Assembly: GCA_903831255.1 (NCBI GenBank)
Contig: CAIKWZ010000047.1
Coordinates: 1 to 64,000, forward strand
Reading direction: 5' to 3'
Length of the DNA: 64,000 bases
From: an uncultured Alphaproteobacteria bacterium
Lineage (GTDB): Bacteria; Pseudomonadota; Alphaproteobacteria; Caulobacterales; Hyphomonadaceae
Under the pieces are notes generated by a model that did no database searches, was not told the DNA's origin, and worked only from the letters and a program-made list of their open reading frames with translations. The position numbers were made by a program, and so were the translations under genes. Position 1 is the first letter of the stretch. Each line of letters begins with the position of its first letter. Of the stretch, positions 1-64,000 are shown one piece after another.

Positions 1-38
1 CTTGGGAAGCTTCTGCTCTACCATTGAGCTACACCCGC
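1..38 (-). tRNA. tRNA-Gly (anticodon CCC), 5' part only
   Basis: Read on the minus strand, the first 38 bases give an acceptor 5' strand starting GCGGGTG, a D-arm (TAGCTCAATGGTAGAGCA) and an anticodon arm with the seven-base loop TTCCCAA, so the anticodon is CCC and the tRNA reads glycine codon GGG. The variable loop, T-arm and 3' end lie beyond the left edge. A promoter-like pair sits just upstream. Confidence 0.9.
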
Positions 39-47
39 CACGATTTC

Positions 48-77
48 AGATTAGCCCAAGGTCGGCGGACGGGGCAA
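48..77 (-). promoter_or_regulatory. Putative promoter of tRNA-Gly
   Basis: On the minus strand, TTGCCC (77-72) and TAATCT (53-48) are separated by 18 bases, and the -10 ends nine bases before the first tRNA base. Spacing and placement fit a housekeeping promoter. The match is by eye only. Confidence 0.4.
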
Positions 78-299
78 TCCTCTTGTCACGAAACGAAGTC
101 TAGCTTGCGGGTTGACACAGAAAGGGTCTTTTCGCCCGCTCTCCCCTTCAACCCGACGCTGTCGATACATCTTAAGGGAAAAAGAGGCGGACTGACGGCA
201 TGGAGAGGTGTTTGCCGCCGTCATTGAAAGTTGTAACGTGCACTGCTCCTGAAACGCCATCATCTTCCATGTGATATTTTCAAGGATCCAGATTATCCT

Positions 300-713
300 A
301 TGATAGCCAATCTGCACCTGACGACCGTGTTGGCGATGTCCGCGCTGCTTGCGGGCTGCACCATAAACTTCACCACCCCCCTTCCGCCGCCCGCTGAGCC
401 GGCCACGCGTGTGGAGATGAGAAGGATTGTTCAGCTGGGCGCGGTCGGCGATTCAGAAGAGCTGGTATTGCCGACCGGCTGCGAGCGTCAGGAAACCATG
501 GTGGCGGATGGACCGGGCGCATCTGGAGGGAAACACGTCTTCATCATGAAATGCGCCCACGGAGGCCAGACGCCTTCAGCGGCCCTCGAAGCATTGATGT
601 CCACAAGAGCCCGCGTGGCTGGCGACACCGCCATGTCGGCCGATGATCGAAAGATCATTCTTGATACGCTGGACGGTGAGATCAGACGCCAGTCTGCGGG
701 TCACGCGAACTGA
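300..713 (+). CDS. Small predicted lipoprotein of unknown function
   Basis: A 137-residue protein that I cannot assign to a family. The N-terminus has a short hydrophobic segment (about residues 6-19) ending in the lipobox LLAG-C with cysteine 20. It is therefore probably a signal peptidase II substrate anchored to a membrane on the periplasmic side. A Pro-rich linker (about residues 26-34) follows. The mature part holds two further cysteines (about residues 61 and 85) that could form a disulfide, and a helical C-terminus. No strong ribosome-binding site is visible before the ATG. It stands alone, convergent with the downstream SDR gene. The lipobox supports a real gene; the function is unknown. 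Confidence 0.7.
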   Translation: MIANLHLTTVLAMSALLAGCTINFTTPLPPPAEPATRVEMRRIVQLGAVGDSEELVLPTGCERQETMVADGPGASGGKHVFIMKCAHGGQTPSAALEALMSTRARVAGDTAMSADDRKIILDTLDGEIRRQSAGHAN

Positions 714-725
714 CGCCGAAACGAT

Positions 726-759
726 CGCTTCGTGTCTTTATCCCTCAAAGAGCGAAGCG
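726..759. terminator. Terminator-like hairpin between convergent genes
   Basis: CGCTTCG (726-732) and CGAAGCG (753-759) are perfect inverted arms of seven bases with a 20-base loop. They lie between the convergent lipoprotein and SDR genes. There is no clear T tract, so this is only a candidate bidirectional terminator. Confidence 0.3.
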
Positions 760-772
760 CCTCACTCGCGCG

Positions 773-1549
773 CTAAAGCCTTGGACGGCTATCGCCCAGT
801 TGCGACCCGCCTTCACAATCGAGAATTGTGCCGGTGATGTAGGCTGCAGAGCTTGTGCTGAGAAAAACCGCGCTTTCCGCGACTTCGGAAACCTCTCCAA
901 AGCGCCGAAGGGGAATGCGGGATGCCAGCGCCTCCGCGATCTCCCGGGTAGGGGCCAACCGGGCCATTCCCTCTGTTCCGGCGATGGGTCCTGGCGAGAT
1001 GCCGTTTACGCGAACACCTTCAGGCCCCCACTCCATCGCAAGGACGCGGACAAGCTGATTCACTCCAGCCTTAGCGGCGCAGGCATGGGCCTGAAAGGGC
1101 ATTGGATTGACGGCCTGGCCAGCGGTAATCGCGATGAGGGATGCGCCAGGCTTGCGAACAAGGTCATAACATCCCCTGAAGACATTGAATGTTCCATTGA
1201 GATCTATGTCGACCACGGTCTTGAAGCCGTTTGCCGATAGCCCCGCGACTGGCGCGAGAAAATTCCCGGCCGCGCCCGACACCACGACATCGAGAGGGCC
1301 TCTGGACGCATGGACCCGCTCCAGCACCGCCCGCACCGCTTCATAGTCTCTCACATCGCAGGAAAATCCCTCCGCTCCTCGGCCAATTGAATCTGCAGCC
1401 GCCCGGGCCTTCTCCGGATTCCTCCCGGCGACCGCCACATAGGCCCCCAGTTCAGCGAAACGTCGAGCGATACCCAGATTGATGCCGCTGGTTCCACCGG
1501 CCACGAAGACCGTCCATCCATCAAACAATCCGTCCCTGAACGCGCTCAT
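773..1549 (-). CDS. SDR oxidoreductase, 2,4-dienoyl-CoA reductase-like
   Basis: A 258-residue short-chain dehydrogenase. The glycine motif GGTSGINLGIA (about residues 16-26) is the version typical of NADPH-dependent 2,4-dienoyl-CoA reductases. The NxSG-like element appears as SGAAGN. The usual YxxxK active site is replaced by a HACAAKAG stretch with the Lys but no Tyr, as in peroxisomal and mitochondrial dienoyl-CoA reductases. The PGP...GTEG loop also fits that group. It probably acts on unsaturated acyl-CoAs in beta-oxidation, though the exact substrate is inferred. The start is set at 1549, where GGAG lies eight bases upstream; a longer open frame reaches 1876 but would run into zwf. It is divergent from the Entner-Doudoroff operon. 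Confidence 0.82.
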   Translation of the reverse strand: MSAFRDGLFDGWTVFVAGGTSGINLGIARRFAELGAYVAVAGRNPEKARAAADSIGRGAEGFSCDVRDYEAVRAVLERVHASRGPLDVVVSGAAGNFLAPVAGLSANGFKTVVDIDLNGTFNVFRGCYDLVRKPGASLIAITAGQAVNPMPFQAHACAAKAGVNQLVRVLAMEWGPEGVRVNGISPGPIAGTEGMARLAPTREIAEALASRIPLRRFGEVSEVAESAVFLSTSSAAYITGTILDCEGGSQLGDSRPRL

Positions 1550-1743
1550 CCTTAAACTCCGTTCACAATCAATCGATGCATCATTAAGAAGCCTCCCTGA
1601 GATGTCACTTGGAACCAGGACCTGCGCAAGGCGAAACGACCGGGACGTGTCGAGCAATCGAAAGCCGTCCTGAGCGGCGATAAGGACTTCTGAAAACAGT
1701 TCTGACGATAAACCTGCTAAGCGGCATCGACAGAGGAAAAACG

Positions 1744-3192
1744 ATGACAAACCCGGGCGTCCTGGTGATCTTCGGTGCGACGGGAGACCTTGCCCGGCGC
1801 ATGCTCTTTCCATCGCTTTACTTCCTCGACGCAGATCAGCTTCTGACATCGGGACTGAGAATCGTAGGGGCTGCACGCTCCGACCTTACTGACGAAGCCT
1901 TCAGAGCCGAGGTGAAGACTTCGGTAGAGGAGCGACTGGGCTCTCCGGTTCCTGATGCGACCTGGGCTCGGTTTTCGGCACGCCTTTCATACTGCCCCGG
2001 GGACGCGTCGGACCCCGGAACCTATAAGAGGCTTTCCGCGATGATCCGCGGAGATCAGGAAAGGGTCTACTACCTTTCGACGTCCCCGAGCCTTTACATT
2101 CCGATTGTGAATGGGCTGGCCTCGGAGTCGCTGACGGGAGCACCCAGCCGCATTATCGTGGAAAAGCCAATAGGACGCAGCCTTGAGACATGTGAGGCCA
2201 TCAATGGGGCGATCGGAAAGCACTTTGACGAGCCTCGAATCTTCAGAATTGATCACTACCTCGGGAAAGAAGCCGTTCAGAACCTGATCGCGCTGCGCTT
2301 TGCAAACACGCTCTTTGAACCTCTCTGGAACCGCCATACGATCGAACACGTCCAGATCACGGTTGCAGAAACGCTGGGTGTTGGAGACCGTTACTCGTAC
2401 TATGACGACTTCGGAGCCATCCGGGACATGGTGCAGAACCACCTCTTGCAGCTCCTGTGCCTGATAGCGATGGAGCCGCCGTCAAGCATGAACCCCGAAT
2501 CGGTGCGCAACGAGAAGGTCAAGGTTCTCAGAAGCCTCAGGCCTCTGAGGGACGTGGACCTCCCGGTGAGAACGGTCAGAGGCCAGTATGTGAGAGGCAT
2601 GAGCGATGGACAGGCCGTCGCCTCCTATCTGGAGGATGGCTCTGCGGCGGAAAGCGATACCGAAACGTTCGTCGCCCTATGCGCTCATATCGATAACTGG
2701 AGATGGAAAGACGTTCCATTTTATCTTCGGACCGGCAAGCGGCTGCCGCATAGATCCTCACAGATCGTGATCCAGTTCCGAACGGTGCCCCATTCGATCT
2801 TCGGCGACACCCACCTCATGGCCAATCGCCTGACTATCCGTCTTCAACCCGAAGAGGAGATCTCGCTCTCCCTGATGAACAAAACTCCAACCCTTTCCCA
2901 GGGGGGCTACGAGCTCAGGCCCCTGGAGCTGAACCTCAGCCTGTCGGACGCCTTCAGAAGCGAAATCAGACGCCGTATCGCCTATGAACGCCTGCTGCTC
3001 GAAGCGATCAACAACAACTCAACGCTGTTTGTCAGGCGCGACGAAGCGGAGGCGGCCTGGACATGGGTGGATCGGATCATTGAGGGCTGGACCAGATCGG
3101 GGATAAGGCCCGCTCCCTATCCGGCAGGATCCTGGGGACCGGCGGGAGCGTTCGCGCTGACCGAAAGAAACGGGCACACATGGTCAGAGTAA
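1744..3192 (+). CDS. zwf: Glucose-6-phosphate 1-dehydrogenase
   Basis: A 482-residue enzyme oxidising glucose-6-phosphate to 6-phosphogluconolactone with NAD(P)+ in the cytoplasm, the entry step of the Entner-Doudoroff route. The N-terminal nucleotide motif GATGDLARR (about residues 10-18), the active-site signature RIDHYLGKE (about 167-175) and the conserved EKPIGR segment are all intact, and the length is normal. GAGG lies eight bases before the ATG. The gene opens a four-gene operon; its stop overlaps the start of pgl by 13 bases, suggesting translational coupling. I see no convincing promoter or HexR-type operator in the 195-base gap to the divergent SDR gene. Confidence 0.97.
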   Translation: MTNPGVLVIFGATGDLARRMLFPSLYFLDADQLLTSGLRIVGAARSDLTDEAFRAEVKTSVEERLGSPVPDATWARFSARLSYCPGDASDPGTYKRLSAMIRGDQERVYYLSTSPSLYIPIVNGLASESLTGAPSRIIVEKPIGRSLETCEAINGAIGKHFDEPRIFRIDHYLGKEAVQNLIALRFANTLFEPLWNRHTIEHVQITVAETLGVGDRYSYYDDFGAIRDMVQNHLLQLLCLIAMEPPSSMNPESVRNEKVKVLRSLRPLRDVDLPVRTVRGQYVRGMSDGQAVASYLEDGSAAESDTETFVALCAHIDNWRWKDVPFYLRTGKRLPHRSSQIVIQFRTVPHSIFGDTHLMANRLTIRLQPEEEISLSLMNKTPTLSQGGYELRPLELNLSLSDAFRSEIRRRIAYERLLLEAINNNSTLFVRRDEAEAAWTWVDRIIEGWTRSGIRPAPYPAGSWGPAGAFALTERNGHTWSE

Positions 3193-3884
3193 AACTCCAG
3201 TTGACAGTGTATGCGACCAGAGGGCGGATGGCGTCTCGCGTGGGCGCTCGTCTGGAGCACGTCATTACCGCGCGCCTACGGCATAAGAAAACGCTTTCCA
3301 TAGCCCTGGCCGGCGGAACCACGCCAGGTCCCGTCTATACGGCGCTGTCGTCCCGAGCCCTGCCCTGGAGCCGGATAGCAGTGACCTTAACTGACGAACG
3401 CTGGCGACATCGCAGGGAGAAAGGGAGCAATGAACGGATGGTGCGCTCAACGCTTCTCCGGCGCCGAGCCGCCCAGTCTCGCTTTGTATCTCTGAAATCC
3501 CCTCACCCGACCCCACAAGGCGCAGTCGGACAGATTGATCGACGACTGGCGTCCGTTACGCCCTTTGACATCTGCGTTCTTGGAATGGGAGCCGATGGTC
3601 ACATCGCATCTCTGTTTCCAGACGCCGACGGTTTGGAAACAGCCATGAAGCCTTCAAGACGTCGAGCGGCTGCAATTTACGCAGCTCAGGCGGATGGATC
3701 GCCTCACAGAATCTCGCTGACGCTTGAGGAGATATGTCGTTCAGCCGAGATATTCCTTATTCTGACCGGACACGACAAACTGCGCGTCCTCCATAATGCG
3801 ATGACTCAAACTGCGTCCTTATCAGCCTTGTCACAGCTCCTCGCACGCAGGACGCGTCCCGTTCACGCTTTCTGGGCGCCCTGA
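3180..3884 (+). CDS. pgl: 6-phosphogluconolactonase (DevB type)
   Basis: A 234-residue member of the glucosamine-6-phosphate isomerase/6-phosphogluconolactonase superfamily that hydrolyses the lactone made by Zwf to 6-phosphogluconate. The ALAGGTTPG phosphate-binding loop (about residues 42-50), the TDERW motif and GMGADGHIASLFP are all present. It starts inside the zwf 3' end and is followed 21 bases later by edd. The position between zwf and edd leaves little doubt about the role. The N-terminal 40 residues are unusually basic compared with many homologues. Confidence 0.95.
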   Translation: MVRVKLQLTVYATRGRMASRVGARLEHVITARLRHKKTLSIALAGGTTPGPVYTALSSRALPWSRIAVTLTDERWRHRREKGSNERMVRSTLLRRRAAQSRFVSLKSPHPTPQGAVGQIDRRLASVTPFDICVLGMGADGHIASLFPDADGLETAMKPSRRRAAAIYAAQADGSPHRISLTLEEICRSAEIFLILTGHDKLRVLHNAMTQTASLSALSQLLARRTRPVHAFWAP

Positions 3885-3905
3885 GCGCCAGTCAGGAATC
3901 CAGTC

Positions 3906-5729
3906 ATGACGGACCTCCATCCCACGATAGCTGCGGTCACAGGACGCATCATCGAACGCAGCCGAGACACCCGAACGCGTTATCTCGAAAGAACCGCCAA
4001 GGTTCGTCGACAGGGCCCGCGGCGCTCCCACCTCTCGTGCGGAAACATTGCACACGCCATGGCCTCCGCCGCACCTGCGGACAAGCTCCTGCAGCGCACC
4101 AGGGCCGTGAACCTGGGGATTTGCACGGCTTACAATGACATGCTGAGCGCCCATCAGCCTTTCGCGACCTATCCCGATCTCATTAAGGCCGAGGCTCGGC
4201 GGCGGGGCGCGACGGCGCAGGTCGCCGGCGGGGTACCCGCAATGTGCGACGGCGTCACGCAGGGCCAGCCCGGAATGGAGCTATCGCTATTTTCAAGGGA
4301 CGTGGTGGCCATGGCGACCGCAGTCGCCTTGACCCACGATGTCTTTGACGCGGCCATCATGCTCGGCGTCTGCGATAAGATCGTTCCAGGACTGCTTATC
4401 GGGGGGCTGTCTTTTGGACACCTGCCGATCATTTTTGCACCAGCGGGACCTATGCCGTCAGGTCTCCCCAACAAAGAGAAGGCGGCTGTACGGGAACGTT
4501 ACGCACAAGGCCTCGCAACTCGCGAAGACCTTCTTAATGCAGAGACCGCATCCTACCATTCGCCTGGGACATGCACTTTCTACGGAACAGCTAATTCAAA
4601 CCAGATGCTCATGGAAATCATGGGCCTTCAGCTTCCCGGAACATCGTTCGTTCAGCCTGGCGCACCGCTTAGAGACGCCCTGACGAGACACGCGGCGGCA
4701 AGAGCCATAGAACTTGCTGAAACAGCGGCAGTCTCGCTCAGCGAAATCGTGGATGAACGCACCATCGTCAACGGCATTGTCGGACTGATGGCCACAGGCG
4801 GATCAACAAATCACGCAATTCACCTACCGGCGATCGCAGCTGCGGCAGGGATTTTGATTGACTGGGACGACTTTGCAGAGATCTCGAGCGTCACCCCTCT
4901 TCTTACGCGCATTTATCCCAATGGTTCAGCCGACGTGAACCACTTCCACGCAGCAGGCGGCATGTCATTCCTGATACGGGAGTTGCTGTCATCCGGACGG
5001 CTGCATCCGGATGTCGAGACAGTGATGGGGAAGGGCCTCGAGCTCTATGCTCAGGAACCATGGCTGAGTGAGGGTGAAATCGGCTGGCGACCTGCGCCGG
5101 ACGCGTCTCTCGATGAAACCATCCTGCGCCCATCGTCCAATCCCTTCGAGCAAGAAGGGGGGCTTCGACGTCTGAAAGGTTCGATTGGACGGAGCGTCAT
5201 CAAGATCTCTTCCGTCGCGCAGGATCGGCGCCGGATCGAGGCGCCGGCGATTGTATTCGACTCTCAGGACGCGTTCCTCGAGGCGTTCTCGATGGGCCGC
5301 CTCAATAAGGACCACGTCGCAGTCATTCGGTTCCAGGGGCCCAGAGTGAATGGAATGCCCGAACTGCACAAGCTTACGCCCTCGCTTCAGGCTCTTCAGA
5401 ACAAGGGCTTCCGTGTGGCGCTGGTAACTGACGGCCGAATGTCTGGAGCGTCAGGCTCGGTTCCTGCGGCGATTCATCTTTGTCCGGGCGCAGAAGAGGA
5501 CTCGATCCTCTCTCGCATACAGGACGGCGATGTAATCATGCTCGACGCAGATGAAGGTCGTCTTGACGTAATGGTGAGCGACGAGGAGCTCATGCTGAGA
5601 GCGCGGGCTCAGGTCCCTGAAGACGAGGTCGGATGGGGGCGGGATCTGTTTGAGATCTTTCGCGTCCACGCAGCCTCACCTGAGGCGGGTGGGGGCCTAT
5701 TTGGGATAAAGACTGGAAATCGGCCATGA
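3906..5729 (+). CDS. edd: 6-phosphogluconate dehydratase
   Basis: A 607-residue iron-sulfur dehydratase of the IlvD/Edd family converting 6-phosphogluconate to 2-keto-3-deoxy-6-phosphogluconate (KDPG). Family signatures are visible: the PAMCDGVTQGQPGMELS stretch, the cluster-associated CDKIVPG and GTCTFYGTANSNQM segments, and near the C-terminus TDGRMSGASGSVPAAIH. The cysteines expected to hold the 4Fe-4S cluster are in those segments. The length is normal. AGGA precedes the ATG by about nine bases. Its stop overlaps the eda start by four bases (ATGA). This places it as the committed step of the Entner-Doudoroff operon. Confidence 0.97.
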   Translation: MTDLHPTIAAVTGRIIERSRDTRTRYLERTAKVRRQGPRRSHLSCGNIAHAMASAAPADKLLQRTRAVNLGICTAYNDMLSAHQPFATYPDLIKAEARRRGATAQVAGGVPAMCDGVTQGQPGMELSLFSRDVVAMATAVALTHDVFDAAIMLGVCDKIVPGLLIGGLSFGHLPIIFAPAGPMPSGLPNKEKAAVRERYAQGLATREDLLNAETASYHSPGTCTFYGTANSNQMLMEIMGLQLPGTSFVQPGAPLRDALTRHAAARAIELAETAAVSLSEIVDERTIVNGIVGLMATGGSTNHAIHLPAIAAAAGILIDWDDFAEISSVTPLLTRIYPNGSADVNHFHAAGGMSFLIRELLSSGRLHPDVETVMGKGLELYAQEPWLSEGEIGWRPAPDASLDETILRPSSNPFEQEGGLRRLKGSIGRSVIKISSVAQDRRRIEAPAIVFDSQDAFLEAFSMGRLNKDHVAVIRFQGPRVNGMPELHKLTPSLQALQNKGFRVALVTDGRMSGASGSVPAAIHLCPGAEEDSILSRIQDGDVIMLDADEGRLDVMVSDEELMLRARAQVPEDEVGWGRDLFEIFRVHAASPEAGGGLFGIKTGNRP

Positions 5730-6358
5730 ACACATCCCCTATCCGCGAGATCCTGATCCGGGCCGGCGTGGTCCCGGTCCTGACAGTCGAGCGAGCTGGC
5801 GATGCACGCCCCCTGGCTGAAGCGCTTCGAACCGGAGGTCTGACGGCGTTGGAGGTTACGCTTCGCACACCGGTCGCGTTCGATGTGATCAGGACGATGA
5901 AGTCGGTCGAAAACGTGATTATCGGAGCAGGAACCGTTCTGACAGCCGCAGATGTTGAGCGCGCCTGCGAAGCGGGGGCGGACTTCATCGTCACTCCAGG
6001 CCTTTCGCGTAGCACGGTAGAGGCGGCGCGCCGTTTGGGTGTGCCCATACTCCCGGGGGTCACAACGCCAACCGAGATTATGACGGGGCTCGACCTCGGC
6101 CTGGATACATTCAAGTTCTTTCCTGCCGAGCCCTCTGGCGGCCTGACAATGCTGGCGGCATTCGAAGGACCGTTTCAGGCGGTCCGCTTCTGTCCGACAG
6201 GCGGCATTCGGCACGATCAGGCAGCCTCCTACTTGGCGCGTCCGAACGTACTTGCGGTCGGTGGAGGCTGGATAGCTCCTGCCGATCTCATCAAGGCGTC
6301 GTCTTGGGCCGAGATCGTCCGGCTCGCAGGCGACGCAGCCGCGCTCCGCAACAGATGA
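5726..6358 (+). CDS. eda: KDPG/KHG aldolase
   Basis: A 210-residue class I aldolase that splits KDPG into pyruvate and glyceraldehyde-3-phosphate. Visible features are the early VVPVLT strand, EVTLRTP with the conserved Glu, GAGTVL, and the Schiff-base lysine in the segment DTFKFFPAE (about residues 130-138). The phosphate-binding FCPTGGI loop follows at about residues 155-161. It overlaps edd by ATGA and ends the operon, so zwf-pgl-edd-eda encode the whole oxidative route from glucose-6-phosphate. No glucokinase or 6-phosphogluconate dehydrogenase gene is linked here. Confidence 0.97.
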   Translation: MNTSPIREILIRAGVVPVLTVERAGDARPLAEALRTGGLTALEVTLRTPVAFDVIRTMKSVENVIIGAGTVLTAADVERACEAGADFIVTPGLSRSTVEAARRLGVPILPGVTTPTEIMTGLDLGLDTFKFFPAEPSGGLTMLAAFEGPFQAVRFCPTGGIRHDQAASYLARPNVLAVGGGWIAPADLIKASSWAEIVRLAGDAAALRNR

Positions 6359-6376
6359 CCCCCCAGGTGTCGAGGA

Positions 6377-7432
6377 TCAATCCGGAACAGGGCCGAAATA
6401 TTTGGACAGTCGCAGCCCCTGCCCCTGATAAGTCGAGTATGATCCCTTCGCCCCGTATGGAACCTCCGGAGGCTGGCTCATAGGTTCAAAGACCAGACGG
6501 CCAACCGGTTGACCATCCTCGAGAATAAACGGGACCTCCCTGGAGCGAACCTCCAGAACCGCCTTGCCGCTCTTTTGCCTCACGCCGAAACCGGGATCAA
6601 AGAACCCGGCGTAATGAGCGCGAAACTCTCCCAGTTCGGGAGCGATCGGAGCCATCTCGGCAGCCTCCTCGAGAGGAATGACGATCTTTTCCTTGGAAGC
6701 GAGGATGTAGAACTCGCCGGGGTCAAGGACAATGCGCCCGTCCCGCGCACGAACCGGCTCCCAGAAGTCCTCAACAGGGTGCGAACCGATTTTGGTGAGA
6801 TCTATAACCCGGGAATGACGTTTCGCCCGGTATCCCACGACGCCTGAGGCTGTGGGGAAAAGATCGAGACTGAAAGTCATATCTCGCGTGGGATGATGAC
6901 GCCCCTTCCTGACGCGAAGCTGCAGAAGCCGATCGCCCTTCCTGGCCAGAACCGAAAACGTTCGGGGAGAGATCTCAGCGTAGAGCGTGCCGTGATAACC
7001 TGACGGAACGCCGTCAAAAGCTCTGGCGCGATCAGAGACAGCCCGTACGAAGACATCAATTCGACCCGTCGAACTCTTAGGATTAGCGGACGCCGAGAGT
7101 CCTCGCGGCAGCGCAAGCCTCTCCTGGAGGGGAACAAGGTAGACGCAGCCTGTTTCAAGTACCGCGCCCTTTGATAAATCAAGCGTATGCATCACAAGGC
7201 TGTCGTCCAGCCTTGAGGAGACATCATGTTCGCCGGGTAAGAAACTGGCCCGGAGCCGAAAGGCCACGTCCCCCAATCGCAGATCAAGACTTGCCGGTTG
7301 AATCTGGTCAGCCTCCAGCCCGCCCTCGGCCCAAACGCCGCCGGCGGATAAAAGGTGTCTGAGCTGTCGATCCGAAAGGACGCCATCCGGATCGACAGGC
7401 CTCGCTGTCTGGCTGAGTTTGCGGCTCGTCAT
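6377..7432 (-). CDS. dcd: 2'-deoxycytidine 5'-triphosphate deaminase, double-domain form
   Basis: A 351-residue protein with two dUTPase/Dcd-like folds in tandem, nearly twice the length of the E. coli enzyme. The first half carries the QPASLDLRLG motif and the ANPKSSTGRIDVFVR catalytic segment; the second half carries a GEFYILASKEKI strand and GFFDPGFG. This long form is known from alphaproteobacteria, where it is annotated as dCTP deaminase supplying dUTP for thymidylate synthesis. I place the start at 7432, where AGGA lies seven bases upstream, rather than at the frame's upstream limit of 7516. It is convergent with eda. Family assignment is strong; that the second domain is catalytic is not shown. 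Confidence 0.88.
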   Translation of the reverse strand: MTSRKLSQTARPVDPDGVLSDRQLRHLLSAGGVWAEGGLEADQIQPASLDLRLGDVAFRLRASFLPGEHDVSSRLDDSLVMHTLDLSKGAVLETGCVYLVPLQERLALPRGLSASANPKSSTGRIDVFVRAVSDRARAFDGVPSGYHGTLYAEISPRTFSVLARKGDRLLQLRVRKGRHHPTRDMTFSLDLFPTASGVVGYRAKRHSRVIDLTKIGSHPVEDFWEPVRARDGRIVLDPGEFYILASKEKIVIPLEEAAEMAPIAPELGEFRAHYAGFFDPGFGVRQKSGKAVLEVRSREVPFILEDGQPVGRLVFEPMSQPPEVPYGAKGSYSTYQGQGLRLSKYFGPVPD

Positions 7433-7691
7433 CAACGCATCCTGAAGAGGACCGCGGAAGGTCCGTATCGACCGGGCTTCCGGAGTGCGCAAGCGACTGG
7501 ACACTCGGCAAATCACCTAAACCGATATCCGGGCGAGGCAAAGGCCTTCCCGAGCGATCAGCCGAAGAGCAGCCTGGACGAGCCAGTCTTACCCCCCAAG
7601 AACCTAACGACAAAGGCGACCATCGACACCGGCTTTCGCACGAGCTCATTTCAGCCTATGTGCCTGCTCATGGACCGCACTGGGTGATCTC

Positions 7692-8891
7692 ATGTCTGAA
7701 CTTCCGCCTGACGAAACGCCCCGTCGCCTTCGACCTGCAACCCTCCTCGTCAGAGGGGGAACAACACGTTCCTCTTGGGCAGAGACCTCAGAAGCCCTCT
7801 TCCTGACCTCAGGGTTCGCCTATCCCAGCGCTGAAAGTCATGCCGCCCGCATGGCCGGACAGGAAGAAGGGTATATCTACTCACGCTTTGCGAACCCGAC
7901 CGTACGGATGTTCGAAGAACGCCTGGCCCTCCTTGAAGGCGCCGAGGACTGTCGGGCGACAGCGAGCGGAATGGCCGCGATTCACACCATGCTCACCGCC
8001 CCGTGCAATCCGGGCGATCGCATCGTCGCAGCGAAGCAGCTGTTTTCATCATGTGTCTGGATCCTGAAGAACGTCTGTCCCAAGATGGGAGTCGAAGTTG
8101 AATGGATCGACGCGACGGACCTCAGCGCATGGCGACAGGCCTGCTCAAGACCGGTGCGCCTCGCCCTGGTTGAAACTCCGACGAACCCTATGCTTGACGC
8201 CATCGATCTCGCAGCGGTGGCCGAAGAGGTTCACAGAGCAGGAGGAGAACTCGTCGTCGACAACGTCTTCGCCTCACCGATCCTTCAAAAGCCGCTCCAG
8301 CACGGAGCGGATTGGGTCGCCTATTCCGCCACCAAACATATTGATGGACAAGGCCGCGTTCTTGGGGGGGCCGTACTTGGCAGGCGAAAGGCCATTGAGG
8401 ACCATATTCAGCAATACTATCGACATACAGGACCTGCTTTATCGCCGTTCAACGCATGGGTTCTTCTCAAAGGTCTGGAAACTCTCGACCTGCGCGTCCG
8501 GCGGATGGCTGCAAATGCAGAATTGATCGCTGATTTTCTCGCAGACCATCCGGCAATCGAAAGCGTAAGATATCCCGGACGGACAGATCATCCGCATCAT
8601 GAGATTCACAAGCGTCAGATGGAGACAGGTGGAACATTGATAGCGTTCAGCCTGAAAGGTGGAAAGGATGCGGCGTTCTCATGCCTCAACGGCCTGAAAC
8701 TGATTGATATCTCAAACAATCTTGGGGACGCGAAGTCGCTGATAACCCATCCGGCGACAACCACGCATAGAACTCTGACCGATGAGGAGCGATCCGCGAT
8801 CGGCCTGACGGATGCATGGGTGCGCCTGTCTGTCGGGCTAGAGGACCCGAACGACCTGATCGAAGACCTGGACGCGGCCTTGAAGGGCTGA
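7692..8891 (+). CDS. metZ: O-succinylhomoserine sulfhydrylase
   Basis: A 399-residue PLP enzyme of the Cys/Met metabolism family. It forms homocysteine from O-succinylhomoserine (or O-acetylhomoserine) and sulfide in methionine synthesis. Family features include YSRFANPTVRMFEERL, the ETPTNP motif, and the PLP lysine in YSATKHIDG (about residue 215). The pairing with apaG directly downstream, and the RGGTTRS N-terminus, fit the MetZ branch better than MetB or MetC. A GGTGA ribosome-binding site lies five bases before the ATG. The 260-base upstream gap to dcd holds no riboswitch that I can recognise; I looked for a SAM-II-like fold and did not find its conserved core. Confidence 0.92.
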   Translation: MSELPPDETPRRLRPATLLVRGGTTRSSWAETSEALFLTSGFAYPSAESHAARMAGQEEGYIYSRFANPTVRMFEERLALLEGAEDCRATASGMAAIHTMLTAPCNPGDRIVAAKQLFSSCVWILKNVCPKMGVEVEWIDATDLSAWRQACSRPVRLALVETPTNPMLDAIDLAAVAEEVHRAGGELVVDNVFASPILQKPLQHGADWVAYSATKHIDGQGRVLGGAVLGRRKAIEDHIQQYYRHTGPALSPFNAWVLLKGLETLDLRVRRMAANAELIADFLADHPAIESVRYPGRTDHPHHEIHKRQMETGGTLIAFSLKGGKDAAFSCLNGLKLIDISNNLGDAKSLITHPATTTHRTLTDEERSAIGLTDAWVRLSVGLEDPNDLIEDLDAALKG

Positions 8892-8912
8892 AGGAATCGG
8901 AGACGAACGGTC

Positions 8913-9317
8913 ATGACCAGCCTGCCCTACGAAGCTGAAACTGAGGGGGTTTTCGTTCGTGTGCGCCCAACGTTTCTGGATGACGAGAGCTCTCCGGCCG
9001 AACACCGGTTCATGTGGGCCTATCGGGTCGAAATCGAAAATCGAGGGCCCCGGACGCTCCAGCTGGTCACGCGCCACTGGCGGATCACCGATCGGGAGGG
9101 TCGCGTACAGGAAGTCAACGGAGCCGGGGTAGTGGGTCAGCAACCGGTCCTGCCGCCGGGGGGACGCTTCGAGTATACCTCAGGCGCTCCCTTGTCCGCA
9201 CCTTCAGGTTTGATGCAGGGCATCTACCGAATGACCGATGAGAACGGCGGCTACCTCGACGCCCGCATACCACTTTTCGCACTGGACAGCCCCTACGATC
9301 AAAGAGCGCCAAGTTGA
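8913..9317 (+). CDS. apaG: ApaG-domain protein
   Basis: A 134-residue single-domain protein with an immunoglobulin-like beta fold. The core motif YRVEIENRGP, the strand LVTRHWRITDREG, the GAGVVGQQPVLPPGG loop and the FEYTSGAPL strand are the ApaG signature. ApaG proteins are linked to Co2+ tolerance and to diadenosine tetraphosphate turnover, but the molecular activity is unsettled. It follows metZ by 21 bases and probably shares its transcript. GGAG lies about ten bases upstream of the ATG. It is convergent with hslO. Confidence 0.95.
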   Translation: MTSLPYEAETEGVFVRVRPTFLDDESSPAEHRFMWAYRVEIENRGPRTLQLVTRHWRITDREGRVQEVNGAGVVGQQPVLPPGGRFEYTSGAPLSAPSGLMQGIYRMTDENGGYLDARIPLFALDSPYDQRAPS

Positions 9318-9381
9318 CGGCAAAGCGTCGGGCCGCTCCATGAAGCGCACGGGGTCGATCGTGCTGACGACCTTGAGACCC

Positions 9382-10320
9382 TCAAGATGATTGAAAAAGG
9401 TCGCTGGCGGGGAAACGATAGACACGAGAACAGAACTGGCAATCCGCTACGATTGCGCCATCGGCCTCCGCAAGGGTCATCACCTCGTCCTGAGGCATAG
9501 CCTCGAGGGTCCTGCGAAGGCGCTCTTCGGAACAGGAACAGGCGTCTTTCACCCCGCGAGGAGCCTCAAGACGAACACCGCTTTCGTGAAAGAGCCTGTA
9601 GAGAAGGCGGTCCGACGAAAGGTCGGGGTCAGCCAGCTCCAGGTCAGTCACCGTGTCGAAGAGAGCGCGGGCGTTGTCCCAAGCCTCCTCCGTGTCCCCC
9701 CTGGCCTCGTCGCCCGCAACCTGCTGAAGAAGCGCTCCGCCCGACCTCCAGCGTCGAACACCACCGGGTTCGGCAATCTCAGCCACGGCAAGTCGGACCC
9801 GCGTCGGGATCTGCTCAGACTGAGAGAAATATGTCTGCGCGCAGGCCTCGAGGGTACCCCCATCAAGAGGAACAACACCCTGATAAGGCTCCTGGCGCGG
9901 ATCATTCGGCGCCAGAATGATAGCCATAACCCCGGTCCCTATCACCTGCGGGATATGCGGCCGGGCGCCACGATTGATACGGTCCAGTTTCTCCCACTTC
10001 TCCCGATTGAGCCGCAGATAGCCTCTCATCCCGCCATCAGATCGACCTTCAGCGACCAGGAGAGATATCGGCCCGTCTCCCTGGGCCTGAACAATCACCT
10101 TTCCGTCGAACTTCAGGGAGGCGGAGGTCAGAACTGCAAGGGTCAGGGCCTCCCCAAGAAGATGAGCCGCCCATCGCGGATAATCGTGCCTCTTAAGGAT
10201 GGAATCGAGGGTGGCGTCGCCAAGTCGTGCGATACGACCTCGCACGGGCACACCCTCTATCTGGAACGTGGCGACAAAGTCGTCACCCGACGTGTTCTGA
10301 ACTTCAAGATGACTAGACAT
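9382..10320 (-). CDS. hslO: Redox-regulated chaperone Hsp33
   Basis: A 312-residue cytoplasmic holdase chaperone activated by oxidation. The C-terminal redox switch is complete: CSC at residues 261-263 and CQFC at 294-297, the four cysteines that bind zinc in the reduced form. Upstream are the N-terminal domain with GEALTLAVLTSASLKF, the GDGP loop and the GVVPLDGG segment typical of the substrate-binding core. In many alphaproteobacteria hslO follows argF; here a GGDEF-EAL gene lies between the two. It is convergent with apaG, with 64 bases and no obvious terminator between them. Confidence 0.95.
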   Translation of the reverse strand: MSSHLEVQNTSGDDFVATFQIEGVPVRGRIARLGDATLDSILKRHDYPRWAAHLLGEALTLAVLTSASLKFDGKVIVQAQGDGPISLLVAEGRSDGGMRGYLRLNREKWEKLDRINRGARPHIPQVIGTGVMAIILAPNDPRQEPYQGVVPLDGGTLEACAQTYFSQSEQIPTRVRLAVAEIAEPGGVRRWRSGGALLQQVAGDEARGDTEEAWDNARALFDTVTDLELADPDLSSDRLLYRLFHESGVRLEAPRGVKDACSCSEERLRRTLEAMPQDEVMTLAEADGAIVADCQFCSRVYRFPASDLFQSS

Positions 10321-10427
10321 GGGGGCCCGTTAGCATGAGGGCGACGCGACGCCAACAATTCGCTCCAAACAGCCCGATCCGGATGTCAGCCTTGCGACAA
10401 AGCGGGATTAACACTCAACGGAGCACA

Positions 10428-12680
10428 TCAGGCCACGCGGATAACGGCGGGCTTGCTCCCGGCAGCGCACAGCTTCTCAGTATCATCGGCGGTAGACGGC
10501 TTACCGAACAGGAAGCCCTGAGCATGAAGACATCCAGCCGCCAACAGGAGTGAACGCTGGAGAGGGGTCTCAACACCCTCCGCCATAACGGTCAGTCCCA
10601 CCGCGCCTGCGAGGCGGATCATCGCCGAGATAACACCGGTTGTCTCATAATCGGAGCCGAGGTTGCTAATGATGGACCGGTCAATCTTGATCTTGTCCAC
10701 CGGATACCGCTGAAGATTTGTCAGGCTCGAATATCCCGCGCCGAAGTTGTCGAGGGTGATCCTGAAGCCGGCTGCGCGGATGCTGCGCAACGTCGCATGA
10801 ATATGAGGGTCAGCCCCGAAGAGAACTCCCTCCGGTATCTCAATCTCAAATGAGGCGGGGCGAACATCAAACTCATGGGCGAGATCTATCAGCCGATCTG
10901 CAAAATCCTTGCGTTTGAGTTGCACCCCCGAAACGTTCACAGAAACGGTCAGATGGGCCCACCTTCGGCTTTCGGCAAACACCTTTCGGAAGACATACAT
11001 CCCGAGATGATCGCTCAGACCGCACTCGTCTGCGATCTTAACGAACGAGGAGGGCGGCTGAGGCCCCAGTTCAGGGTGGTCCCATCGGACAAAGGCTTCA
11101 AGCCCTGTGATACGACCACGATCATCCACCTGGGGCTGATAGTGCAGATCCAGCTGATTGAACGCGATAGCTCTTCTAAGATCGGCCTGAAGCAGGTGGC
11201 GTGCGCGAACCGAAGCATCCATGGCTGGCGCGAAGAAGGCATAACGCCCTCTCCCCGCCTCCTTGGCGCGGTAAAGAGCAAGGTCGGCCTGACGCAGACA
11301 CTCTTCCGCGTCCACGGCCTGTTCGTGAACGACAGTGACACCGACACTGCCGCCAATCGACAGGCTTCCGACAGAAAGGTGGAAGGGCTCAGACAGAAGG
11401 CCGACAACACGCTCCGCAAGAGCCCCTGCGCTTTCAGGGGTCACGTCACGTTGAATGATCGCAAACTCGTCGCCGCCAAGCCTGGCCAGAGTATCGCTGT
11501 TCCGGCACGCGCTCGACAACAACTGAGCGGCCGAGCGAATGACATCATCACCCACCGGATGACCATAGGAGTCATTGATCGACTTAAACTTATCCAGATC
11601 GATGCAATGAAGTGCGAACGCCCGACCGTCACGTCTGGATTCCGATAGCGCTTCGCCAAGACGACGGGAAAAGAGCGTCCGGTTGGCGAGCCCCGTGAGG
11701 GCGTCATGAAAGGCCAGATGCGCAGCTCGAGCCTCACTGGCGACAAGGCTGTCATACAGTCGACGCGCTCTTCGATAGAGAGTTATCGACAGGACAAGGA
11801 AAAAAGAAATCAAGGTGAGCATAATCGGCAATGAACGCACGAACGCGTCCCTCGCAACATGAGTGCGCGTCCAGTCAAGAACGGCGACGGGCTCACCAAG
11901 CAGATTTCGTACGACGGCTCTGGAAAAACCTTTCTCAAGTCCCGGGGCTCCGGGAGACAGAGATGCATTCTTCAGAAGAAAGCGCTTTTCGATCATGGAT
12001 ACAAATGATCGATCGACAGGGCTGGTCGCTAGAATAATCGCGGACCGCTCCGTATCTGGAAGGCTTCGACCGAAGTCTGGCTGAATAAGCGCGGCCGTCA
12101 TCAGCACGATGCGTCCATCCGCCTCCACCAGCGACGATCGAAATATGGGCTTCGAAACAGATCGGCTGTTCCTCAAAACATCCCTGAGAGAGCCGCGCCG
12201 TCGTTCGGCGGCGCGAACCTGCTCGATGAGAGGTTGAGCCGGCGGCAGGAACTGCAGCAGGTCCTCAGTCCGGCTTCGTTCTCCGGCCCTCATTCCGTAA
12301 ATTGGCTGATCGGCACGATCGAGAATCAGAGCCGCCTCGAAGCCAAGTGTTCGATAGAGGAACTCGCTGACGTTCTCATCCGCCCATTCGAGATTGAGCG
12401 CATTGTCAAGGTTCCCGACAGCATCATCCCATAAAGCGACGGAAGTTGTGGTCCAGGCGGTTTCCTCCACCAGCGTGGCTAGACCTTCCTCGACCATCAA
12501 CCGTTCGCGATCGGCGGCGGCGCGGTCCGACAACCACGCAAAATAAATCTGCCCGCCGACCAGTGCGAGCGAACCTGACGCGATGACCATGATCATCAGG
12601 ACAAACAGATTCTCGCGGACAGAGCGCTGGAGGAAAGCTCTCAGACCATGAACGATTGCAATGGCCGGCAGCCTAATCAA
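10428..12680 (-). CDS. Membrane CHASE4-GGDEF-EAL cyclic-di-GMP protein
   Basis: About 750 residues: a transmembrane helix (about 26-50), a periplasmic CHASE4-like sensor with the [12 protein letters not shown] motif (about 60-280), a second transmembrane helix (about 283-302), a GGDEF domain (about 320-485) and an EAL domain (about 495-740). The GGDEF motif is intact, so diguanylate cyclase activity is plausible. The EAL domain reads EAF instead of EAL and DNFG instead of DDFG (Asp644-Asn645), while the Lys (665), Glu (701) and Gln (721) remain. Phosphodiesterase activity may therefore be weak or lost. I chose a TTG start at 12680 because GGAG sits nine bases upstream; a TTG at 12722 is also open. 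The ligand is unknown. It lies between argF and hslO. Confidence 0.85.
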
Positions 12681-12840
12681 CGCCAGAGACTCCGAACAAC
12701 TATTCGGGTCTTCTAGGCGCAATCGGGTAAATTAAGTGCGCCAAACGTTTGTCGGATTGACGGCGTTCATACCTTATCAACCATCCCCCACCGCAGCGGT
12801 TGACCAGGTCGGTCCCTCCGCCGGGCCCATGACAGAGAAA

Positions 12841-13764
12841 TCAAGCCTCAAGGCACCAGATGAGGATCGCCTTCTGTGCATGCAGACGGTTCTCCGCCTC
12901 ATCGAACACGAGGGACTGCGGACCATCAATAACCGAGGCGTCGACCTCCTCGCCCCGATGAGCCGGCAGACAATGAAGAAAATAAGCGCCATTTGCAGCG
13001 CGCGCCATGAGATCATCGGTCACCCGAAAGGCAGCAAGGTCAGCCAGCCGCCGATCAGCATCGCTGTCGCCCATCGAGACAAAGGTGTCGGCGACAACCA
13101 CATCCGCGCCCCGAACCGCCGTTAAGGGATCATTGAACAGGTCGATCCGTCCGCCCTCCGATCGCGCCCTCTCGACATCCTGCCCATCGGGGCCATAGCC
13201 GGAGGGGCATCCCAGGGCCAGCGAATAACCGAATCTGGGCGCCGCATGGATGAAGCTTGCCGCAACATTGTTCCCATCGCCGACCCAGGCGATGCGCGCT
13301 CCCTTGAGCGTAAGCCCGGCCTCCTCAAGCGTCTGAAGATCAGCCAGAATCTGACAGGGATGAGACCGGTCCGTCAGCCCGTTGATAACAGGAACGGCGG
13401 ACGCGGCCGCGAAAGCTTCCACGTCGGCATGCCGACGAGCCCGGATCATGACGGCGTCGACATAACGTGAAACCACGCGGGCAGTGTCCTCCACCGTCTC
13501 GCCGCGTCCAAGCTGCATGTCGCCCGCGTTCAGAACTATGCTGCCGCCACCCAGTTGACGCATCGCCATGTCGAAAGACAGGCGCGTGCGGGTGGAGTTC
13601 TTCTCGAAAATCATGGCAAGGGAGCGGCCAGATAGCGCGGAGTCAGCGTCGACCGCCCCCTTGGGAAGCAGACGACGAAGCGCCTTGCGCTGCTTAGCCT
13701 CATCAAGGATGGACCGCAGATCCGACGAGGGTGTCTGCCAGAGATCTATGAAATGGCGTGTCAA
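12841..13764 (-). CDS. argF: Ornithine carbamoyltransferase
   Basis: A 307-residue anabolic enzyme joining carbamoyl phosphate and ornithine to give citrulline. All family motifs are present: carbamoyl-phosphate binding STRTR (about residues 57-61), HPCQ (about 136-139), the ornithine loop with SMGDSD, and [11 protein letters not shown] with the catalytic Cys near the C-terminus. Its start overlaps the argD stop by four bases (ATGA), so the two arginine genes are co-translated. It is followed, after 118 bases, by the cyclic-di-GMP gene on the same strand. Confidence 0.97.
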
Positions 13765-14963
13765 GCTCCGCCCCCCGCAGCCCGGGCCCGCGCCTCGGCG
13801 GAAAGGGCGTCATCAATGATCCGAACCGCTTCCAGAACATCGTCATCGGTGACGATGAGCGGGGGCGCCAGTCTGAGAACCTGATCGCCGGCGGACCCTA
13901 CAAGAAGTCCTCTCTCGGCGAGCTCACCACGCAGGACAACAGGATCGAACGACAGCTTCAGCCCCCTGAGCAGTCCGCGCCCAGTAACCTTGAGAACCAG
14001 GTCGGGGTAACGATCCCTGAGGCTCTCCAGACCTTGCGTGAAGGTTGAGGACACCCGACGAACACCCTCAAGGAACCCATCCTCCGAAAGGATGTCGAGA
14101 ACGGCGTTACCCACAGCCATCGCCAGCGGCCCTCCCCCGAAGGTCGAACCATGGACGCCTTTGGCCATCCCGGAGGCCGCCGCCTCGGTCGCGAGGCATG
14201 CTCCCATGGGAAAGCCGCCGCCTATGCCCTTGGCGGCGGCAAGTATGTCGGGTTCAGCGCCATCGACCCACTGATAATGAAACAATTGACCCGTGCGTCC
14301 TGCCCCGCACTGGACTTCGTCATAAATCAGCAGAACGCCGGTCTCGGAACAAAGCTGGCGAAGAGCTCTGAGGCACGCCTCCGGCGTTTCGCGAACCCCT
14401 CCCTCTCCCTGAACAGGTTCGATCAGCACCGCTGCGACATCGGGCTGAACAACAGCCTGGCGAAGGGCGTCATGATCTCCAAACGGCAGAGTTTCAAAAC
14501 CGGGCATGCGAGGACCGAAACCCTCCCGATACTTGTCCTGTCCGCCGGCATTGATGCCCGCATAGGTCCGACCGTGGAACGACCCTGTAAATGAGAGGAT
14601 CTTGATCCGTTCAGGCTCGCCTCGCGACCAGTGGTATCGGCGGGCGATCTTGATCGACGCCTCGATCGCTTCCGCCCCGGAGTTTGTAAAGAACACCCGG
14701 TCGGCGAACGTCAGGTCGGCATAGCGTTGCGCCAGCCTTTCCTGACCCGGAATCCGGTACATGTTCGAAACGTGCCAGAGCTTCCCTGCCTGTTCGCTCA
14801 GGGCACGGACAAGCGCAGGATGGGCATGGCCTAGGCTGTTGACCGCGATCCCCGCGATGAAATCCAGATAACCTCTGCCGTTACTGTCGAAAAGGCGAAC
14901 GCCTTCGCCACGCTCAAATACGACCTCGGACGGACCGTAAACGGGAAGAATGGCGTTCGACAT
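13761..14963 (-). CDS. argD: Acetylornithine aminotransferase
   Basis: A 400-residue class III PLP aminotransferase converting N-acetylglutamate semialdehyde to N-acetylornithine; members often also act in lysine synthesis. The [17 protein letters not shown] segment, the [13 protein letters not shown] cofactor motif and the PLP lysine in [14 protein letters not shown] are all intact. GGGAG lies about seven bases upstream of the ATG. It heads the argD-argF unit. On the minus strand a TTGACA (15042-15037) could be a -35 element for it, but the -10 at standard spacing is poor. Confidence 0.95.
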
Positions 14964-15061
14964 CGGCGTCTCCCTTCAGGACAGGAAATGCGCATTGATC
15001 AGAGAAGGGCGGACCTTTGAGGCCCCCTTTTCCCCCTGTCAATGCAGGAAAAACGAGAACC

Positions 15062-15889
15062 TCAGGCTTTGAGCTTGTATCCCGATCGCAGCAGACGCCA
15101 GGAGGCGAGGCACAGGATAAGAGACAGACCGAGAGTGTAAGAGGCGCCGAGGGCAAGATCGCCCTCATGTCGTCCGATGAAACCGTATCTGAAGCCGTCG
15201 ATCAGATGAAAGAACGGATTCCAGTGAGAAAGGGACGCAAATGGCTCCCCCAGACGGCTGATGGGATAAAACGTTCCCGACAGCATCGTCAGAGGCGCGA
15301 CGATGAAGTTCTGTACGGCCGCCATGTGATCGAATTTATCAGCCCAGATCCCCCCGAGGAGGCCGATCGCGCCCATGAAGAGAGACGCCACAACGGCGTA
15401 ATAGAAGACTGCCCAAAGATGCTCCACCCGGAATGGGACGACGCCCATCGCCCAGACGCATGCGAACGTGACCGCCCCCACAAGGACGCCGCGTGCGACG
15501 GCGCCGGACAGGAAGCCGACAGCAAGCTCCCCCGATGAGAGCGGCGGCATCAGAAAATCGACAGCATTACCCTGGACCTTGGCGATGATCAGAGAAGAAG
15601 AGGTATTTGCAAATGCATTCGTAAGGATCGCCATCATCACCACCCCGGGAGCCAGGAAAGATGGGAAATCGACCGAGCCCAGGGCCCCGCCGCCAGGAAT
15701 GGCCAGGGCGAAAACGAACAGCATGAGTATGGATGACACCACGGGCGCAAACAGCGTCTGCATTCCCACCTTCCAGAACCTTCGGGTTTCCCGCACGCAG
15801 AGGGTCCAAAGCCCTATCCAGTTGACAGGACCATACTCTCGCGGTGGTTGAAGGGCCGGAGAACCGGCGTCAGTGCCGAGTTTAGACAT
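15062..15889 (-). CDS. ABC-2 type transporter permease
   Basis: A 275-residue inner-membrane permease of the ABC-2 (DrrB/NodJ-like) family. A cytoplasmic N-terminus ends in a GLWTLCVRETRRF coupling segment, followed by about six transmembrane helices; the conserved P-L/F-xxLSGxFYP motif appears as APLTMLSGTFYPI. Such permeases export lipids, polysaccharides or drugs with a partner ATPase. No ATPase gene is adjacent, so the partner must be elsewhere. The start at 15889 has AGAGG six bases upstream; the open frame extends to 15952 without support. It is divergent from gcrA. The substrate is unknown. Confidence 0.85.
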   Translation of the reverse strand: MSKLGTDAGSPALQPPREYGPVNWIGLWTLCVRETRRFWKVGMQTLFAPVVSSILMLFVFALAIPGGGALGSVDFPSFLAPGVVMMAILTNAFANTSSSLIIAKVQGNAVDFLMPPLSSGELAVGFLSGAVARGVLVGAVTFACVWAMGVVPFRVEHLWAVFYYAVVASLFMGAIGLLGGIWADKFDHMAAVQNFIVAPLTMLSGTFYPISRLGEPFASLSHWNPFFHLIDGFRYGFIGRHEGDLALGASYTLGLSLILCLASWRLLRSGYKLKA

Positions 15890-16056
15890 TTCATGCCTCT
15901 TTAAAGCGCTTCTAGAGCGCATTCCCGACGCCGCGCCAGACAAATCTCGCATCAGAAAAGCCTGACCTAACGGTCGTTCCGCTCACGCAGACCTGCCCGA
16001 TTGAGCTCAACGGACGTCAAGATATTGATTAACCTGTTAGCAAGAAACGCAGTATG

Positions 16057-16084
16057 TTGCGTCTGCGCGTTTGGGGGCTACTAT
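16057..16084 (+). promoter_or_regulatory. Putative gcrA promoter
   Basis: TTGCGT (16057-16062) and TACTAT (16079-16084) are 16 bases apart, predicting a start near 16091 and a leader of about 80 bases. A GANTC site (GATTC, 16143-16147), the CcrM methylation target, lies in the leader. A TTAA-N7-GCAA sequence at 16029-16043 resembles a degenerate CtrA box. In Caulobacter, gcrA is controlled by CtrA and CcrM methylation; here that is inference from short motifs. Confidence 0.45.
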
Positions 16085-16169
16085 CCCTTGATCGCAAAAG
16101 GCGACCGCAGACACGACGCCATCAACATGTTGTGTCTCTCATGATTCGCCGCGGCTGAGGAGAAACTTC

Positions 16170-16706
16170 ATGGGCTGGACCGAAGAACGCGTCGCCGAAC
16201 TCAAGAAGCTTTGGTCGGAGGGACATAGCGCCAGCCAGATCGCAAAGCGCCTGGGGTCAGTGACGCGAAACGCAGTGATCGGCAAGGTTCACCGCCTGGG
16301 GCTTTCGGGCCGCTCAACGCCATCCAGACCGGTTAAGCGCCCGCCCCGGCTGGCCAGACCCAAACCACAGACTGCGACGAGACCTGCCGCGCCAGCACGC
16401 GCGCCGGGCCCTCAGGTTCCCGTCGTACGCGAGCCTGTCGTCGCCCAGAGGGCGAGCGAGTCCGCAGCCGTGATTGAACCCAAGCGCCTTCCCAACGGCG
16501 ACATGGTCACCGTCCTGACGGTCAAGGATTCCATGTGCAAATGGCCGATTGGGGACCCGGCCGACACGAACTTCGGCTTCTGCGGGCAGGCGTCCTGCGC
16601 TGGCTCCCCTTATTGCTCAGACCATGCGCGCGTCGCCTTCCAGCCCGCCAAGAAGCGCGAGCGTAGGTCACGGGAATTCGACTACATCCATCGGCTGGCC
16701 GGCTAA
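16170..16706 (+). CDS. gcrA: Cell cycle regulator GcrA
   Basis: A 178-residue sigma-70 cofactor that stimulates transcription from GANTC-methylated promoters in alphaproteobacteria. The N-terminal helix-turn-helix begins MGWTEERVAELKKLW and includes the NAVIGKVHRLGLSGR recognition region (about residues 1-50). A Pro/Ala/Arg-rich linker (about 50-105) follows. The C-terminal part is the sigma-interacting region with CKWPIGDP and GFCGQASCAGSPYCSDHA. A strong GAGGAG site precedes the ATG. It is transcribed alone: promoter-like elements lie upstream and a hairpin terminator downstream. Confidence 0.96.
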   Translation: MGWTEERVAELKKLWSEGHSASQIAKRLGSVTRNAVIGKVHRLGLSGRSTPSRPVKRPPRLARPKPQTATRPAAPARAPGPQVPVVREPVVAQRASESAAVIEPKRLPNGDMVTVLTVKDSMCKWPIGDPADTNFGFCGQASCAGSPYCSDHARVAFQPAKKRERRSREFDYIHRLAG

Positions 16707-16735
16707 AAAGGACTGCGCTGATCGAACTCGAACTG

Positions 16736-16773
16736 ACGGGCTCCCGTACGCTCCGGGGGCCCGTTTATGTTTT
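16736..16773 (+). terminator. Rho-independent terminator of gcrA
   Basis: Arms ACGGGCTCCC (16736-16745) and GGGGGCCCGT (16755-16764) form a ten-pair stem with one G-T pair and a nine-base loop, followed by the T-rich TTATGTTTT. It lies 30 bases after the gcrA stop and separates it from the convergent phoB. Confidence 0.8.
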
Positions 16774-16827
16774 ATGGCAGGTCGCTGAGAGGCGACGTGT
16801 TAAGAGGGCTGGCTAGGGGAAACCCCA

Positions 16828-17562
16828 TCAGGAAAAACTGAGCGAGTACCCGGCAGATCTAACAGTTCGAATAGGATCCTCGCCGCCAGCCTTTGCGAGA
16901 GCCTTCCTGAGACGTCCGATGTGCACATCTACGGTACGGGTTTCCACATAAACATCCGACCCCCAGACCGCATCCAGAAGCTGCTCTCTGGAAAAAACAC
17001 GCCCTGGATGCTGGATGAGGTGGTCCAGAATCCGGAACTCCGTCGGTCCAAGATGAATTTCGGCGCCATTTCGAAGTACGCGATGGGCCGATCGATCAAC
17101 CACGATATCGCCGATTTCGACCCGCTCTTCCGCCAGCGCCGGTCGAATGCGTCGCATCACCGCACGTATACGGGCGACAAGCTCGACCATTGAGAATGGC
17201 TTCACCATGTAATCGTCAGCGCCGGTATCGAGCCCCCGAATGCGATCAACCTCTTCCGCCTTGGCGGTTAACATGATGACAGGGAGGTTACGGGTGGTTG
17301 GCTTGCTGCGAAGACGGCGACACACTTCAATCCCTGCAACCTTCGGAAGCATCCAGTCGAGAATGACAATATCGGGCAAGCGCTCCTCGATGAGCAGGAT
17401 CGCCTCCTCGCCATCCGTCGCGACCCGAACCTCATATCCTTCGCGATCGAGATTGTACCGAATAAGCTCGATCAGAGACGTCTCATCCTCAACCAGAAGT
17501 GCATAGGGACGAGAGGTTCGCCCGCCGCCTCCACGGCTGAGATCATTTGCTTGTGAAGACAT
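16828..17562 (-). CDS. phoB: Phosphate regulon response regulator PhoB
   Basis: A 244-residue OmpR-family regulator. The receiver domain (about residues 18-135) has the acidic pair E25-D26, the phospho-acceptor D69 in ILDWMLP, the TAKA segment and the VKPF lysine. The winged-helix DNA-binding domain (about 145-240) shows LGPTEFRILDHL and VDVHIGRLRKAL. It is activated by PhoR under phosphate limitation and binds Pho boxes; one such box lies before pstC. I use the ATG at 17562; a TTG immediately upstream is also open. It overlaps phoU by about 20 bases and ends the operon. Confidence 0.95.
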   Translation of the reverse strand: MSSQANDLSRGGGGRTSRPYALLVEDETSLIELIRYNLDREGYEVRVATDGEEAILLIEERLPDIVILDWMLPKVAGIEVCRRLRSKPTTRNLPVIMLTAKAEEVDRIRGLDTGADDYMVKPFSMVELVARIRAVMRRIRPALAEERVEIGDIVVDRSAHRVLRNGAEIHLGPTEFRILDHLIQHPGRVFSREQLLDAVWGSDVYVETRTVDVHIGRLRKALAKAGGEDPIRTVRSAGYSLSFS

Positions 17563-18235
17563 CAACTTTCGGCCTTTCGGTCGTGAGAGTCTCGCCTGTC
17601 ACCAGAAAATGGACTTCCTCAGCGATGTTTGTGCAGTGATCGCCGACGCGCTCGAGGTTCTTCGCCACGAACAGGAGATGTGTGCATGATGATATCATCC
17701 GTGGATCTTCCATCATGTAGGTCAGCACCTCACGGAAGAGAGACGTATAATGCTCGTCCACCTCTTCATCGCGCGTCCAGACGGACGTCGCCGCATCGGT
17801 CTCAAGAGCTGAGTAGGCATCTAGCACCCTCTTGAGCTGAGCGACGACAAGCCGCCCCATTCTCGCGACACCCTTGAAGGCTCCCGTCGGCTCAGCGCCG
17901 TCAAGAACCTTCGTTCGCTTGGCGATGCTCTTGGCAAGATCGCCGATCCGCTCAAGCTCGTAAGCAATCTTCAGCCCCGAAATTGTCTGCCTGAGATCAC
18001 GGGCAAGAGGCTGTCTCAGCGCGAGAAGCCTCAGGATTTTCTTTTCTATCTCCACCTGCATGGTATCGATCTGCGGATCGCGGGCCACAACGCCTGCAGC
18101 AAGAAGAGGGTCCCGGGTCGCAATCGACTGAATAGCGTCAGACAGAGCGTCCTCGGCGAGACCGCCCATGCGCGCGATGTCTCCCGACAATTCCTCAAGA
18201 TCGGCGGAAAAGGATCTGACGGTGTGCTCTGTCAT
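17543..18235 (-). CDS. phoU: Phosphate transport regulator PhoU
   Basis: A 230-residue protein made of two repeated three-helix PhoU domains. The metal-binding ExxxD motifs appear as YELERIGDLAKSIAKR (first repeat) and KNLERVGDHCTNIAEE (second repeat). PhoU connects the Pst transporter with PhoR and holds the sensor in its repressing state when phosphate is plentiful. GGGAGG lies about nine bases before the ATG. It sits between pstB and phoB in the usual order and overlaps the phoB start. Confidence 0.96.
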   Translation of the reverse strand: MTEHTVRSFSADLEELSGDIARMGGLAEDALSDAIQSIATRDPLLAAGVVARDPQIDTMQVEIEKKILRLLALRQPLARDLRQTISGLKIAYELERIGDLAKSIAKRTKVLDGAEPTGAFKGVARMGRLVVAQLKRVLDAYSALETDAATSVWTRDEEVDEHYTSLFREVLTYMMEDPRMISSCTHLLFVAKNLERVGDHCTNIAEEVHFLVTGETLTTERPKVDVFTSK

Positions 18236-18274
18236 GACATCGCGCCTCCCTGGAAAGATCGGACCCGGAACCGG

Positions 18275-19093
18275 TTATCCGAATCGACCGGTGATATAAT
18301 CTTGGGTCCGTGTATCGCGAGGATTGGTGAAGATGAGCTCCGTATCGCCCGTCTCCACCAACTTCCCCATATGAAAAAATGCGGTCTGCTGTGAAACCCG
18401 AGCCGCCTGGGCCATGGAGTGAGTCACGATCACGATACAGTAGTTGAGCCGCAACTCATCAATCAGTTCCTCGATCTTAGCCGTCGCGATCGGGTCGAGC
18501 GCGGAGCACGGCTCATCCATCAGAATGATCTCCGGATTAACTGCGATAGCTCTCGCGATCACCAGGCGCTGCTGCTGACCGCCCGATAGCCCCGTTCCGG
18601 GTTGATTGAGACGATCCTTCACTTCATTCCACAATCCGGCTCGCTCGAGCGAGCTTTCAACAATCGCCTCCATCTCCTTCTTGGTGGACGCAAGACCGTG
18701 AATTCTGGCGCCGTAAGCGACATTATCGAAAATCGACTTAGGGAAGGGATTTGGCTTCTGGAACACCATTCCCACACGGGCTCTCAACAGAACCGGATCA
18801 ATCGACCGATCGTTGATATCTTCTCCGTCAATGTCGATCTCACCTTCGACGCGACACCCTTCGATGGTGTCGTTCATCCGATTGATTGATCGGAGAAATG
18901 TTGATTTCCCGCACCCGGAAGGACCGATGAGCGCTGTCACCGTCTTTTCAGGCATGTCCAGGCTGATGTCGAACAATGCCTGCTTCGGGCCATAAAAAAC
19001 AGACACATTTCTTGCGCGAACCTTCGTCCTCGCGACGGCCTTCAGACCGGCGTCACCCGTTGCTCCCGCCCCTGAAACAGCACCGGACGCCAT
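18275..19093 (-). CDS. pstB: Phosphate ABC transporter ATPase PstB
   Basis: A 272-residue ATPase of the high-affinity phosphate importer. The Walker A GPSGCGKS, the signature LSGGQQQR, the Walker [13 protein letters not shown] and the switch-histidine segment [12 protein letters not shown] are all intact. The start at 19093 overlaps the pstA stop (ATGA). An N-terminal tail of about 20 small residues (Gly/Ala/Ser) precedes the first strand. Upstream extension of the frame runs into pstA and is not used. Confidence 0.97.
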
Positions 19094-21837
19094 CACCACC
19101 TCCGCTCCAGCCGGCGACGCAGATAGACAGCCAGCGCATTCATCGCAAACATGAAAATCAACAGTATGATGATCGCAGCGGACGTCATCGGCTGCCACGC
19201 CCGTTCGGCCCCACTCGACCATTTGTAAACAAGGACCGGAAGCGCAGTAGCGCTGTCGAGCATCGACTCAGGCGGATCAGCGACAAACGCAACCATCCCG
19301 ATCAGCAGAAGAGGCGCAGTTTCTCCAAGAGCACGAGCGAGGCCAATAATCGCACCCGTCAGAACTCCAGGAGCCGCGAGCGGAAGAACATGATGAAAAA
19401 CCGTCTGAGGGAGAGATGCGCCGACAGCGAGCGCCCCTTCTCGTATCGACGGTGGAACAGCTCCCAGAGCCGCCCTCGTCGCTATGATGATAGTCGGCAA
19501 TGTGATCAGCGAGAGCACAAGCCCCCCCACCAGAGGGGACGAACGGGGAAGGTCGAAGAAATTGATAAAGACGGCGGCGCCCAGAAGACCAAACACAATC
19601 GAGGGAACTGCCGCGAGGTTGTTGATATTCACCTCTATAAAGTCAGTCACCCAGTTCCGGGGGGCGAACTCTTCAAGGTAGATGGCCGCCATTACGCCAA
19701 CCGGAAGAGACAGGATGAGGGTGACCAGCATGATCCAGAATGACCCTGCAAGCCCGGCCGCAAGACCCGCGAGCTCCGGATAGGTAGAATCAGCATGGGT
19801 GAGAAGAGAGGTATTCGGCCTGCGAACAATATCGCCTCCCTTCATCAGCTGGTCGGCCCAGACGATCTGATGGTCTGTCACCAGGCGGTCCGCCTCAGGC
19901 ACAAGAATTTCCCTGATCGACCAGCTTCCAGCAGCAACCGCTCCTGCTGCGCCAAGCGGTATCAATTCCTGGCCGATCACCTGATTTTCACTGACCTGCT
20001 TCGCCTTGACGACACCGCCGGCAATCTCGATCAGCACGGTTGGCGAAAACTCATCCAGGACAATCCCTGCGGACGGATTGGACGCCACTGAAAGGAGATC
20101 GGTTGCCGCTTTGAGATCTCGGGCTCGCTTACGCTCAAGCCGAGCCTTATCGGTACGGACTTCTTCCAACTCCCTGTCAAGGCGGGCCGTCATCAGCGCC
20201 CTTAGGTCCGCCTCGGCGCCCGGCGCTCCCCCCTCAAACCTCCCGAGGGCGTACGCCGCAGCGATTGACCCTCCCAGATCAAGCCCAAGCTGAGCTTCGG
20301 CTTCAGCCTTCAGGAACTCCTCCGGATCGCGAAGAGACTCTGCAGGCTCGGTAGTCGCATCAGGCGAGCCAGATGCAATGGCGACAGCAGCTGGAGTGCT
20401 CGCAGGTGTATCAACACTTGGACCGACCGACGGAACAGGAGGGGCAAGACGATCGCGCGTCGCCTGCAGGACAGCAAGATCCCTTTCGAGTCGGCGCAGC
20501 TTGGAACGAGCGGCCGACAGACCTTCATCCGCCAGAGCCTCGGCGCGTCCCGGCGAAACAGACTTGAGCGCCTCGACCCGAGCCTCGACCCCGGAGATTC
20601 TCGCCACCTGGTCCGCAACAGCAGCCTCAGCAGCGACGATCTCCGCCTGATTGATTTCAATCACCGCAGGAAGAAGAGCCTCCTCATTCCCGCTTGCGAC
20701 CACGCGCCCAAGAGACGTCAGGGGCCGGGATGTGACAAGCGATGCGACAGCCGAAAGAGCTCCAATGTCCAGATTGGGAACCGACCGCGCTATCTCCTCA
20801 AGGCGACTTGCATCAACCATGCGTCGATCGCCCGCGAGATAAGCGGTTCGCGCCTGAATGCGTCGGGTCTCAGCGTTAGGTTCCCCACGCGCCTCAGCCT
20901 CAAGCGCCTTCTTTTGAAATGCATCGCCTCTCTCAAGAAGTTCATCGGCTTCACGTGTCGCCTCATCTGCTCGCTTGGTGAACTCGCTCCCTAGAAGCGT
21001 TCTGAACGGCTGGACGTCGCCGGAGGCTTCCGCGCGTCCTGCAGCCAGTGACAGGGCTGAGAGGTCCTGGCCTTCGATCGCGATCGACTGGCGGACCATT
21101 TCCGCTAGACTTCCGGCGTCCATGGACGTGAGCTCGGTACGGTCGGATTGAAGCGCCTCAAAGCGCTCATCAACGCGCGCAATCGCAGCCTCCGATACTC
21201 TGGCCAGCTGCTTCCGCCCGTCGGCTTCCTCAGCGAGGCGATCCGCCAGAGACCTGTACGCCTCAGCGAAGCCCCCCTGGGACCGAAGATCCACGGCCTC
21301 AGAGGTTCTGGAAACGTCGACTGATCCGACGCCGTCCAAAACAGACTGACCGGTCACCAGTCCTTTGAGATAGAGGTCGATTCGATCCGCCAGCGGCGCC
21401 GTGATCCTGATAGTTGTCCCCACAAGTTCCGGAGACTGCGCCACCCGAGCGGCAAGCTCCTCAGCAGACAGGGTTGACACCATCCGCGCGAGCTGACGCC
21501 GAAGGTCGCGATCCTCAGCGGCTTCAGGAAACCGTTCTCTCAATTCGCCTCGGATCAGATCCGAGAACGCAGAGACGTTGGCGCGTATGGTTTCGGGATC
21601 GCGCTCACCGGACGGATCGACAACGCCAGGGTCAATGAAAAGTTCTAAAGAAAGATCATGACGGGTAAAGGCGGAAACCGCCTCGGTGGCGATTGAAATC
21701 AAAAGCACGCAAAGGGACGTTATGGCGAACAATATGGCCGCAACGCCATAAGATCGAAAGCGAACTTCCTCCCGATAGCGCCTGCGCAAACGCCTGGATT
21801 TTTCGGCGCCGGGGTAAGACAAATTCCCGTCACTCAT
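19093..21837 (-). CDS. pstA: Phosphate ABC transporter permease PstA with very large periplasmic insert
   Basis: A 914-residue permease, about twice the usual length. Numbering from the ATG at 21837: a transmembrane helix (31-53), the alphaproteobacterial DUF3333-like periplasmic segment with LFIDP and RIDLYLKG (57-159), then about 430 extra residues (160-597). The extra part is rich in Ala, Glu, Arg and Leu, with long helical, probably coiled-coil stretches (about 180-350, 395-465, 505-585) and a Pro/Ser/Thr/Ala linker (about 465-500). A beta-type segment (about 600-650) leads back to the usual AWI-like helix. The permease core (685-907) is complete, including the EAA-type loop with [13 protein letters not shown]. 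The frame is unbroken. The start overlaps pstC; a GTG at 21846 is an alternative. Confidence 0.93.
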
Positions 21838-23296
21838 ACTTTTCACGGTAGGCTTTGACCACGCGCTGCGCGATCAGATTGAACACAAGCGTTATGAGAA
21901 ACAAACCGAAGCCCAGCGCAAAGGCGGAAAGAGTCTTAGGACTGTCGAACTCAGTATCGCCAGTGAGAAGGTCGACAATCTGCACCGTGATTGTCGTGAC
22001 GTCCTGAAAGGGATCCGCCGTGATTTGAGCGCGCTGGCCGGCGGCCATGACAACGATCATTGTCTCCCCCACTGCGCGGGACACAGCAAGCAACAGAGCG
22101 GCGACGACCCCAGGCAGCGCGGCGGGGAGTATAACGTGGCGCACGGTTTCAGACTTCGTCGCGCCGAGGGCGAACGCGCCGTCTCGCAATGACTGGGGAG
22201 CGGCGTTGATAACATCGTCCGACAGGGAGGACACGAAGGGGATAATCATCACCCCCATCACCAGCCCAGCCGCGAGGGCGCTCGTCGGCTGAGCGTCGAT
22301 CACTGGTCCCTCTATCCAGGGAGCTACAGCAAGTATCAGTTCATTGAGCCAGTCTCCAAAAGCGCGAACTGCGGGGGCGACGGTGAGAAGAGCAAAAAAT
22401 CCGTAGACGACCGTCGGCACCCCGGCGAGCACTTCGAGAATCGGCTTAACCGATCCCCGCAGTCTGGGACCCGCATACTCAGACAGATAAATCGCGGAAA
22501 ACAGCCCCACCGGAGCCGCAACGATCATTGCGATGAATGTAATAAGCAAAGACCCATAAAAAAGAGGAACAGCCCCGAACGCCCCAGACGAACCGACTTG
22601 ATCAGGACGGATATTGGTCTGAGCGCTCCACTTCAGGCCAAAGAGAAACTCCGCCGGAGAAACCTCTCCGAAAAAGCGCAATGTCTCGAAGATGAGCGAA
22701 AGCACGATCCCCAGCGTCGTGGCGATCGCGACGCCGGAACAAAGCATCAGAAGACCGCGAATCGCGCCCTCGACCTGATTGCGGGCGCGCTGCTCACGAC
22801 GAATTCGTGTCAAGGCAACAGCAAGACCGATCGCAGAGAGAATTGAAGCGAGCCCAACGGCGGCCAGCTTCACCTGACCCCTGATTTCCGCCGCTAGCGT
22901 GGCGTACGCCTGCACCGAGGCGTCAATCGCCTCTCCCTCGAGACGGGATGGATCAGAAAGTGGGCGCCTCGCTAGCTCGAGAGCCGCGTTGATCCGTTCA
23001 GCTTTTTCAGTGGGGTCAAGACCTGCGATTTCAGCAGGTAATCGAGAAAGAGCCAGACGATCGGCGAGAACATCCCCAATCATTGCGTTGGCCGCCAGGA
23101 CCACGAGACCAGGGAGTAGAAACGTAAGCGCGACCAGATAACCGTGATAACTGGGTCGGGAGTGGAGTTCGCGCGTCTTACCGGAGACAATCGACAGGGC
23201 GCGACGTCGGCCAAGGAAGAACGCTGCGAACGTTCCAGCCGCCAGGACCGCTAGCAGGCCAACGGCAAGCCTTGAATGGGCGATCTGTTCGAACAT
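21830..23296 (-). CDS. pstC: Phosphate ABC transporter permease PstC
   Basis: A 488-residue inner-membrane permease with the extended N-terminus common in alphaproteobacteria: one helix near residues 10-30, a second near 52-72, and a periplasmic segment (about 75-140) before the permease core. The core shows SAIYLSEYAG, EVLAGVPTVVYGF and the EAA-type loop DGAFALGATKSETVRHVILPAALPG. It forms the channel with PstA. The ATG at 23296 is preferred over the adjacent TTG. It follows a Pho box and -10 element by about 20 bases, so pstC is the first gene of the phosphate-induced transcript. No pstS is present in the cluster. Confidence 0.95.
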   Translation of the reverse strand: MFEQIAHSRLAVGLLAVLAAGTFAAFFLGRRRALSIVSGKTRELHSRPSYHGYLVALTFLLPGLVVLAANAMIGDVLADRLALSRLPAEIAGLDPTEKAERINAALELARRPLSDPSRLEGEAIDASVQAYATLAAEIRGQVKLAAVGLASILSAIGLAVALTRIRREQRARNQVEGAIRGLLMLCSGVAIATTLGIVLSLIFETLRFFGEVSPAEFLFGLKWSAQTNIRPDQVGSSGAFGAVPLFYGSLLITFIAMIVAAPVGLFSAIYLSEYAGPRLRGSVKPILEVLAGVPTVVYGFFALLTVAPAVRAFGDWLNELILAVAPWIEGPVIDAQPTSALAAGLVMGVMIIPFVSSLSDDVINAAPQSLRDGAFALGATKSETVRHVILPAALPGVVAALLLAVSRAVGETMIVVMAAGQRAQITADPFQDVTTITVQIVDLLTGDTEFDSPKTLSAFALGFGLFLITLVFNLIAQRVVKAYREKYE

Positions 23297-23319
23297 CAAC
23301 GCGTCCAGCCCGGCTACCG

Positions 23320-23360
23320 ATTATGCTTCTTATCCAGCCTTTTTGACAGTCCTATGACGG
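23320..23360 (-). promoter_or_regulatory. Pho box and promoter upstream of pstC
   Basis: On the minus strand, CCGTCAT-AGGA-CTGTCAA (23360-23343) matches the PhoB direct repeat CTGTCAT-N4-CTGTCAT with two mismatches. A CATAAT -10 (23325-23320) follows after 17 bases, so the proximal half-site occupies the -35 position. This is the architecture of a PhoB-activated promoter and predicts a leader of under 20 bases before pstC. Confidence 0.8.
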
Positions 23361-23546
23361 CTGGCCGACGGCTTCCTTACCCATGTTTGGGGTCGCCGTT
23401 CAATGGGCGACAAAGGGATGGAGGGCCCTGATGCCGGCGCATCGCCTCCCTCGAGCCGCCGGAACCCGCATAATTCCGGGTCAGGACAAGAAAACGCTAA
23501 GCTGCCACGAAGGCTTTCTCGCCATATATTCAATCGAAACAGAACC

Positions 23547-24998
23547 CTAGATTGCATCTGGACCGGGAAGGCGCGTGGGGGAAATCGGCTCAAGGGGGCC
23601 GGAAGAGAGGACAACTCCAAAAGCCGCGCCGCGACCCAGTTCGCTCTCGACAACGAAATCGCCCCTATGGCGAGTTACGACATGCTTGACGATCGCCAGC
23701 CCGAGACCCGTGCCCCGCCGAAGGCCTCGCCCGGGATCGACCCGATAAAACCGCTCCGCCAGTCGGGGAAGATACTGCCGGTCAATACCGGGACCGGAAT
23801 CGGACACCCGCAGAAACGCGAACCGCTCCTCTTCGCCGCCGCGCCGGACGGGTGCGGTGGCGATCGACATCCGGCCTGCGGCCTCCCATCGGCGACCAGC
23901 GCTCAGAAACGCAGCCTCGTGGTCAAGTCCATCACGTATCTCGATTTCGACGACGCCGTCCGGTTCAGAGTATTTGATCGCATTGTCTATGAGGTTCTGG
24001 GCCACCTGACTGAGCTCGTCGCGGATGCCCGCGACGATCACGTCCCGGTCCGACGCCCTGACCGCAAGAATCACGCCGCGCGAGCGTGCGACCGGCTGCA
24101 GGGCGTCGACAACCTCCCGAACGACCGAAGCGAGATCTGTAAGAGTTTCAGGGGGTCGATGCTCATTGAGTTCAATGCGAGACAGCGACAGAAGATCGGA
24201 AATCAGACGCCGCATTCGGTCAGCCTGACCCTGCATGATCTCGAGAAATCGATCCCATGCGGCGGGGTCGTCACGGGCCGGGCCGCGCATAGTCTCAATG
24301 AACCCGGCCAGCGACGTCAGCGGAGTGCGCAATTCGTGACTGGCGTTTGCCAGAAAATCGACCCGCGCGAGCTCCGCTCTCTTGATATCTGTCAGATCAT
24401 GCATCGTTACGAGCACGCCGGAGCTGGTCGCAGTAACGAGCGGCGCGGCGACACAGGAATAGTGACGGTCCGTTTCTCCTCGCTCGACAAACTCGAAGAT
24501 TTGAGCGGTTCCCGACCGCCTTGCCTCTGAAACGGCATCCACAAACTCAGCCCGACGCACGACGACAGCAAGAAGCGGCTCTGATCCTACGAGCCGAAAC
24601 ACCCGACGAGCGCCCTCGTTTGCGGCTTCCACCTTGCCGAGGGCGTCGATGTAAAGAACGGGCTCGGGGAGCGCCTCGATCATCGCGAGACGAAACCGCC
24701 GTTCATTATCGACCCTCGCCTTACGTTCATCATCCCTCATGGCCGCATGAGTGGAACGCAAAGCCTCGGCGGTAAGATCCGAAGTCCCTGAAAAATAGGC
24801 GAAAAAGAACAACCCCACGACCAAAGAAGCCACAATAGCGGCCCAGGCCGGCGTTGCTCCGACGAGAGCGAGGATCATGAACCCAGCCGAACAGACGGCC
24901 CAAAGGACGACAAAGTCGATAAAGCGACGATCCCGAACTGAGCTGTCGGCGCCCTCTCCCGGCTCAGTCTCGATGTCCTGTTTCGGCGCCCCCCTCAT
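23547..24998 (-). CDS. phoR: Phosphate regulon sensor histidine kinase PhoR
   Basis: A 483-residue membrane kinase. Two transmembrane helices (about residues 28-48 and 50-70) with almost no periplasmic loop fit PhoR, which senses through the Pst-PhoU complex. A PAS-like domain (about 100-205) precedes the HisKA domain with H221 in FLANASHELRTPL. The catalytic ATPase domain has the N box NLIDNAIKYS, the G1 box DSGPGID and the G2 box GTGLGLAIVKHV. It precedes pstC by about 250 bases that contain the Pho-box promoter, so phoR has its own basal transcription. It is divergent from the M13 peptidase gene. Confidence 0.94.
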   Translation of the reverse strand: MRGAPKQDIETEPGEGADSSVRDRRFIDFVVLWAVCSAGFMILALVGATPAWAAIVASLVVGLFFFAYFSGTSDLTAEALRSTHAAMRDDERKARVDNERRFRLAMIEALPEPVLYIDALGKVEAANEGARRVFRLVGSEPLLAVVVRRAEFVDAVSEARRSGTAQIFEFVERGETDRHYSCVAAPLVTATSSGVLVTMHDLTDIKRAELARVDFLANASHELRTPLTSLAGFIETMRGPARDDPAAWDRFLEIMQGQADRMRRLISDLLSLSRIELNEHRPPETLTDLASVVREVVDALQPVARSRGVILAVRASDRDVIVAGIRDELSQVAQNLIDNAIKYSEPDGVVEIEIRDGLDHEAAFLSAGRRWEAAGRMSIATAPVRRGGEEERFAFLRVSDSGPGIDRQYLPRLAERFYRVDPGRGLRRGTGLGLAIVKHVVTRHRGDFVVESELGRGAAFGVVLSSGPLEPISPTRLPGPDAI

Positions 24999-25233
24999 TG
25001 ACTGCTCTCTTGTCGCCTCGATCGGACCGACCGCATCTCTCTTCTAGAGCTCTTCTTCCTAAAGCGCGACCACCTGTCATCGTGATAGGAGATCCAAACT
25101 GGAGCACCGAAGGATCGGGGGTAAGACACACGAAACCCGCATCTTTCATTGACTTGCCCATTGGATTTGGACCAGATCCCCGCCACATGCGACGTCGTCG
25201 CCCTCCGTCGCCTCCAGTTCATGAGGATAACCG

Positions 25234-27273
25234 ATGAGATCCGTTCTTCTGACCGCTGCGGCCATTTCGGCGCTCCTGGCGGCGTGTTCCCCAACAACAG
25301 CTCCTGCAGAACAGGCCTCTAAGGCCGAGATCGGATCCTTTGGGATCGATACCGCGGCGATCGATGCCTCCGTAAAGCCGGGCGACGACTTTTACACCTA
25401 TGTGAACGGCAAATGGCTGGCGGACTTCGCGATTCCGGCCGACAAGGCTCGTTATGGTGTTTTCGACGAACTGAGTGATCGGGCGGAAACCAATCTTCGA
25501 ACGATCGTCGACGAACTTGCCGCCTCCTCGCCAGCTTCGGGAACGAACGAGCAGAAGGTCGCGGATCTCTTCGCCAGCTGGATGGACGAGGCTGCTCTCG
25601 AAACACGAGGCGTCTCACCCCTCAAGCCGAAGCTCGATCAGATCAGCGCCATTGCATCCCGATCAGACCTTATGAAGTTGACGGGCGACATCTTTCTGAC
25701 GTTTCCGATCAGCGCAGGCGTCGAGACCGACCCTTCAGACACCTCCCGCTATGCTGTGTGGATCGGACAAGACGGCCTCGGCATGCCCAACCGCGACTAC
25801 TACCTTAAGTCCGGAGAACGTTTCGACCAGTATCGCGCGGCCTACACGGCCTACCTTACCCGAATTTTTGAAGTGATCGGGAACCCAGATCCCGCAGCAG
25901 CGGCAAAACAGGTCCTCACTCTTGAACGGAAAATCGCTGAAATTCACTGGGCGCCGGAGAGACAGCGGAACGTGAAGGAGGCGGTCAACCAGATGAGCCT
26001 CGCCGAACTCAAGACCCTCGCTCCTTCAGTGAACTGGGAGTCGATGCTGGCCGACCTTGGATTACCCGGAACCGAACGTGTCGTGGTTCAGGAAACCTCG
26101 GCGATCGCAGACGGCGGAAAGTTGATGCAATCGGAGCCGCTGGACAGCTGGAAGAATTATCTCGCCTTCCACTACGTGAATGACAACGCCTCCTATCTGA
26201 CAAAGGCCGTCGACGACGCAAATTTCGAGTTCTACTCACGAACGCTTCGAGGGGTGGAGACGCAGAGAGACCGATGGAAACGCGGCGTTGGATTGCTGGA
26301 CCGTCTGATGGGAGAAGCTCTCGGACAGATCTATGTCGCACGCCACTTCCCGGCGGATCACAAGGCGAAGATGGACGAGCTTGTGGCCAATCTGCGCACC
26401 GGACTGGAAACAAGACTGCAGACCCTGGAATGGATGGATGACGCGACGCGTCAGGAAGCGTTGAAGAAACTGTCCACCTTCGAACCCCGGGTCGGATATC
26501 CCAACAAATGGAGAGATTATTCCGCACTGTCGATTGAAGCTGGAAAACTCTTTGAGAACGTCGCTGCGGCCCGTCGTTTCGAATGGAACCGAAACGTTTC
26601 CCGGATCAACTCACCGGTTGATCGTGAAGAGTGGGGAATGAACCCGCAGACTGTGAACGCCTACTACAATCCGCTGATGAATCAGATCACGTTTCCCGCA
26701 GCGATTCTCCAGCCTCCGTTTTTTGACCCCGCAGCCGACCCCGCTGTAAACTACGGAGCGATCGGTGCGGTCATCGGACATGAAATCGGTCACGGCTTCG
26801 ACGATCAGGGACGTGAATTCGACGAAACGGGAAAAATCAGAAACTGGTGGTCTGAGCAGACCAACGCTAATTTCCTTGCGTCCACCGACCGTCTCGCAGC
26901 TCTGTTCGACAGCTACTGCCCCCTCGCCGACGGATGCGTGAACGGACGTTTGACTATGGGAGAGAACATCGGCGATCTTGGAGGACTGCAGATGGCCTAC
27001 GAGGCCTACCGTCTCTCTCTAAAAGGCGCGGAAGCCCCAGTGATCGACGGATTTACGGGAGATCAGCGCTTCTTCATGGCCTGGGCCCAAGCCTGGAAAG
27101 CCAAACAGAGGGAAGATGCGCTGCGCAATCAACTTCTGACAGATCCCCACTCTCCGGCGATGGTCCGCGGAGCCGCCCCCCTCAGGAACATCGACGCGTG
27201 GTATGAAGCCTTTGGCGTCCAGGAGGGGGACAAGATGTACCTCCCACCGGATCAGCGCGTAAGGATTTGGTGA
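25234..27273 (+). CDS. M13 family metallopeptidase, lipoprotein
   Basis: A 679-residue neprilysin/PepO-type zinc endopeptidase. The signal peptide ends in the lipobox LLAA-C (cysteine about residue 19), so it is membrane-anchored in the periplasm. The zinc site is complete: H516-E517-x-x-H520 in the GHEIGHGFD segment and E577 in ENIGDLGG. The NAYYNP substrate-binding motif and the C-terminal CxxW-like end (here VRIW) are also typical. It probably degrades small peptides in the envelope. GAGG lies before the ATG. It stands alone, followed by a strong hairpin. Confidence 0.93.
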   Translation: MRSVLLTAAAISALLAACSPTTAPAEQASKAEIGSFGIDTAAIDASVKPGDDFYTYVNGKWLADFAIPADKARYGVFDELSDRAETNLRTIVDELAASSPASGTNEQKVADLFASWMDEAALETRGVSPLKPKLDQISAIASRSDLMKLTGDIFLTFPISAGVETDPSDTSRYAVWIGQDGLGMPNRDYYLKSGERFDQYRAAYTAYLTRIFEVIGNPDPAAAAKQVLTLERKIAEIHWAPERQRNVKEAVNQMSLAELKTLAPSVNWESMLADLGLPGTERVVVQETSAIADGGKLMQSEPLDSWKNYLAFHYVNDNASYLTKAVDDANFEFYSRTLRGVETQRDRWKRGVGLLDRLMGEALGQIYVARHFPADHKAKMDELVANLRTGLETRLQTLEWMDDATRQEALKKLSTFEPRVGYPNKWRDYSALSIEAGKLFENVAAARRFEWNRNVSRINSPVDREEWGMNPQTVNAYYNPLMNQITFPAAILQPPFFDPAADPAVNYGAIGAVIGHEIGHGFDDQGREFDETGKIRNWWSEQTNANFLASTDRLAALFDSYCPLADGCVNGRLTMGENIGDLGGLQMAYEAYRLSLKGAEAPVIDGFTGDQRFFMAWAQAWKAKQREDALRNQLLTDPHSPAMVRGAAPLRNIDAWYEAFGVQEGDKMYLPPDQRVRIW

Positions 27274-27291
27274 TCGAAGGCTCGGTTCAGA

Positions 27292-27326
27292 CCTCCGGTC
27301 CCGTTCGAGCGGAACGCGACCGGAGG
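27292..27326 (+). terminator. Long hairpin after the M13 peptidase gene
   Basis: CCTCCGGTC (27292-27300) pairs perfectly with GACCGGAGG (27318-27326). After one C-C mismatch, inner arms CGTTC and GAACG add five pairs around a GAGCG loop. The 35-base hairpin starts 18 bases after the peptidase stop. It lacks a T tract, so a factor-assisted terminator or 3'-end stabiliser is likelier than an intrinsic terminator. Confidence 0.55.
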
Positions 27327-27415
27327 GGGCGGGACGTCATGGACTTGAAGCACGAATTTTGATCTACCCCGCCGGTACCATTCGGGTGCAGCCGATGACG
27401 GAGCGAGAACAGCGG

Positions 27416-28405
27416 ATGAGCGGCAGGATTGTCACGGTTTTCGGCGGATCGGGTTTTGTCGGGCGAAACGTCGTCCGCGCCCTGTGCCGGAAGGGATGGC
27501 GAGTTCGTGTCGCCATGCGCCGCCCCCATATCGGGGGCGATCTGCGCCTCGCAGGCGACGTAGGCCAGGTTCAGCTCGTACAGGCTAACGTCCGCAACCG
27601 GGCCTCGGTCGCCCGGGCTCTTGAAGGAGCGGAGGCAGCCGTCAATCTCGTTGGCATATTGGCGGAGAGGGGCGCACAGAGCTTCAGCGGAACACAGGGC
27701 CAGGGTGCGGCTAATGTCGCCGAACTGGCGGCTGAAGCCGGCGTGAAGGCGTTCGTACTGATGTCCGCCATCGGAGCGGACAGAAACTCGGGCTCCGCCT
27801 ATGGGCGTACCAAAGCCGAAGCCGAAGCCGCGACCCTGAAGGCCCTTCCGCATGCGACAGTGCTTCGATCATCGATCGTCTTCGGACCCGAAGACGGGTT
27901 TTTCACACGATTTGCGGAGATGGCGAGATTGAGCCCGGTGCTTCCGCTTATCGGCGGCTCGACCCGATTTCAGCCTGTCTATGTGGGCGACCTGGCGCAG
28001 GGTGTAGCAGCGGCGCTGGAGTCCGTCGACGCACATGGCCGAACCTACGAAATCGGCGGTCCTCGCACCTACTCGATGACAGAGTTGCTGCGTTTCATCA
28101 CCCGGCAGATTGACAGACCCCGGCTGCTTCTCCCGATACCTTTTGTGATCGCCTCGCCCTTGGGCTACGCCATCGGCGCGATCTCGAGACTGAATCCGCT
28201 CTTCGGACCGCCGCTGACCGGAGACCAGGTGCAGCTGCTGAAGTCGGATAATGTCGCCTCGCCGAGTGCTCCGGGACTGAAGGAGCTTGGCGTCGAACAG
28301 CTTGAAACGATAGAGACCATCGTTCCAACCTATCTGTGGCGACACCGCCCCTACGGACAGTTCCACGCTCCGAAAGACGATAGCGTTTCGAGAGTGGACG
28401 CCTGA
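27416..28405 (+). CDS. NDUFA9-like NAD(P)-binding SDR protein
   Basis: About 329 residues, an atypical short-chain dehydrogenase of the complex I NDUFA9 subunit type. The N-terminal Rossmann motif GGSGFVGRNVVRAL is clear, followed by NLVGIL and a VLRSSIVFGPEDGFFTRFA segment seen in this family. The catalytic Tyr-x3-Lys survives as YGRTK. Bacterial members are widespread in alphaproteobacteria; links to quinone metabolism or complex I are inferred from the mitochondrial protein. The start is uncertain: ATG codons at 27395 and 27416 are both open, and an upstream TTG at 27359 lacks support. Confidence 0.82.
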   Translation: MSGRIVTVFGGSGFVGRNVVRALCRKGWRVRVAMRRPHIGGDLRLAGDVGQVQLVQANVRNRASVARALEGAEAAVNLVGILAERGAQSFSGTQGQGAANVAELAAEAGVKAFVLMSAIGADRNSGSAYGRTKAEAEAATLKALPHATVLRSSIVFGPEDGFFTRFAEMARLSPVLPLIGGSTRFQPVYVGDLAQGVAAALESVDAHGRTYEIGGPRTYSMTELLRFITRQIDRPRLLLPIPFVIASPLGYAIGAISRLNPLFGPPLTGDQVQLLKSDNVASPSAPGLKELGVEQLETIETIVPTYLWRHRPYGQFHAPKDDSVSRVDA

Positions 28406-28477
28406 TCCCCGAGCCGTAAAGGCAAACCGGTCGCGATCAGACCAGAGACGATCAACCCGACGCAGAGCGCTCCTTGC

Positions 28478-29287
28478 TCACGCGGACAGATGCAGCATAG
28501 CAAGACCGGCTAGACCGACGGCAATCCGCCACCATCCGAAGGGCGCGAAGCCGCGCTTCTGGATAAACCCGAGCATCGTGCGGATAACGACCAGTCCGGA
28601 AAGAAATGAAACAACGAAACCGACAGCGACGACGCCCAGCTGATCCGCGTCGATAAGATTTCGGCTTTCCCAGATATCGAGAGAGAAAGCCCCGACCATA
28701 ATCGGAATCGCAAGGAAAAATGAAAACTCCGCGGCCGCGCGCTTATCCACCCCCAGGAGCATGGATCCGACAATGGTGGAGCCGGAGCGGGAGACCCCGG
28801 GGACAATGGACAGAACCTGAAACAGGCCGATGAGAAAGGCTTTGGGCAGGGACAATTTCATCGCATCATGATCAGACGCTGGCGGGGCGGTGCGGTCGAT
28901 CACCAGCAGCACAACGCCGCCTACAATGAGAGACCAGCAGATAAGCTGCGGGGTCTCGAAGAGAACAGTCTTGATATAATCATGCAGAACGGCGCCGGCG
29001 AGGAATGCCGGGGCACAGGCAAGTATGACGCTGATTGCGAACCGGCGTGAGGCAGCCTCACTGGGTAGGCTCATAACGACAGCCCATAACCGTTGGAAAT
29101 ACACAACCACCACCGCAAGGATCGCTCCAAGCTGAATGAGCACTGTGAAGGTGTCCCAAGAGGGATCCGTCAGCCCCATCGCAGCCCCGGCCAGAAGAAG
29201 ATGACCGGTCGAGGACACGGGAATGAACTCGGTGAGACCCTCGATCAATCCGAGGATCAACGCCTGCAGAATTGTCTGCGCTTCCAT
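28478..29287 (-). CDS. uppP: Undecaprenyl-diphosphatase UppP (BacA)
   Basis: A roughly 269-residue polytopic membrane enzyme that dephosphorylates undecaprenyl pyrophosphate to recycle the lipid carrier for cell-wall synthesis; loss or overexpression alters bacitracin sensitivity. The two signature motifs are intact: EGLTEFIPVSSTGHLLL near the N-terminus and PGVSRSGSTIV in the middle. About eight hydrophobic segments follow. The start at 29287 (MEAQTI) is preferred to an ATG seven codons upstream because homologues begin there. It is divergent from gltD across a region with a strong inverted repeat. Confidence 0.95.
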   Translation of the reverse strand: MEAQTILQALILGLIEGLTEFIPVSSTGHLLLAGAAMGLTDPSWDTFTVLIQLGAILAVVVVYFQRLWAVVMSLPSEAASRRFAISVILACAPAFLAGAVLHDYIKTVLFETPQLICWSLIVGGVVLLVIDRTAPPASDHDAMKLSLPKAFLIGLFQVLSIVPGVSRSGSTIVGSMLLGVDKRAAAEFSFFLAIPIMVGAFSLDIWESRNLIDADQLGVVAVGFVVSFLSGLVVIRTMLGFIQKRGFAPFGWWRIAVGLAGLAMLHLSA

Positions 29288-29362
29288 TCGGCCCCCCGCT
29301 TCGGTCATCGCCTGCCTCGCCTCAGAGCACGGTTCGCAAACGATCGCCAGTCAGACGAAAGA

Positions 29363-29447
29363 AACCAAATGGGACTATTTATGGCCGACGCGCGAAGTAG
29401 GATGCTCAAAATTAGACCGGATCATGCACACTAAGAGCCATTTGGTT
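29363..29447. repeat. Ten-base perfect inverted repeat between uppP and gltD
   Basis: AACCAAATGG (29363-29372) and CCATTTGGTT (29438-29447) are exact inverse complements with 65 bases between them. The match continues outward for three more bases after one extra A. They lie in the middle of the divergent gap, 82 bases before the gltD ATG. They could be paired operators for a looping regulator or the base of an RNA stem. Confidence 0.6.
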
Positions 29448-29529
29448 CTTAAATCCCCGCTTTTGGCTTGTCTCCCCTCATCTCTCCTCCTAGTGACTGG
29501 TCCGCCCAGGCGGAGAAGGCGGATCCTCG

Positions 29530-30981
29530 ATGTCGACGTCGAACATGCTGACATTTGTCACCACAGATCAGGCGCCCCCGGAAAAACGGGCGGCAGCCGA
29601 ACGACGGGATGACTTTCTTGAGATTTACTCTGACTTCATCGCCGCAAAGGCCCGTGAACAGGCGTCGCGGTGCTCTCAGTGCGGCGTCCCGTTCTGTCAG
29701 TCTCATTGCCCCCTCGGAAACAACATACCCGACTGGCTCATGCTGGCCGCCACAGGTCGGCTAGAGGAGGCGTATGAAGTGTCTTCGGCGACATCAAGCA
29801 TGCCGGAGATTTGCGGCCGCATCTGCCCCCAGGACCGGCTGTGCGAAGGCGCCTGCGTGATCGAGCAGTCCGGACATGGGTCGGTAACGATCGGCTCAGT
29901 CGAGCGCTACATTACAGACACCGCCTGGCGGAATGGATGGGTGGCTCCGATCACGCCGCAGCGACAACTGGATCAGTCGGTAGGCATCATCGGGGCGGGT
30001 CCGGCCGGTCTGACAGCGGCGGAACAGCTGAGGTCTGAAGGCTACCGAGTCGTGATCTACGACCGTCACGATCGCCCTGGGGGCCTGCTGATTTACGGCA
30101 TCCCCAATTTCAAGCTGGAGAAGGAGGTCGTCGAGCGGCGCACGCGTCGTCTGGAAGACGGCGGAGTTCAGTTTCAGAGGGGCGTCAGTATTGGCTCAGA
30201 CATTTCCCTGAAGGACCTTCGATCGCGACACGATGCCCTGCTGATCGCAACCGGCGTTTACAAAGCAAGATCGCTGGCCGTTCCCGGGGTGGGCGCTTCT
30301 GGCGTCCATCGAGCCCTGGATTACCTCATCACCTCAAATCGGGTTGGCATGGGGCTCGCCGCAGAAGGCTTCACATCAGGGGTTCTGAATGCAGAGAATC
30401 GCCACGTGGTCGTGATCGGCGGAGGGGACACGGCAATGGACTGTGTGCGCACCGCAGTTCGACAGAAGGCGAGATCGGTCACATGCCTCTACCGCCGCGA
30501 CCGGGAGAATATGCCCGGCTCGCAGAGGGAGGTCGCCAATGCAGAAGAAGAAGGCGTCCGGTTTCAGTGGTTGGCGGCGCCGAGCGCGATACTGGAAAAG
30601 AAGACGGGCGGAGTAAAGGGCGTGCGGGTTCAGCGCATGCGGCTCGGTCCTCCGGATGCATCCGGTCGGAGATTGTCGCAAGCCATCCCCGACGAATCTT
30701 TCGATCTCAAGGCAGACATGGTGATCGAGGCCCTCGGATTTGAACCAGAGGATCTGCCTGTACTGTTCGCAGAGCCTGATCTCGCAGTGAACCGGTGGGG
30801 CGGCGTTAAGATCGATCATCGAAACATGATGACCTCGATACCAGGGGTTTTCGCAGCCGGAGACATCGTCCGGGGAGCGTCGCTTGTCGTCTGGGCCATC
30901 AAGGACGGTCGGGAGGCGGCGACCGCGATGGACGCCTATCTTGGCGCCAGACGACGGTCGCGAGGCCTCGCAGCAGAATGA
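29530..30981 (+). CDS. gltD: Glutamate synthase (NADPH) small subunit
   Basis: A 483-residue FAD and NADPH subunit passing electrons to GltB. The N-terminal 4Fe-4S region has CSQCGVPFCQSHCPLGN (about residues 48-64) and CGRICPQDRLCEGAC (about 95-109). The FAD motif GAGPAGLTAAE and the NADPH motif GGGDTAMDCVRTA are intact, as is the C-terminal GVFAAGDIVRG flavin segment. It precedes gltB by 49 bases and forms an operon for ammonium assimilation with glutamine synthetase. The upstream gap holds an inverted repeat that may regulate it. Confidence 0.97.
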   Translation: MSTSNMLTFVTTDQAPPEKRAAAERRDDFLEIYSDFIAAKAREQASRCSQCGVPFCQSHCPLGNNIPDWLMLAATGRLEEAYEVSSATSSMPEICGRICPQDRLCEGACVIEQSGHGSVTIGSVERYITDTAWRNGWVAPITPQRQLDQSVGIIGAGPAGLTAAEQLRSEGYRVVIYDRHDRPGGLLIYGIPNFKLEKEVVERRTRRLEDGGVQFQRGVSIGSDISLKDLRSRHDALLIATGVYKARSLAVPGVGASGVHRALDYLITSNRVGMGLAAEGFTSGVLNAENRHVVVIGGGDTAMDCVRTAVRQKARSVTCLYRRDRENMPGSQREVANAEEEGVRFQWLAAPSAILEKKTGGVKGVRVQRMRLGPPDASGRRLSQAIPDESFDLKADMVIEALGFEPEDLPVLFAEPDLAVNRWGGVKIDHRNMMTSIPGVFAAGDIVRGASLVVWAIKDGREAATAMDAYLGARRRSRGLAAE

Positions 30982-31030
30982 ACATTCATCCCCCCCACGG
31001 CCCGTCAAGCATCCCTCGAAGGGACACGAT

Positions 31031-34000
31031 ATGACCGAGACATCAGCGCAGGCCTGGCTAGACAAATACCTTGGTCAGAGGGATCGATTAATCGCGGCGG
31101 GAACCTATGACCCCGCCGACGAACACGACGCATGCGGGGTCGGTCTCGTTGTCAAAATCGACGGAAGCCCTCGGCGGGAGATCGTCGACATGGCGCTGCG
31201 CGCGCTCAAGGCGGTCTGGCATCGGGGGGCGATCGATGCGGATGGGAAAACGGGAGACGGGGCCGGAATCCGGCTTGATGTTCCACAGGCCTTCTTTCGT
31301 GACCAGGTAAGAGCTCAGGGGCACTCCCTGCCCGATAATGCAAACATCTGCGTCGGTCAGATCTTCCTCCCGCGAACCGACCTGAGCGCGCAGGAGAAAG
31401 CGAGATCGATCATCGAGACTGAGGTCGTGCGGTTCGGCTTCTACATCTATGGATGGAGACAGGCCCCCATCAACACCTCTGTGATCGGACAGAAAGCCAA
31501 CGCCACCCGCCCCGAGATTGAACAGATCCTGTTCGTGGACAGGCAGGGGCGGGACGAACATGAACTTGAACGCGCGCTTTATGTCTGTCGACGGCGAATT
31601 GAGAAGCGAGCGCGTGAAGCGGGAATGGCGGAGCTCTACATCTGTTCATTCTCAGCACGGACCATCATTTACAAGGGTATGTTCCTCGCGGAGGACATCG
31701 ACAGATTCTATCTCGATCTCGCAGACGCCAGATTTGTCTCGGCGGTCGCGATCTATCATCAGCGATACTCGACCAACACATTTCCACAGTGGCGCCTCGC
31801 ACAGCCGTTTCGAATGCTGGCTCATAACGGCGAGATCAACACGCTGTCAGGCAATGTGAATTGGATGAAATCGCACGAGATCAAGATGGTCTCGAATAAC
31901 TTCGGAGAATACGGCGACGATGTGAAGCCTGTCGTCACACCGGGAGGGTCGGATTCCGCGGCCCTCGACAACGTGTTCGAATTGCTCGTCCGCGCCGGAC
32001 GCTCCGGTCCCATGGCCAAGACGCTGCTGGTTCCCGAGGCGTTTTCCTCTGATGAAGCTGTCATGCCCCGAAAGCATCAGGCGCTTTACGCCTATTCGAA
32101 TTCGGTCATGGAGCCTTGGGATGGTCCGGCTGCGCTCGCCTGCTTTGACGGACGATGGGCGATCGCGGGAATGGATCGAAATGGGCTTCGGCCTATGCGC
32201 TATGCGCTCACGGAAGACGGTGTGCTGGCCGTTGGATCTGAAGCAGGCATGTGTCCACTTAATCCTGAGACGATAATCCGCAAGGGCCGCGTCGAGCCGG
32301 GCGCCATGCTCGCGGTCGACATCCGGGAGGGCCGCCTCTACGAGCACAGGGAGCTCATCGACACTCTGGCTGAAAAACACCCCTATCAGCAATGGCTAAG
32401 GAACGTCGTGGAGCTGGAGCCGCTGATCGGTCCAGGTCCGGAGCCACGGCTCTATCCGCAGCGCCAGGACATTCTGCGCAGGCAGAGTGCGGCGGGCGTC
32501 ACCATGGAAGACATGGAGATGATTTTGTCTCCGATGGCGGAAGACGCCAAGGAAGCCATCGGGTCCATGGGTGACGATAGTCCGCTGGCTGTTCTGTCAG
32601 ATCACTTCCGCCCTCTGTCCCATTACTTCAGGCAAAACTTCGCTCAGGTTACGAACCCTCCGATCGACCCCCTCAGGGAAGGTCGCGTGATGTCGCTTCG
32701 GACCCGATTCAAAAACCTCGGAAACATCCTCGCGGAAGACGAAACTCAAACGAACGTGTTTGTCCTTGAAAGCCCCGTTCTGACCAACGGCATGTACGCG
32801 CGAATGCTTGACCACATCGGCGATGGAGTAGCGGTGATCGACTGCACCTTCCTTCCTCCCGACACCCCCGGAGACGGAGAGGCTTTAAAGGCGGCTATTG
32901 CGCGAATTCGGGAGGAAGCGCGCGTAGCCGTGTCGTCTGGTCGAGGACACCTGATCCTCACAGACGAGGGACAAAGCAGGGATCGGGCCGGTATTCCGAT
33001 GATCCTCGCTGCCGGAGCGGTTCACTCTCACCTCGTATCGCACGGGTTGCGAACGTTTTGTTCACTCACCGTGAGATCAGCCGAATGTCTCGACACTCAC
33101 TATTTCGCCGTTCTTGTGGGCGTCGGCGCAACCTGCGTAAACGCCTATCTCGCGCAGGAAGCCCTTGCAGATCGCTATGCGAGGGGACTGTTAGGAGATA
33201 TGTCGCTGGAAAAGGCAGTCGGCAACTACAAGAAGGCTATCGAGGCGGGATTACTAAAGATCCTGTCAAAGATGGGGATCTCCGTGATCTCGTCTTATCG
33301 CGGCGGATACAACTTCGAGGCTCTTGGCCTCTCGCGGGCCCTCGTCGCGGATTACTTTCCTGGCATGCCGAGCCGAATTTCAGGCATCGGTCTCTCAGGC
33401 CTCGAGCGTAAGATCGTCGAAGCCCATTCGAGAGCGTGGACTGGCGCTTCAGCAGTTTTACCGATGGGCGGTTTTTATCGCGTGAGGACAAGCGGGGACA
33501 CCCACGCGCTTTCAGGCGATCTCATTCATCTCCTTCAGACCGCGTGCGGCGACAATTCCTATGCCGCCTACAGAAAATACTCGCAGCTCGCGAATTCGCG
33601 TTCAAAGGCAGTTCAGCTGAGAGATCTCCTGGACTTCAGGCCACAGCCAGGGCGCACATCTCTAGATGACGTCCAATCCGTCAACGAGATCAGAAAGCGT
33701 TTCGTGACACCCGGCATGTCTCTTGGAGCCCTTAGTCCGGAAGCTCATGGTGCTCTCAATATCGCGATGAACAGGATCGGGGCGAAGTCCGTCTCAGGCG
33801 AAGGCGGCGAGGTCCGGGAGAGATACCGTCCCCTGCCCAATGGCGACAACGCGAACTCTGCAATCAAACAGGTTGCATCAGGTCGCTTCGGCGTCACGGC
33901 TGAGTATCTGAACAATTGCCGTGAACTGGAAATCAAGATCGCGCAGGGTGCCAAGCCCGGAGAGGGGGGACAACTTCCCGGTTTCAAGGTGACGGAATTC

Positions 34001-35572
34001 ATCGCCCGAAATCGCTACGCCACACCGGGTGTGATGCTGATCTCGCCGCCACCTCATCATGACATCTACTCAATTGAAGATCTCGCTCAGCTCATCTACG
34101 ACCTCAAACAGATCAACCCTGAATGTCGGGTCTGCGTAAAGCTTGTCTCCCGGTCAGGGGTCGGGACCGTCGCGGCAGGGGTCGCCAAGGCGAAGGCGGA
34201 CATCATTCTCATCTCCGGTCATGTCGGCGGGACTGGCGCATCGCCCCAGACGTCCATCAAGTTCGCAGGGCTTCCATGGGAGATCGGTCTCGCGGAAGCA
34301 CACCATGTGCTCACATTAAACAATCTACGGGATCAGGTGACTTTGCGCACCGACGGCGGCCTGAGAACGGGACGGGATGTTGTTATAGCCGCCATGCTGG
34401 GTGCGGAAGAGTACGGCATCGGCACAGCATCCCTTCTCGCCATGGGCTGCATCATGGTCCGCCAGTGCCACTCCAATACCTGCCCGGTAGGGGTGTGCAC
34501 GCAGGACGAGAGCCTGCGCGCCCAGTTTTCCGGCTCGCCGGAAAAAGTCATCAACCTGATGACATTTATCGCAGAGGAAGTGAGGGAGATTCTTGCCGAG
34601 CTGGGCTTCACTCGTCTGGATGAAGTGATCGGTCGTACGGATCTTTTGAGACAGGTATCTCGTGGATCTGCAATGCTGGACGACCTTGACCTGTCTCCTA
34701 TCCTCGTCCGAGCAGATCCGGAAGCGAAGATCACCTACAAGCCGAACCATCGCAACGCTGTTCCCGAAGCTCTCGACGAGAATATTCTGAGAGACGCCTC
34801 CGGCTTCTTTGAGCGCGGCGAGAAGATGCAGCTGGACTATCACGTGAGAAACGTTCACCGCGCGATCGGGACACGGGCATCCTCGCACATCGTCCGACGC
34901 TTCGGCATGGATTCTCTGCCGGAAGATCGTCTGAAGGTCATGCTGGAGGGTTCAGCCGGCCAGTCCCTGGGAGCCTTCGCAGCCAAGGGGCTGACACTGG
35001 AGGTGACTGGCGACGCCAATGATTATGTCGGCAAGGGACTGTCGGGGGCGACCATTATCCTGAGACCGCCTTCGACCTCCAGATTCGTCGCTCAGGACAA
35101 TACAATCATAGGAAACACCGTTCTATACGGCGCCACCTCCGGCAAGCTGTTTGCGGCAGGCCGCGCGGGCGAACGCTTCGCTGTCAGAAATTCTGGGGCT
35201 CAGGCCGTCATCGAAGGATGTGGCTCGAATGGCTGCGAGTATATGACAGGGGGCACAGTCGTGATCCTCGGTCCGATCGGCCGGAACTTCGGAGCAGGAA
35301 TGACAGGCGGCATGGCCTTCATTCACGATCCCGACAATCGGTTCCCGATCGAGGTCAATCCGGACACGGTCATCTGGAGGTCTGTGTCGACCGAGTACTG
35401 GCAGGACGTTCTTCACCGGCTGATCGCAGAACACATGCAGCGGACCGGGTCTGTTCAGGCAAGCGCACTTCTGAGCAACTGGAACCGTGAGGTCGCAAAC
35501 TTCGTTCACGTGATCCCCAAGGAGATCATCACCCGCCTCCCAGCCCCTATCGAACTGTCGGCGGCGGAATAA
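31031..35572 (+). CDS. gltB: Glutamate synthase (NADPH) large subunit
   Basis: A 1513-residue subunit making glutamate from glutamine and 2-oxoglutarate. The N-terminal class II amidotransferase begins after a roughly 34-residue propeptide: the catalytic Cys35 is in HDACGVG. Central and FMN domains follow, with PTLSPEAHGALN-type and GGTGASP segments, and the 3Fe-4S cluster cysteines in CIMVRQCHSNTCPVGVC. The C-terminal beta-helix domain contains the repeated GGT/GMTGG turns. The start at 31031 has AAGGGA eight bases upstream; the open frame extends into gltD but without support. Length is normal. Confidence 0.97.
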   Translation: MTETSAQAWLDKYLGQRDRLIAAGTYDPADEHDACGVGLVVKIDGSPRREIVDMALRALKAVWHRGAIDADGKTGDGAGIRLDVPQAFFRDQVRAQGHSLPDNANICVGQIFLPRTDLSAQEKARSIIETEVVRFGFYIYGWRQAPINTSVIGQKANATRPEIEQILFVDRQGRDEHELERALYVCRRRIEKRAREAGMAELYICSFSARTIIYKGMFLAEDIDRFYLDLADARFVSAVAIYHQRYSTNTFPQWRLAQPFRMLAHNGEINTLSGNVNWMKSHEIKMVSNNFGEYGDDVKPVVTPGGSDSAALDNVFELLVRAGRSGPMAKTLLVPEAFSSDEAVMPRKHQALYAYSNSVMEPWDGPAALACFDGRWAIAGMDRNGLRPMRYALTEDGVLAVGSEAGMCPLNPETIIRKGRVEPGAMLAVDIREGRLYEHRELIDTLAEKHPYQQWLRNVVELEPLIGPGPEPRLYPQRQDILRRQSAAGVTMEDMEMILSPMAEDAKEAIGSMGDDSPLAVLSDHFRPLSHYFRQNFAQVTNPPIDPLREGRVMSLRTRFKNLGNILAEDETQTNVFVLESPVLTNGMYARMLDHIGDGVAVIDCTFLPPDTPGDGEALKAAIARIREEARVAVSSGRGHLILTDEGQSRDRAGIPMILAAGAVHSHLVSHGLRTFCSLTVRSAECLDTHYFAVLVGVGATCVNAYLAQEALADRYARGLLGDMSLEKAVGNYKKAIEAGLLKILSKMGISVISSYRGGYNFEALGLSRALVADYFPGMPSRISGIGLSGLERKIVEAHSRAWTGASAVLPMGGFYRVRTSGDTHALSGDLIHLLQTACGDNSYAAYRKYSQLANSRSKAVQLRDLLDFRPQPGRTSLDDVQSVNEIRKRFVTPGMSLGALSPEAHGALNIAMNRIGAKSVSGEGGEVRERYRPLPNGDNANSAIKQVASGRFGVTAEYLNNCRELEIKIAQGAKPGEGGQLPGFKVTEFIARNRYATPGVMLISPPPHHDIYSIEDLAQLIYDLKQINPECRVCVKLVSRSGVGTVAAGVAKAKADIILISGHVGGTGASPQTSIKFAGLPWEIGLAEAHHVLTLNNLRDQVTLRTDGGLRTGRDVVIAAMLGAEEYGIGTASLLAMGCIMVRQCHSNTCPVGVCTQDESLRAQFSGSPEKVINLMTFIAEEVREILAELGFTRLDEVIGRTDLLRQVSRGSAMLDDLDLSPILVRADPEAKITYKPNHRNAVPEALDENILRDASGFFERGEKMQLDYHVRNVHRAIGTRASSHIVRRFGMDSLPEDRLKVMLEGSAGQSLGAFAAKGLTLEVTGDANDYVGKGLSGATIILRPPSTSRFVAQDNTIIGNTVLYGATSGKLFAAGRAGERFAVRNSGAQAVIEGCGSNGCEYMTGGTVVILGPIGRNFGAGMTGGMAFIHDPDNRFPIEVNPDTVIWRSVSTEYWQDVLHRLIAEHMQRTGSVQASALLSNWNREVANFVHVIPKEIITRLPAPIELSAAE

Positions 35573-35594
35573 GGAAACTAAGATCTCTCGAACC

Positions 35595-35640
35595 GGCGAC
35601 ACCGGCTGGCCTGGGCTTCAGAGCCAACTCAGTTGTCGCC
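35595..35640. terminator. Hairpin between convergent gltB and the Anbu gene
   Basis: GGCGACA (35595-35601) and TGTCGCC (35634-35640) are perfect seven-base arms, and a shorter inner GGCT/AGCC stem can form between them. It occupies the 69-base gap between two converging genes. Without a T tract it is only a candidate shared terminator. Confidence 0.4.
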
Positions 35641-35641
35641 A

Positions 35642-36379
35642 CTAGAGTCGTATGGTTGGCAGTCCATGGAATGCTTCCCGGAGCGCATTGGCCCAGCTAT
35701 CGGAGATCTGCCGGAACTCCCTGTGATCCTGTTCGATACGCTGGCTGAAGCTTGCCCGGCAGTGGTCCGCCTTGATAACAAGAAGATCAAGCGGCATGCC
35801 CACTGACAGATTCGACCTCAGGGTGGAGTCCATGGACACAAGAGCGGCTTTGATCGCATCATCCAGAGGGGTGTCAGGACGGATGACCCGATCAAGGATC
35901 GGCTTTCCGTACTTGTGCTCTCCGATCTGCAGGAACGGGGTGTCGTCCGTGGCCTCGATGAAATTCCCGGCCGAATAGATCTGAAACAGACGCATCTCAC
36001 CGCCTCGACGCTGTCCGGCAAGAATTACGGTCGCGTCAGCAGCAGCCCCCTGAGACTCGATACGCGCACGGTCTCGCGCCTGAACCTCGTGCATCGCCTC
36101 CCCGACAAGCTGCGCCGCCCGATACAGCGTCTCGCAGGTCATCACGCTCTCTATATCGGAATCGACAAGGCTGCGTTTCACAGTCGCTTCAATCTTAGTG
36201 ACAACGCCCTGAGTAATGCCCAGATTGCCCGCAGTCATGAGGGCTACGACGCGCTCGCCAGGATCCTCAAAGACAAACATCTTCCGAAAGCGACCGATGT
36301 TGTCGATCCCCGCATTCGTTCTCGTATCGGACAGCAGAACCAGACCAGCCTTGAGTTTGAGACCAACGCAATATGTCAT
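35642..36379 (-). CDS. Anbu (bacterial proteasome-like peptidase)
   Basis: A 245-residue Ntn-hydrolase of the Anbu family, relatives of the 20S proteasome beta subunit and HslV. The protein starts MTYCVG, so Met removal would expose a Thr nucleophile. The partners Asp18 (in LLSDTRTN) and Lys33 (in GRFRKMFVF) sit where proteasome Asp17 and Lys33 lie. Anbu assembles into open helical or ring structures in other bacteria; its substrates are unknown. It is the last gene of a four-gene operon, 12 bases after the transglutaminase. No ATPase partner is encoded nearby. Confidence 0.93.
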   Translation of the reverse strand: MTYCVGLKLKAGLVLLSDTRTNAGIDNIGRFRKMFVFEDPGERVVALMTAGNLGITQGVVTKIEATVKRSLVDSDIESVMTCETLYRAAQLVGEAMHEVQARDRARIESQGAAADATVILAGQRRGGEMRLFQIYSAGNFIEATDDTPFLQIGEHKYGKPILDRVIRPDTPLDDAIKAALVSMDSTLRSNLSVGMPLDLLVIKADHCRASFSQRIEQDHREFRQISDSWANALREAFHGLPTIRL

Positions 36380-36391
36380 GACTTCGACCGT

Positions 36392-37198
36392 CTACTGCTG
36401 TGCCTGAGACTGCGTGACATGAACGTCCGCCACGAGCGCCTCGTCGCATTGGCCAACAAAGTGCCCACGAACTGGAGCAGCGTCATCAGCATCAAATCCG
36501 ACACCGAGACGAACATATCGATCGGTCGGACACAAACGATTTGCCGGGTCAAACCCGATCCATCCCAAATCACTCGCATAAGCCTCCGCCCAAGCGTGCG
36601 TCGCAGTCGCATTATCATCTGAGGACAAAAGGTACCCAACAACATACCTCGCCGGCACGCCCATGAATCTGGCTGCAGACACGAAGACATGGGCATGATC
36701 CTGACAGACGCCCGCTTTCTGCAGCAGGGATTGCTCAGCGGTTGTCTTCGAACGGGTCGACCCCGGAACATAGTCCATGGCATCCCGAACCTCGCCGCAG
36801 AGTGAATGCAGGCGATCAAGCACCGGACCTGCCGGGATAGACCGAGCGAGTGCCTCAACGGCGTCTCCCGCCTCGGTCAATGCCGTCGGCCGAAGGAAGA
36901 GGACCGGCCGTGAAACATCCTTCAGTCCCCGTACGCAGCCTGCCGCATCCTCCGTTTCAACCTCTCCTTCTGCGACAATCTCCACCCGACCGATCGCAGA
37001 ATGGGTCGCCCAGACAGCCTCACGATCACCAAACCCCGTTGTCATCATGGGAGGGACAGACACGCCGTTAACAGTCACCGACCATGATTTGACCTTCTGA
37101 CTGGCATACCCTGAAGGATACAGCCGCAGACGAAGGGCGCAGCGCTCCGCAGGCGGAGAGTAGTCGTAAGCAGTCATATGCCGGATGTGCAGTCGCAT
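36392..37198 (-). CDS. Transglutaminase-like cysteine protease-fold protein
   Basis: A 268-residue protein with an N-terminal bacterial transglutaminase-associated domain (about residues 1-105) and a transglutaminase-like core. The catalytic triad is visible: C165 in AGVCQDHAH, H201 in ATHAWAEA and D217 in WIGFDPANRL. No signal peptide is present, so it should be cytoplasmic. Members of this family travel with alpha-E and circularly permuted ATP-grasp proteins and are proposed to act as peptidases or amide-bond modifiers of a small peptide or tag; no substrate is proven. It starts five bases after the alpha-E gene. Confidence 0.92.
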   Translation of the reverse strand: MRLHIRHMTAYDYSPPAERCALRLRLYPSGYASQKVKSWSVTVNGVSVPPMMTTGFGDREAVWATHSAIGRVEIVAEGEVETEDAAGCVRGLKDVSRPVLFLRPTALTEAGDAVEALARSIPAGPVLDRLHSLCGEVRDAMDYVPGSTRSKTTAEQSLLQKAGVCQDHAHVFVSAARFMGVPARYVVGYLLSSDDNATATHAWAEAYASDLGWIGFDPANRLCPTDRYVRLGVGFDADDAAPVRGHFVGQCDEALVADVHVTQSQAQQ

Positions 37199-37203
37199 GG
37201 CGC

Positions 37204-38133
37204 CTAGAAGTGATACTGGCGGCTGATCTCCGCCGCCAGGCGGTGATTGGCCGTGATGCTGTCCGAAATGAAATCATAAAGACCGGCCTGAAACAGCTGC
37301 TCTATGTGAACACCGTCCAGGCGAGCGACCATCTCAGTCGCCGTATCGTGACACGGCCCACGTTCGCCATAGTGATCTGCGATGTCGTCTAGAAAGCGTT
37401 GGATAGTCCGGTGACAATAGCTGATGGAACGGGGAAACGTTGCATTCAGGATCAGAAAATCGGCGATCCCCCACGGATTGTAATCGCCTTTGTAGACATG
37501 ATGGTAGGCCCGCAAGGCTGATGTCGCCCTCAGGACCGAAGTCCACTGATGGTAATCGCGCCCCCCCCCGACGACATCGGTCTCGGGCAGAAGCACGTAA
37601 TACTTCGCATCCAGAAGGCGTAAGGTCATATCGGCCTGCTCAATCAGCCCACCGAGGCGAAGGAAGCAGTACCCATCGTTTCGGAGGAGAGAGATCTCTG
37701 AGGCCCCCCGGAAAGCCGCCGTTCGGTTCTTGACCCACTCGAGGAGGGTCGGAAGATTTCGCCGCGAGGTTTCAGGGGCCATGTCATCGAGCTGCCTCCA
37801 GCCCTCGTTCAGCGCCTCCCACATATCCTGTGTGAGCGCCGTTCGAATGGCCCGACCATTCGCCCGCGCCTGAACAAGACATGACCGGATCGAAGAGCGG
37901 TTATCGACGGAGATCAGGAGGTCATGAATAACGTCGGCGGCGGTTTGATGGGGTTTGCCGTTGATTGGGTCCTGCGCACCAGCGGCCAGCGCGACCGAGC
38001 GCCACTCGTCCATATCGCTCGACCCAGGGACCATGCTCATGCGATGACCCATCTCAAGCAGACGTGCGGTCGCGTCCGCTCGCTCCATGTAGCGACCCAT
38101 CCAGAACAGGTTTTGCGCGGTTCGGCTCAGCAT
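37204..38133 (-). CDS. Alpha-E domain protein
   Basis: A 309-residue, almost wholly alpha-helical protein of the alpha-E (DUF403) family. It begins MLSRTAQNLFWMGRYMERAD, the family signature. The biochemical role is not established. It always occurs beside a circularly permuted ATP-grasp enzyme, sometimes fused to it, and is thought to work with it. Here the ATP-grasp stop and the alpha-E start are one base apart. No catalytic motif can be recognised. Confidence 0.92.
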   Translation of the reverse strand: MLSRTAQNLFWMGRYMERADATARLLEMGHRMSMVPGSSDMDEWRSVALAAGAQDPINGKPHQTAADVIHDLLISVDNRSSIRSCLVQARANGRAIRTALTQDMWEALNEGWRQLDDMAPETSRRNLPTLLEWVKNRTAAFRGASEISLLRNDGYCFLRLGGLIEQADMTLRLLDAKYYVLLPETDVVGGGRDYHQWTSVLRATSALRAYHHVYKGDYNPWGIADFLILNATFPRSISYCHRTIQRFLDDIADHYGERGPCHDTATEMVARLDGVHIEQLFQAGLYDFISDSITANHRLAAEISRQYHF

Positions 38134-38134
38134 C

Positions 38135-39541
38135 TCAATCCGCCAGTATCCACGTGTCCTTGACCCCGCCGCCCTGACTGGAATTGACCACGAGAGATCC
38201 CTTCTTCAGAGCGACGCGCGTGAGCCCTCCTGGCGTCAGACGAATATCTCGTCCGACAAGGCAATAGGGACGAAAATCCACATGACGCTTCTCAACCCCC
38301 CCATCTCCAAGGATCGGAGCGGTGGAGAGCTCCAGAGTGGGCTGGGCGATAAAGGCAGATGGATTGGCCTTCAGCTTGAGCCTGAATGCCTCAATGTCCT
38401 TCTTCGAAGCATGCGGCCCGATCAGCATTCCATAACCGCCCGACCCATGGACTTCCTTGACCACAAGGTCCTTCAGATTGGACAGAACATACGAGAGATC
38501 TTCAGGAGATGCGCACCTCCAAGTCTGCACATTCTCCAGCAGCGGCTTCTCGCCGAGATAAAAGCGGATCATCTCCGGGACAAAGGAATAAATCGCCTTA
38601 TCGTCCGCGACACCGGCTCCGGGGGCAGAACATAACGTAACCCCGCCGGATCGATAAACGTCAAACAACCCCGGGACACCAAGAAGACTGTCCGGCCTGA
38701 ACGCGAGCGGATCGATAAAACTATCGTCGATGCGGCGATAGATAACGTCAACCCTCTGCGGACCGCGTGTCGTCCTCATCCAGACCAATCCGCCTTCGAT
38801 AAAGAGGTCCTGCGGCTCGACCAGCTCGATACCCATCAGATCGGCCAGGAAGGAATGCTCATAGTAAGCGGAGTTCAGGGATCCCGGTGTCAGAAGAACC
38901 ACTGTCGGATCGTTATCACACTTCATAGGAGCCGCTTCTTCCAGCGTCTTTTTGAGAAGGACCGGATAACTGTCCACTGGCTCAATGATCCCGGCGGCGA
39001 ACAGTTGCGGGAACATACGCATCATGATTTCGCGATTCTCGAGCATATAACTGACGCCAGAAGGCGTCCGGCAATTGTCCTCGAGAACCTGGAACTGGTC
39101 TTCGCCGGTGCGAACAATGTCGATACCGCAGATATGGCTGTAGATCCGACCGGGCGGATCAATGCCGACCATTTCGGGTAAGAACGCTTCGTTCCGATAG
39201 ACAAGGTCCTCCGGGATCACGCCCGCCCGCAAGATCTCACCCCGATGATAGACATCATACAGAAAGGCGTTCAGCGCTCGGCTTCGCTGCTTGATGCCTC
39301 GCGACAAACGTCTCCATTCCGACGCTCCGAAGACCCGCGGAATAAGATCGAACGGGATCAGGCGCTCGGGGTCTCCGCCCTCTCCATAGACAGCGAACGT
39401 GATGCCGATTCTGCGAAAGATCGCCTCCGCCTCGCTCTGTCGAAGCTTCAGCAAATCGACGCCAGCCGCAGAAATCCAGTCTGCGACCCGCTCGTAAGGA
39501 ACGCGAACCGCGCCCTGAGATCCGTACATTTCATCATACAT
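38135..39541 (-). CDS. Circularly permuted type 2 ATP-grasp protein
   Basis: A 468-residue enzyme of the DUF404/DUF407 (CP-ATPgrasp) family, predicted to form an amide or peptide bond through an acyl-phosphate. Recognisable segments are YDVYHRGEILRAG, the VLEDNCRTPSGVSYMLENR motif (about residues 145-163), the PGAGVADDKAIY segment, and the ATP-binding KEVHGSGGYGMLIGP loop (about 355-369). The C-terminal VDFRPYCLVG and NSSQGGGVKDTW end also fits. It is the first gene of the four-gene operon. The true start may be the Met five codons in. Substrate and product are unknown. Confidence 0.92.
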   Translation of the reverse strand: MYDEMYGSQGAVRVPYERVADWISAAGVDLLKLRQSEAEAIFRRIGITFAVYGEGGDPERLIPFDLIPRVFGASEWRRLSRGIKQRSRALNAFLYDVYHRGEILRAGVIPEDLVYRNEAFLPEMVGIDPPGRIYSHICGIDIVRTGEDQFQVLEDNCRTPSGVSYMLENREIMMRMFPQLFAAGIIEPVDSYPVLLKKTLEEAAPMKCDNDPTVVLLTPGSLNSAYYEHSFLADLMGIELVEPQDLFIEGGLVWMRTTRGPQRVDVIYRRIDDSFIDPLAFRPDSLLGVPGLFDVYRSGGVTLCSAPGAGVADDKAIYSFVPEMIRFYLGEKPLLENVQTWRCASPEDLSYVLSNLKDLVVKEVHGSGGYGMLIGPHASKKDIEAFRLKLKANPSAFIAQPTLELSTAPILGDGGVEKRHVDFRPYCLVGRDIRLTPGGLTRVALKKGSLVVNSSQGGGVKDTWILAD

Positions 39542-39576
39542 GGCCTGTCAGTCGTAGCGTCCCGGGCGAGGTTGTG

Positions 39577-39598
39577 AAGGAGGCGATCGCTCCTTTTT
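39577..39598 (+). terminator. Terminator-like hairpin in the leader of queG
   Basis: AAGGAG (39577-39582) and CTCCTT (39590-39595) form a six-pair stem around a seven-base loop, followed by a short T tract on the plus strand. A second hairpin, CGCCT/AGGCG around TGTTTTT, follows near 39625-39645. No plus-strand gene ends here, so this may be an attenuator for queG or a block to antisense transcription into the ATP-grasp gene. Confidence 0.4.
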
Positions 39599-39728
39599 CG
39601 ACCCGCAGCGACGACGCCTTGTTTTTAGGCGCCCCGGGGCGATCTATCCGGAGAGGAAAGTCCCCGTCCCGATGGGGCGCCCTGTTCCGCAAACAGACAA
39701 TGGGTTAGCCTTCGGGGGGAGGCCCCGG

Positions 39729-40850
39729 ATGCAATCAGCCGAACAGCACCTGAAGGACAGCGCTAGGGCCCTCGGCTTTGACGTCACCCGTATTGCGAGC
39801 GCTCGGGACGCCTGGACGGCGAGCGCCCGGCTAGCCCATTTTCTCTCCCTTAATCGGGAAGGAGACATGGCCTGGCTTCGCGACACCTTCGAACGTCGTC
39901 AGCACCCAACGGGGATGTGGCCGGAAGCCAGATCGGCCGTGGTTGTCGGCCTGAACTACGGGCCGGCTTCCAATCCCATGACGAACCTGGAGCGTCGCAG
40001 CTCCGCCGCTATTTCAGTCTATGCCCATAACGCCGACTACCACGATGTGCTGAAGCGCCGTCTAAAATCCCTGGCGCACGGTTTCGCACTGGCGACAGGC
40101 GCCGACGTCAAGGTTTTCGTCGATACTGCCCCCCTTATGGAAAAGCCTCTGGCTCAGCGGGCCGGTCTTGGCTGGCAGGGCAAACATACGAACCTCGTGA
40201 GTCGGGACTGGGGATCATGGCTCTTTCTCGGCGTCATGCTCACCACAGCCGATTTATCCCCCGACAAGGAGGAGCATGACCATTGCGGCTCATGTTCAGC
40301 CTGCCTCGACATATGTCCGACAAAGGCCTTTCCGAGACCCTATGAGCTGGACGCGCGTCGGTGCATCTCCTACCTCACGATAGAGCATCGCGGCGCTATT
40401 CCGCGTGAGTTCAGAAAACCGATGGGAAACAGGATCTATGGCTGCGACGATTGTCTTGCCGTCTGTCCCTGGAACAAGTTCGCGCAGGTCACACGAGAGA
40501 TTTCCCTCCACGCGCGACCCGAGCTTGTATCGCCGCTTCTGGGAGACCTCGCACGCCTGTCCGACAGCGACTTCAGGAGCGTATTTTCAGGCTCTCCGAT
40601 TAAGCGCATCGGACGGGAACGGTTCGTTCGTAACGTTCTGATCGCCATCGGAAATTCAGGAAACCTGGGGTTGATTCCAGTGTGCATAGAGCGTCTCGCA
40701 GACAGCTCGGACATGGTTAGAGGATCAGCGATTTGGGCTTTGGGGTCTCTCTCTCCGCTTGCCTTCGAAAGCGAACGTCGGCAACGACGCGAGGCGGAAA
40801 TGGTTCCAGAGGTGCGGGAGGAGTGGGATGCCGGACCCGACATCAGATAG
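39729..40850 (+). CDS. queG: Epoxyqueuosine reductase QueG
   Basis: A 373-residue cobalamin- and iron-sulfur-dependent enzyme reducing epoxyqueuosine to queuosine in tRNA, the last step of the pathway. Both 4Fe-4S motifs are present: [16 protein letters not shown] and [14 protein letters not shown]. The [22 protein letters not shown] segment is also diagnostic, and a HEAT-like tail follows (about residues 290-350). The start at 39729 has GGAGG six bases upstream; the frame is open to 39672. It overlaps mtgA by 23 bases. Confidence 0.95.
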
Positions 40851-41607
40851 ACCAAACTCAGAAGGCCAACCGTCGACGGCTCTCCAGCCCGTCACGTTAA
40901 CACGAGTGCAGCCGGGCTGGCGGAGAGCCATCCGTCAGATTTTCAAGTTCCTGATCATCGGGATCGTCGGCTTTTTGCTCCTGAGCGTCGGCCTTGTCGC
41001 GCTTATCGGGTGGACCGGTCCGCCGCCAACGATCAACATGGCGCTGAAGGCCCTCGATGGCGCGACCATCCGACAGACCTGGAGACCTCTTGGGTCAATA
41101 TCTCCGAACCTCGCACGCGCGGTTATTGCAGCTGAAGACACTCGCTTCTGCACGCATCAGGGCTTCGACCTGGTGGAAATCCAGAAGGCGATTGAAGCGG
41201 CCGAACGGGGGCGAAACCTGAGAGGCGCTTCGACCATCTCTCAGCAGACTGCGAAAAATGTTTTCTTATACAATGGCGGAGGATTTGTTCGTAAGGGCCT
41301 TGAGGCCTGGTTCACAGTCCTCATCGAGACGATGTGGTCAAAGCGCCGGATCATGGAGGTCTATCTGAATATCGCCGAATGGGGTGACGGCGTTTACGGA
41401 GCCGAAGCCGCAGCTCAGGCGCGTTTCGGGATTCCGGCCAGCAAGCTTACGTCTCGACAGTCATCCCTTCTGGCCGCCGTGCTGCCAAGCCCAAACCGCT
41501 GGAAAGTCAACGGCCGATACGCTGGTCGCCGATCAGGACGAATTCAGGCTGTGATGAACGCAGTCCGTCGAGACGGGCTCGACCGCTGCCTTACGACTGA
41601 CGAATAA
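40828..41607 (+). CDS. mtgA: Monofunctional biosynthetic peptidoglycan transglycosylase
   Basis: A 260-residue membrane-anchored GT51 enzyme polymerising lipid II into glycan strands. A cytoplasmic N-terminus of about 35 residues precedes one transmembrane helix (about 40-62). The GT51 motifs are intact: the catalytic Glu in [27 protein letters not shown], and [20 protein letters not shown]. There is no transpeptidase domain. The ATG at 40828 follows GGGAGGAG and lies inside the queG 3' end, so the two are likely translationally coupled. Confidence 0.95.
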
Positions 41608-41615
41608 AAAAGCGT

Positions 41616-42275
41616 TCAGAGGTCCGGAAGCCCCTTGAGCCGACGGGCCTCCCGGATATCGCCTCGCAGAACAAGAATGTCGACATTTCGAGGCGTCCGC
41701 AAAAGGGCGGCGCTGACATCTCTCCATGCCTCATCGAGCCGATCCACCTCCAGCATCACCCGGGCCCTCTGCGCCAGAGCTGTCTCGTCACCGGGCGATA
41801 AGCCGATCGCCGCATCAAGATCGGCCTCGGCCTCGGTCCATTTGTCCGTCAGCATATAGGCTCGGGCTCGATCGACCTTTAGATCAGGGTCTCTCGGCGC
41901 AAGCTTGATGGCGTTGGTCAGGGCGACGATGCTGGCCTCCGGCGCACCTGCAACCAACCAGGCGTTTCCGGCCTGAGCAAGATATATCGCCCTCGCCTCA
42001 AGAGTTCCGGCGTCAGGATCATTGGCAAGGGCCTCAAGACGGGCGGCGCCCTCCTCTTCCTGTCCCAGGGCTATCAACGCGAGGGCGGCGCAGTGCCGGG
42101 CGCCGGGACGGCCGCCGGCGCCCAGCCAGGCGAGCGCGTCCTCATACGCCTCCTCGGGATGCTGATCGATCAGCGCAATGCACCTCGACAAGCGCTCGGA
42201 CTCAGCTCCAGCCTGAGCAAAGGCGGTCGCCGGCAGAAGCAGACAAGCTCCAACGAACAAAAACCGCCACTTCAT
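41616..42275 (-). CDS. Secreted tetratricopeptide-repeat protein
   Basis: A 219-residue protein with a signal peptide (about residues 1-22, ending AFA-QA) and four or more TPR helices, such as IVALTNAIKLAPRDPDLKVDRA (about 115-136) and AEADLDAAIGLSPGDETALAQRA. It is probably periplasmic and mediates protein contacts; no partner can be named. GGAGG lies close before the ATG at 42275. It converges with mtgA with only eight bases between, and is divergent from the epimerase-like gene. Confidence 0.85.
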   Translation of the reverse strand: MKWRFLFVGACLLLPATAFAQAGAESERLSRCIALIDQHPEEAYEDALAWLGAGGRPGARHCAALALIALGQEEEGAARLEALANDPDAGTLEARAIYLAQAGNAWLVAGAPEASIVALTNAIKLAPRDPDLKVDRARAYMLTDKWTEAEADLDAAIGLSPGDETALAQRARVMLEVDRLDEAWRDVSAALLRTPRNVDILVLRGDIREARRLKGLPDL

Positions 42276-42368
42276 ACCGCCTCCACAGATCACACAGCAA
42301 ACACGGGCGCCGCTGGCCAAGAAGCCGCCGACCGGGCATATCTCATACACCAAGCATTGGTGAGACAC

Positions 42369-43280
42369 ATGATCCCGAAGCAGCTGGCGGCATTCGGCTG
42401 CGGCTATGTGGCGACCGCTCTGGCGGCAAACCTGATCCCGCAAGGCGTATCCTTCACAGGAACCACGCGCAGCAGTCAGGGCGCCGAGAGCCTGCGCAAT
42501 CGCGGGATCCGACCGGTCATATGGCCCGGGGAGGACATCCGTCTGGAGCCGGGGGCGGCCTGGCTCATCAGCGTTCCGCCGGACGAGGACGGATGCCCTG
42601 TCTTCAGATCATTCGGTGGACGTGCCGATGAAACCTCGTGGATCGGATATCTCTCAACAACTGGAGTCTATGGAGATCTGAACGGAGGTTGGGCGTTCGA
42701 AGACACGCCCCTTGCCCCCAAGAGCCCGGAAGCTGTCAACAGGGTTGCAGCCGAGACCCAGTGGAGGAGTGTCGGCGCGCATGTGTTTCGATTGCCCGGG
42801 ATCTATGGACCGGGACGATCCGCACTTGATCGCATCAATGATCCGCAGACGCGCCGCATCATGAAGGCCGGACAAGTCTTTTCCAGAATCCATCGAGACG
42901 ACATCGTCTCGGCGTTGGAAGCCTCACTCTCAAGGCCCTCGCCCGGATCCGTCTACAACGTATGCGACGACGAGCCCGCTCCCGCCGATGAAGTCCTGAG
43001 CCATGCGGCCGCATTGACGCGACGACCTCCGCCGCCGGCAATCGCTTTCGAAGAGGCCAGTCTATCGCCGGCAGCCCGACGCTTCTATGCGGAATGCAAG
43101 CGCGTATCGAATGCCAAACTAAAGGCTGAACTCGACTGGCGACCGCTCTATCCTGACTATCGGTCAGGACTTGCAGCGTGCCTGTCGATAACAACTGAGA
43201 AAGACCAGGACACGACGGGGCCAAACGGCAGACCGGGTCCGCCAGCTGCAGAAACTTCGCCTGCACCGAAACCCCTCTAG
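42369..43280 (+). CDS. NAD-dependent epimerase-like protein (YeeZ type)
   Basis: A 303-residue atypical extended SDR. The Rossmann motif is shortened to GCGYVATALA (about residues 10-19), as in the YeeZ subgroup of NAD(P)-binding proteins. YLSTTGVYGD carries the conserved Ser/Thr and Tyr region, and FRLPGIYGPGRSALDR is the substrate-domain motif. YeeZ-type proteins have no firmly known substrate. The frame is open 276 bases upstream, but homologues start at this Met. The last four bases overlap the 3' end of the opposite-strand receiver gene. Confidence 0.82.
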   Translation: MIPKQLAAFGCGYVATALAANLIPQGVSFTGTTRSSQGAESLRNRGIRPVIWPGEDIRLEPGAAWLISVPPDEDGCPVFRSFGGRADETSWIGYLSTTGVYGDLNGGWAFEDTPLAPKSPEAVNRVAAETQWRSVGAHVFRLPGIYGPGRSALDRINDPQTRRIMKAGQVFSRIHRDDIVSALEASLSRPSPGSVYNVCDDEPAPADEVLSHAAALTRRPPPPAIAFEEASLSPAARRFYAECKRVSNAKLKAELDWRPLYPDYRSGLAACLSITTEKDQDTTGPNGRPGPPAAETSPAPKPL

Positions 43281-44158
43281 GCGGCCCGGATTCGGCCCAG
43301 TTTTTTGTCGACGAGGTTTTGAAGGCCTTCGACCAGCTTTTCTCGGGCGTCGTGCTGACCGCTGGGCAACATCCCAAGGGTGTGCATCGCGTCGATATGA
43401 GTCTTGATAGTCTCCTGATCGAGCATTCCGGCGGCGCCGACCGCCTGGATATATCGGGCGAGAGATCGGGCTGCGGCGGCCATCAGAGCGTCACGGGTCT
43501 CATCAGCGTGAGCCTGTGTCTCCTTCACCATCATGAAGACTTCTCGAAGCTTCTTGCGATCTCCCACCGAGAGGTCGGCGACGCCTTCACTGATTTTCTG
43601 AACGGCCATGCGCACCACCTGGCGAGCCGAATCCGACTCCCAGGGCAGAGCGCCTTCTGAGTCGTCAGTGGGGTCCATAAATCGGCGGAAGGGGCCGCCA
43701 TAGTCCTCCGGCGTACGACGACGACGGCAGGGTCCGATATAAGTGGCGGCGTCGATGAACTCACGGGGGCTGTCGAGCACCGCGAACACGCGATCGATGA
43801 TAGCCTGGGCCGTGAAGGGACGGACGATGATCTCATCCACGCCGCTGTCTCGGGCGATATCAAGAAAGACCTTGGTAGGCGTATTGGTCATCACAATGAT
43901 GGAAAGGGACCTTGGAACCTTTTTATAGCCGGCTCTGACGAGACGAGTGTACTCAAGACCCGACAGCTTCGGGATTCTAGATGTGGTGATCACGATCCGC
44001 GGGTCGTAGTCCTCGGTGAGGTGAACCAGCTGCTCGCCATCAGCGGCATGCATAATGTTGTCAAAGCGGGCGCCGCGCAAAACGTCTGAGAGAAGGTTGC
44101 GGGTCTGCGCATAGGGATCGGAAATCAGGATAAGCGAATTGCGATAAGGATTCGACAT
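43277..44158 (-). CDS. Receiver-domain protein lacking the phospho-acceptor Asp
   Basis: A 293-residue protein with an N-terminal CheY-like fold (about residues 8-128) and a helical C-terminal region (about 175-290) that I do not recognise. The phosphorylation-site aspartate is replaced by Thr59 in the ITTSRIPKLSG loop. The acidic pair is Ser13-Asp14, and the conserved Lys is Arg113 in IVRPF. The switch Thr (T91) remains. It therefore cannot use the usual phosphotransfer and is best called a pseudo-receiver. Between the domains is a PCRRRR-type basic stretch (about 143-148). No kinase gene is adjacent. A Met seven codons upstream is an alternative start. Confidence 0.82.
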   Translation of the reverse strand: MSNPYRNSLILISDPYAQTRNLLSDVLRGARFDNIMHAADGEQLVHLTEDYDPRIVITTSRIPKLSGLEYTRLVRAGYKKVPRSLSIIVMTNTPTKVFLDIARDSGVDEIIVRPFTAQAIIDRVFAVLDSPREFIDAATYIGPCRRRRTPEDYGGPFRRFMDPTDDSEGALPWESDSARQVVRMAVQKISEGVADLSVGDRKKLREVFMMVKETQAHADETRDALMAAAARSLARYIQAVGAAGMLDQETIKTHIDAMHTLGMLPSGQHDAREKLVEGLQNLVDKKLGRIRAA

Positions 44159-44254
44159 ATGGGTCGCCCGAACTTCCAAACCGAGACCTTACGCGCCAGC
44201 GCCGCTATCTTCCCAGTTGCGCCATGGCAGTGAGAGCCTCTCCCTGCTCTGAAC

Positions 44255-44312
44255 GCTTAACCTCAAAGTGTTTAAATCCTTCTGAAAGCGAGGAATCATT
44301 TTCAGGTTAAGC
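44255..44312. repeat. Nine-base inverted repeat in the intergenic region
   Basis: GCTTAACCT (44255-44263) and AGGTTAAGC (44304-44312) are exact inverse complements. Between them CTGAAA and TTTCAG can also pair, so a branched or bulged stem is possible. It lies in the 247-base gap between the pseudo-receiver gene and the glycosyltransferase. The TTAA content is reminiscent of CtrA half-sites, but the TTAA-N7-TTAA spacing is not met. Confidence 0.45.
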
Positions 44313-44373
44313 CCTATTGAGTTTAAACGTCGATGACGGAGGCTAGGACAGGCCGCTAGACCCCCGTTCGAAT

Positions 44374-44390
44374 GCGTTAACGATTAACGC
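44374..44390. promoter_or_regulatory. Seventeen-base palindrome before the glycosyltransferase gene
   Basis: GCGTTAA-CGA-TTAACGC is a perfect palindrome with a three-base spacer, 16 bases before the ATG of the glycosyltransferase gene. Its size and symmetry fit an operator for a dimeric regulator. The regulator is unknown. Confidence 0.5.
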
Positions 44391-44405
44391 GGCCGAACAA
44401 CCAGA

Positions 44406-45596
44406 ATGCGGATGCGGAAAGCGGTGAAACGGATGCCTCTGGCGGGAGCAACCATTCTTCAGGTTATCCCCGAGCTGTCGGCTGGGGGAGCCGAACGCAC
44501 CACGATAGAGATTGCGAGCGCCCTTCAGGAAGCGGGAGCCCGAGCCCTGGTTGTCAGTCGAGGAGGGCGCCTGGAGGAGGAGCTGGCCGCTGCAGGAGGC
44601 CGCTTGATCCGTATGGACTCAATTGGCTCAAAAAATCCTATAACCGCCTATCTGAACGCCCGGTCACTCGCGGGCCTGATACGATCGGAGGGCGTCAGCA
44701 TCGTGCACGCGCGTTCCCGAGCCCCTGCATGGAGCGCCCTCTGGGCGTCTCGACTCACCAAACGCCGCTTTGTGACGACCTATCATGGAACCTACAATGC
44801 TCGGTCTTCACTCAAACGACTTTACAACTCGGTCATGGCGCGAGGAGACGTCGTCATCGCCAACTCCGAATTCACAGCCGGCCACATTCTGAAGGAGCAC
44901 CCCTTCGCAGCGGGAAGGATAGTATGCATCCCGCGCGGAGTGGACATTCAACGCTTCTCCACCGCCTCGATCGCATCGGAACGACGTGACGCCCTTTTGC
45001 GAACCTGGAACATCGTGGATGGCGGAAAGGAGCTGATTATCCTTCTGCCCGGTCGGTTGACAGCATGGAAAGGACAGCGCGAAGCCATCCGCGCGGTCGC
45101 ACGACTCCCGCGGCCGTCGAAAAGTCCCTGGAGATTGATCCTTGCTGGGGACGCCCAGGGACGAACCGCCTACGTTCAGGAGCTGAAGGACCTGGTCCTC
45201 AGTCATGGTCTCTCGGGTCAAGTGGACCTGGTCGGTCACTGTTCGGACATGCCTGCGGCGTTCAGCCTTGCCGATATCGTTCTGGCTCCATCCGTCGAAC
45301 CCGAAGCATTCGGACGCGTCGCGGCGGAAGCCGGGGCCATGGGGAAGCCTGTGATCGGTTCAGATCTCGGAGGGCAGAAGGAAGTGATAGTAAACAATGT
45401 CACTGGTCTTTTGACGCCTCCAGGCGATGTCGAAGCCATTGCCAAAGCCCTTCAGAGCCTTATTGAAGCCTCACCGGCGACAAGACGCAGTTTGGGAATC
45501 GCCGCACAGACCAGAATTTGCAACAATTTCACCGCCGGCGCCCTTCAGCGAGCCACGCTCCGGGTCTATGATGATCTCATCGGTCGGTCAGAATGA
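44406..45596 (+). CDS. Family 4 glycosyltransferase
   Basis: A 396-residue GT-B glycosyltransferase. The N-terminal domain has the acceptor-side GGAERTTIEIASAL motif, and the C-terminal domain has LPGRLTAWKGQ, LVGHCSDMPAAFSLADIVLAPS and the family signature PEAFGRVAAEAGAMGKPVIGSD with the E-x7-E pair that binds the nucleotide sugar. It probably adds a sugar to a lipid-linked envelope glycan. The acceptor and donor are unknown. The start is uncertain, with further Met codons at residues 3 and 10. It overlaps the next gene by four bases. Confidence 0.9.
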   Translation: MRMRKAVKRMPLAGATILQVIPELSAGGAERTTIEIASALQEAGARALVVSRGGRLEEELAAAGGRLIRMDSIGSKNPITAYLNARSLAGLIRSEGVSIVHARSRAPAWSALWASRLTKRRFVTTYHGTYNARSSLKRLYNSVMARGDVVIANSEFTAGHILKEHPFAAGRIVCIPRGVDIQRFSTASIASERRDALLRTWNIVDGGKELIILLPGRLTAWKGQREAIRAVARLPRPSKSPWRLILAGDAQGRTAYVQELKDLVLSHGLSGQVDLVGHCSDMPAAFSLADIVLAPSVEPEAFGRVAAEAGAMGKPVIGSDLGGQKEVIVNNVTGLLTPPGDVEAIAKALQSLIEASPATRRSLGIAAQTRICNNFTAGALQRATLRVYDDLIGRSE

Positions 45597-46750
45597 ATGA
45601 ACAGCTAACCTTTTCGCCCCCTGCCAATCCCGGCGACACCCTCAGGCGTGTGCTGGTGATCAAGCTTGGCGCATTGGGGGATTTCATTCAGGCTTTGGGG
45701 GCGATGCGCGTTGTCCGGGCAACCCACCCATCCGCCCGCATTACCCTCCTGACAACCGAACCTTTCGAAACCTTCGCAAAAGCCTGCCCTTACTTTGATA
45801 TCGTGGAGGCCGACGGTCGTCCGCGGGATCTAAAGGGGCGCTCCGACCTCATTCGCCGCATCCGCCAGGCCGGATACGACATGGTTTATGACTTTCAGAA
45901 CAATGACCGGACAAGCCAATACTTCGCGGGACTGACGGGTCAGAAGCCCCGTTGGTCAGGCGCGGCTCAAGGCGCATCCCATCAGCATCGCAACCCCGAT
46001 CGGGCGATGATGCATAATTTCGATCGCCTCGCAGAACAGATGCGGCACGCAGGCCTTAGTCCCAAACCGCCAGGCGATCCATCCGGCTGGATCATCGGCC
46101 AGGATCTTCTCCCCAGCCTCGACTGGATCCGCACAACATTCAGAGATCCCCCTCGCTTTCAGCCGGCCTTCTTCAGTCTGTCAGGTCCCTACGCTCTTCT
46201 GATCCCAGGCTCGTCAGCAGACCACCCGGAAAAGCGATGGCCGATCGAACGCTTTGCAGAGATCGCACGATGGATTGCCGGGCTCGGGGTGACCCCGGTC
46301 GTCATTGGGGCCAAGGCTGAAGGCGAGATCGGAGCCTCAATCATCCGGGCCGAGCCGCGAGCCCGCAACCTGGTAGGACGAACCGATCTGTTCCAACTGG
46401 CGGCGTTGAGCGAACGCGCGGTTATCGCGATTGGCGGGGATACGGGCCCCATGCACCTTGCCGCCGCAGCGCGAGCTCCAGGCATCTGTCTCTTCGCTCA
46501 GGAGTGGACGCCGGAAATGGCCGAGCAGGTTCGATCCGTATGGAGTCCGGCGACCCGACTGGGCCGGGCGGCGCCAAAGGGCGGCCCCATGATGATTCTT
46601 TACGCCCGCTCGCTCGAGGAACTGAGCGCTGCAGACGTCAAGAAATCGGCCCGCGCGCTGGGCGTTCTGCCAGGGGAATCCCCCACCGTCGAAACGCCCC
46701 CGATTGCCCCTCAGGAAAAGACCGCGCTTGCCGAACGTCGGAATTCTTGA
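45593..46750 (+). CDS. Family 9 glycosyltransferase (heptosyltransferase-like)
   Basis: A 385-residue protein of the GT9 family, which includes LPS core heptosyltransferases. Key features are VLVIKLGALGDFIQALGAMR at the N-terminus (about residues 19-38), the PGSSADHPEKRWP segment and the C-terminal IGGDTGPMHLAAAARAP donor-binding motif. It overlaps the GT4 gene by ATGA and ends 63 bases before infC, so the two glycosyltransferases form an envelope glycan pair. The C-terminal 40 residues are Pro/Glu-rich and probably disordered. The exact sugar is not determined. Confidence 0.9.
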   Translation: MNEQLTFSPPANPGDTLRRVLVIKLGALGDFIQALGAMRVVRATHPSARITLLTTEPFETFAKACPYFDIVEADGRPRDLKGRSDLIRRIRQAGYDMVYDFQNNDRTSQYFAGLTGQKPRWSGAAQGASHQHRNPDRAMMHNFDRLAEQMRHAGLSPKPPGDPSGWIIGQDLLPSLDWIRTTFRDPPRFQPAFFSLSGPYALLIPGSSADHPEKRWPIERFAEIARWIAGLGVTPVVIGAKAEGEIGASIIRAEPRARNLVGRTDLFQLAALSERAVIAIGGDTGPMHLAAAARAPGICLFAQEWTPEMAEQVRSVWSPATRLGRAAPKGGPMMILYARSLEELSAADVKKSARALGVLPGESPTVETPPIAPQEKTALAERRNS

Positions 46751-46813
46751 ACATTTGGGCCCGCGGGGGCATAGTCCGCTTCGCAAATTCATCAACAGCT
46801 GGGAGAAACTGCC

Positions 46814-47353
46814 ATAGCCCGTCGTCCTCAAGCGGCTCCGCCGCCGAAAAAAGATGGTCCTCAGATCAACGAGGACATCCGCGCGTCCCGAGTTCTTCTC
46901 ATCGACGAAAAGGGCGAGAAGCAAGGCGAAATGCCCCTGGATGCGGCACTGGACGCCGCGCGGGAGGCTGGCCTCGACTTGGTGATGGTCGCCCCTGACA
47001 ACGACCCTCCGGTCGTCAAGATTTCCGACTATGGAAAGCAGCGCTTTCAGGAACAGAAGAAGAAGGCGGAAGCTCGCAAAAAGCAGAAGTCGGCGGATCT
47101 CAAAGAGATCAAGATGCGCCCGAACATCGACAAGCACGACTACGAGGTCAAAGGCAAATCGATCCGACGCTTCTTCGAAGAAGGCGACAAGGTTAAGATC
47201 ACCATGCGATTTCGCGGACGGGAAATGGCCCATCAGCATCTCGGCATGGAGCTGCTGGCAAAAGTTCGACTGGATTTCTCCGACGTCGCCAAAGTCGAAC
47301 AGGAGCCAAAGCTTGAGGGCCGTCAGATGGTGATGGTGCTTTCCCCCAAATAA
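46814..47353 (+). CDS. infC: Translation initiation factor IF-3 with AUA start
   Basis: A 179-residue factor that keeps the ribosomal subunits apart and proofreads start codons. I begin it at the ATA at 46814: GGGAG lies eight bases upstream and the reading gives (M)[18 protein letters not shown], the conserved IF-3 N-terminus. The first in-frame ATG (46931) would delete the N-terminal 39 residues. IF-3 genes commonly use a rare start codon, through which IF-3 represses its own synthesis. The N-domain, the Lys-rich linker (about residues 75-95) and the C-domain ([13 protein letters not shown] onward) are complete. Confidence 0.95.
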
Positions 47354-47356
47354 AAC

Positions 47357-47376
47357 AGCCGCACGGAGCGGTTTTG
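47357..47376 (+). terminator. Weak terminator-like hairpin after infC
   Basis: CCGC and GCGG form a short stem around ACGGA, flanked by AAAACAG on the left and TTTT on the right, immediately after the infC stop. It may end part of the infC transcript before the rpmI promoter. Confidence 0.35.
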
Positions 47377-47396
47377 GGGAATCGTCGACCGCCAGC

Positions 47397-47424
47397 TTGC
47401 TTTCTTATCGCACTGGCGTATAGA
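47397..47424 (+). promoter_or_regulatory. Putative rpmI promoter
   Basis: TTGCTT (47397-47402) and TATAGA (47419-47424) are 16 bases apart. Transcription would begin near 47431, giving a leader of about 100 bases before rpmI. That leader contains a perfect CCGTCA-GAAA-TGACGG hairpin (47490-47505). Confidence 0.5.
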
Positions 47425-47489
47425 AACCCGCTTCCACGCACCGGTCGGGGCCAAATTGGCATGCCTCACTGGTCTTTTTTGGCGTCGCG

Positions 47490-47505
47490 CCGTCAGAAAT
47501 GACGG
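47490..47505 (+). promoter_or_regulatory. GNRA-capped hairpin in the rpmI leader
   Basis: CCGTCA and TGACGG form six perfect pairs closed by a GAAA tetraloop, 29 bases before the rpmI ATG. It could be part of an autoregulatory leader bound by L20 or IF-3-linked control, as known for this operon in other bacteria. Similarity to those leaders was not established. Confidence 0.4.
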
Positions 47506-47533
47506 GTCGGTCTGTCGCCCTCAGGAGATGAAA

Positions 47534-47740
47534 ATGCCGAAGATGAAGACGACCAAGGCCGCCGCCAAGCGGTTCAAGTTCACGGCGACCGGGAAACTCA
47601 AGCACGGCGTCGCGGGCAAACGTCACCGATTGATCAGCCACAATTCGAAGTACATCCGTTCCAATCGAGGCACCGAAGTGGTGGCCGCGGTGGACACGCC
47701 TCGCATTGTGAAAAAGTTCCTGCCCTACGGCGACAAGTAG
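47534..47740 (+). CDS. rpmI: 50S ribosomal protein L35
   Basis: A 68-residue basic ribosomal protein starting MPKMKTTKAAAKRFK, the family's standard N-terminus. KHGVAGKRHRLI and the C-terminal RIVKKFLPY match L35. AGGAG lies six bases before the ATG at 47534; a nearer ATG at 47528 would leave no spacing. It precedes rplT by 51 bases and shares its transcript. Confidence 0.97.
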   Translation: MPKMKTTKAAAKRFKFTATGKLKHGVAGKRHRLISHNSKYIRSNRGTEVVAAVDTPRIVKKFLPYGDK

Positions 47741-47791
47741 AGATCCCCGTAGGACGCCCTTCCAACCTGATCATTCTATCGGAGACGACAC

Positions 47792-48154
47792 ATGCCACGC
47801 GCACGCGGTAGAGTTCCGGCACACGCCCGGCACCGTAAAGTCATCAAGGCGGCCAAAGGTTTTTATGGTCGCCGCAAAAATACGTTTCGCACGGCCCAGG
47901 CGGCGGTGGTTAAATCCAGCGTCAACGCCTTTAAGGGTCGCAAGCAGAAGAAGAGAAATTTCCGCTCGCTCTGGATCCAGCGCATCAACGCAGCCGTTCG
48001 GACCTTTGATGAGACTCTCACCTATTCCCGCTTTATCGACGGCCTGACCAAAGCGGGCGTCGGGGTGGATCGCAAGGTGATGGCGGAACTGGCGGTCAGC
48101 GAGCCGGCCGCTTTTGCAGCCCTCGTTCAAAAAGCGCGCGCAGCTCTGGCCTGA
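47792..48154 (+). CDS. rplT: 50S ribosomal protein L20
   Basis: A 120-residue rRNA-binding protein needed early in large-subunit assembly. The N-terminal extension [18 protein letters not shown] and the globular segment [18 protein letters not shown] are typical. GGAG lies eight bases before the ATG. In other bacteria L20 represses its own operon by binding the leader; the structured rpmI leader here is a possible target. Confidence 0.97.
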
Positions 48155-48263
48155 GACCTCCAGCGAGGCCGGGGAAGGGATCCTGCGCGAGCGACGGCTG
48201 CGCAAGCCGGATCAGTGCGGCCGTTCTTCGGAGATCTAAATCCGGTAATTGCGCGGGGCCGCT

Positions 48264-49346
48264 ATGACGATACTGGACCAGCTTGCCGAAATTGAACGGG
48301 ACATAACCGCATCGGTCTCCGCAGCGCCGGCGGAAGCCGATCTCGAAGCTATACGGATAGCCGAACTTGGGAAAAAAGGTCGGATCTCCCTGCTGATGCG
48401 CGAACTGGGAACGATGCCTCCGGAGGAGCGGCTTCGCGCGGGACCCGTGTTGAACGGCCTCAAGGATAGGGTCGCGACAGCCATCTCGGCTCGCCGACAG
48501 GCCCTCGAGGTCGAGACCATGAACCGGCGGCTGGAAAACGAACGAGAGGACCTGACCCTAGCTCATCGACAGGAGTTCCAGGGAGCATTGCACCCCGTGA
48601 TGCAGGTTTTCGAGGAGATTGCGGCGATCTTTGCAGACATGGGTTTCTCGGTTGCCGAGGGACCCGACATCGAGGACGACTTCCACAATTTCACAGCCCT
48701 CAACTTCCCTGTCGGCCATCCTGCCCGGGAAATGCACGACACCTTCTTTCTTCGACCTGCCGCCGACGGCTCGCGAAAAGTTCTCAGAACTCATACAAGT
48801 CCTGTGCAGATCAGGACCATGATGAGCGCTCCGCCGCCCATTCGGATCATTGCCCCGGGGCGCGTGTATCGAAAGGACTGGGACGCGACCCACACTCCGA
48901 TGTTCCACCAGGTGGAAGGTCTCGTGATTGATAAGACCGCACATATGGGGCATCTGAAGCAGTGCCTGACGGACTTCTGCGCCCGTTTCTTCGAAGTCGA
49001 GCGCGCCGAAACCCGCCTTCGGCCTCACTTCTTTCCCTTTACAGAGCCGTCCGCGGAAATGGACGTTCGATGTGACCGTTCCGGCGGAGAGATCCGGGTT
49101 GGGGTCGGATCGGACTGGCTCGAGATTCTGGGATGTGGAATGGTTCATCCCAATGTCCTCCGGCAATGCGGTCTGGACCCTGAAGAGGTTCAGGGCTTCG
49201 CCTTTGGCATGGGCGTCGATCGCCTCGCGATGTTGAAATATGGAATGCCGGACCTTCGGCCATACTTTGAAGCGGACGTCGACTGGATCCGCCACTACGG
49301 GTTCCGGCCCTGGCTGATTCCGACCGTTACAGGAGGATTGAGCTGA
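48264..49346 (+). CDS. pheS: Phenylalanyl-tRNA synthetase alpha subunit
   Basis: A 360-residue class II synthetase subunit. An N-terminal coiled-coil arm that contacts tRNA (about residues 1-90) is followed by the catalytic domain. Motif 2 appears in the [21 protein letters not shown] segment and motif 3 in [17 protein letters not shown]. The start at 48264 follows GGGG; a TTG at 48249 is less likely. The stop overlaps the pheT ATG by one base. A hairpin CGGCT-GCGCA-AGCCG lies in the rplT-pheS gap. Confidence 0.97.
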
Positions 49347-51889
49347 TGAAGTTCACCCTTTCCTGGCTGAATGATTATTTCGATACCAGCGCTGATCTCA
49401 CCGCCGTGGCTGAAGCCATGACGCTGGCCGGACTGGAAGTGGAGGACGTTCACGACCCGCGAGACGCTCTCGCTGCCTTTTCAGTGGCGCGGATCATCGA
49501 TGCGCGCCCTCACCCCAACGCCGACAAACTGCAGGTGTGTCAGGTGGAAACCCGAGACGGGCCGAAGGAGATCGTCTGCGGAGCGCTCAACGCCCGAGCC
49601 GGACTGACAACGGCCTACGCGCCCATCGGAGCATTTGTACCCGGCCTGGGCGTGACCCTCGCGGCTCGCCCGGTTCGGGGCGTGGTTTCCAACGGGATGC
49701 TTTGCTCGGGCGGCGAACTTGGAACCGCCGAGGATCCCTTTGGCCTTCGTTCTTCGCGGGAAGAGGCCTGGATGCCCCGGGCCGCCGCCCTGGACATAAC
49801 GCCGGAGACGGCCCGTCTCGATGGCGGAATTCTGGAGCTGCCCGACAGCCTTAAGATCGGCGCACCGCTCGCCGAGGCGCTGGAGGAAACAGATCCGGTC
49901 ATCGACTTCGAAGTCACGCCCAATCGTCCGGACTGGCTGGGCGTCATGGGAATCGCAAGGGATCTGGCCGCCAAGGGCGTTGGACGTTTCTCCCCTCGCC
50001 CCGTATCTCCGGTCGCAGGACTATTTCCATGTCCGATCGGAGTAATCCTTGAGGCGCCGGGTGCATGCCCGGTATTCGCCGGACGTCTGATCCGCGGGGT
50101 CCGGAACGGCCCCTCTCCGGACTGGCTCCAGAAGCGCCTGAAATCGATCGGCCTTAATCCCAAGAATCTTCTGGTCGACGTCACAAACTACATCTCATTC
50201 GATCGCGCGAGACCCCTGCACGTCTATGACGCATCAAAGCTGAGGGGCGACATCATCGTTCGAATGGCAAGGTCGGCGAATGACGCAGAAGGCGGAGCGA
50301 CGGACCCGGACGTACTCGACGGCCTGGACGGCATAAAGCGCGAGGCGCCTGCTTTCTCCTGCATCATCTCAGACGACGGCGGCCGACGATGCATCGGACT
50401 TGGCGGCGTAATGGGGGGCAATGAAACGTCCTCCCAGCTGGACACGACGGATGTTTTTATTGAGAGCGCCTGGTTTGATCCGCTCACAATCGCCCGGACC
50501 GGCCGGCAAACGGGAATCCTGTCAGACGCTCGCTTCCGATTTGAGCGCGGCGTGGACCCCAACAGCTGCCTCGAGGGACTTGAGCTCGCAACGCGCCTGA
50601 TCCTGGAATACGCTGGGGGAGACCCATCCGAGGTCGTCATCGCGGGCGCACCGCCCAAGACAGACCGCACTGTGGTGTTCAAGGTGCGCGACATGGAACG
50701 CCTGACAGGCGTCCGCATGAAGCCGAAAAGAATGGAAGAAATACTCAAGGGCCTCGGCTTCCGTCCAGAGACGCCCGCGAAAAGCTGGCGGTCAGGGGAT
50801 GAGGACTGGCGGATCCAGGTTCCATCATTCCGACCCGATATAGAGGGCTCGGCGGATATTGTTGAGGAACTCATCCGCATCGAGGGTTTTGACAGTCTTC
50901 CGACAGACCCCCTACCCCCTCCGGCCAGCCCCGCACAGATCGTCGTGACTCCATTGCAAAACAGGATCCGGATCACACGCCGGGTGCTTGCTGCGAGAGG
51001 GTTTCTCGAGACGGTGACGTGGAGCTTCATGGACAGCGCCAAGGCTGCGCTCTGCCTGACCGAAGGAGCCGCTCTCAACGATCGTCTGCTTCTGGAGAAC
51101 CCGATCGCTGCCGAGCTCTGCTACATGCGACCGTCAATGCTTCCGAACCTTATCGAAGCCGCACAGAAAAATCTGGATCGCGGCGCACGGACAGTACGTT
51201 TGTTTGAGGCGGGACCGGTCTATGAGGGAGACGAACCCGAAGACCAGAAAGCAAGAATAGCGGCCCTAATCGCAGGGCATGCCGACCGTCACTGGACAGG
51301 ACGATGCCCGCCCTATGACGCATTCGCTGCAAAGGCGGATCTCCTCGCAGCGCTGGAGGCCCTCGATCAACCCGCGGAACGCTTTCAGATCGCCCCGCCA
51401 GTCGGACCTCTGTGGCATCCAGGTCGAGCAGCGACGATCCGCCTTGGACCCAAGACCATCATAGGAAGCTTTGGCGAAATCCATCCCGCTATTCTGAAGG
51501 CGCTCCGAGCGGAAGGACCAATGGTCGCGTTCGAGCTCGCGCTCGATAACCTGCCGGCGGTGAAAGCGCGGTCCTCGAAGACCCGGCCTCTGCTCGATCG
51601 TCGCCACCTGACGCCAATTCGTCGGGACTTCGCCTTCGTGGCGCTCGAGAGAGTAACTGCGGGCGACATCGTCCGTGCAGCGATGAAAGCTGATCCAAAA
51701 CTCATCGTGTCAGCGAACGTGTTTGACGTCTTCCGCGGCCCCTCACTTGGAGAGGGACAAAAGTCTGTGGCGATCGAGGTGACGATCCAGCCAAAAGCCG
51801 AAGCTCTCAAGGATGAGCAGATCGACGCGATCTGCAAATCCATCGTTCAGGCAGTCGGAAAGGCGACAGGAGCGACTCTGCGCTCCTGA
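49346..51889 (+). CDS. pheT: Phenylalanyl-tRNA synthetase beta subunit
   Basis: An 847-residue subunit with the usual order: an EMAP/OB tRNA-binding domain (about residues 40-150, with PHPNADKLQVCQV), the B3/B4 editing domain, the B5 domain, a catalytic-like core, and a C-terminal ferredoxin-fold anticodon-binding domain (about 755-847, RRDFAFVALERVTAGDIV). Editing-domain segments VTPNRPDWLGVMGIARDLAA and LGGVMGGNETS are present. It overlaps pheS by one base. It ends the translation block. Confidence 0.97.
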   Translation: MKFTLSWLNDYFDTSADLTAVAEAMTLAGLEVEDVHDPRDALAAFSVARIIDARPHPNADKLQVCQVETRDGPKEIVCGALNARAGLTTAYAPIGAFVPGLGVTLAARPVRGVVSNGMLCSGGELGTAEDPFGLRSSREEAWMPRAAALDITPETARLDGGILELPDSLKIGAPLAEALEETDPVIDFEVTPNRPDWLGVMGIARDLAAKGVGRFSPRPVSPVAGLFPCPIGVILEAPGACPVFAGRLIRGVRNGPSPDWLQKRLKSIGLNPKNLLVDVTNYISFDRARPLHVYDASKLRGDIIVRMARSANDAEGGATDPDVLDGLDGIKREAPAFSCIISDDGGRRCIGLGGVMGGNETSSQLDTTDVFIESAWFDPLTIARTGRQTGILSDARFRFERGVDPNSCLEGLELATRLILEYAGGDPSEVVIAGAPPKTDRTVVFKVRDMERLTGVRMKPKRMEEILKGLGFRPETPAKSWRSGDEDWRIQVPSFRPDIEGSADIVEELIRIEGFDSLPTDPLPPPASPAQIVVTPLQNRIRITRRVLAARGFLETVTWSFMDSAKAALCLTEGAALNDRLLLENPIAAELCYMRPSMLPNLIEAAQKNLDRGARTVRLFEAGPVYEGDEPEDQKARIAALIAGHADRHWTGRCPPYDAFAAKADLLAALEALDQPAERFQIAPPVGPLWHPGRAATIRLGPKTIIGSFGEIHPAILKALRAEGPMVAFELALDNLPAVKARSSKTRPLLDRRHLTPIRRDFAFVALERVTAGDIVRAAMKADPKLIVSANVFDVFRGPSLGEGQKSVAIEVTIQPKAEALKDEQIDAICKSIVQAVGKATGATLRS

Positions 51890-51945
51890 AACGCTGGCGC
51901 GCAAACCGGCATTCGACACGACAACGTTGGGAGCGGGCCGTCCGC

Positions 51946-52371
51946 CTAGTCAGGGAGGATCAGCCGGCCGTCAGCGCCCAGCGGGATAAAGGGATTAAAG
52001 GCAACCTCCCAGGGATAGCCATCTAAATCCAGAAAATAGCCTGAATAGCCGCCCCAGAACGCATTGTGAGCCGGAGCCTGCAGATGTGCGCCGAGTTCCA
52101 CCGCTCGCGCCAGACACATGTCGACTTCATCCCGGGAGCGCACGTTGTGAGCAATCGTGAAACCTCCAAACTGTCCGCGATCATCAGGGAGACGACAGTC
52201 TTTTGCGAGCTTGTCGACCGGATATAGTCCGAACACCACACCGCCGGCATCGAACAGAGCGATCGACTCAAAGGCCCTCGCCTTACGGCTCCATCCCATA
52301 GCTTCCCAGAAAGCAATGGAACGCTGAAGGTCGCGAGAGCCCAAAGTGATGATGCTGATCCGTGGCTCCAC
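51946..52371 (-). CDS. VOC (glyoxalase-fold) family protein
   Basis: A 141-residue single-module vicinal oxygen chelate protein. It has the beta-alpha-beta-beta-beta pattern twice: RISIITLGSRDLQRSIAFW at the start and the C-terminal YSGYFLDLDGYPWEVAFNP, where the D-x-D-G and E positions match metal-binding strands. Members include glyoxalase-like and resistance proteins, and the substrate cannot be told from the sequence. It stands alone, on the minus strand between pheT and the RusA-like gene. Confidence 0.88.
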   Translation of the reverse strand: MEPRISIITLGSRDLQRSIAFWEAMGWSRKARAFESIALFDAGGVVFGLYPVDKLAKDCRLPDDRGQFGGFTIAHNVRSRDEVDMCLARAVELGAHLQAPAHNAFWGGYSGYFLDLDGYPWEVAFNPFIPLGADGRLILPD

Positions 52372-52526
52372 GCTGAACTCTCCCCAAGGATTCTCGCCCG
52401 CCCAGGCTGCGACGTACGAAACGGCGCTGTCACAAAAGACCAGTCTTCAGACTGATACAACCCCTCACGACTGGCAGAGAGCGCAGTCTATCGCAAATGC
52501 AGCTCGGCAACGAACTGAGCCCGCCT

Positions 52527-52919
52527 TTAGCCCTGAGGCGATAGGCCCGCGGGAGACAGCCTCATCCATACGCCCTCACGGTCCGCCTGGACTCGCTCAA
52601 CCAGCAGTCGCGCAACCTGGCTATCATCATGAAAGACGGCTCCGCAGGCGCTGTCGAGCAGAGCCTTTGCGAGATTATCGAGGTCCATCCAAGGCGGATC
52701 CCCTTTGAACTCCATCCGGATATGAACCTCAAAGTCGCCCCACCGGGGGCGCACCTCCTGAAATGTCTTACGAAAGAATTCCCGCACGAGAGGCTTGTAG
52801 TACTTGGTCTGCGTGGTCAGCCCCTCGATATGAAGCTCGACACCACCCTGCTCCCGAAGCCGCGCCCGGATTTTGCCGCTGCGAACCCATGGACGCCCGT
52901 CATCTTCATGTCGATCCAT
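52527..52919 (-). CDS. RusA-like Holliday-junction nuclease family protein
   Basis: A 130-residue protein with the RusA fold. The acidic signature is WMDLDNLAKALLDSACGAVFHDD, giving D79, D81, D88 and D98/D99 as the metal cluster equivalent to RusA's catalytic Asp residues. RusA enzymes resolve four-way junctions and are mostly phage-borne; here there are no phage genes nearby. The start at 52919 has AGAGG six bases upstream, whereas the frame extends to 53072 over the divergent gene. Whether it cuts junctions is untested. The C-terminus is short and lacks obvious extra domains. Confidence 0.75.
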   Translation of the reverse strand: MDRHEDDGRPWVRSGKIRARLREQGGVELHIEGLTTQTKYYKPLVREFFRKTFQEVRPRWGDFEVHIRMEFKGDPPWMDLDNLAKALLDSACGAVFHDDSQVARLLVERVQADREGVWMRLSPAGLSPQG

Positions 52920-53077
52920 CTCAGACCTCTCCCTCTGGCTCTGGACAGTTGAGAGGAGATCTGTGCGAGTTGACGGGAGAACGGAAGTAACGACGAATGC
53001 CGACCCGGATGCGGAACGCGCAATAGCCCGAGCGACGCCTCCGACGGATGGCACGATCGACAAATGGATCACTGGGC

Positions 53078-53776
53078 ATGATGAACCCGTCTCTGGATTT
53101 CGCAGCCTTACGGGAAGCCTTCAACTCTCATCGTCGCATTCGGATCGCCGAGGCTCTGCCTCCCGAACTGGCTGAAGACATTCGGCGGGAACTCGCAAAC
53201 CTTCGCTACAGCCTTTTCTGCGCGACGTCCAAGGGGGTGGCCGTCCTCGAGCACGATGAGATCGCTCGATGGCCGCAGAGCAGAAAGGATGAGTTGCGCG
53301 ACTTCCTGATGGAGGGAGCAGCCGGTGGTGAAGGGTTCGCCTATAACGGTTTCCGCATCACCGAGGCGATGGAGAGACTTTCTCCGGCTACCGCTCTCGG
53401 GCGCCTGGCTCGGGATCTCGGATCGCCGGCCATGCTGGAGATGATCCGGACGATTACCGGGCCCTCTGACATTGACAGCGCATTCGCTCAGGCGACCCAG
53501 TTTCTGCCAGGCCACTATCTGACCCGCCACCTGGATGATCCAGCAGGCGAGCGACGACGTTTCGCATTTGTATGGGGTTTCACCCCTGTATGGAGACCGG
53601 ACTGGGGCGGTCTCCTGCAGTTTTTTACCCCTGACTTAGAGCCATCGCAGTCACTGTCGCCGGGCTTCAATACGCTGGACCTATTCGACGTCAGCCACTG
53701 GCACTCGGTGACTTACGTCGCCCCCTTCGCCCAGGCGCCCAGACTGGCGATATCAGGCTGGTTTACAAAACGTTAG
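53078..53776 (+). CDS. 2OG-Fe(II) oxygenase (prolyl-hydroxylase-like)
   Basis: About 232 residues with the double-stranded beta-helix fold of SM-20/Tpa1-like prolyl hydroxylases. The iron ligands are visible: H-x-D in RHLDD and the distal His in DVSHWHSVTYV. The 2-oxoglutarate Arg is in PRLAISGWF. Bacterial homologues can hydroxylate ribosomal or elongation-factor prolines; the target here is unknown. ATG codons at 53048, 53078 and 53081 are all possible and none has a strong ribosome-binding site. It is divergent from the RusA-like gene. Confidence 0.82.
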   Translation: MMNPSLDFAALREAFNSHRRIRIAEALPPELAEDIRRELANLRYSLFCATSKGVAVLEHDEIARWPQSRKDELRDFLMEGAAGGEGFAYNGFRITEAMERLSPATALGRLARDLGSPAMLEMIRTITGPSDIDSAFAQATQFLPGHYLTRHLDDPAGERRRFAFVWGFTPVWRPDWGGLLQFFTPDLEPSQSLSPGFNTLDLFDVSHWHSVTYVAPFAQAPRLAISGWFTKR

Positions 53777-53794
53777 GAACAAGCGCGCTTGCTC
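53777..53794. promoter_or_regulatory. Near-perfect palindrome before fumC
   Basis: GAACAAGCGCGCTTGCTC is an 18-base palindrome with one mismatched pair, in the 100-base gap between the oxygenase gene and fumC. It may be an operator or a 3' hairpin of the upstream gene; there is no T tract. Confidence 0.35.
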
Positions 53795-53877
53795 GACGGC
53801 GGCAAATCGCCTGAGCGGGTTGAACCTGCATCGGCTTGGGTCTAGTCCCAATTTGCCTGAATGGGAGCGCACCTCAC

Positions 53878-55272
53878 ATGACCGTCAAGACCCGTACCGA
53901 AACCGACACGTTCGGCCCCATCGAAGTCCGCGCGGACCGATACTGGGGAGCCCAAGCGGAGAGATCTCTGGGAAACTTCCGCATTGGATGGGAGAGACAG
54001 CCGAACGCAATCATTAGAGCTCTTGGGATTGTGAAGCGAGCGGCCGCTGAATCCAACATGGCGCTTGGAAAGCTCGATCGTCAGCTCGGAGAGACGATCG
54101 TTCAAGCTGCCGACGAGGTGATCTCTGGATCGTTGAACGACCACTTCCCTCTGGTCGTCTGGCAAACCGGATCCGGAACTCAATCAAATATGAACGCCAA
54201 CGAGGTGATCTCCAACCGGGCAATTGAAATCCTCGGCGGAGTGATGGGGTCCAAAAAGCCCGTTCATCCGAACGATCATGTCAACATGAGCCAGTCCTCG
54301 AACGACACCTTCCCAACGGCGATGCATATTGCGTGCGCAGAAGAGATTCATCACCGCCTTCTTCCTGCCCTCGGCCGCCTGCACCAGGCGCTGTCTGAGA
54401 AATCGAGGCTATGGGCGGACATCATCAAGATCGGGAGGACGCACACCCAGGACGCCACACCTCTGACCCTCGGTCAGGAGTTCGGCGGATACGCTCGCCA
54501 GATCGAGCTGGGCATGGAGAGAATACGCATGTGCCAGCCGCATCTTATGGCGCTGGCGCAGGGCGGGACAGCGGTCGGCACCGGACTGAACGCGCCGATA
54601 GGCTTTGATCGGCTGGTCGCGGAGAAGGTCTCTGACATCACCGGCCTTCACTTCACCACCGCGCCGAACAAGTTCGAAGCCCTGGCGGCCCATGACGCGA
54701 TGGTCATGAGCCACGGCGCCATCACGACTGTGGCCGCCTCGCTCTTCAAGATCGCGAACGACATACGTCTACTCGGGTCGGGACCACGAGCCGGCCTGGG
54801 CGAACTGTCTCTGCCTGAGAACGAGCCTGGGTCCTCCATCATGCCGGGAAAGGTCAATCCGACTCAATGTGAGGCCCTTACACAAGTATGCGCCCATATA
54901 ATGGGCAACAATGCGGCGATCGCATTTGCCGGAAGCCAGGGCCATTTTGAGCTGAACGTTTACAATCCAATGATGGCCTACAATTTCCTTCAGTCGGTTC
55001 AGCTGATGTCAGACGCAGCCGTCTCCTTCACAGACAACTGCGTAGTGGGCATTGAACCGCGCCTCGACAATATCCGATCCGGTGTCGAGCGATCCCTGAT
55101 GCTGGTGACAGCTCTTAACGAACGACTGGGCTATGACGCATGCGCAAAAATAGCGAAGACAGCACACCGGAATGGAACGACCCTGAGGGACGAAGCGGTT
55201 GGAGGCGGTTACCTCACGGATGAGGAATTCAGCGCGATCGTGCGTCCCGAGACTATGATCGGACCGAAGTGA
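53878..55272 (+). CDS. fumC: Class II fumarate hydratase
   Basis: A 464-residue iron-independent fumarase interconverting fumarate and malate in the TCA cycle. The family signature [13 protein letters not shown] with the catalytic Ser is intact, as are [27 protein letters not shown] and [16 protein letters not shown]. The length is normal. The start at 53878 matches homologues; the frame is open to 53836. It precedes the acyl-CoA dehydrogenase by 36 bases, possibly in one transcript. Confidence 0.97.
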
Positions 55273-55308
55273 CCACACGCTAAGGCGTTCGGCCATCTGG
55301 AGAAGAAA

Positions 55309-57069
55309 ATGCCTTATGACGCCCCGATTGACCAGATGCGGCTGACGCTCGAGCGTGTTGGCCGCCTACATGAGATAAATGGGGGCGCCCAGGCGCCGGA
55401 CCTCGACAAAGAGACAGTGACCGCCATCCTTGAGGAAGCCAATCGGCTGGCGCGGGATATTCTCGCTCCCCTGAATTCGGTCGCCCATCGTGAAGGCGCC
55501 CGCCTGACCGGCGAAGGAGTGATCGCCCCGCCGGGGTTCCGGAACGCCTACGGGGCGTTTCGGGACGGGGGCTGGATGGGGCTCGCCTTTCCTCATGAGT
55601 ACGGGGGGCAGGATCTCCCCAAAGCCCTTGCTCTCGCTGTAATGGAAATGATCCACGCCTCGAATATGGCCTTCGGTCTTTGCCCCCTTCTGACATTCGG
55701 AGCTATCGAGGCGATCCTTGCCTACGGAACCGAGGACCAGAAATCAGCCTATCTCCCAAAGCTGATATCCGGAAAATGGACAGGAGCCATGAACCTCACC
55801 GAGCCGCAGGCGGGATCAGACGTCGGCGCCTTGCGGACGAAGGCTACGCCTAATGAAGACGGCAGCTACTCGCTTCATGGCCAGAAGATTTACATCACCT
55901 GGGGCGATCATGACCTCGCAGAAAACATTATCCAGCTCGTCCTCGCGCGCCTACCGGATGCTCCGGAGGGATCACGAGGCGTCTCCCTGTTTCTGGCTCC
56001 CAAGTTCCTGATCGACAGGAACGGCGCACTTGGAGAACGCAACGACTTCCGTTGCATAGGCCTTGAAAAGAAGATGGGCATACATGGCTCGCCCACCTGT
56101 GTCATGGAGTACTCCGGAGCCAAAGCCTGGCTGATCGGCGAGAAAAACCGCGGGCTTGCAGCGATGTTCACGATGATGAACTCAGCACGTCTGAACGTCG
56201 GGCTGGAGGGCGTCGCAATCGCTGAAGCGGCCAGACAATCGGCAATCCTGTATGCTGGCGAGCGCAGGCAGGGCTCCGCAACGAATATCGAAGGTCCCGC
56301 GCCCATCATCAGCCATCCGGACATACGTCGTTCAATCGGCCGGATGACGGGCTATGTTCGCGCCGCCAGAGCGATCTGCTACGCCTGCGGCGCGGCGGCG
56401 GATCGAGCGCGACACGCGGAAGACGCAGCTGAGCGGGAGACATCGAGGCTTCGAGAAGACTTGCTGACACCCATCGCCAAGGCGTGGTCGACTGACAGAG
56501 GAGTCGAAGCGGCGGACATCAACGTCCAGATTCACGGCGGAATGGGCTTTATGCACGACACTCCGGCCGCTCAGCTGTATCTCGATGCCCGGATTATGCC
56601 GATCTATGAGGGAACTAACGGGATTCAGGCGATTGATCTGGTTGGACGCAAACTGGCCCAGAGCAATGGTCAGGGCATGTGGGACATGCTTCAGGAGATC
56701 AGAGGCAACCTCTCAAAAGCGCGGCAGTCCAATAACCCGTATCTTCTGGCAGCCTGTGAAAACCTTGAGGCCGGAACCGAGGCGCTGGAGGAAGCAACAG
56801 GCTGGATGATCCAGCACATGCGGACCGATCGGGATACCGCGCTTGCAGGGGCCAGCCCCTACCTCAGGTTAGCCGGAGATGTCATCGGCGGTCACTATCT
56901 GACGGTCCTGGCCATGGAACAACAGGACGAGAGCCTGTCGACCGCGGCTCTTGCGACAGCAGCGTTTTATTGTGAGGACACCTTAGCTGGCGTCCGAGGA
57001 CGGGCTCTGGCCGTCACGCGGTCTTCACGAGTGGTCAGCGAGATGTCTGAGGGATTGTGTAGTCGATAA
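55309..57069 (+). CDS. Acyl-CoA dehydrogenase (DmdC/large type)
   Basis: A 586-residue FAD enzyme oxidising an acyl-CoA at the alpha-beta bond. The N-terminal extension (about 40 residues), the TEPQAGSDVGALRTKA signature and the catalytic Glu in PIYEGTNGIQAIDL are present. A C-terminal domain of about 130 residues (from about 455) is the DmdC/AcdC extra domain. That family acts on 3-methylmercaptopropionyl-CoA or on medium and long fatty acyl-CoAs; the substrate here is not known. GGAGAAG lies before the ATG. Confidence 0.9.
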   Translation: MPYDAPIDQMRLTLERVGRLHEINGGAQAPDLDKETVTAILEEANRLARDILAPLNSVAHREGARLTGEGVIAPPGFRNAYGAFRDGGWMGLAFPHEYGGQDLPKALALAVMEMIHASNMAFGLCPLLTFGAIEAILAYGTEDQKSAYLPKLISGKWTGAMNLTEPQAGSDVGALRTKATPNEDGSYSLHGQKIYITWGDHDLAENIIQLVLARLPDAPEGSRGVSLFLAPKFLIDRNGALGERNDFRCIGLEKKMGIHGSPTCVMEYSGAKAWLIGEKNRGLAAMFTMMNSARLNVGLEGVAIAEAARQSAILYAGERRQGSATNIEGPAPIISHPDIRRSIGRMTGYVRAARAICYACGAAADRARHAEDAAERETSRLREDLLTPIAKAWSTDRGVEAADINVQIHGGMGFMHDTPAAQLYLDARIMPIYEGTNGIQAIDLVGRKLAQSNGQGMWDMLQEIRGNLSKARQSNNPYLLAACENLEAGTEALEEATGWMIQHMRTDRDTALAGASPYLRLAGDVIGGHYLTVLAMEQQDESLSTAALATAAFYCEDTLAGVRGRALAVTRSSRVVSEMSEGLCSR

Positions 57070-57096
57070 ATTCCTCGAGACAGACCTGTTCATTGA

Positions 57097-58173
57097 TCAC
57101 CCGTCAGATCGGGGACCCGATGCGACGACGAAGGCATGACCGTCCGAGTTAAAAGCCATGACCTTTTCCGGCTCAATGAAAACGCTTTTCATGAGGCCCG
57201 TGGAGACGGGCCCTCCGGCTCCTGCCGCCCTCCAGACGCCATGGACGGAGTTGAATCGCAGGAATTGTCCGCCGGCGATTATCTCCTCGCCATCGGACCT
57301 CACGACCACTCTCATTGCTCGAGGGCTCGTCCGTTCGAGTTTGAGATCTGCAGGCCTGAACGCCAATGTGATGCGGCCCTCTGCCGGCAGGACAAGACCC
57401 TCAGGGGGATGAAAGCTTGCGCCATCCTCGGTCCGTATCCCCCGGGCGGCGATCTCGAGCCGCATCGTGTTGAGGCACGGGTGCGCCATGGCTCTGGCGA
57501 CGGAAAGCGTCACGGGAAAACCAGCAACGTCCTCCGCCGACCCTGACTGGATCAGACGTCCCTGTTCCATGACGACACTTGTACCACGCAGAACCGAAGC
57601 CTCTCGACCTTCCGACGCCAGGTAGATCACGGCAGCGCCCGTCTCCAGGAGGACTGAAGTCATCTCGTCCAGAAGCCTGTCCACCCCCTCGTGAGCAATC
57701 CCTTCAAAGGGATCGCTCACGACAAGGACATCAGGCTCGGCGGCAAGAGCTGCAGCCAAAGTCATTCTGAGACGTAACTCGGCGTCAGGCGCCTTGAGCC
57801 CGAAATCCTCCCGACCTCCCAGTCCCGCTCGCTGAAGCGCGTTCCTGAGATCCGCATCTCCGGGCGCTGCACCCGCGACCCTGCGAACCAGCCGTTCTGT
57901 AAACGATCGGACTGTTCGACCCTCGACCGAAGCCCCTTCGGCGCCAAGCGCCATCACGCGGATACGCCGACGACCAGAGGGGTTACGGGAGAGTATTCGG
58001 ACCGTTCCCGACGACGGCCGCACCTGCCCCCTGAGGATACGGGAGACCGCGCGCCTTTCTTCGGCCGACAGGCCAAGAACGACGCAAATCTCTCCCGCGA
58101 GAAAAACGACACTCACGCCATCCAACAGAGGACTGCCGGCGACAGAATGGGAGACCGCCCTGAGCTCAAGCAT
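57097..58173 (-). CDS. MalK-like ABC protein without ATPase motifs
   Basis: A 358-residue protein with the overall layout of a MalK/UgpC-type ABC ATPase: a nucleotide-binding-like domain (about residues 1-230) and a TOBE-type regulatory domain with ITLAFRPADLKLE (about 267-279). All nucleotide motifs are lost. The P-loop region reads VLGLSAEERRAV instead of GxxGxGKS, the signature LSGGQ is KAPDAELR, Walker B reads VLVVSDPFEG, and the switch His is replaced in YLASEGREA. The frame is intact and its hydrophobic pattern is preserved, so it is a pseudo-enzyme rather than a random reading frame. No permease or binding protein is adjacent. The start is an ATG with a TTG two codons upstream. Confidence 0.75.
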   Translation of the reverse strand: MLELRAVSHSVAGSPLLDGVSVVFLAGEICVVLGLSAEERRAVSRILRGQVRPSSGTVRILSRNPSGRRRIRVMALGAEGASVEGRTVRSFTERLVRRVAGAAPGDADLRNALQRAGLGGREDFGLKAPDAELRLRMTLAAALAAEPDVLVVSDPFEGIAHEGVDRLLDEMTSVLLETGAAVIYLASEGREASVLRGTSVVMEQGRLIQSGSAEDVAGFPVTLSVARAMAHPCLNTMRLEIAARGIRTEDGASFHPPEGLVLPAEGRITLAFRPADLKLERTSPRAMRVVVRSDGEEIIAGGQFLRFNSVHGVWRAAGAGGPVSTGLMKSVFIEPEKVMAFNSDGHAFVVASGPRSDG

Positions 58174-58366
58174 CGTCAACCGCCAGCAGACGTCTAAACA
58201 AAGGCTCTAAGCCATCACCTCCATTATGATCGACGGCCCGAATGCGTCAAACAGGCCTTCGCCCCTGAGGGGAAATGTCCGGGATGAGGGCCGGCACGCT
58301 CGCGGAGGGGTTAACAAGAGGCGCCTTGGAGCTGAATTTTAAGTGAGGGCCAACAGGAATACGGTC

Positions 58367-58385
58367 CGTCAGCGTTCAACTGACG
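58367..58385. promoter_or_regulatory. Inverted repeat upstream of the efflux operon
   Basis: CGTCAG (58367-58372) and CTGACG (58380-58385) are perfect arms around CGTTCAA, 59 bases before the macA-like ATG. It is a possible operator; the rest of the 270-base divergent gap shows no confident promoter. Confidence 0.3.
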
Positions 58386-58443
58386 TAGACCTTTGTAAAC
58401 CATGCCTCGTCAGGCGCCAGAGACTCTGCCGGAGACGCACCTT

Positions 58444-60060
58444 ATGAATTGGAAGCAACTGATCCGTTCGCCCCGAGGAGCGCTTATTGGCCTCGGAACG
58501 GTCGCCGTGGCGATCGGCGCTGGAGTCATGATAACCAACAGCCTGAAAGGCGCCTCCGCAAAAGGAGAAGTAACCTTCGAAACGGCGAAGATCGATCGGG
58601 GAGACGTCGCACGGATAGTGACCGCCTCAGGAGCGGTGCAGCCCTTAGACAAGGTCGATGTCGGCTCTGAGGTCTCTGGCAAAATCACCGAACTCTTTGT
58701 CGACTTCAATTCACGCGTGAGGAAAAATCAGGTTCTCGCTCAAATCGACCCTCAGACATTCAGAACGGCAGTCGAATCAGCGCGTGCGCGTCTCCTTCAG
58801 TCTGAAGCGGCGGTTGCAACTGCGCGCACGTCGATGGAGCGCTCCAAGGTCAAACTTGAAGTGATGGAAAAGACCTATAACCGCCAGAAGGCATTGTTCG
58901 CGGAACAGGCGATCTCGCAGGCGGCATGGGAGCAGGCGGAGAGTGATTACGCCTTTGCCAAGCTCGACGTTGAGAACAATGAAGTCGCTATTCAGTCAGC
59001 CAGGGCAGGCCTGGCGCAGAGCAGAGCTTCGCTTGACGAAGCTGAGTTTCGTCTCAGCCGCACGAAGATCGTCTCGCCAATCGACGGCGTCGTCATCAAC
59101 AGGGAGGTCAATGTCGGCCAGACCGTTCAATCCTCGATGAACGTCGCGAAGTTTTTCACCATCGCCAACGATCTCTCGCAGATGCAGATCGAAGCCGCTG
59201 TGGTGGAATCGGATATTGGCGGCATCGATGAAGGTGACCGGGCGAGCTTCACAGTTGACGCTTTTCCTGGAGAGACATTCCAGGGCGTAGTCCGGCAGGT
59301 CCGGCCAAGGGGTGAAGAACAGGCGAATGTCGTCACCTACACAGTCGTAGTTTCCGCGCCAAACCCGACGGGAAAGCTGATGCCGGGGATGACGGCTAAC
59401 GTGGAGATTACGGCAGACCGAGTGGAAAATGTCCTGCGTATCGCGACGGACGTGACCCGCTACAACCCGCCCAAGGAGATGTTGGCCGCCCTCGAACAGG
59501 CTGATGGCGGGGGCGACGGAGGGGCCGATCGCCGGGGCAGCCAGGACGGCGGCGGCCCAGGTGGATTTGGCGGCGCTGGCGGGCGCAGAGGCGGCCCTCC
59601 GACAGGTGAGTGGCTGAAGGAGATCGGCGTCGACGACGCCCGGATAGAAAAGATAAATGCGGAAATGCGCACGGAAATGCAGAAAATGCAGGCCTCGATG
59701 CCGCGAAGGGAGGCGCAGAGCGGTCCTGCGGGACTGACCGGGGGCGGCGGCCCACCCGCAGCCCTGTTTCAGCAGGCGGACATGCAGGCCTTCCGCCAGA
59801 AGATGACGGCGTCGCAGGATGCCGTGATGCGTCGAAATCTGTCTGAGGAGGAATTCAACGAATTCAAAAAACGTCGATCCAGTCAGCAGTCGCAGAAACG
59901 GGCCGCGGTCTACGCTCTTGACGCAGAAGGCCAACTGACGCGTCAGATGCTTGTTCTCGGAATTTCAGACGGTTCTTTCACTGAGGTGCTTCGCGGCGCC
60001 GAGGAAGGTCAGGAATTCGTCATCCGCACAAAGGCTGAGGAAAAGCCGGCGGCGAAATGA
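58444..60060 (+). CDS. Periplasmic adaptor of a MacAB-type efflux pump
   Basis: A 538-residue membrane-fusion protein. An N-terminal transmembrane anchor (about residues 13-31) precedes the barrel-sandwich half VDVGSEVSGKITELFVD, a helical hairpin (about 105-205), the second lipoyl half with SPIDGVVINREVNVGQTV, and a beta-barrel domain (about 245-330). The membrane-proximal domain is split by about 140 extra residues (about 345-487): a Gly/Arg-rich stretch, then helices with the LSEEEFNEFKK motif. The domain resumes at AAVYALDAEGQ. GGAG lies before the ATG at 58444. It overlaps the ATPase gene by ATGA. Confidence 0.92.
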   Translation: MNWKQLIRSPRGALIGLGTVAVAIGAGVMITNSLKGASAKGEVTFETAKIDRGDVARIVTASGAVQPLDKVDVGSEVSGKITELFVDFNSRVRKNQVLAQIDPQTFRTAVESARARLLQSEAAVATARTSMERSKVKLEVMEKTYNRQKALFAEQAISQAAWEQAESDYAFAKLDVENNEVAIQSARAGLAQSRASLDEAEFRLSRTKIVSPIDGVVINREVNVGQTVQSSMNVAKFFTIANDLSQMQIEAAVVESDIGGIDEGDRASFTVDAFPGETFQGVVRQVRPRGEEQANVVTYTVVVSAPNPTGKLMPGMTANVEITADRVENVLRIATDVTRYNPPKEMLAALEQADGGGDGGADRRGSQDGGGPGGFGGAGGRRGGPPTGEWLKEIGVDDARIEKINAEMRTEMQKMQASMPRREAQSGPAGLTGGGGPPAALFQQADMQAFRQKMTASQDAVMRRNLSEEEFNEFKKRRSSQQSQKRAAVYALDAEGQLTRQMLVLGISDGSFTEVLRGAEEGQEFVIRTKAEEKPAAK

Positions 60061-60800
60061 ACATGTCATCCGAACCGTCAGCCGATCGGCCCATCATCTC
60101 GTGTCGGAACCTTTCCAAGATCTATAGGATGGGCGACCAGGAGGTTCACGCCCTGAATAGGGTCTCGCTGGACATCTGGCCTGGTGAATTCGTAGCGATC
60201 ATGGGACCTTCAGGATCCGGCAAATCATCACTTATGAACCTGATTGGCGCGCTCGACCGACCGACATCCGGTGAAATGTGGATAAAGGGCAGCGAACTCT
60301 CGGCGATGAGCCGAGACGAACTGGCGGACCTGCGCAACGAAACCCTGGGGTTCGTGTTTCAGCAGTTCAACTTGCTAAGCCGACAGGACGCCCTCTCCAA
60401 TGTGAAGTTGCCGCTCCGTTACGCCCGCAGGGAGATAAGTGATCTCGACGCGAGAGCGCGCGAATGCCTCGAGATGGTAGGTCTGGGGAATCGCATGGAT
60501 CACCGCCCCATGCAGCTCTCGGGCGGACAGCAGCAGAGAGTCGCGATCGCCCGGGCCCTGGTCAATCGCCCAAGCATACTCTTGGCGGATGAACCTACAG
60601 GCGCCCTTGATTCCCGTACCACCGCCGAGATCATGCAGCTTCTGGTGCAGCTCTCGAGACAAGGCATCACGATCGTGCTTGTAACTCATGAGGCAGACGT
60701 CGCAGCCTACGCTTCGCGGCAAATACATTTCCGAGACGGCGATATAGAATCAGACAGCGCAGCTCCGCGCACAAACATGTTGAGCGAGCAGATATCATGA
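60057..60800 (+). CDS. MacB-type ABC ATPase (LolD-like)
   Basis: A 247-residue ABC ATPase of the MacB/LolD group. Walker A GPSGSGKS, the group-specific [21 protein letters not shown], signature LSGGQQQR, Walker [14 protein letters not shown] and the switch histidine in [12 protein letters not shown] are all intact. In this operon the ATPase and permease are separate polypeptides, unlike E. coli MacB. It overlaps both neighbours by four bases. Confidence 0.95.
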
Positions 60801-62032
60801 AGCTGAAAGTCGCCTCGACCTCGGCCCTGGAGGCCTTGATTTCAAACCCTCTGCGAAGCCTTCTGACGATGCTTGGAATCATCATCGGCGTGGCGTCCGT
60901 CATGGTGATGATGTCCATTGGCGAAGGCGCCCGGGCTCAGATAGACGCTCAGATCGCCAGCGTAGGCTCCAATCTCCTGACTTTGAACCCGGGCGGCATA
61001 CAGAGGGGAGGACGCAATCAGGGCGGCGGCTCCGGACGTCCCTTTACCGAAGCGGATGTCACGGCGATCGCAGACCTCCCCTTTGTGGAAGCTGCAACAG
61101 GCGTGCTGAGCGGCCAGGCGACAGCGGTCTCAGAGGAAGGGAACTGGGTGACGACAGTTCAGGGCGGAGGCCCCGATTACTTTGCGGTCAACAACTGGAC
61201 GATCAGCGAAGGGCGACTGTTCACAGATCAGGAAGCGCGTTCAGGGTCGGCCGTCGTGGTGATCGGAGCCTCGACCGTCTCAAATCTCTTTCCGAATGGA
61301 AACGCTATAGGCCAGAGGATACGGATCAACAGCGTACCCGTTGAGATCATCGGAATTCTCGAAGCGAAGGGCCAGAGTGGCGGGGGAATGGGAATGGACA
61401 GGGACGACACGGTCGTCGGACCTCTGTCGATGGTCCGCAATCGCATCGTGGGCGGCAACCGATGGGTCTCCCGGCATGTGTCGCGGATCCAGTTTCTGGT
61501 GAGAGACGGCTATGATATCGCCTCTGCTCAGGATGAAGTCGCGCAATTGATGAGGGACCGGAGAAAGATCGCGCCAGGAGAGGCCGATAATTTCTCAATC
61601 TTTAACTTCGCTGACATGATTAAGCAGAGGGGGGCGGCCATGAACACGATGAGCATGCTCCTCGCCTTTACGGCGGCCGTCTCGTTGCTGGTCGGCGGAG
61701 TTGGGGTAATGAACATCATGCTTGTGTCTGTGACCGAACGGACACGGGAGATCGGGCTTCGAATGGCGATTGGCGCCCGAGGAGGCGACATTCTGATCCA
61801 GTTTCTGGTAGAAGCAGTATTGCTGTGCACTCTGGGAGGTCTGATCGGCATGTCGCTGGGATGGCTAGGAGCCTTTGGGGCCGCCCAGGTCGGAAAATGG
61901 CCCATGTCGGTCAGTCCGGTTATCATCGGAACAGCTTTGGGGGCGGCGGCCTCCGTTGGGCTGATATTTGGCTTCTTCCCGGCCCGCCGCGCCGCTCAAC
62001 TCGATCCAATTCAGGCATTGCGACATGATTGA
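60797..62032 (+). CDS. MacB-type permease subunit
   Basis: A 411-residue protein with the MacB core: one N-terminal transmembrane helix (about residues 15-40, LLTMLGIIIGVASVMVMMSIG), a large periplasmic domain (about 45-285) and three C-terminal helices of the FtsX fold (about 288-400, with NIMLVSVTERTREIGLRMAIGA). With the adaptor and outer-membrane lipoprotein it forms a tripartite pump powered by the separate ATPase. Such pumps export macrolides, peptides or lipids; the substrate here is unknown. Its stop overlaps the next gene. Confidence 0.94.
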   Translation: MKLKVASTSALEALISNPLRSLLTMLGIIIGVASVMVMMSIGEGARAQIDAQIASVGSNLLTLNPGGIQRGGRNQGGGSGRPFTEADVTAIADLPFVEAATGVLSGQATAVSEEGNWVTTVQGGGPDYFAVNNWTISEGRLFTDQEARSGSAVVVIGASTVSNLFPNGNAIGQRIRINSVPVEIIGILEAKGQSGGGMGMDRDDTVVGPLSMVRNRIVGGNRWVSRHVSRIQFLVRDGYDIASAQDEVAQLMRDRRKIAPGEADNFSIFNFADMIKQRGAAMNTMSMLLAFTAAVSLLVGGVGVMNIMLVSVTERTREIGLRMAIGARGGDILIQFLVEAVLLCTLGGLIGMSLGWLGAFGAAQVGKWPMSVSPVIIGTALGAAASVGLIFGFFPARRAAQLDPIQALRHD

Positions 62033-63476
62033 TTCGACACTGACACGTGGGTCTGCACTCGGAGTCCTCGCCGCCATGCTGTCGGCGTGCGGACATTTAC
62101 CGGTAGCCCCTCCAGCCTTTGAGGAAATGGCCGTTCAGAGAACGGGACTGCCTGCGGACTGGACGTTGGCGCCGATGTCAGGAGACGCCTCGGGGGTCAT
62201 TGCCGACTATTCGGTCTTTGGGGACACCCAGCTGACTGGGTTCCTGAAAGAGGCCCTCGACAACAACCGTTCGCTGAAGGCGGCGCTTGAAAGCGTTCGT
62301 CAGTCAGAAGCCTTTCTCAAGCAGACGCGATCAGGACTTTGGCCGTCGCTTAGAGCCAGCGCAGGCGTGCGGTCATCATCTTTGACCGACGACCTGAGCT
62401 TTGACAGCGAGGCTTACTCATTTGATGTTGCCGGCGCTTACTCGCTCGACATCATGGGAGACTTGTCTGCGTCAATTCAGGCGTCGACAGCGGGCCTGCG
62501 CTCGACAGAAGCCACCTACGAGCTTGCTCGCCGACAGCTTGGGGCGCAGGTGGCGCGGGCATATTTCGCGGTGATTGAACAACAGCTTCAGCTGGAGCTG
62601 GATCGTCGGGCCCTCGCACGGGCCGTAGACACCTACCGTATCACACAGACACGATTCGATGCGGGATCCGCAGCGCGAGACGAGCTGGTCCTTGGGCAAT
62701 CCACCCTTGCCTCAAGCGAAGACAATGTGATCGCATCTGAAGCGTCGGTGAGAACTGCGATAAGAGCGCTGGAGATCCTCCTTGGACGTTTTCCGACCAA
62801 CGCCCTGAAGATCGGCGCCGCGCTACCCGAGCCTCCCAAGGCGCCGCCTCTGGGTATGACGGAGCTGACCATCAGATCACGTCCTGATGTTGTGGCGGCT
62901 GAGTTCAATCTCATTCAGGCCTTCGCCAACACACAGGTGGCCAAGCTGTCTCGCTGGCCTCAGCTCGATGCAAGCGTCGGCCTCGGTCTTGCGAACCGCA
63001 CCATCGATACGACAGAGAACCTCTTCGATTTTGACAATCTTGCAATGACGCTTGGGCTGTCTCTGGCGCAATCAATCTTCGACGGCGGCGCGATATCGGG
63101 CCGTATCGAAGCCGCCGAAGCCTCTAAGCGCGCTGCGCTTCAGCGATACGGACAAACCGTGATCGATGCCTACGGATCGATCGTCAATGCTGTCGATCAG
63201 TTTAACACCCTCCAGTCGCGTTCAAAGAGTCTCCAGACCGCTTCCGATGCGGCGCGAGAGACGGTTCGACTTAGCGAACTCAGATACAATGAAGGCAGCC
63301 AGAACCTTCTTGACCTGATCAACGTCCGCGAGCGAGCAGACCTTCAGGAATCTATTCTCATCTCAAACAGACGCGCTCGTATCGATCAGTGGATTGTTCT
63401 TCATCAGGCTCTCGGGGGCGACCCTTCCAAGACCACACCCGTCGCGACGCAGGCGGACACGGCGGAGGGAAGCTAA
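62025..63476 (+). CDS. Outer-membrane efflux lipoprotein (NodT/OprM type)
   Basis: A 483-residue TolC-superfamily lipoprotein. The signal peptide ends in the lipobox MLSA-C (cysteine about residue 22). Two repeated outer-membrane-factor units follow, with the YSVFGDTQL and QSEAFLKQTRSGLWP start of the first and LAQSIFDGGAISGRIEAAEA in the second. The last motif, YNEGSQNLLDLINVRERADLQ, is typical. The ATG overlaps the permease 3' end by eight bases. It completes the efflux operon. Confidence 0.94.
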   Translation: MIDSTLTRGSALGVLAAMLSACGHLPVAPPAFEEMAVQRTGLPADWTLAPMSGDASGVIADYSVFGDTQLTGFLKEALDNNRSLKAALESVRQSEAFLKQTRSGLWPSLRASAGVRSSSLTDDLSFDSEAYSFDVAGAYSLDIMGDLSASIQASTAGLRSTEATYELARRQLGAQVARAYFAVIEQQLQLELDRRALARAVDTYRITQTRFDAGSAARDELVLGQSTLASSEDNVIASEASVRTAIRALEILLGRFPTNALKIGAALPEPPKAPPLGMTELTIRSRPDVVAAEFNLIQAFANTQVAKLSRWPQLDASVGLGLANRTIDTTENLFDFDNLAMTLGLSLAQSIFDGGAISGRIEAAEASKRAALQRYGQTVIDAYGSIVNAVDQFNTLQSRSKSLQTASDAARETVRLSELRYNEGSQNLLDLINVRERADLQESILISNRRARIDQWIVLHQALGGDPSKTTPVATQADTAEGS

Positions 63477-63547
63477 AAGACCGCTGAAGCCGGGGAAGGT
63501 CTCGACGGTCGACTTCATTGGAGGCCTGTATCTCTCCTCCGGTCATG

Positions 63548-63575
63548 TTGACCCCTTTATCAGAAGAACTAAGGT
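63548..63575 (+). promoter_or_regulatory. Weak promoter candidate before the M2 peptidase gene
   Basis: TTGACC (63548-63553) is followed 16 bases later by TAAGGT (63570-63575). The -10 match is poor. The 142-base gap also holds a GGAGG/CCTCC hairpin (63520-63540) after the efflux operon. Confidence 0.25.
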
Positions 63576-63618
63576 CAGCGCATCCGCGCCTGTCCGCGTT
63601 CTCGACTGAGGGGTGACC

Positions 63619-64000
63619 ATGAAGGGCTTCCTGGCTTGCGGCGTGTCCGCTATTTGTATGCTCCTTGCAGGCTGTGATGACGGCGCGAAGGCGAAGTCTG
63701 CAGCCGACGCGGCGATTTTTCTGGAAGCTGCGGAGCAGGAGCTCGCCGAGCACAGCGAGTTCGCCGCTCGAACAGAATGGGCTCAACAGACGAACATCAG
63801 TTACGACACGGACTGGCTTCTCTCTCGGGCAAGCGCAATTGGGACCGAGCTCGTCGTACGCCTCGCGAATGAAACAAAAGCGTTCGAGGGTTTAGACCTT
63901 CCGCCTGAGCAGGCCCGGAAGATGGCCTTCCTTCGATCGGGCATCGTTATGCCCGCCCCGTCGCGTGAGGGAGCGGCAGCTGAGCTGGCCGAAATCACGA
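63619..64000 (+). CDS. M2 family (ACE-like) metallopeptidase lipoprotein, 5' part
   Basis: The first 127 codons of a gene that runs off the right edge. The signal peptide ends in the lipobox LLAG-C (cysteine 19). The mature start has the pattern of bacterial peptidyl-dipeptidase A homologues: DAAIFLEAAEQELAEHSEFAARTEWAQQTNI, then LPPEQARKMAFLRSGIVMPAPS. The zinc site lies outside the window. GAGG is close before the ATG. It is the second lipoprotein metallopeptidase in the region after the M13 enzyme. The family is assigned from the N-terminal pattern only. Confidence 0.82.
   Translation, partial: MKGFLACGVSAICMLLAGCDDGAKAKSAADAAIFLEAAEQELAEHSEFAARTEWAQQTNISYDTDWLLSRASAIGTELVVRLANETKAFEGLDLPPEQARKMAFLRSGIVMPAPSREGAAAELAEIT

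Follow-up and report, generated by a model that had tools for sequence, protein, structure and literature searches.

The gene at positions 57,097–58,173 on the reverse strand of the window, which is the whole stretch of 64,000 nucleotides that was analysed, encodes a pseudo-ATPase derived from GlpS of a glycerol ABC importer and co-opted to a site divergent from a macAB-tolC efflux operon, as judged from its open reading frame, its translation, its orthologues and its place in phylogenetic trees. The loss of its ATPase motifs is an ancient and fixed state of the gene rather than decay. The encoded protein may act as a non-catalytic regulator of, or signal to, the MacAB-TolC locus, a reading to which we give a little less than even confidence.

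Degenerate motifs and descent from GlpS

The reading frame is open from an ATG at 58,173 to a stop at 57,097 (358 amino acids plus stop), with an in-frame TTG at 58,179 offering an alternative start. Within it GLSAEERRA (residues 34–42; 58,048–58,074, reverse strand) replaces the Walker A consensus GxxGxGK[ST], KAPDAELR (residues 129–136; 57,766–57,789, reverse) stands for the LSGGQQQR of the ABC signature, and Walker B reads VVSDP (residues 150–155; 57,709–57,726, reverse) with the Asp changed to Ser and the catalytic Glu lost to Asp. The switch region (residues 181–192; 57,598–57,633, reverse) has the sequence ASEGREA and no His. The window protein thereby lacks the residues that make an enzyme of a MalK/UgpC-type ABC ATPase, namely Walker A, Q-loop, LSGGQ, Walker B Glu and switch His. 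By descent it belongs with these ATPases, being homologous to them over its full length with an NBD followed by a C-terminal OB/TOBE-like regulatory domain (residues 216–345; 57,139–57,528, reverse), the latter showing the top conservation within the pseudo-ATPase family.

As a single sequence the protein falls under the cut-off of Pfam ABC_tran (E=0.2), gives weak partial matches to NCBIfam MalK/PotG-type models (best 6e-13) and yields a structure model with a pLDDT of 35, too poor for a fold search. A profile built from the pseudo-ATPase orthologues matched AlgS (4tqu) at E=3e-36, with profile positions 4–333 aligned onto residues 7–360. The C-terminus of the window protein scores under the Pfam TOBE models, where GlpS matches TOBE_2 at 3e-7, and its TOBE-type assignment comes only via alignment to GlpS and AlgS/MalK.

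Orthologues were sought in 61 related genomes and then, using the alignment, in 105 genomes of the family, and 14 of the 15 congeneric genomes had one, as did a single genome from a sister genus (G020). The fifteenth genome of the genus (G006), for which no orthologue was called, has a completeness of 73% and a contig break shortly upstream of macA. Motif and frame counts rest on the 13 complete copies, none of which carries a stop or frameshift and all of which lack the Walker A Lys, LSGGQ and the catalytic Glu. The Walker A Lys has become Arg (Arg40) in 12 of the 13, while the Walker B Asp is retained in 11. The switch His is present in none of 33 GlpS sequences, and its loss in the pseudo-ATPase was therefore inherited from a GlpS ancestor that already lacked it.

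In two maximum-likelihood trees the pseudo-ATPases formed one clade (100% bootstrap). This clade grouped with GlpS, the first of the importer's two ATPases, apart from GlpT and the other MalK/UgpC-type ATPases, with support of 100/99 in the first tree, and in the larger second tree it lay with the family's own GlpS (83/91), in a run that warned of long branches, which leaves the affinity to GlpS better established than the exact point at which the clade joins the GlpS radiation. The pseudo-ATPase is the product of a single duplication nested in the GlpS radiation. It is a paralogue of GlpS and not an orthologue, as true GlpS copies lie inside the glp operon and the pseudo-ATPase never does. 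On contig C9 the same genome carries a bona fide glpS, as part of an operon ordered glpS-glpT-permease-permease-DUF2160-binding protein. The gene order, on which the glycerol assignment of this operon rests, agrees with that of the glpSTPQUV glycerol ABC importer operon of the Rhizobium leguminosarum type (PMC7912956).

GlpS and the pseudo-ATPase are best neighbours in the tree, homologous over their full length with the same domain order, and share 22 conserved residues, including W314, G326 and F341. They differ in that Walker A, LSGGQ and Walker B are each intact in 32–33 of the 33 GlpS sequences and glpS belongs to a transporter operon, whereas the pseudo-ATPase has none of the three intact and its gene sits at a macAB locus. 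Sampling of the order (299 genomes) and the class (385 genomes) yielded no further pseudo-ATPase; the class matches above 170 bits that were read out were ordinary GlpS, bearing LSGGQ and adjoining GlpT. A scan of contigs with the single window protein gave distant ordinary ABC ATPases only.

An earlier note, made from the sequence of this DNA, had described a MalK-like protein that has lost every ATPase motif with its frame, fold pattern and TOBE-type C-terminus remaining. The frame is indeed intact, and the fold pattern is borne out by the end-to-end alignment of the orthologue profile with solved MalK-type ATPases. The TOBE-type C-terminus stands by alignment but not by the Pfam models, and MalK-like is apt for the full-length homology to MalK/AlgS-type ATPases but not for the origin, which the trees place with GlpS and not MalK itself. 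The loss of every motif is accurate for Walker A, the signature, the catalytic Glu and the switch His of the window protein, but has to be qualified by the Walker B Asp kept in most orthologues and by the earlier date of the His loss.

A separate observation concerns the importer itself (L002:1501–3649, on contig C9 of genome G000, and L124–L142). Across the class GlpS keeps LSGGQ and has TTE in place of the switch His, while the GlpT sequences that were read out keep Walker A, Walker B and the His and have a degenerate signature (LSAED/LTADEKQK). Judged by these motifs, the two ATPases of the glycerol importer appear to form an asymmetric heterodimer in which one site matches the ABC consensus and the other is degenerate, an asymmetry by which the parent of the pseudo-ATPase would already have been the non-consensus half.

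Linkage to the macAB-tolC operon

The operon that diverges from the pseudo-ATPase gene lies on the forward strand and comprises genes for a MacA-like membrane fusion protein (58,402–60,060; HlyD_D23, Pfam 1.5e-21), a MacB-type ATPase with intact sequence motifs (60,057–60,800; Pfam ABC_tran 1.4e-34), a MacB-type permease with MacB_PCD and FtsX domain matches (60,797–62,032) and a TolC-like outer membrane factor (62,025–63,476, start approximate; OEP 1.8e-44). The same divergent arrangement of pseudo-ATPase and macA-macB ATPase-MacB permease-tolC was found wherever the junction is assembled; in genome G002 the contigs break inside the pseudo-ATPase gene and upstream of macA, and the junction there is consistent with linkage. 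The divergence from a MacAB-type efflux operon reported in the earlier note is therefore conserved across genomes, and its statement that the gene has no linked transporter genes has to be withdrawn. Linkage to glp genes was never seen. The other flank of the pseudo-ATPase gene is occupied, depending on the genome, by one of five genes, encoding an acyl-CoA dehydrogenase, an SSF symporter, an EAL protein, an esterase or MotA. In the closed genome G023 an orthologous macAB-tolC-M2 operon directly follows fumC without a pseudo-ATPase, indicating that the pseudo-ATPase most likely joined a pre-existing pump operon and that the pump does not need it.

In the intergenic region the pseudo-ATPase gene has a conserved sigma70-like promoter, TTGACG-N16-CATAAT (58,223–58,250, reverse strand), and the form TTGACG-N16-[CG]ATAAT is present in 13 of 14 genomes against 0.003 expected from shuffles. 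On the macA side lies a box, TGTTAC-N4-YTGAA[AT]TYT[AC]CGTGA, of which each of the six genomes searched (L143–L148) has a single copy. The window holds a weak copy (58,332–58,350, forward strand) of the relatives' TGTTAC-N4-YTGAA...CGTGA, and G023 has the box even though it has no pseudo-ATPase.

The shared intergenic region also leaves room for a ligand sensor or scaffold whose target is unrelated to MacAB, the linkage reflecting nothing but shared promoter architecture. Genes that diverge with interleaved promoters do not come apart easily, and the macA box of G023 exists without the pseudo-ATPase. Against this, the variety of neighbours on the other flank, five in all, shows that breaks near the locus are tolerated, yet none has occurred on the macA side, and we consider such an unrelated target improbable.

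Other features of the locus were noted. The macA-side box resembles, on its sequence, a dedicated operator. In the order-level outgroup G051 (L117:3669–5788) the macAB operon adjoins a gene for an OmpR-type response regulator, a candidate for binding the macA box, together with a gene placed like its sensor kinase. A gene for an M2-family (angiotensin-converting-enzyme-like) peptidase follows macAB-tolC in most genomes with enough flank, G023 included (window 63,613–64,000; L041:1749–3551; L046:15556–17367), a position that makes a functional link between the exporter and peptide processing possible. A RusA-type Holliday-junction endonuclease gene (window 52,527–53,072, reverse strand) lies in a chromosomal setting near fumC and keeps its position in some relatives (L052, L114).

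Shift of constraint and purifying selection

Within the genus the mean identity of GlpS is 0.67–0.79 in the ATPase domain versus 0.52 in the C-terminus, whereas within the pseudo-ATPase clade the corresponding values are 0.38–0.44 and 0.50. The weight of constraint has passed from catalysis and coupling onto the C-terminal regulatory domain. The most eroded part of the pseudo-ATPases, with 31% gaps, is the helical region between Q-loop and signature, the part of an ABC importer ATPase that docks on the permease. The copies of G011 and G012 (L017 and L016) are shorter still, having lost about 50 more residues across the helical subdomain, with the rest intact. The reversal of identity together with the erosion of the helical and Q-loop region speaks against an inactive transporter half and favours a function exerted through the C-terminal domain. 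The combination of LSGGQ and Q-loop lost together with C-terminal conservation kept suggests a possible recognition rule.

The same surfaces bear on whether the protein has kept a part in glycerol transport, binding GlpT or the importer without catalysis to act as a decoy or brake, with its position at macAB being historical. GlpS is its nearest relative and is itself already without the switch His, and the genus retains a glpSTPQ-DUF2160-V operon, but the surfaces for contact with the permease (Q-loop and helical region) and with the partner (signature and D-loop) are lost, linkage to glp genes is absent throughout and the promoter lies in the macA intergenic region, leaving a role in glycerol transport unlikely.

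It is also doubtful that the MacAB pump includes the protein as a subunit with a structural or ATP-independent task, such as stabilising or limiting the MacB ATPase as its partner. The strict operon linkage and the persistence of an NBD-like scaffold would suit such a subunit, but the MacB ATPase has a complete motif set of its own and so leaves nothing to complete, the G023 operon exists without a pseudo-ATPase, and the residues of the ABC dimer interface are gone. The intact MacB motifs and the eroded or deleted permease-contact region likewise disfavour the inactive half of a heterodimer that had been offered as one of the possible non-hydrolytic roles; the regulator and the sugar sensor offered with it may still apply.

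The dN/dS of the pseudo-ATPase gene is 0.11–0.26 for pairs spanning dS 0.13 to 1.4, and in the closest pair (G001/G005, dS 0.13) there are 29 synonymous differences on 245 sites versus 11 non-synonymous differences on 595 sites (Fisher p = 8e-9). At the protein level its rate of change is several times that of MacA, MacB and the permease encoded in the same genomes. With catalytic residues lost in every complete copy under purifying selection, the protein is on its sequence a predicted pseudoenzyme. The earlier proposal of selection for a non-hydrolytic role had named an orthologue with intact motifs, or a dN/dS near one, as outcomes that would tell against it, and the alignment of orthologues and the codon-level analysis returned neither, which supports the proposal. 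A pseudogene in neutral decay, which the loss of all catalytic motifs, the rapid evolution and the NBD deletions of about 20–50 residues in some orthologues might bring to mind, is rejected as extremely improbable given the unbroken frames, the low dN/dS and the conserved C-terminus and promoter. An assembly or frame error was likewise rejected, as orthologues carry the same changes.

Proposed role and comparison with known systems

In the regulatory model that we favour, a copy of glpS would have inserted divergently before an existing macA-macB-permease-tolC operon in the ancestor of the genus and its sister genus. The duplicate would then have lost ATP hydrolysis and permease docking, as its residues suggest, while retaining the RecA-like scaffold and, most of all, the regulatory domain at its C-terminus. 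The resulting non-catalytic cytoplasmic protein is probably dimeric, and its regulatory domain would bind a ligand or protein partner and thereby tune the MacAB-TolC efflux system, or the expression of that system, much as the regulatory domain of MalK-type ATPases serves in signalling. Inhibition by EIIAGlc runs via MalK, and the C-terminal domain of ModC mediates the action of molybdate (PMC10710835), which provides a precedent for the regulatory model rather than a proof of it.

Linkage and the shared intergenic region are what point to an effect on the adjacent MacAB operon, and linkage confined to one clade can persist without function. The pump operon that G023 maintains without a pseudo-ATPase and the faster evolution of the pseudo-ATPase than of macA and macB count against the regulatory model, and the sequence-based analysis identified no ligand, partner or DNA-binding feature of the protein. 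A more specific form, in which a duplicate of an importer ATPase has become a dedicated regulator whose C-terminal domain couples a sensed metabolite signal to the tripartite MacAB-TolC pump, is tentative and on balance rather unlikely; if true, it would represent a route from a transporter ATPase to a stand-alone signalling protein.

ABC pseudo-ATPases as such are already known, and a GlpS-derived one at an efflux locus is a new variation; a literature search, with most subscription journals outside its scope, turned up no account of one. ABC ATPase halves that have degenerated are familiar as parts of transporters, whereas here one is free-standing, genus-wide and tied to an unrelated efflux operon, and offers a clear example, open to test, of a transporter subunit that has probably become a signalling protein. 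The MalK/AlgS/UgpC-type (CUT1) ATPases share with the pseudo-ATPase a RecA-like domain and a C-terminal regulatory domain and can be aligned with it over the full length, but the pseudo-ATPase has no ATPase motif, Q-loop or cognate permease and its helical region is shortened. The degenerate NBDs of heterodimeric ABC transporters, such as TAP1 and CFTR NBD1, keep Walker A and bind ATP inside the transporter. Like the pseudo-ATPase they are domains of ABC fold that have lost catalytic residues and are under selection, whereas in the pseudo-ATPase the glycines and Lys of Walker A have gone along with the signature and the docking region, and its gene lies outside any transporter gene set. In MalK and ModC signalling, as in the proposed model, the regulatory output runs via a MalK-type subunit or its C-terminal domain, but there the effect is on the ATPase itself, whereas the pseudo-ATPase is predicted to be dead as an ATPase and its output would have to reach another protein.
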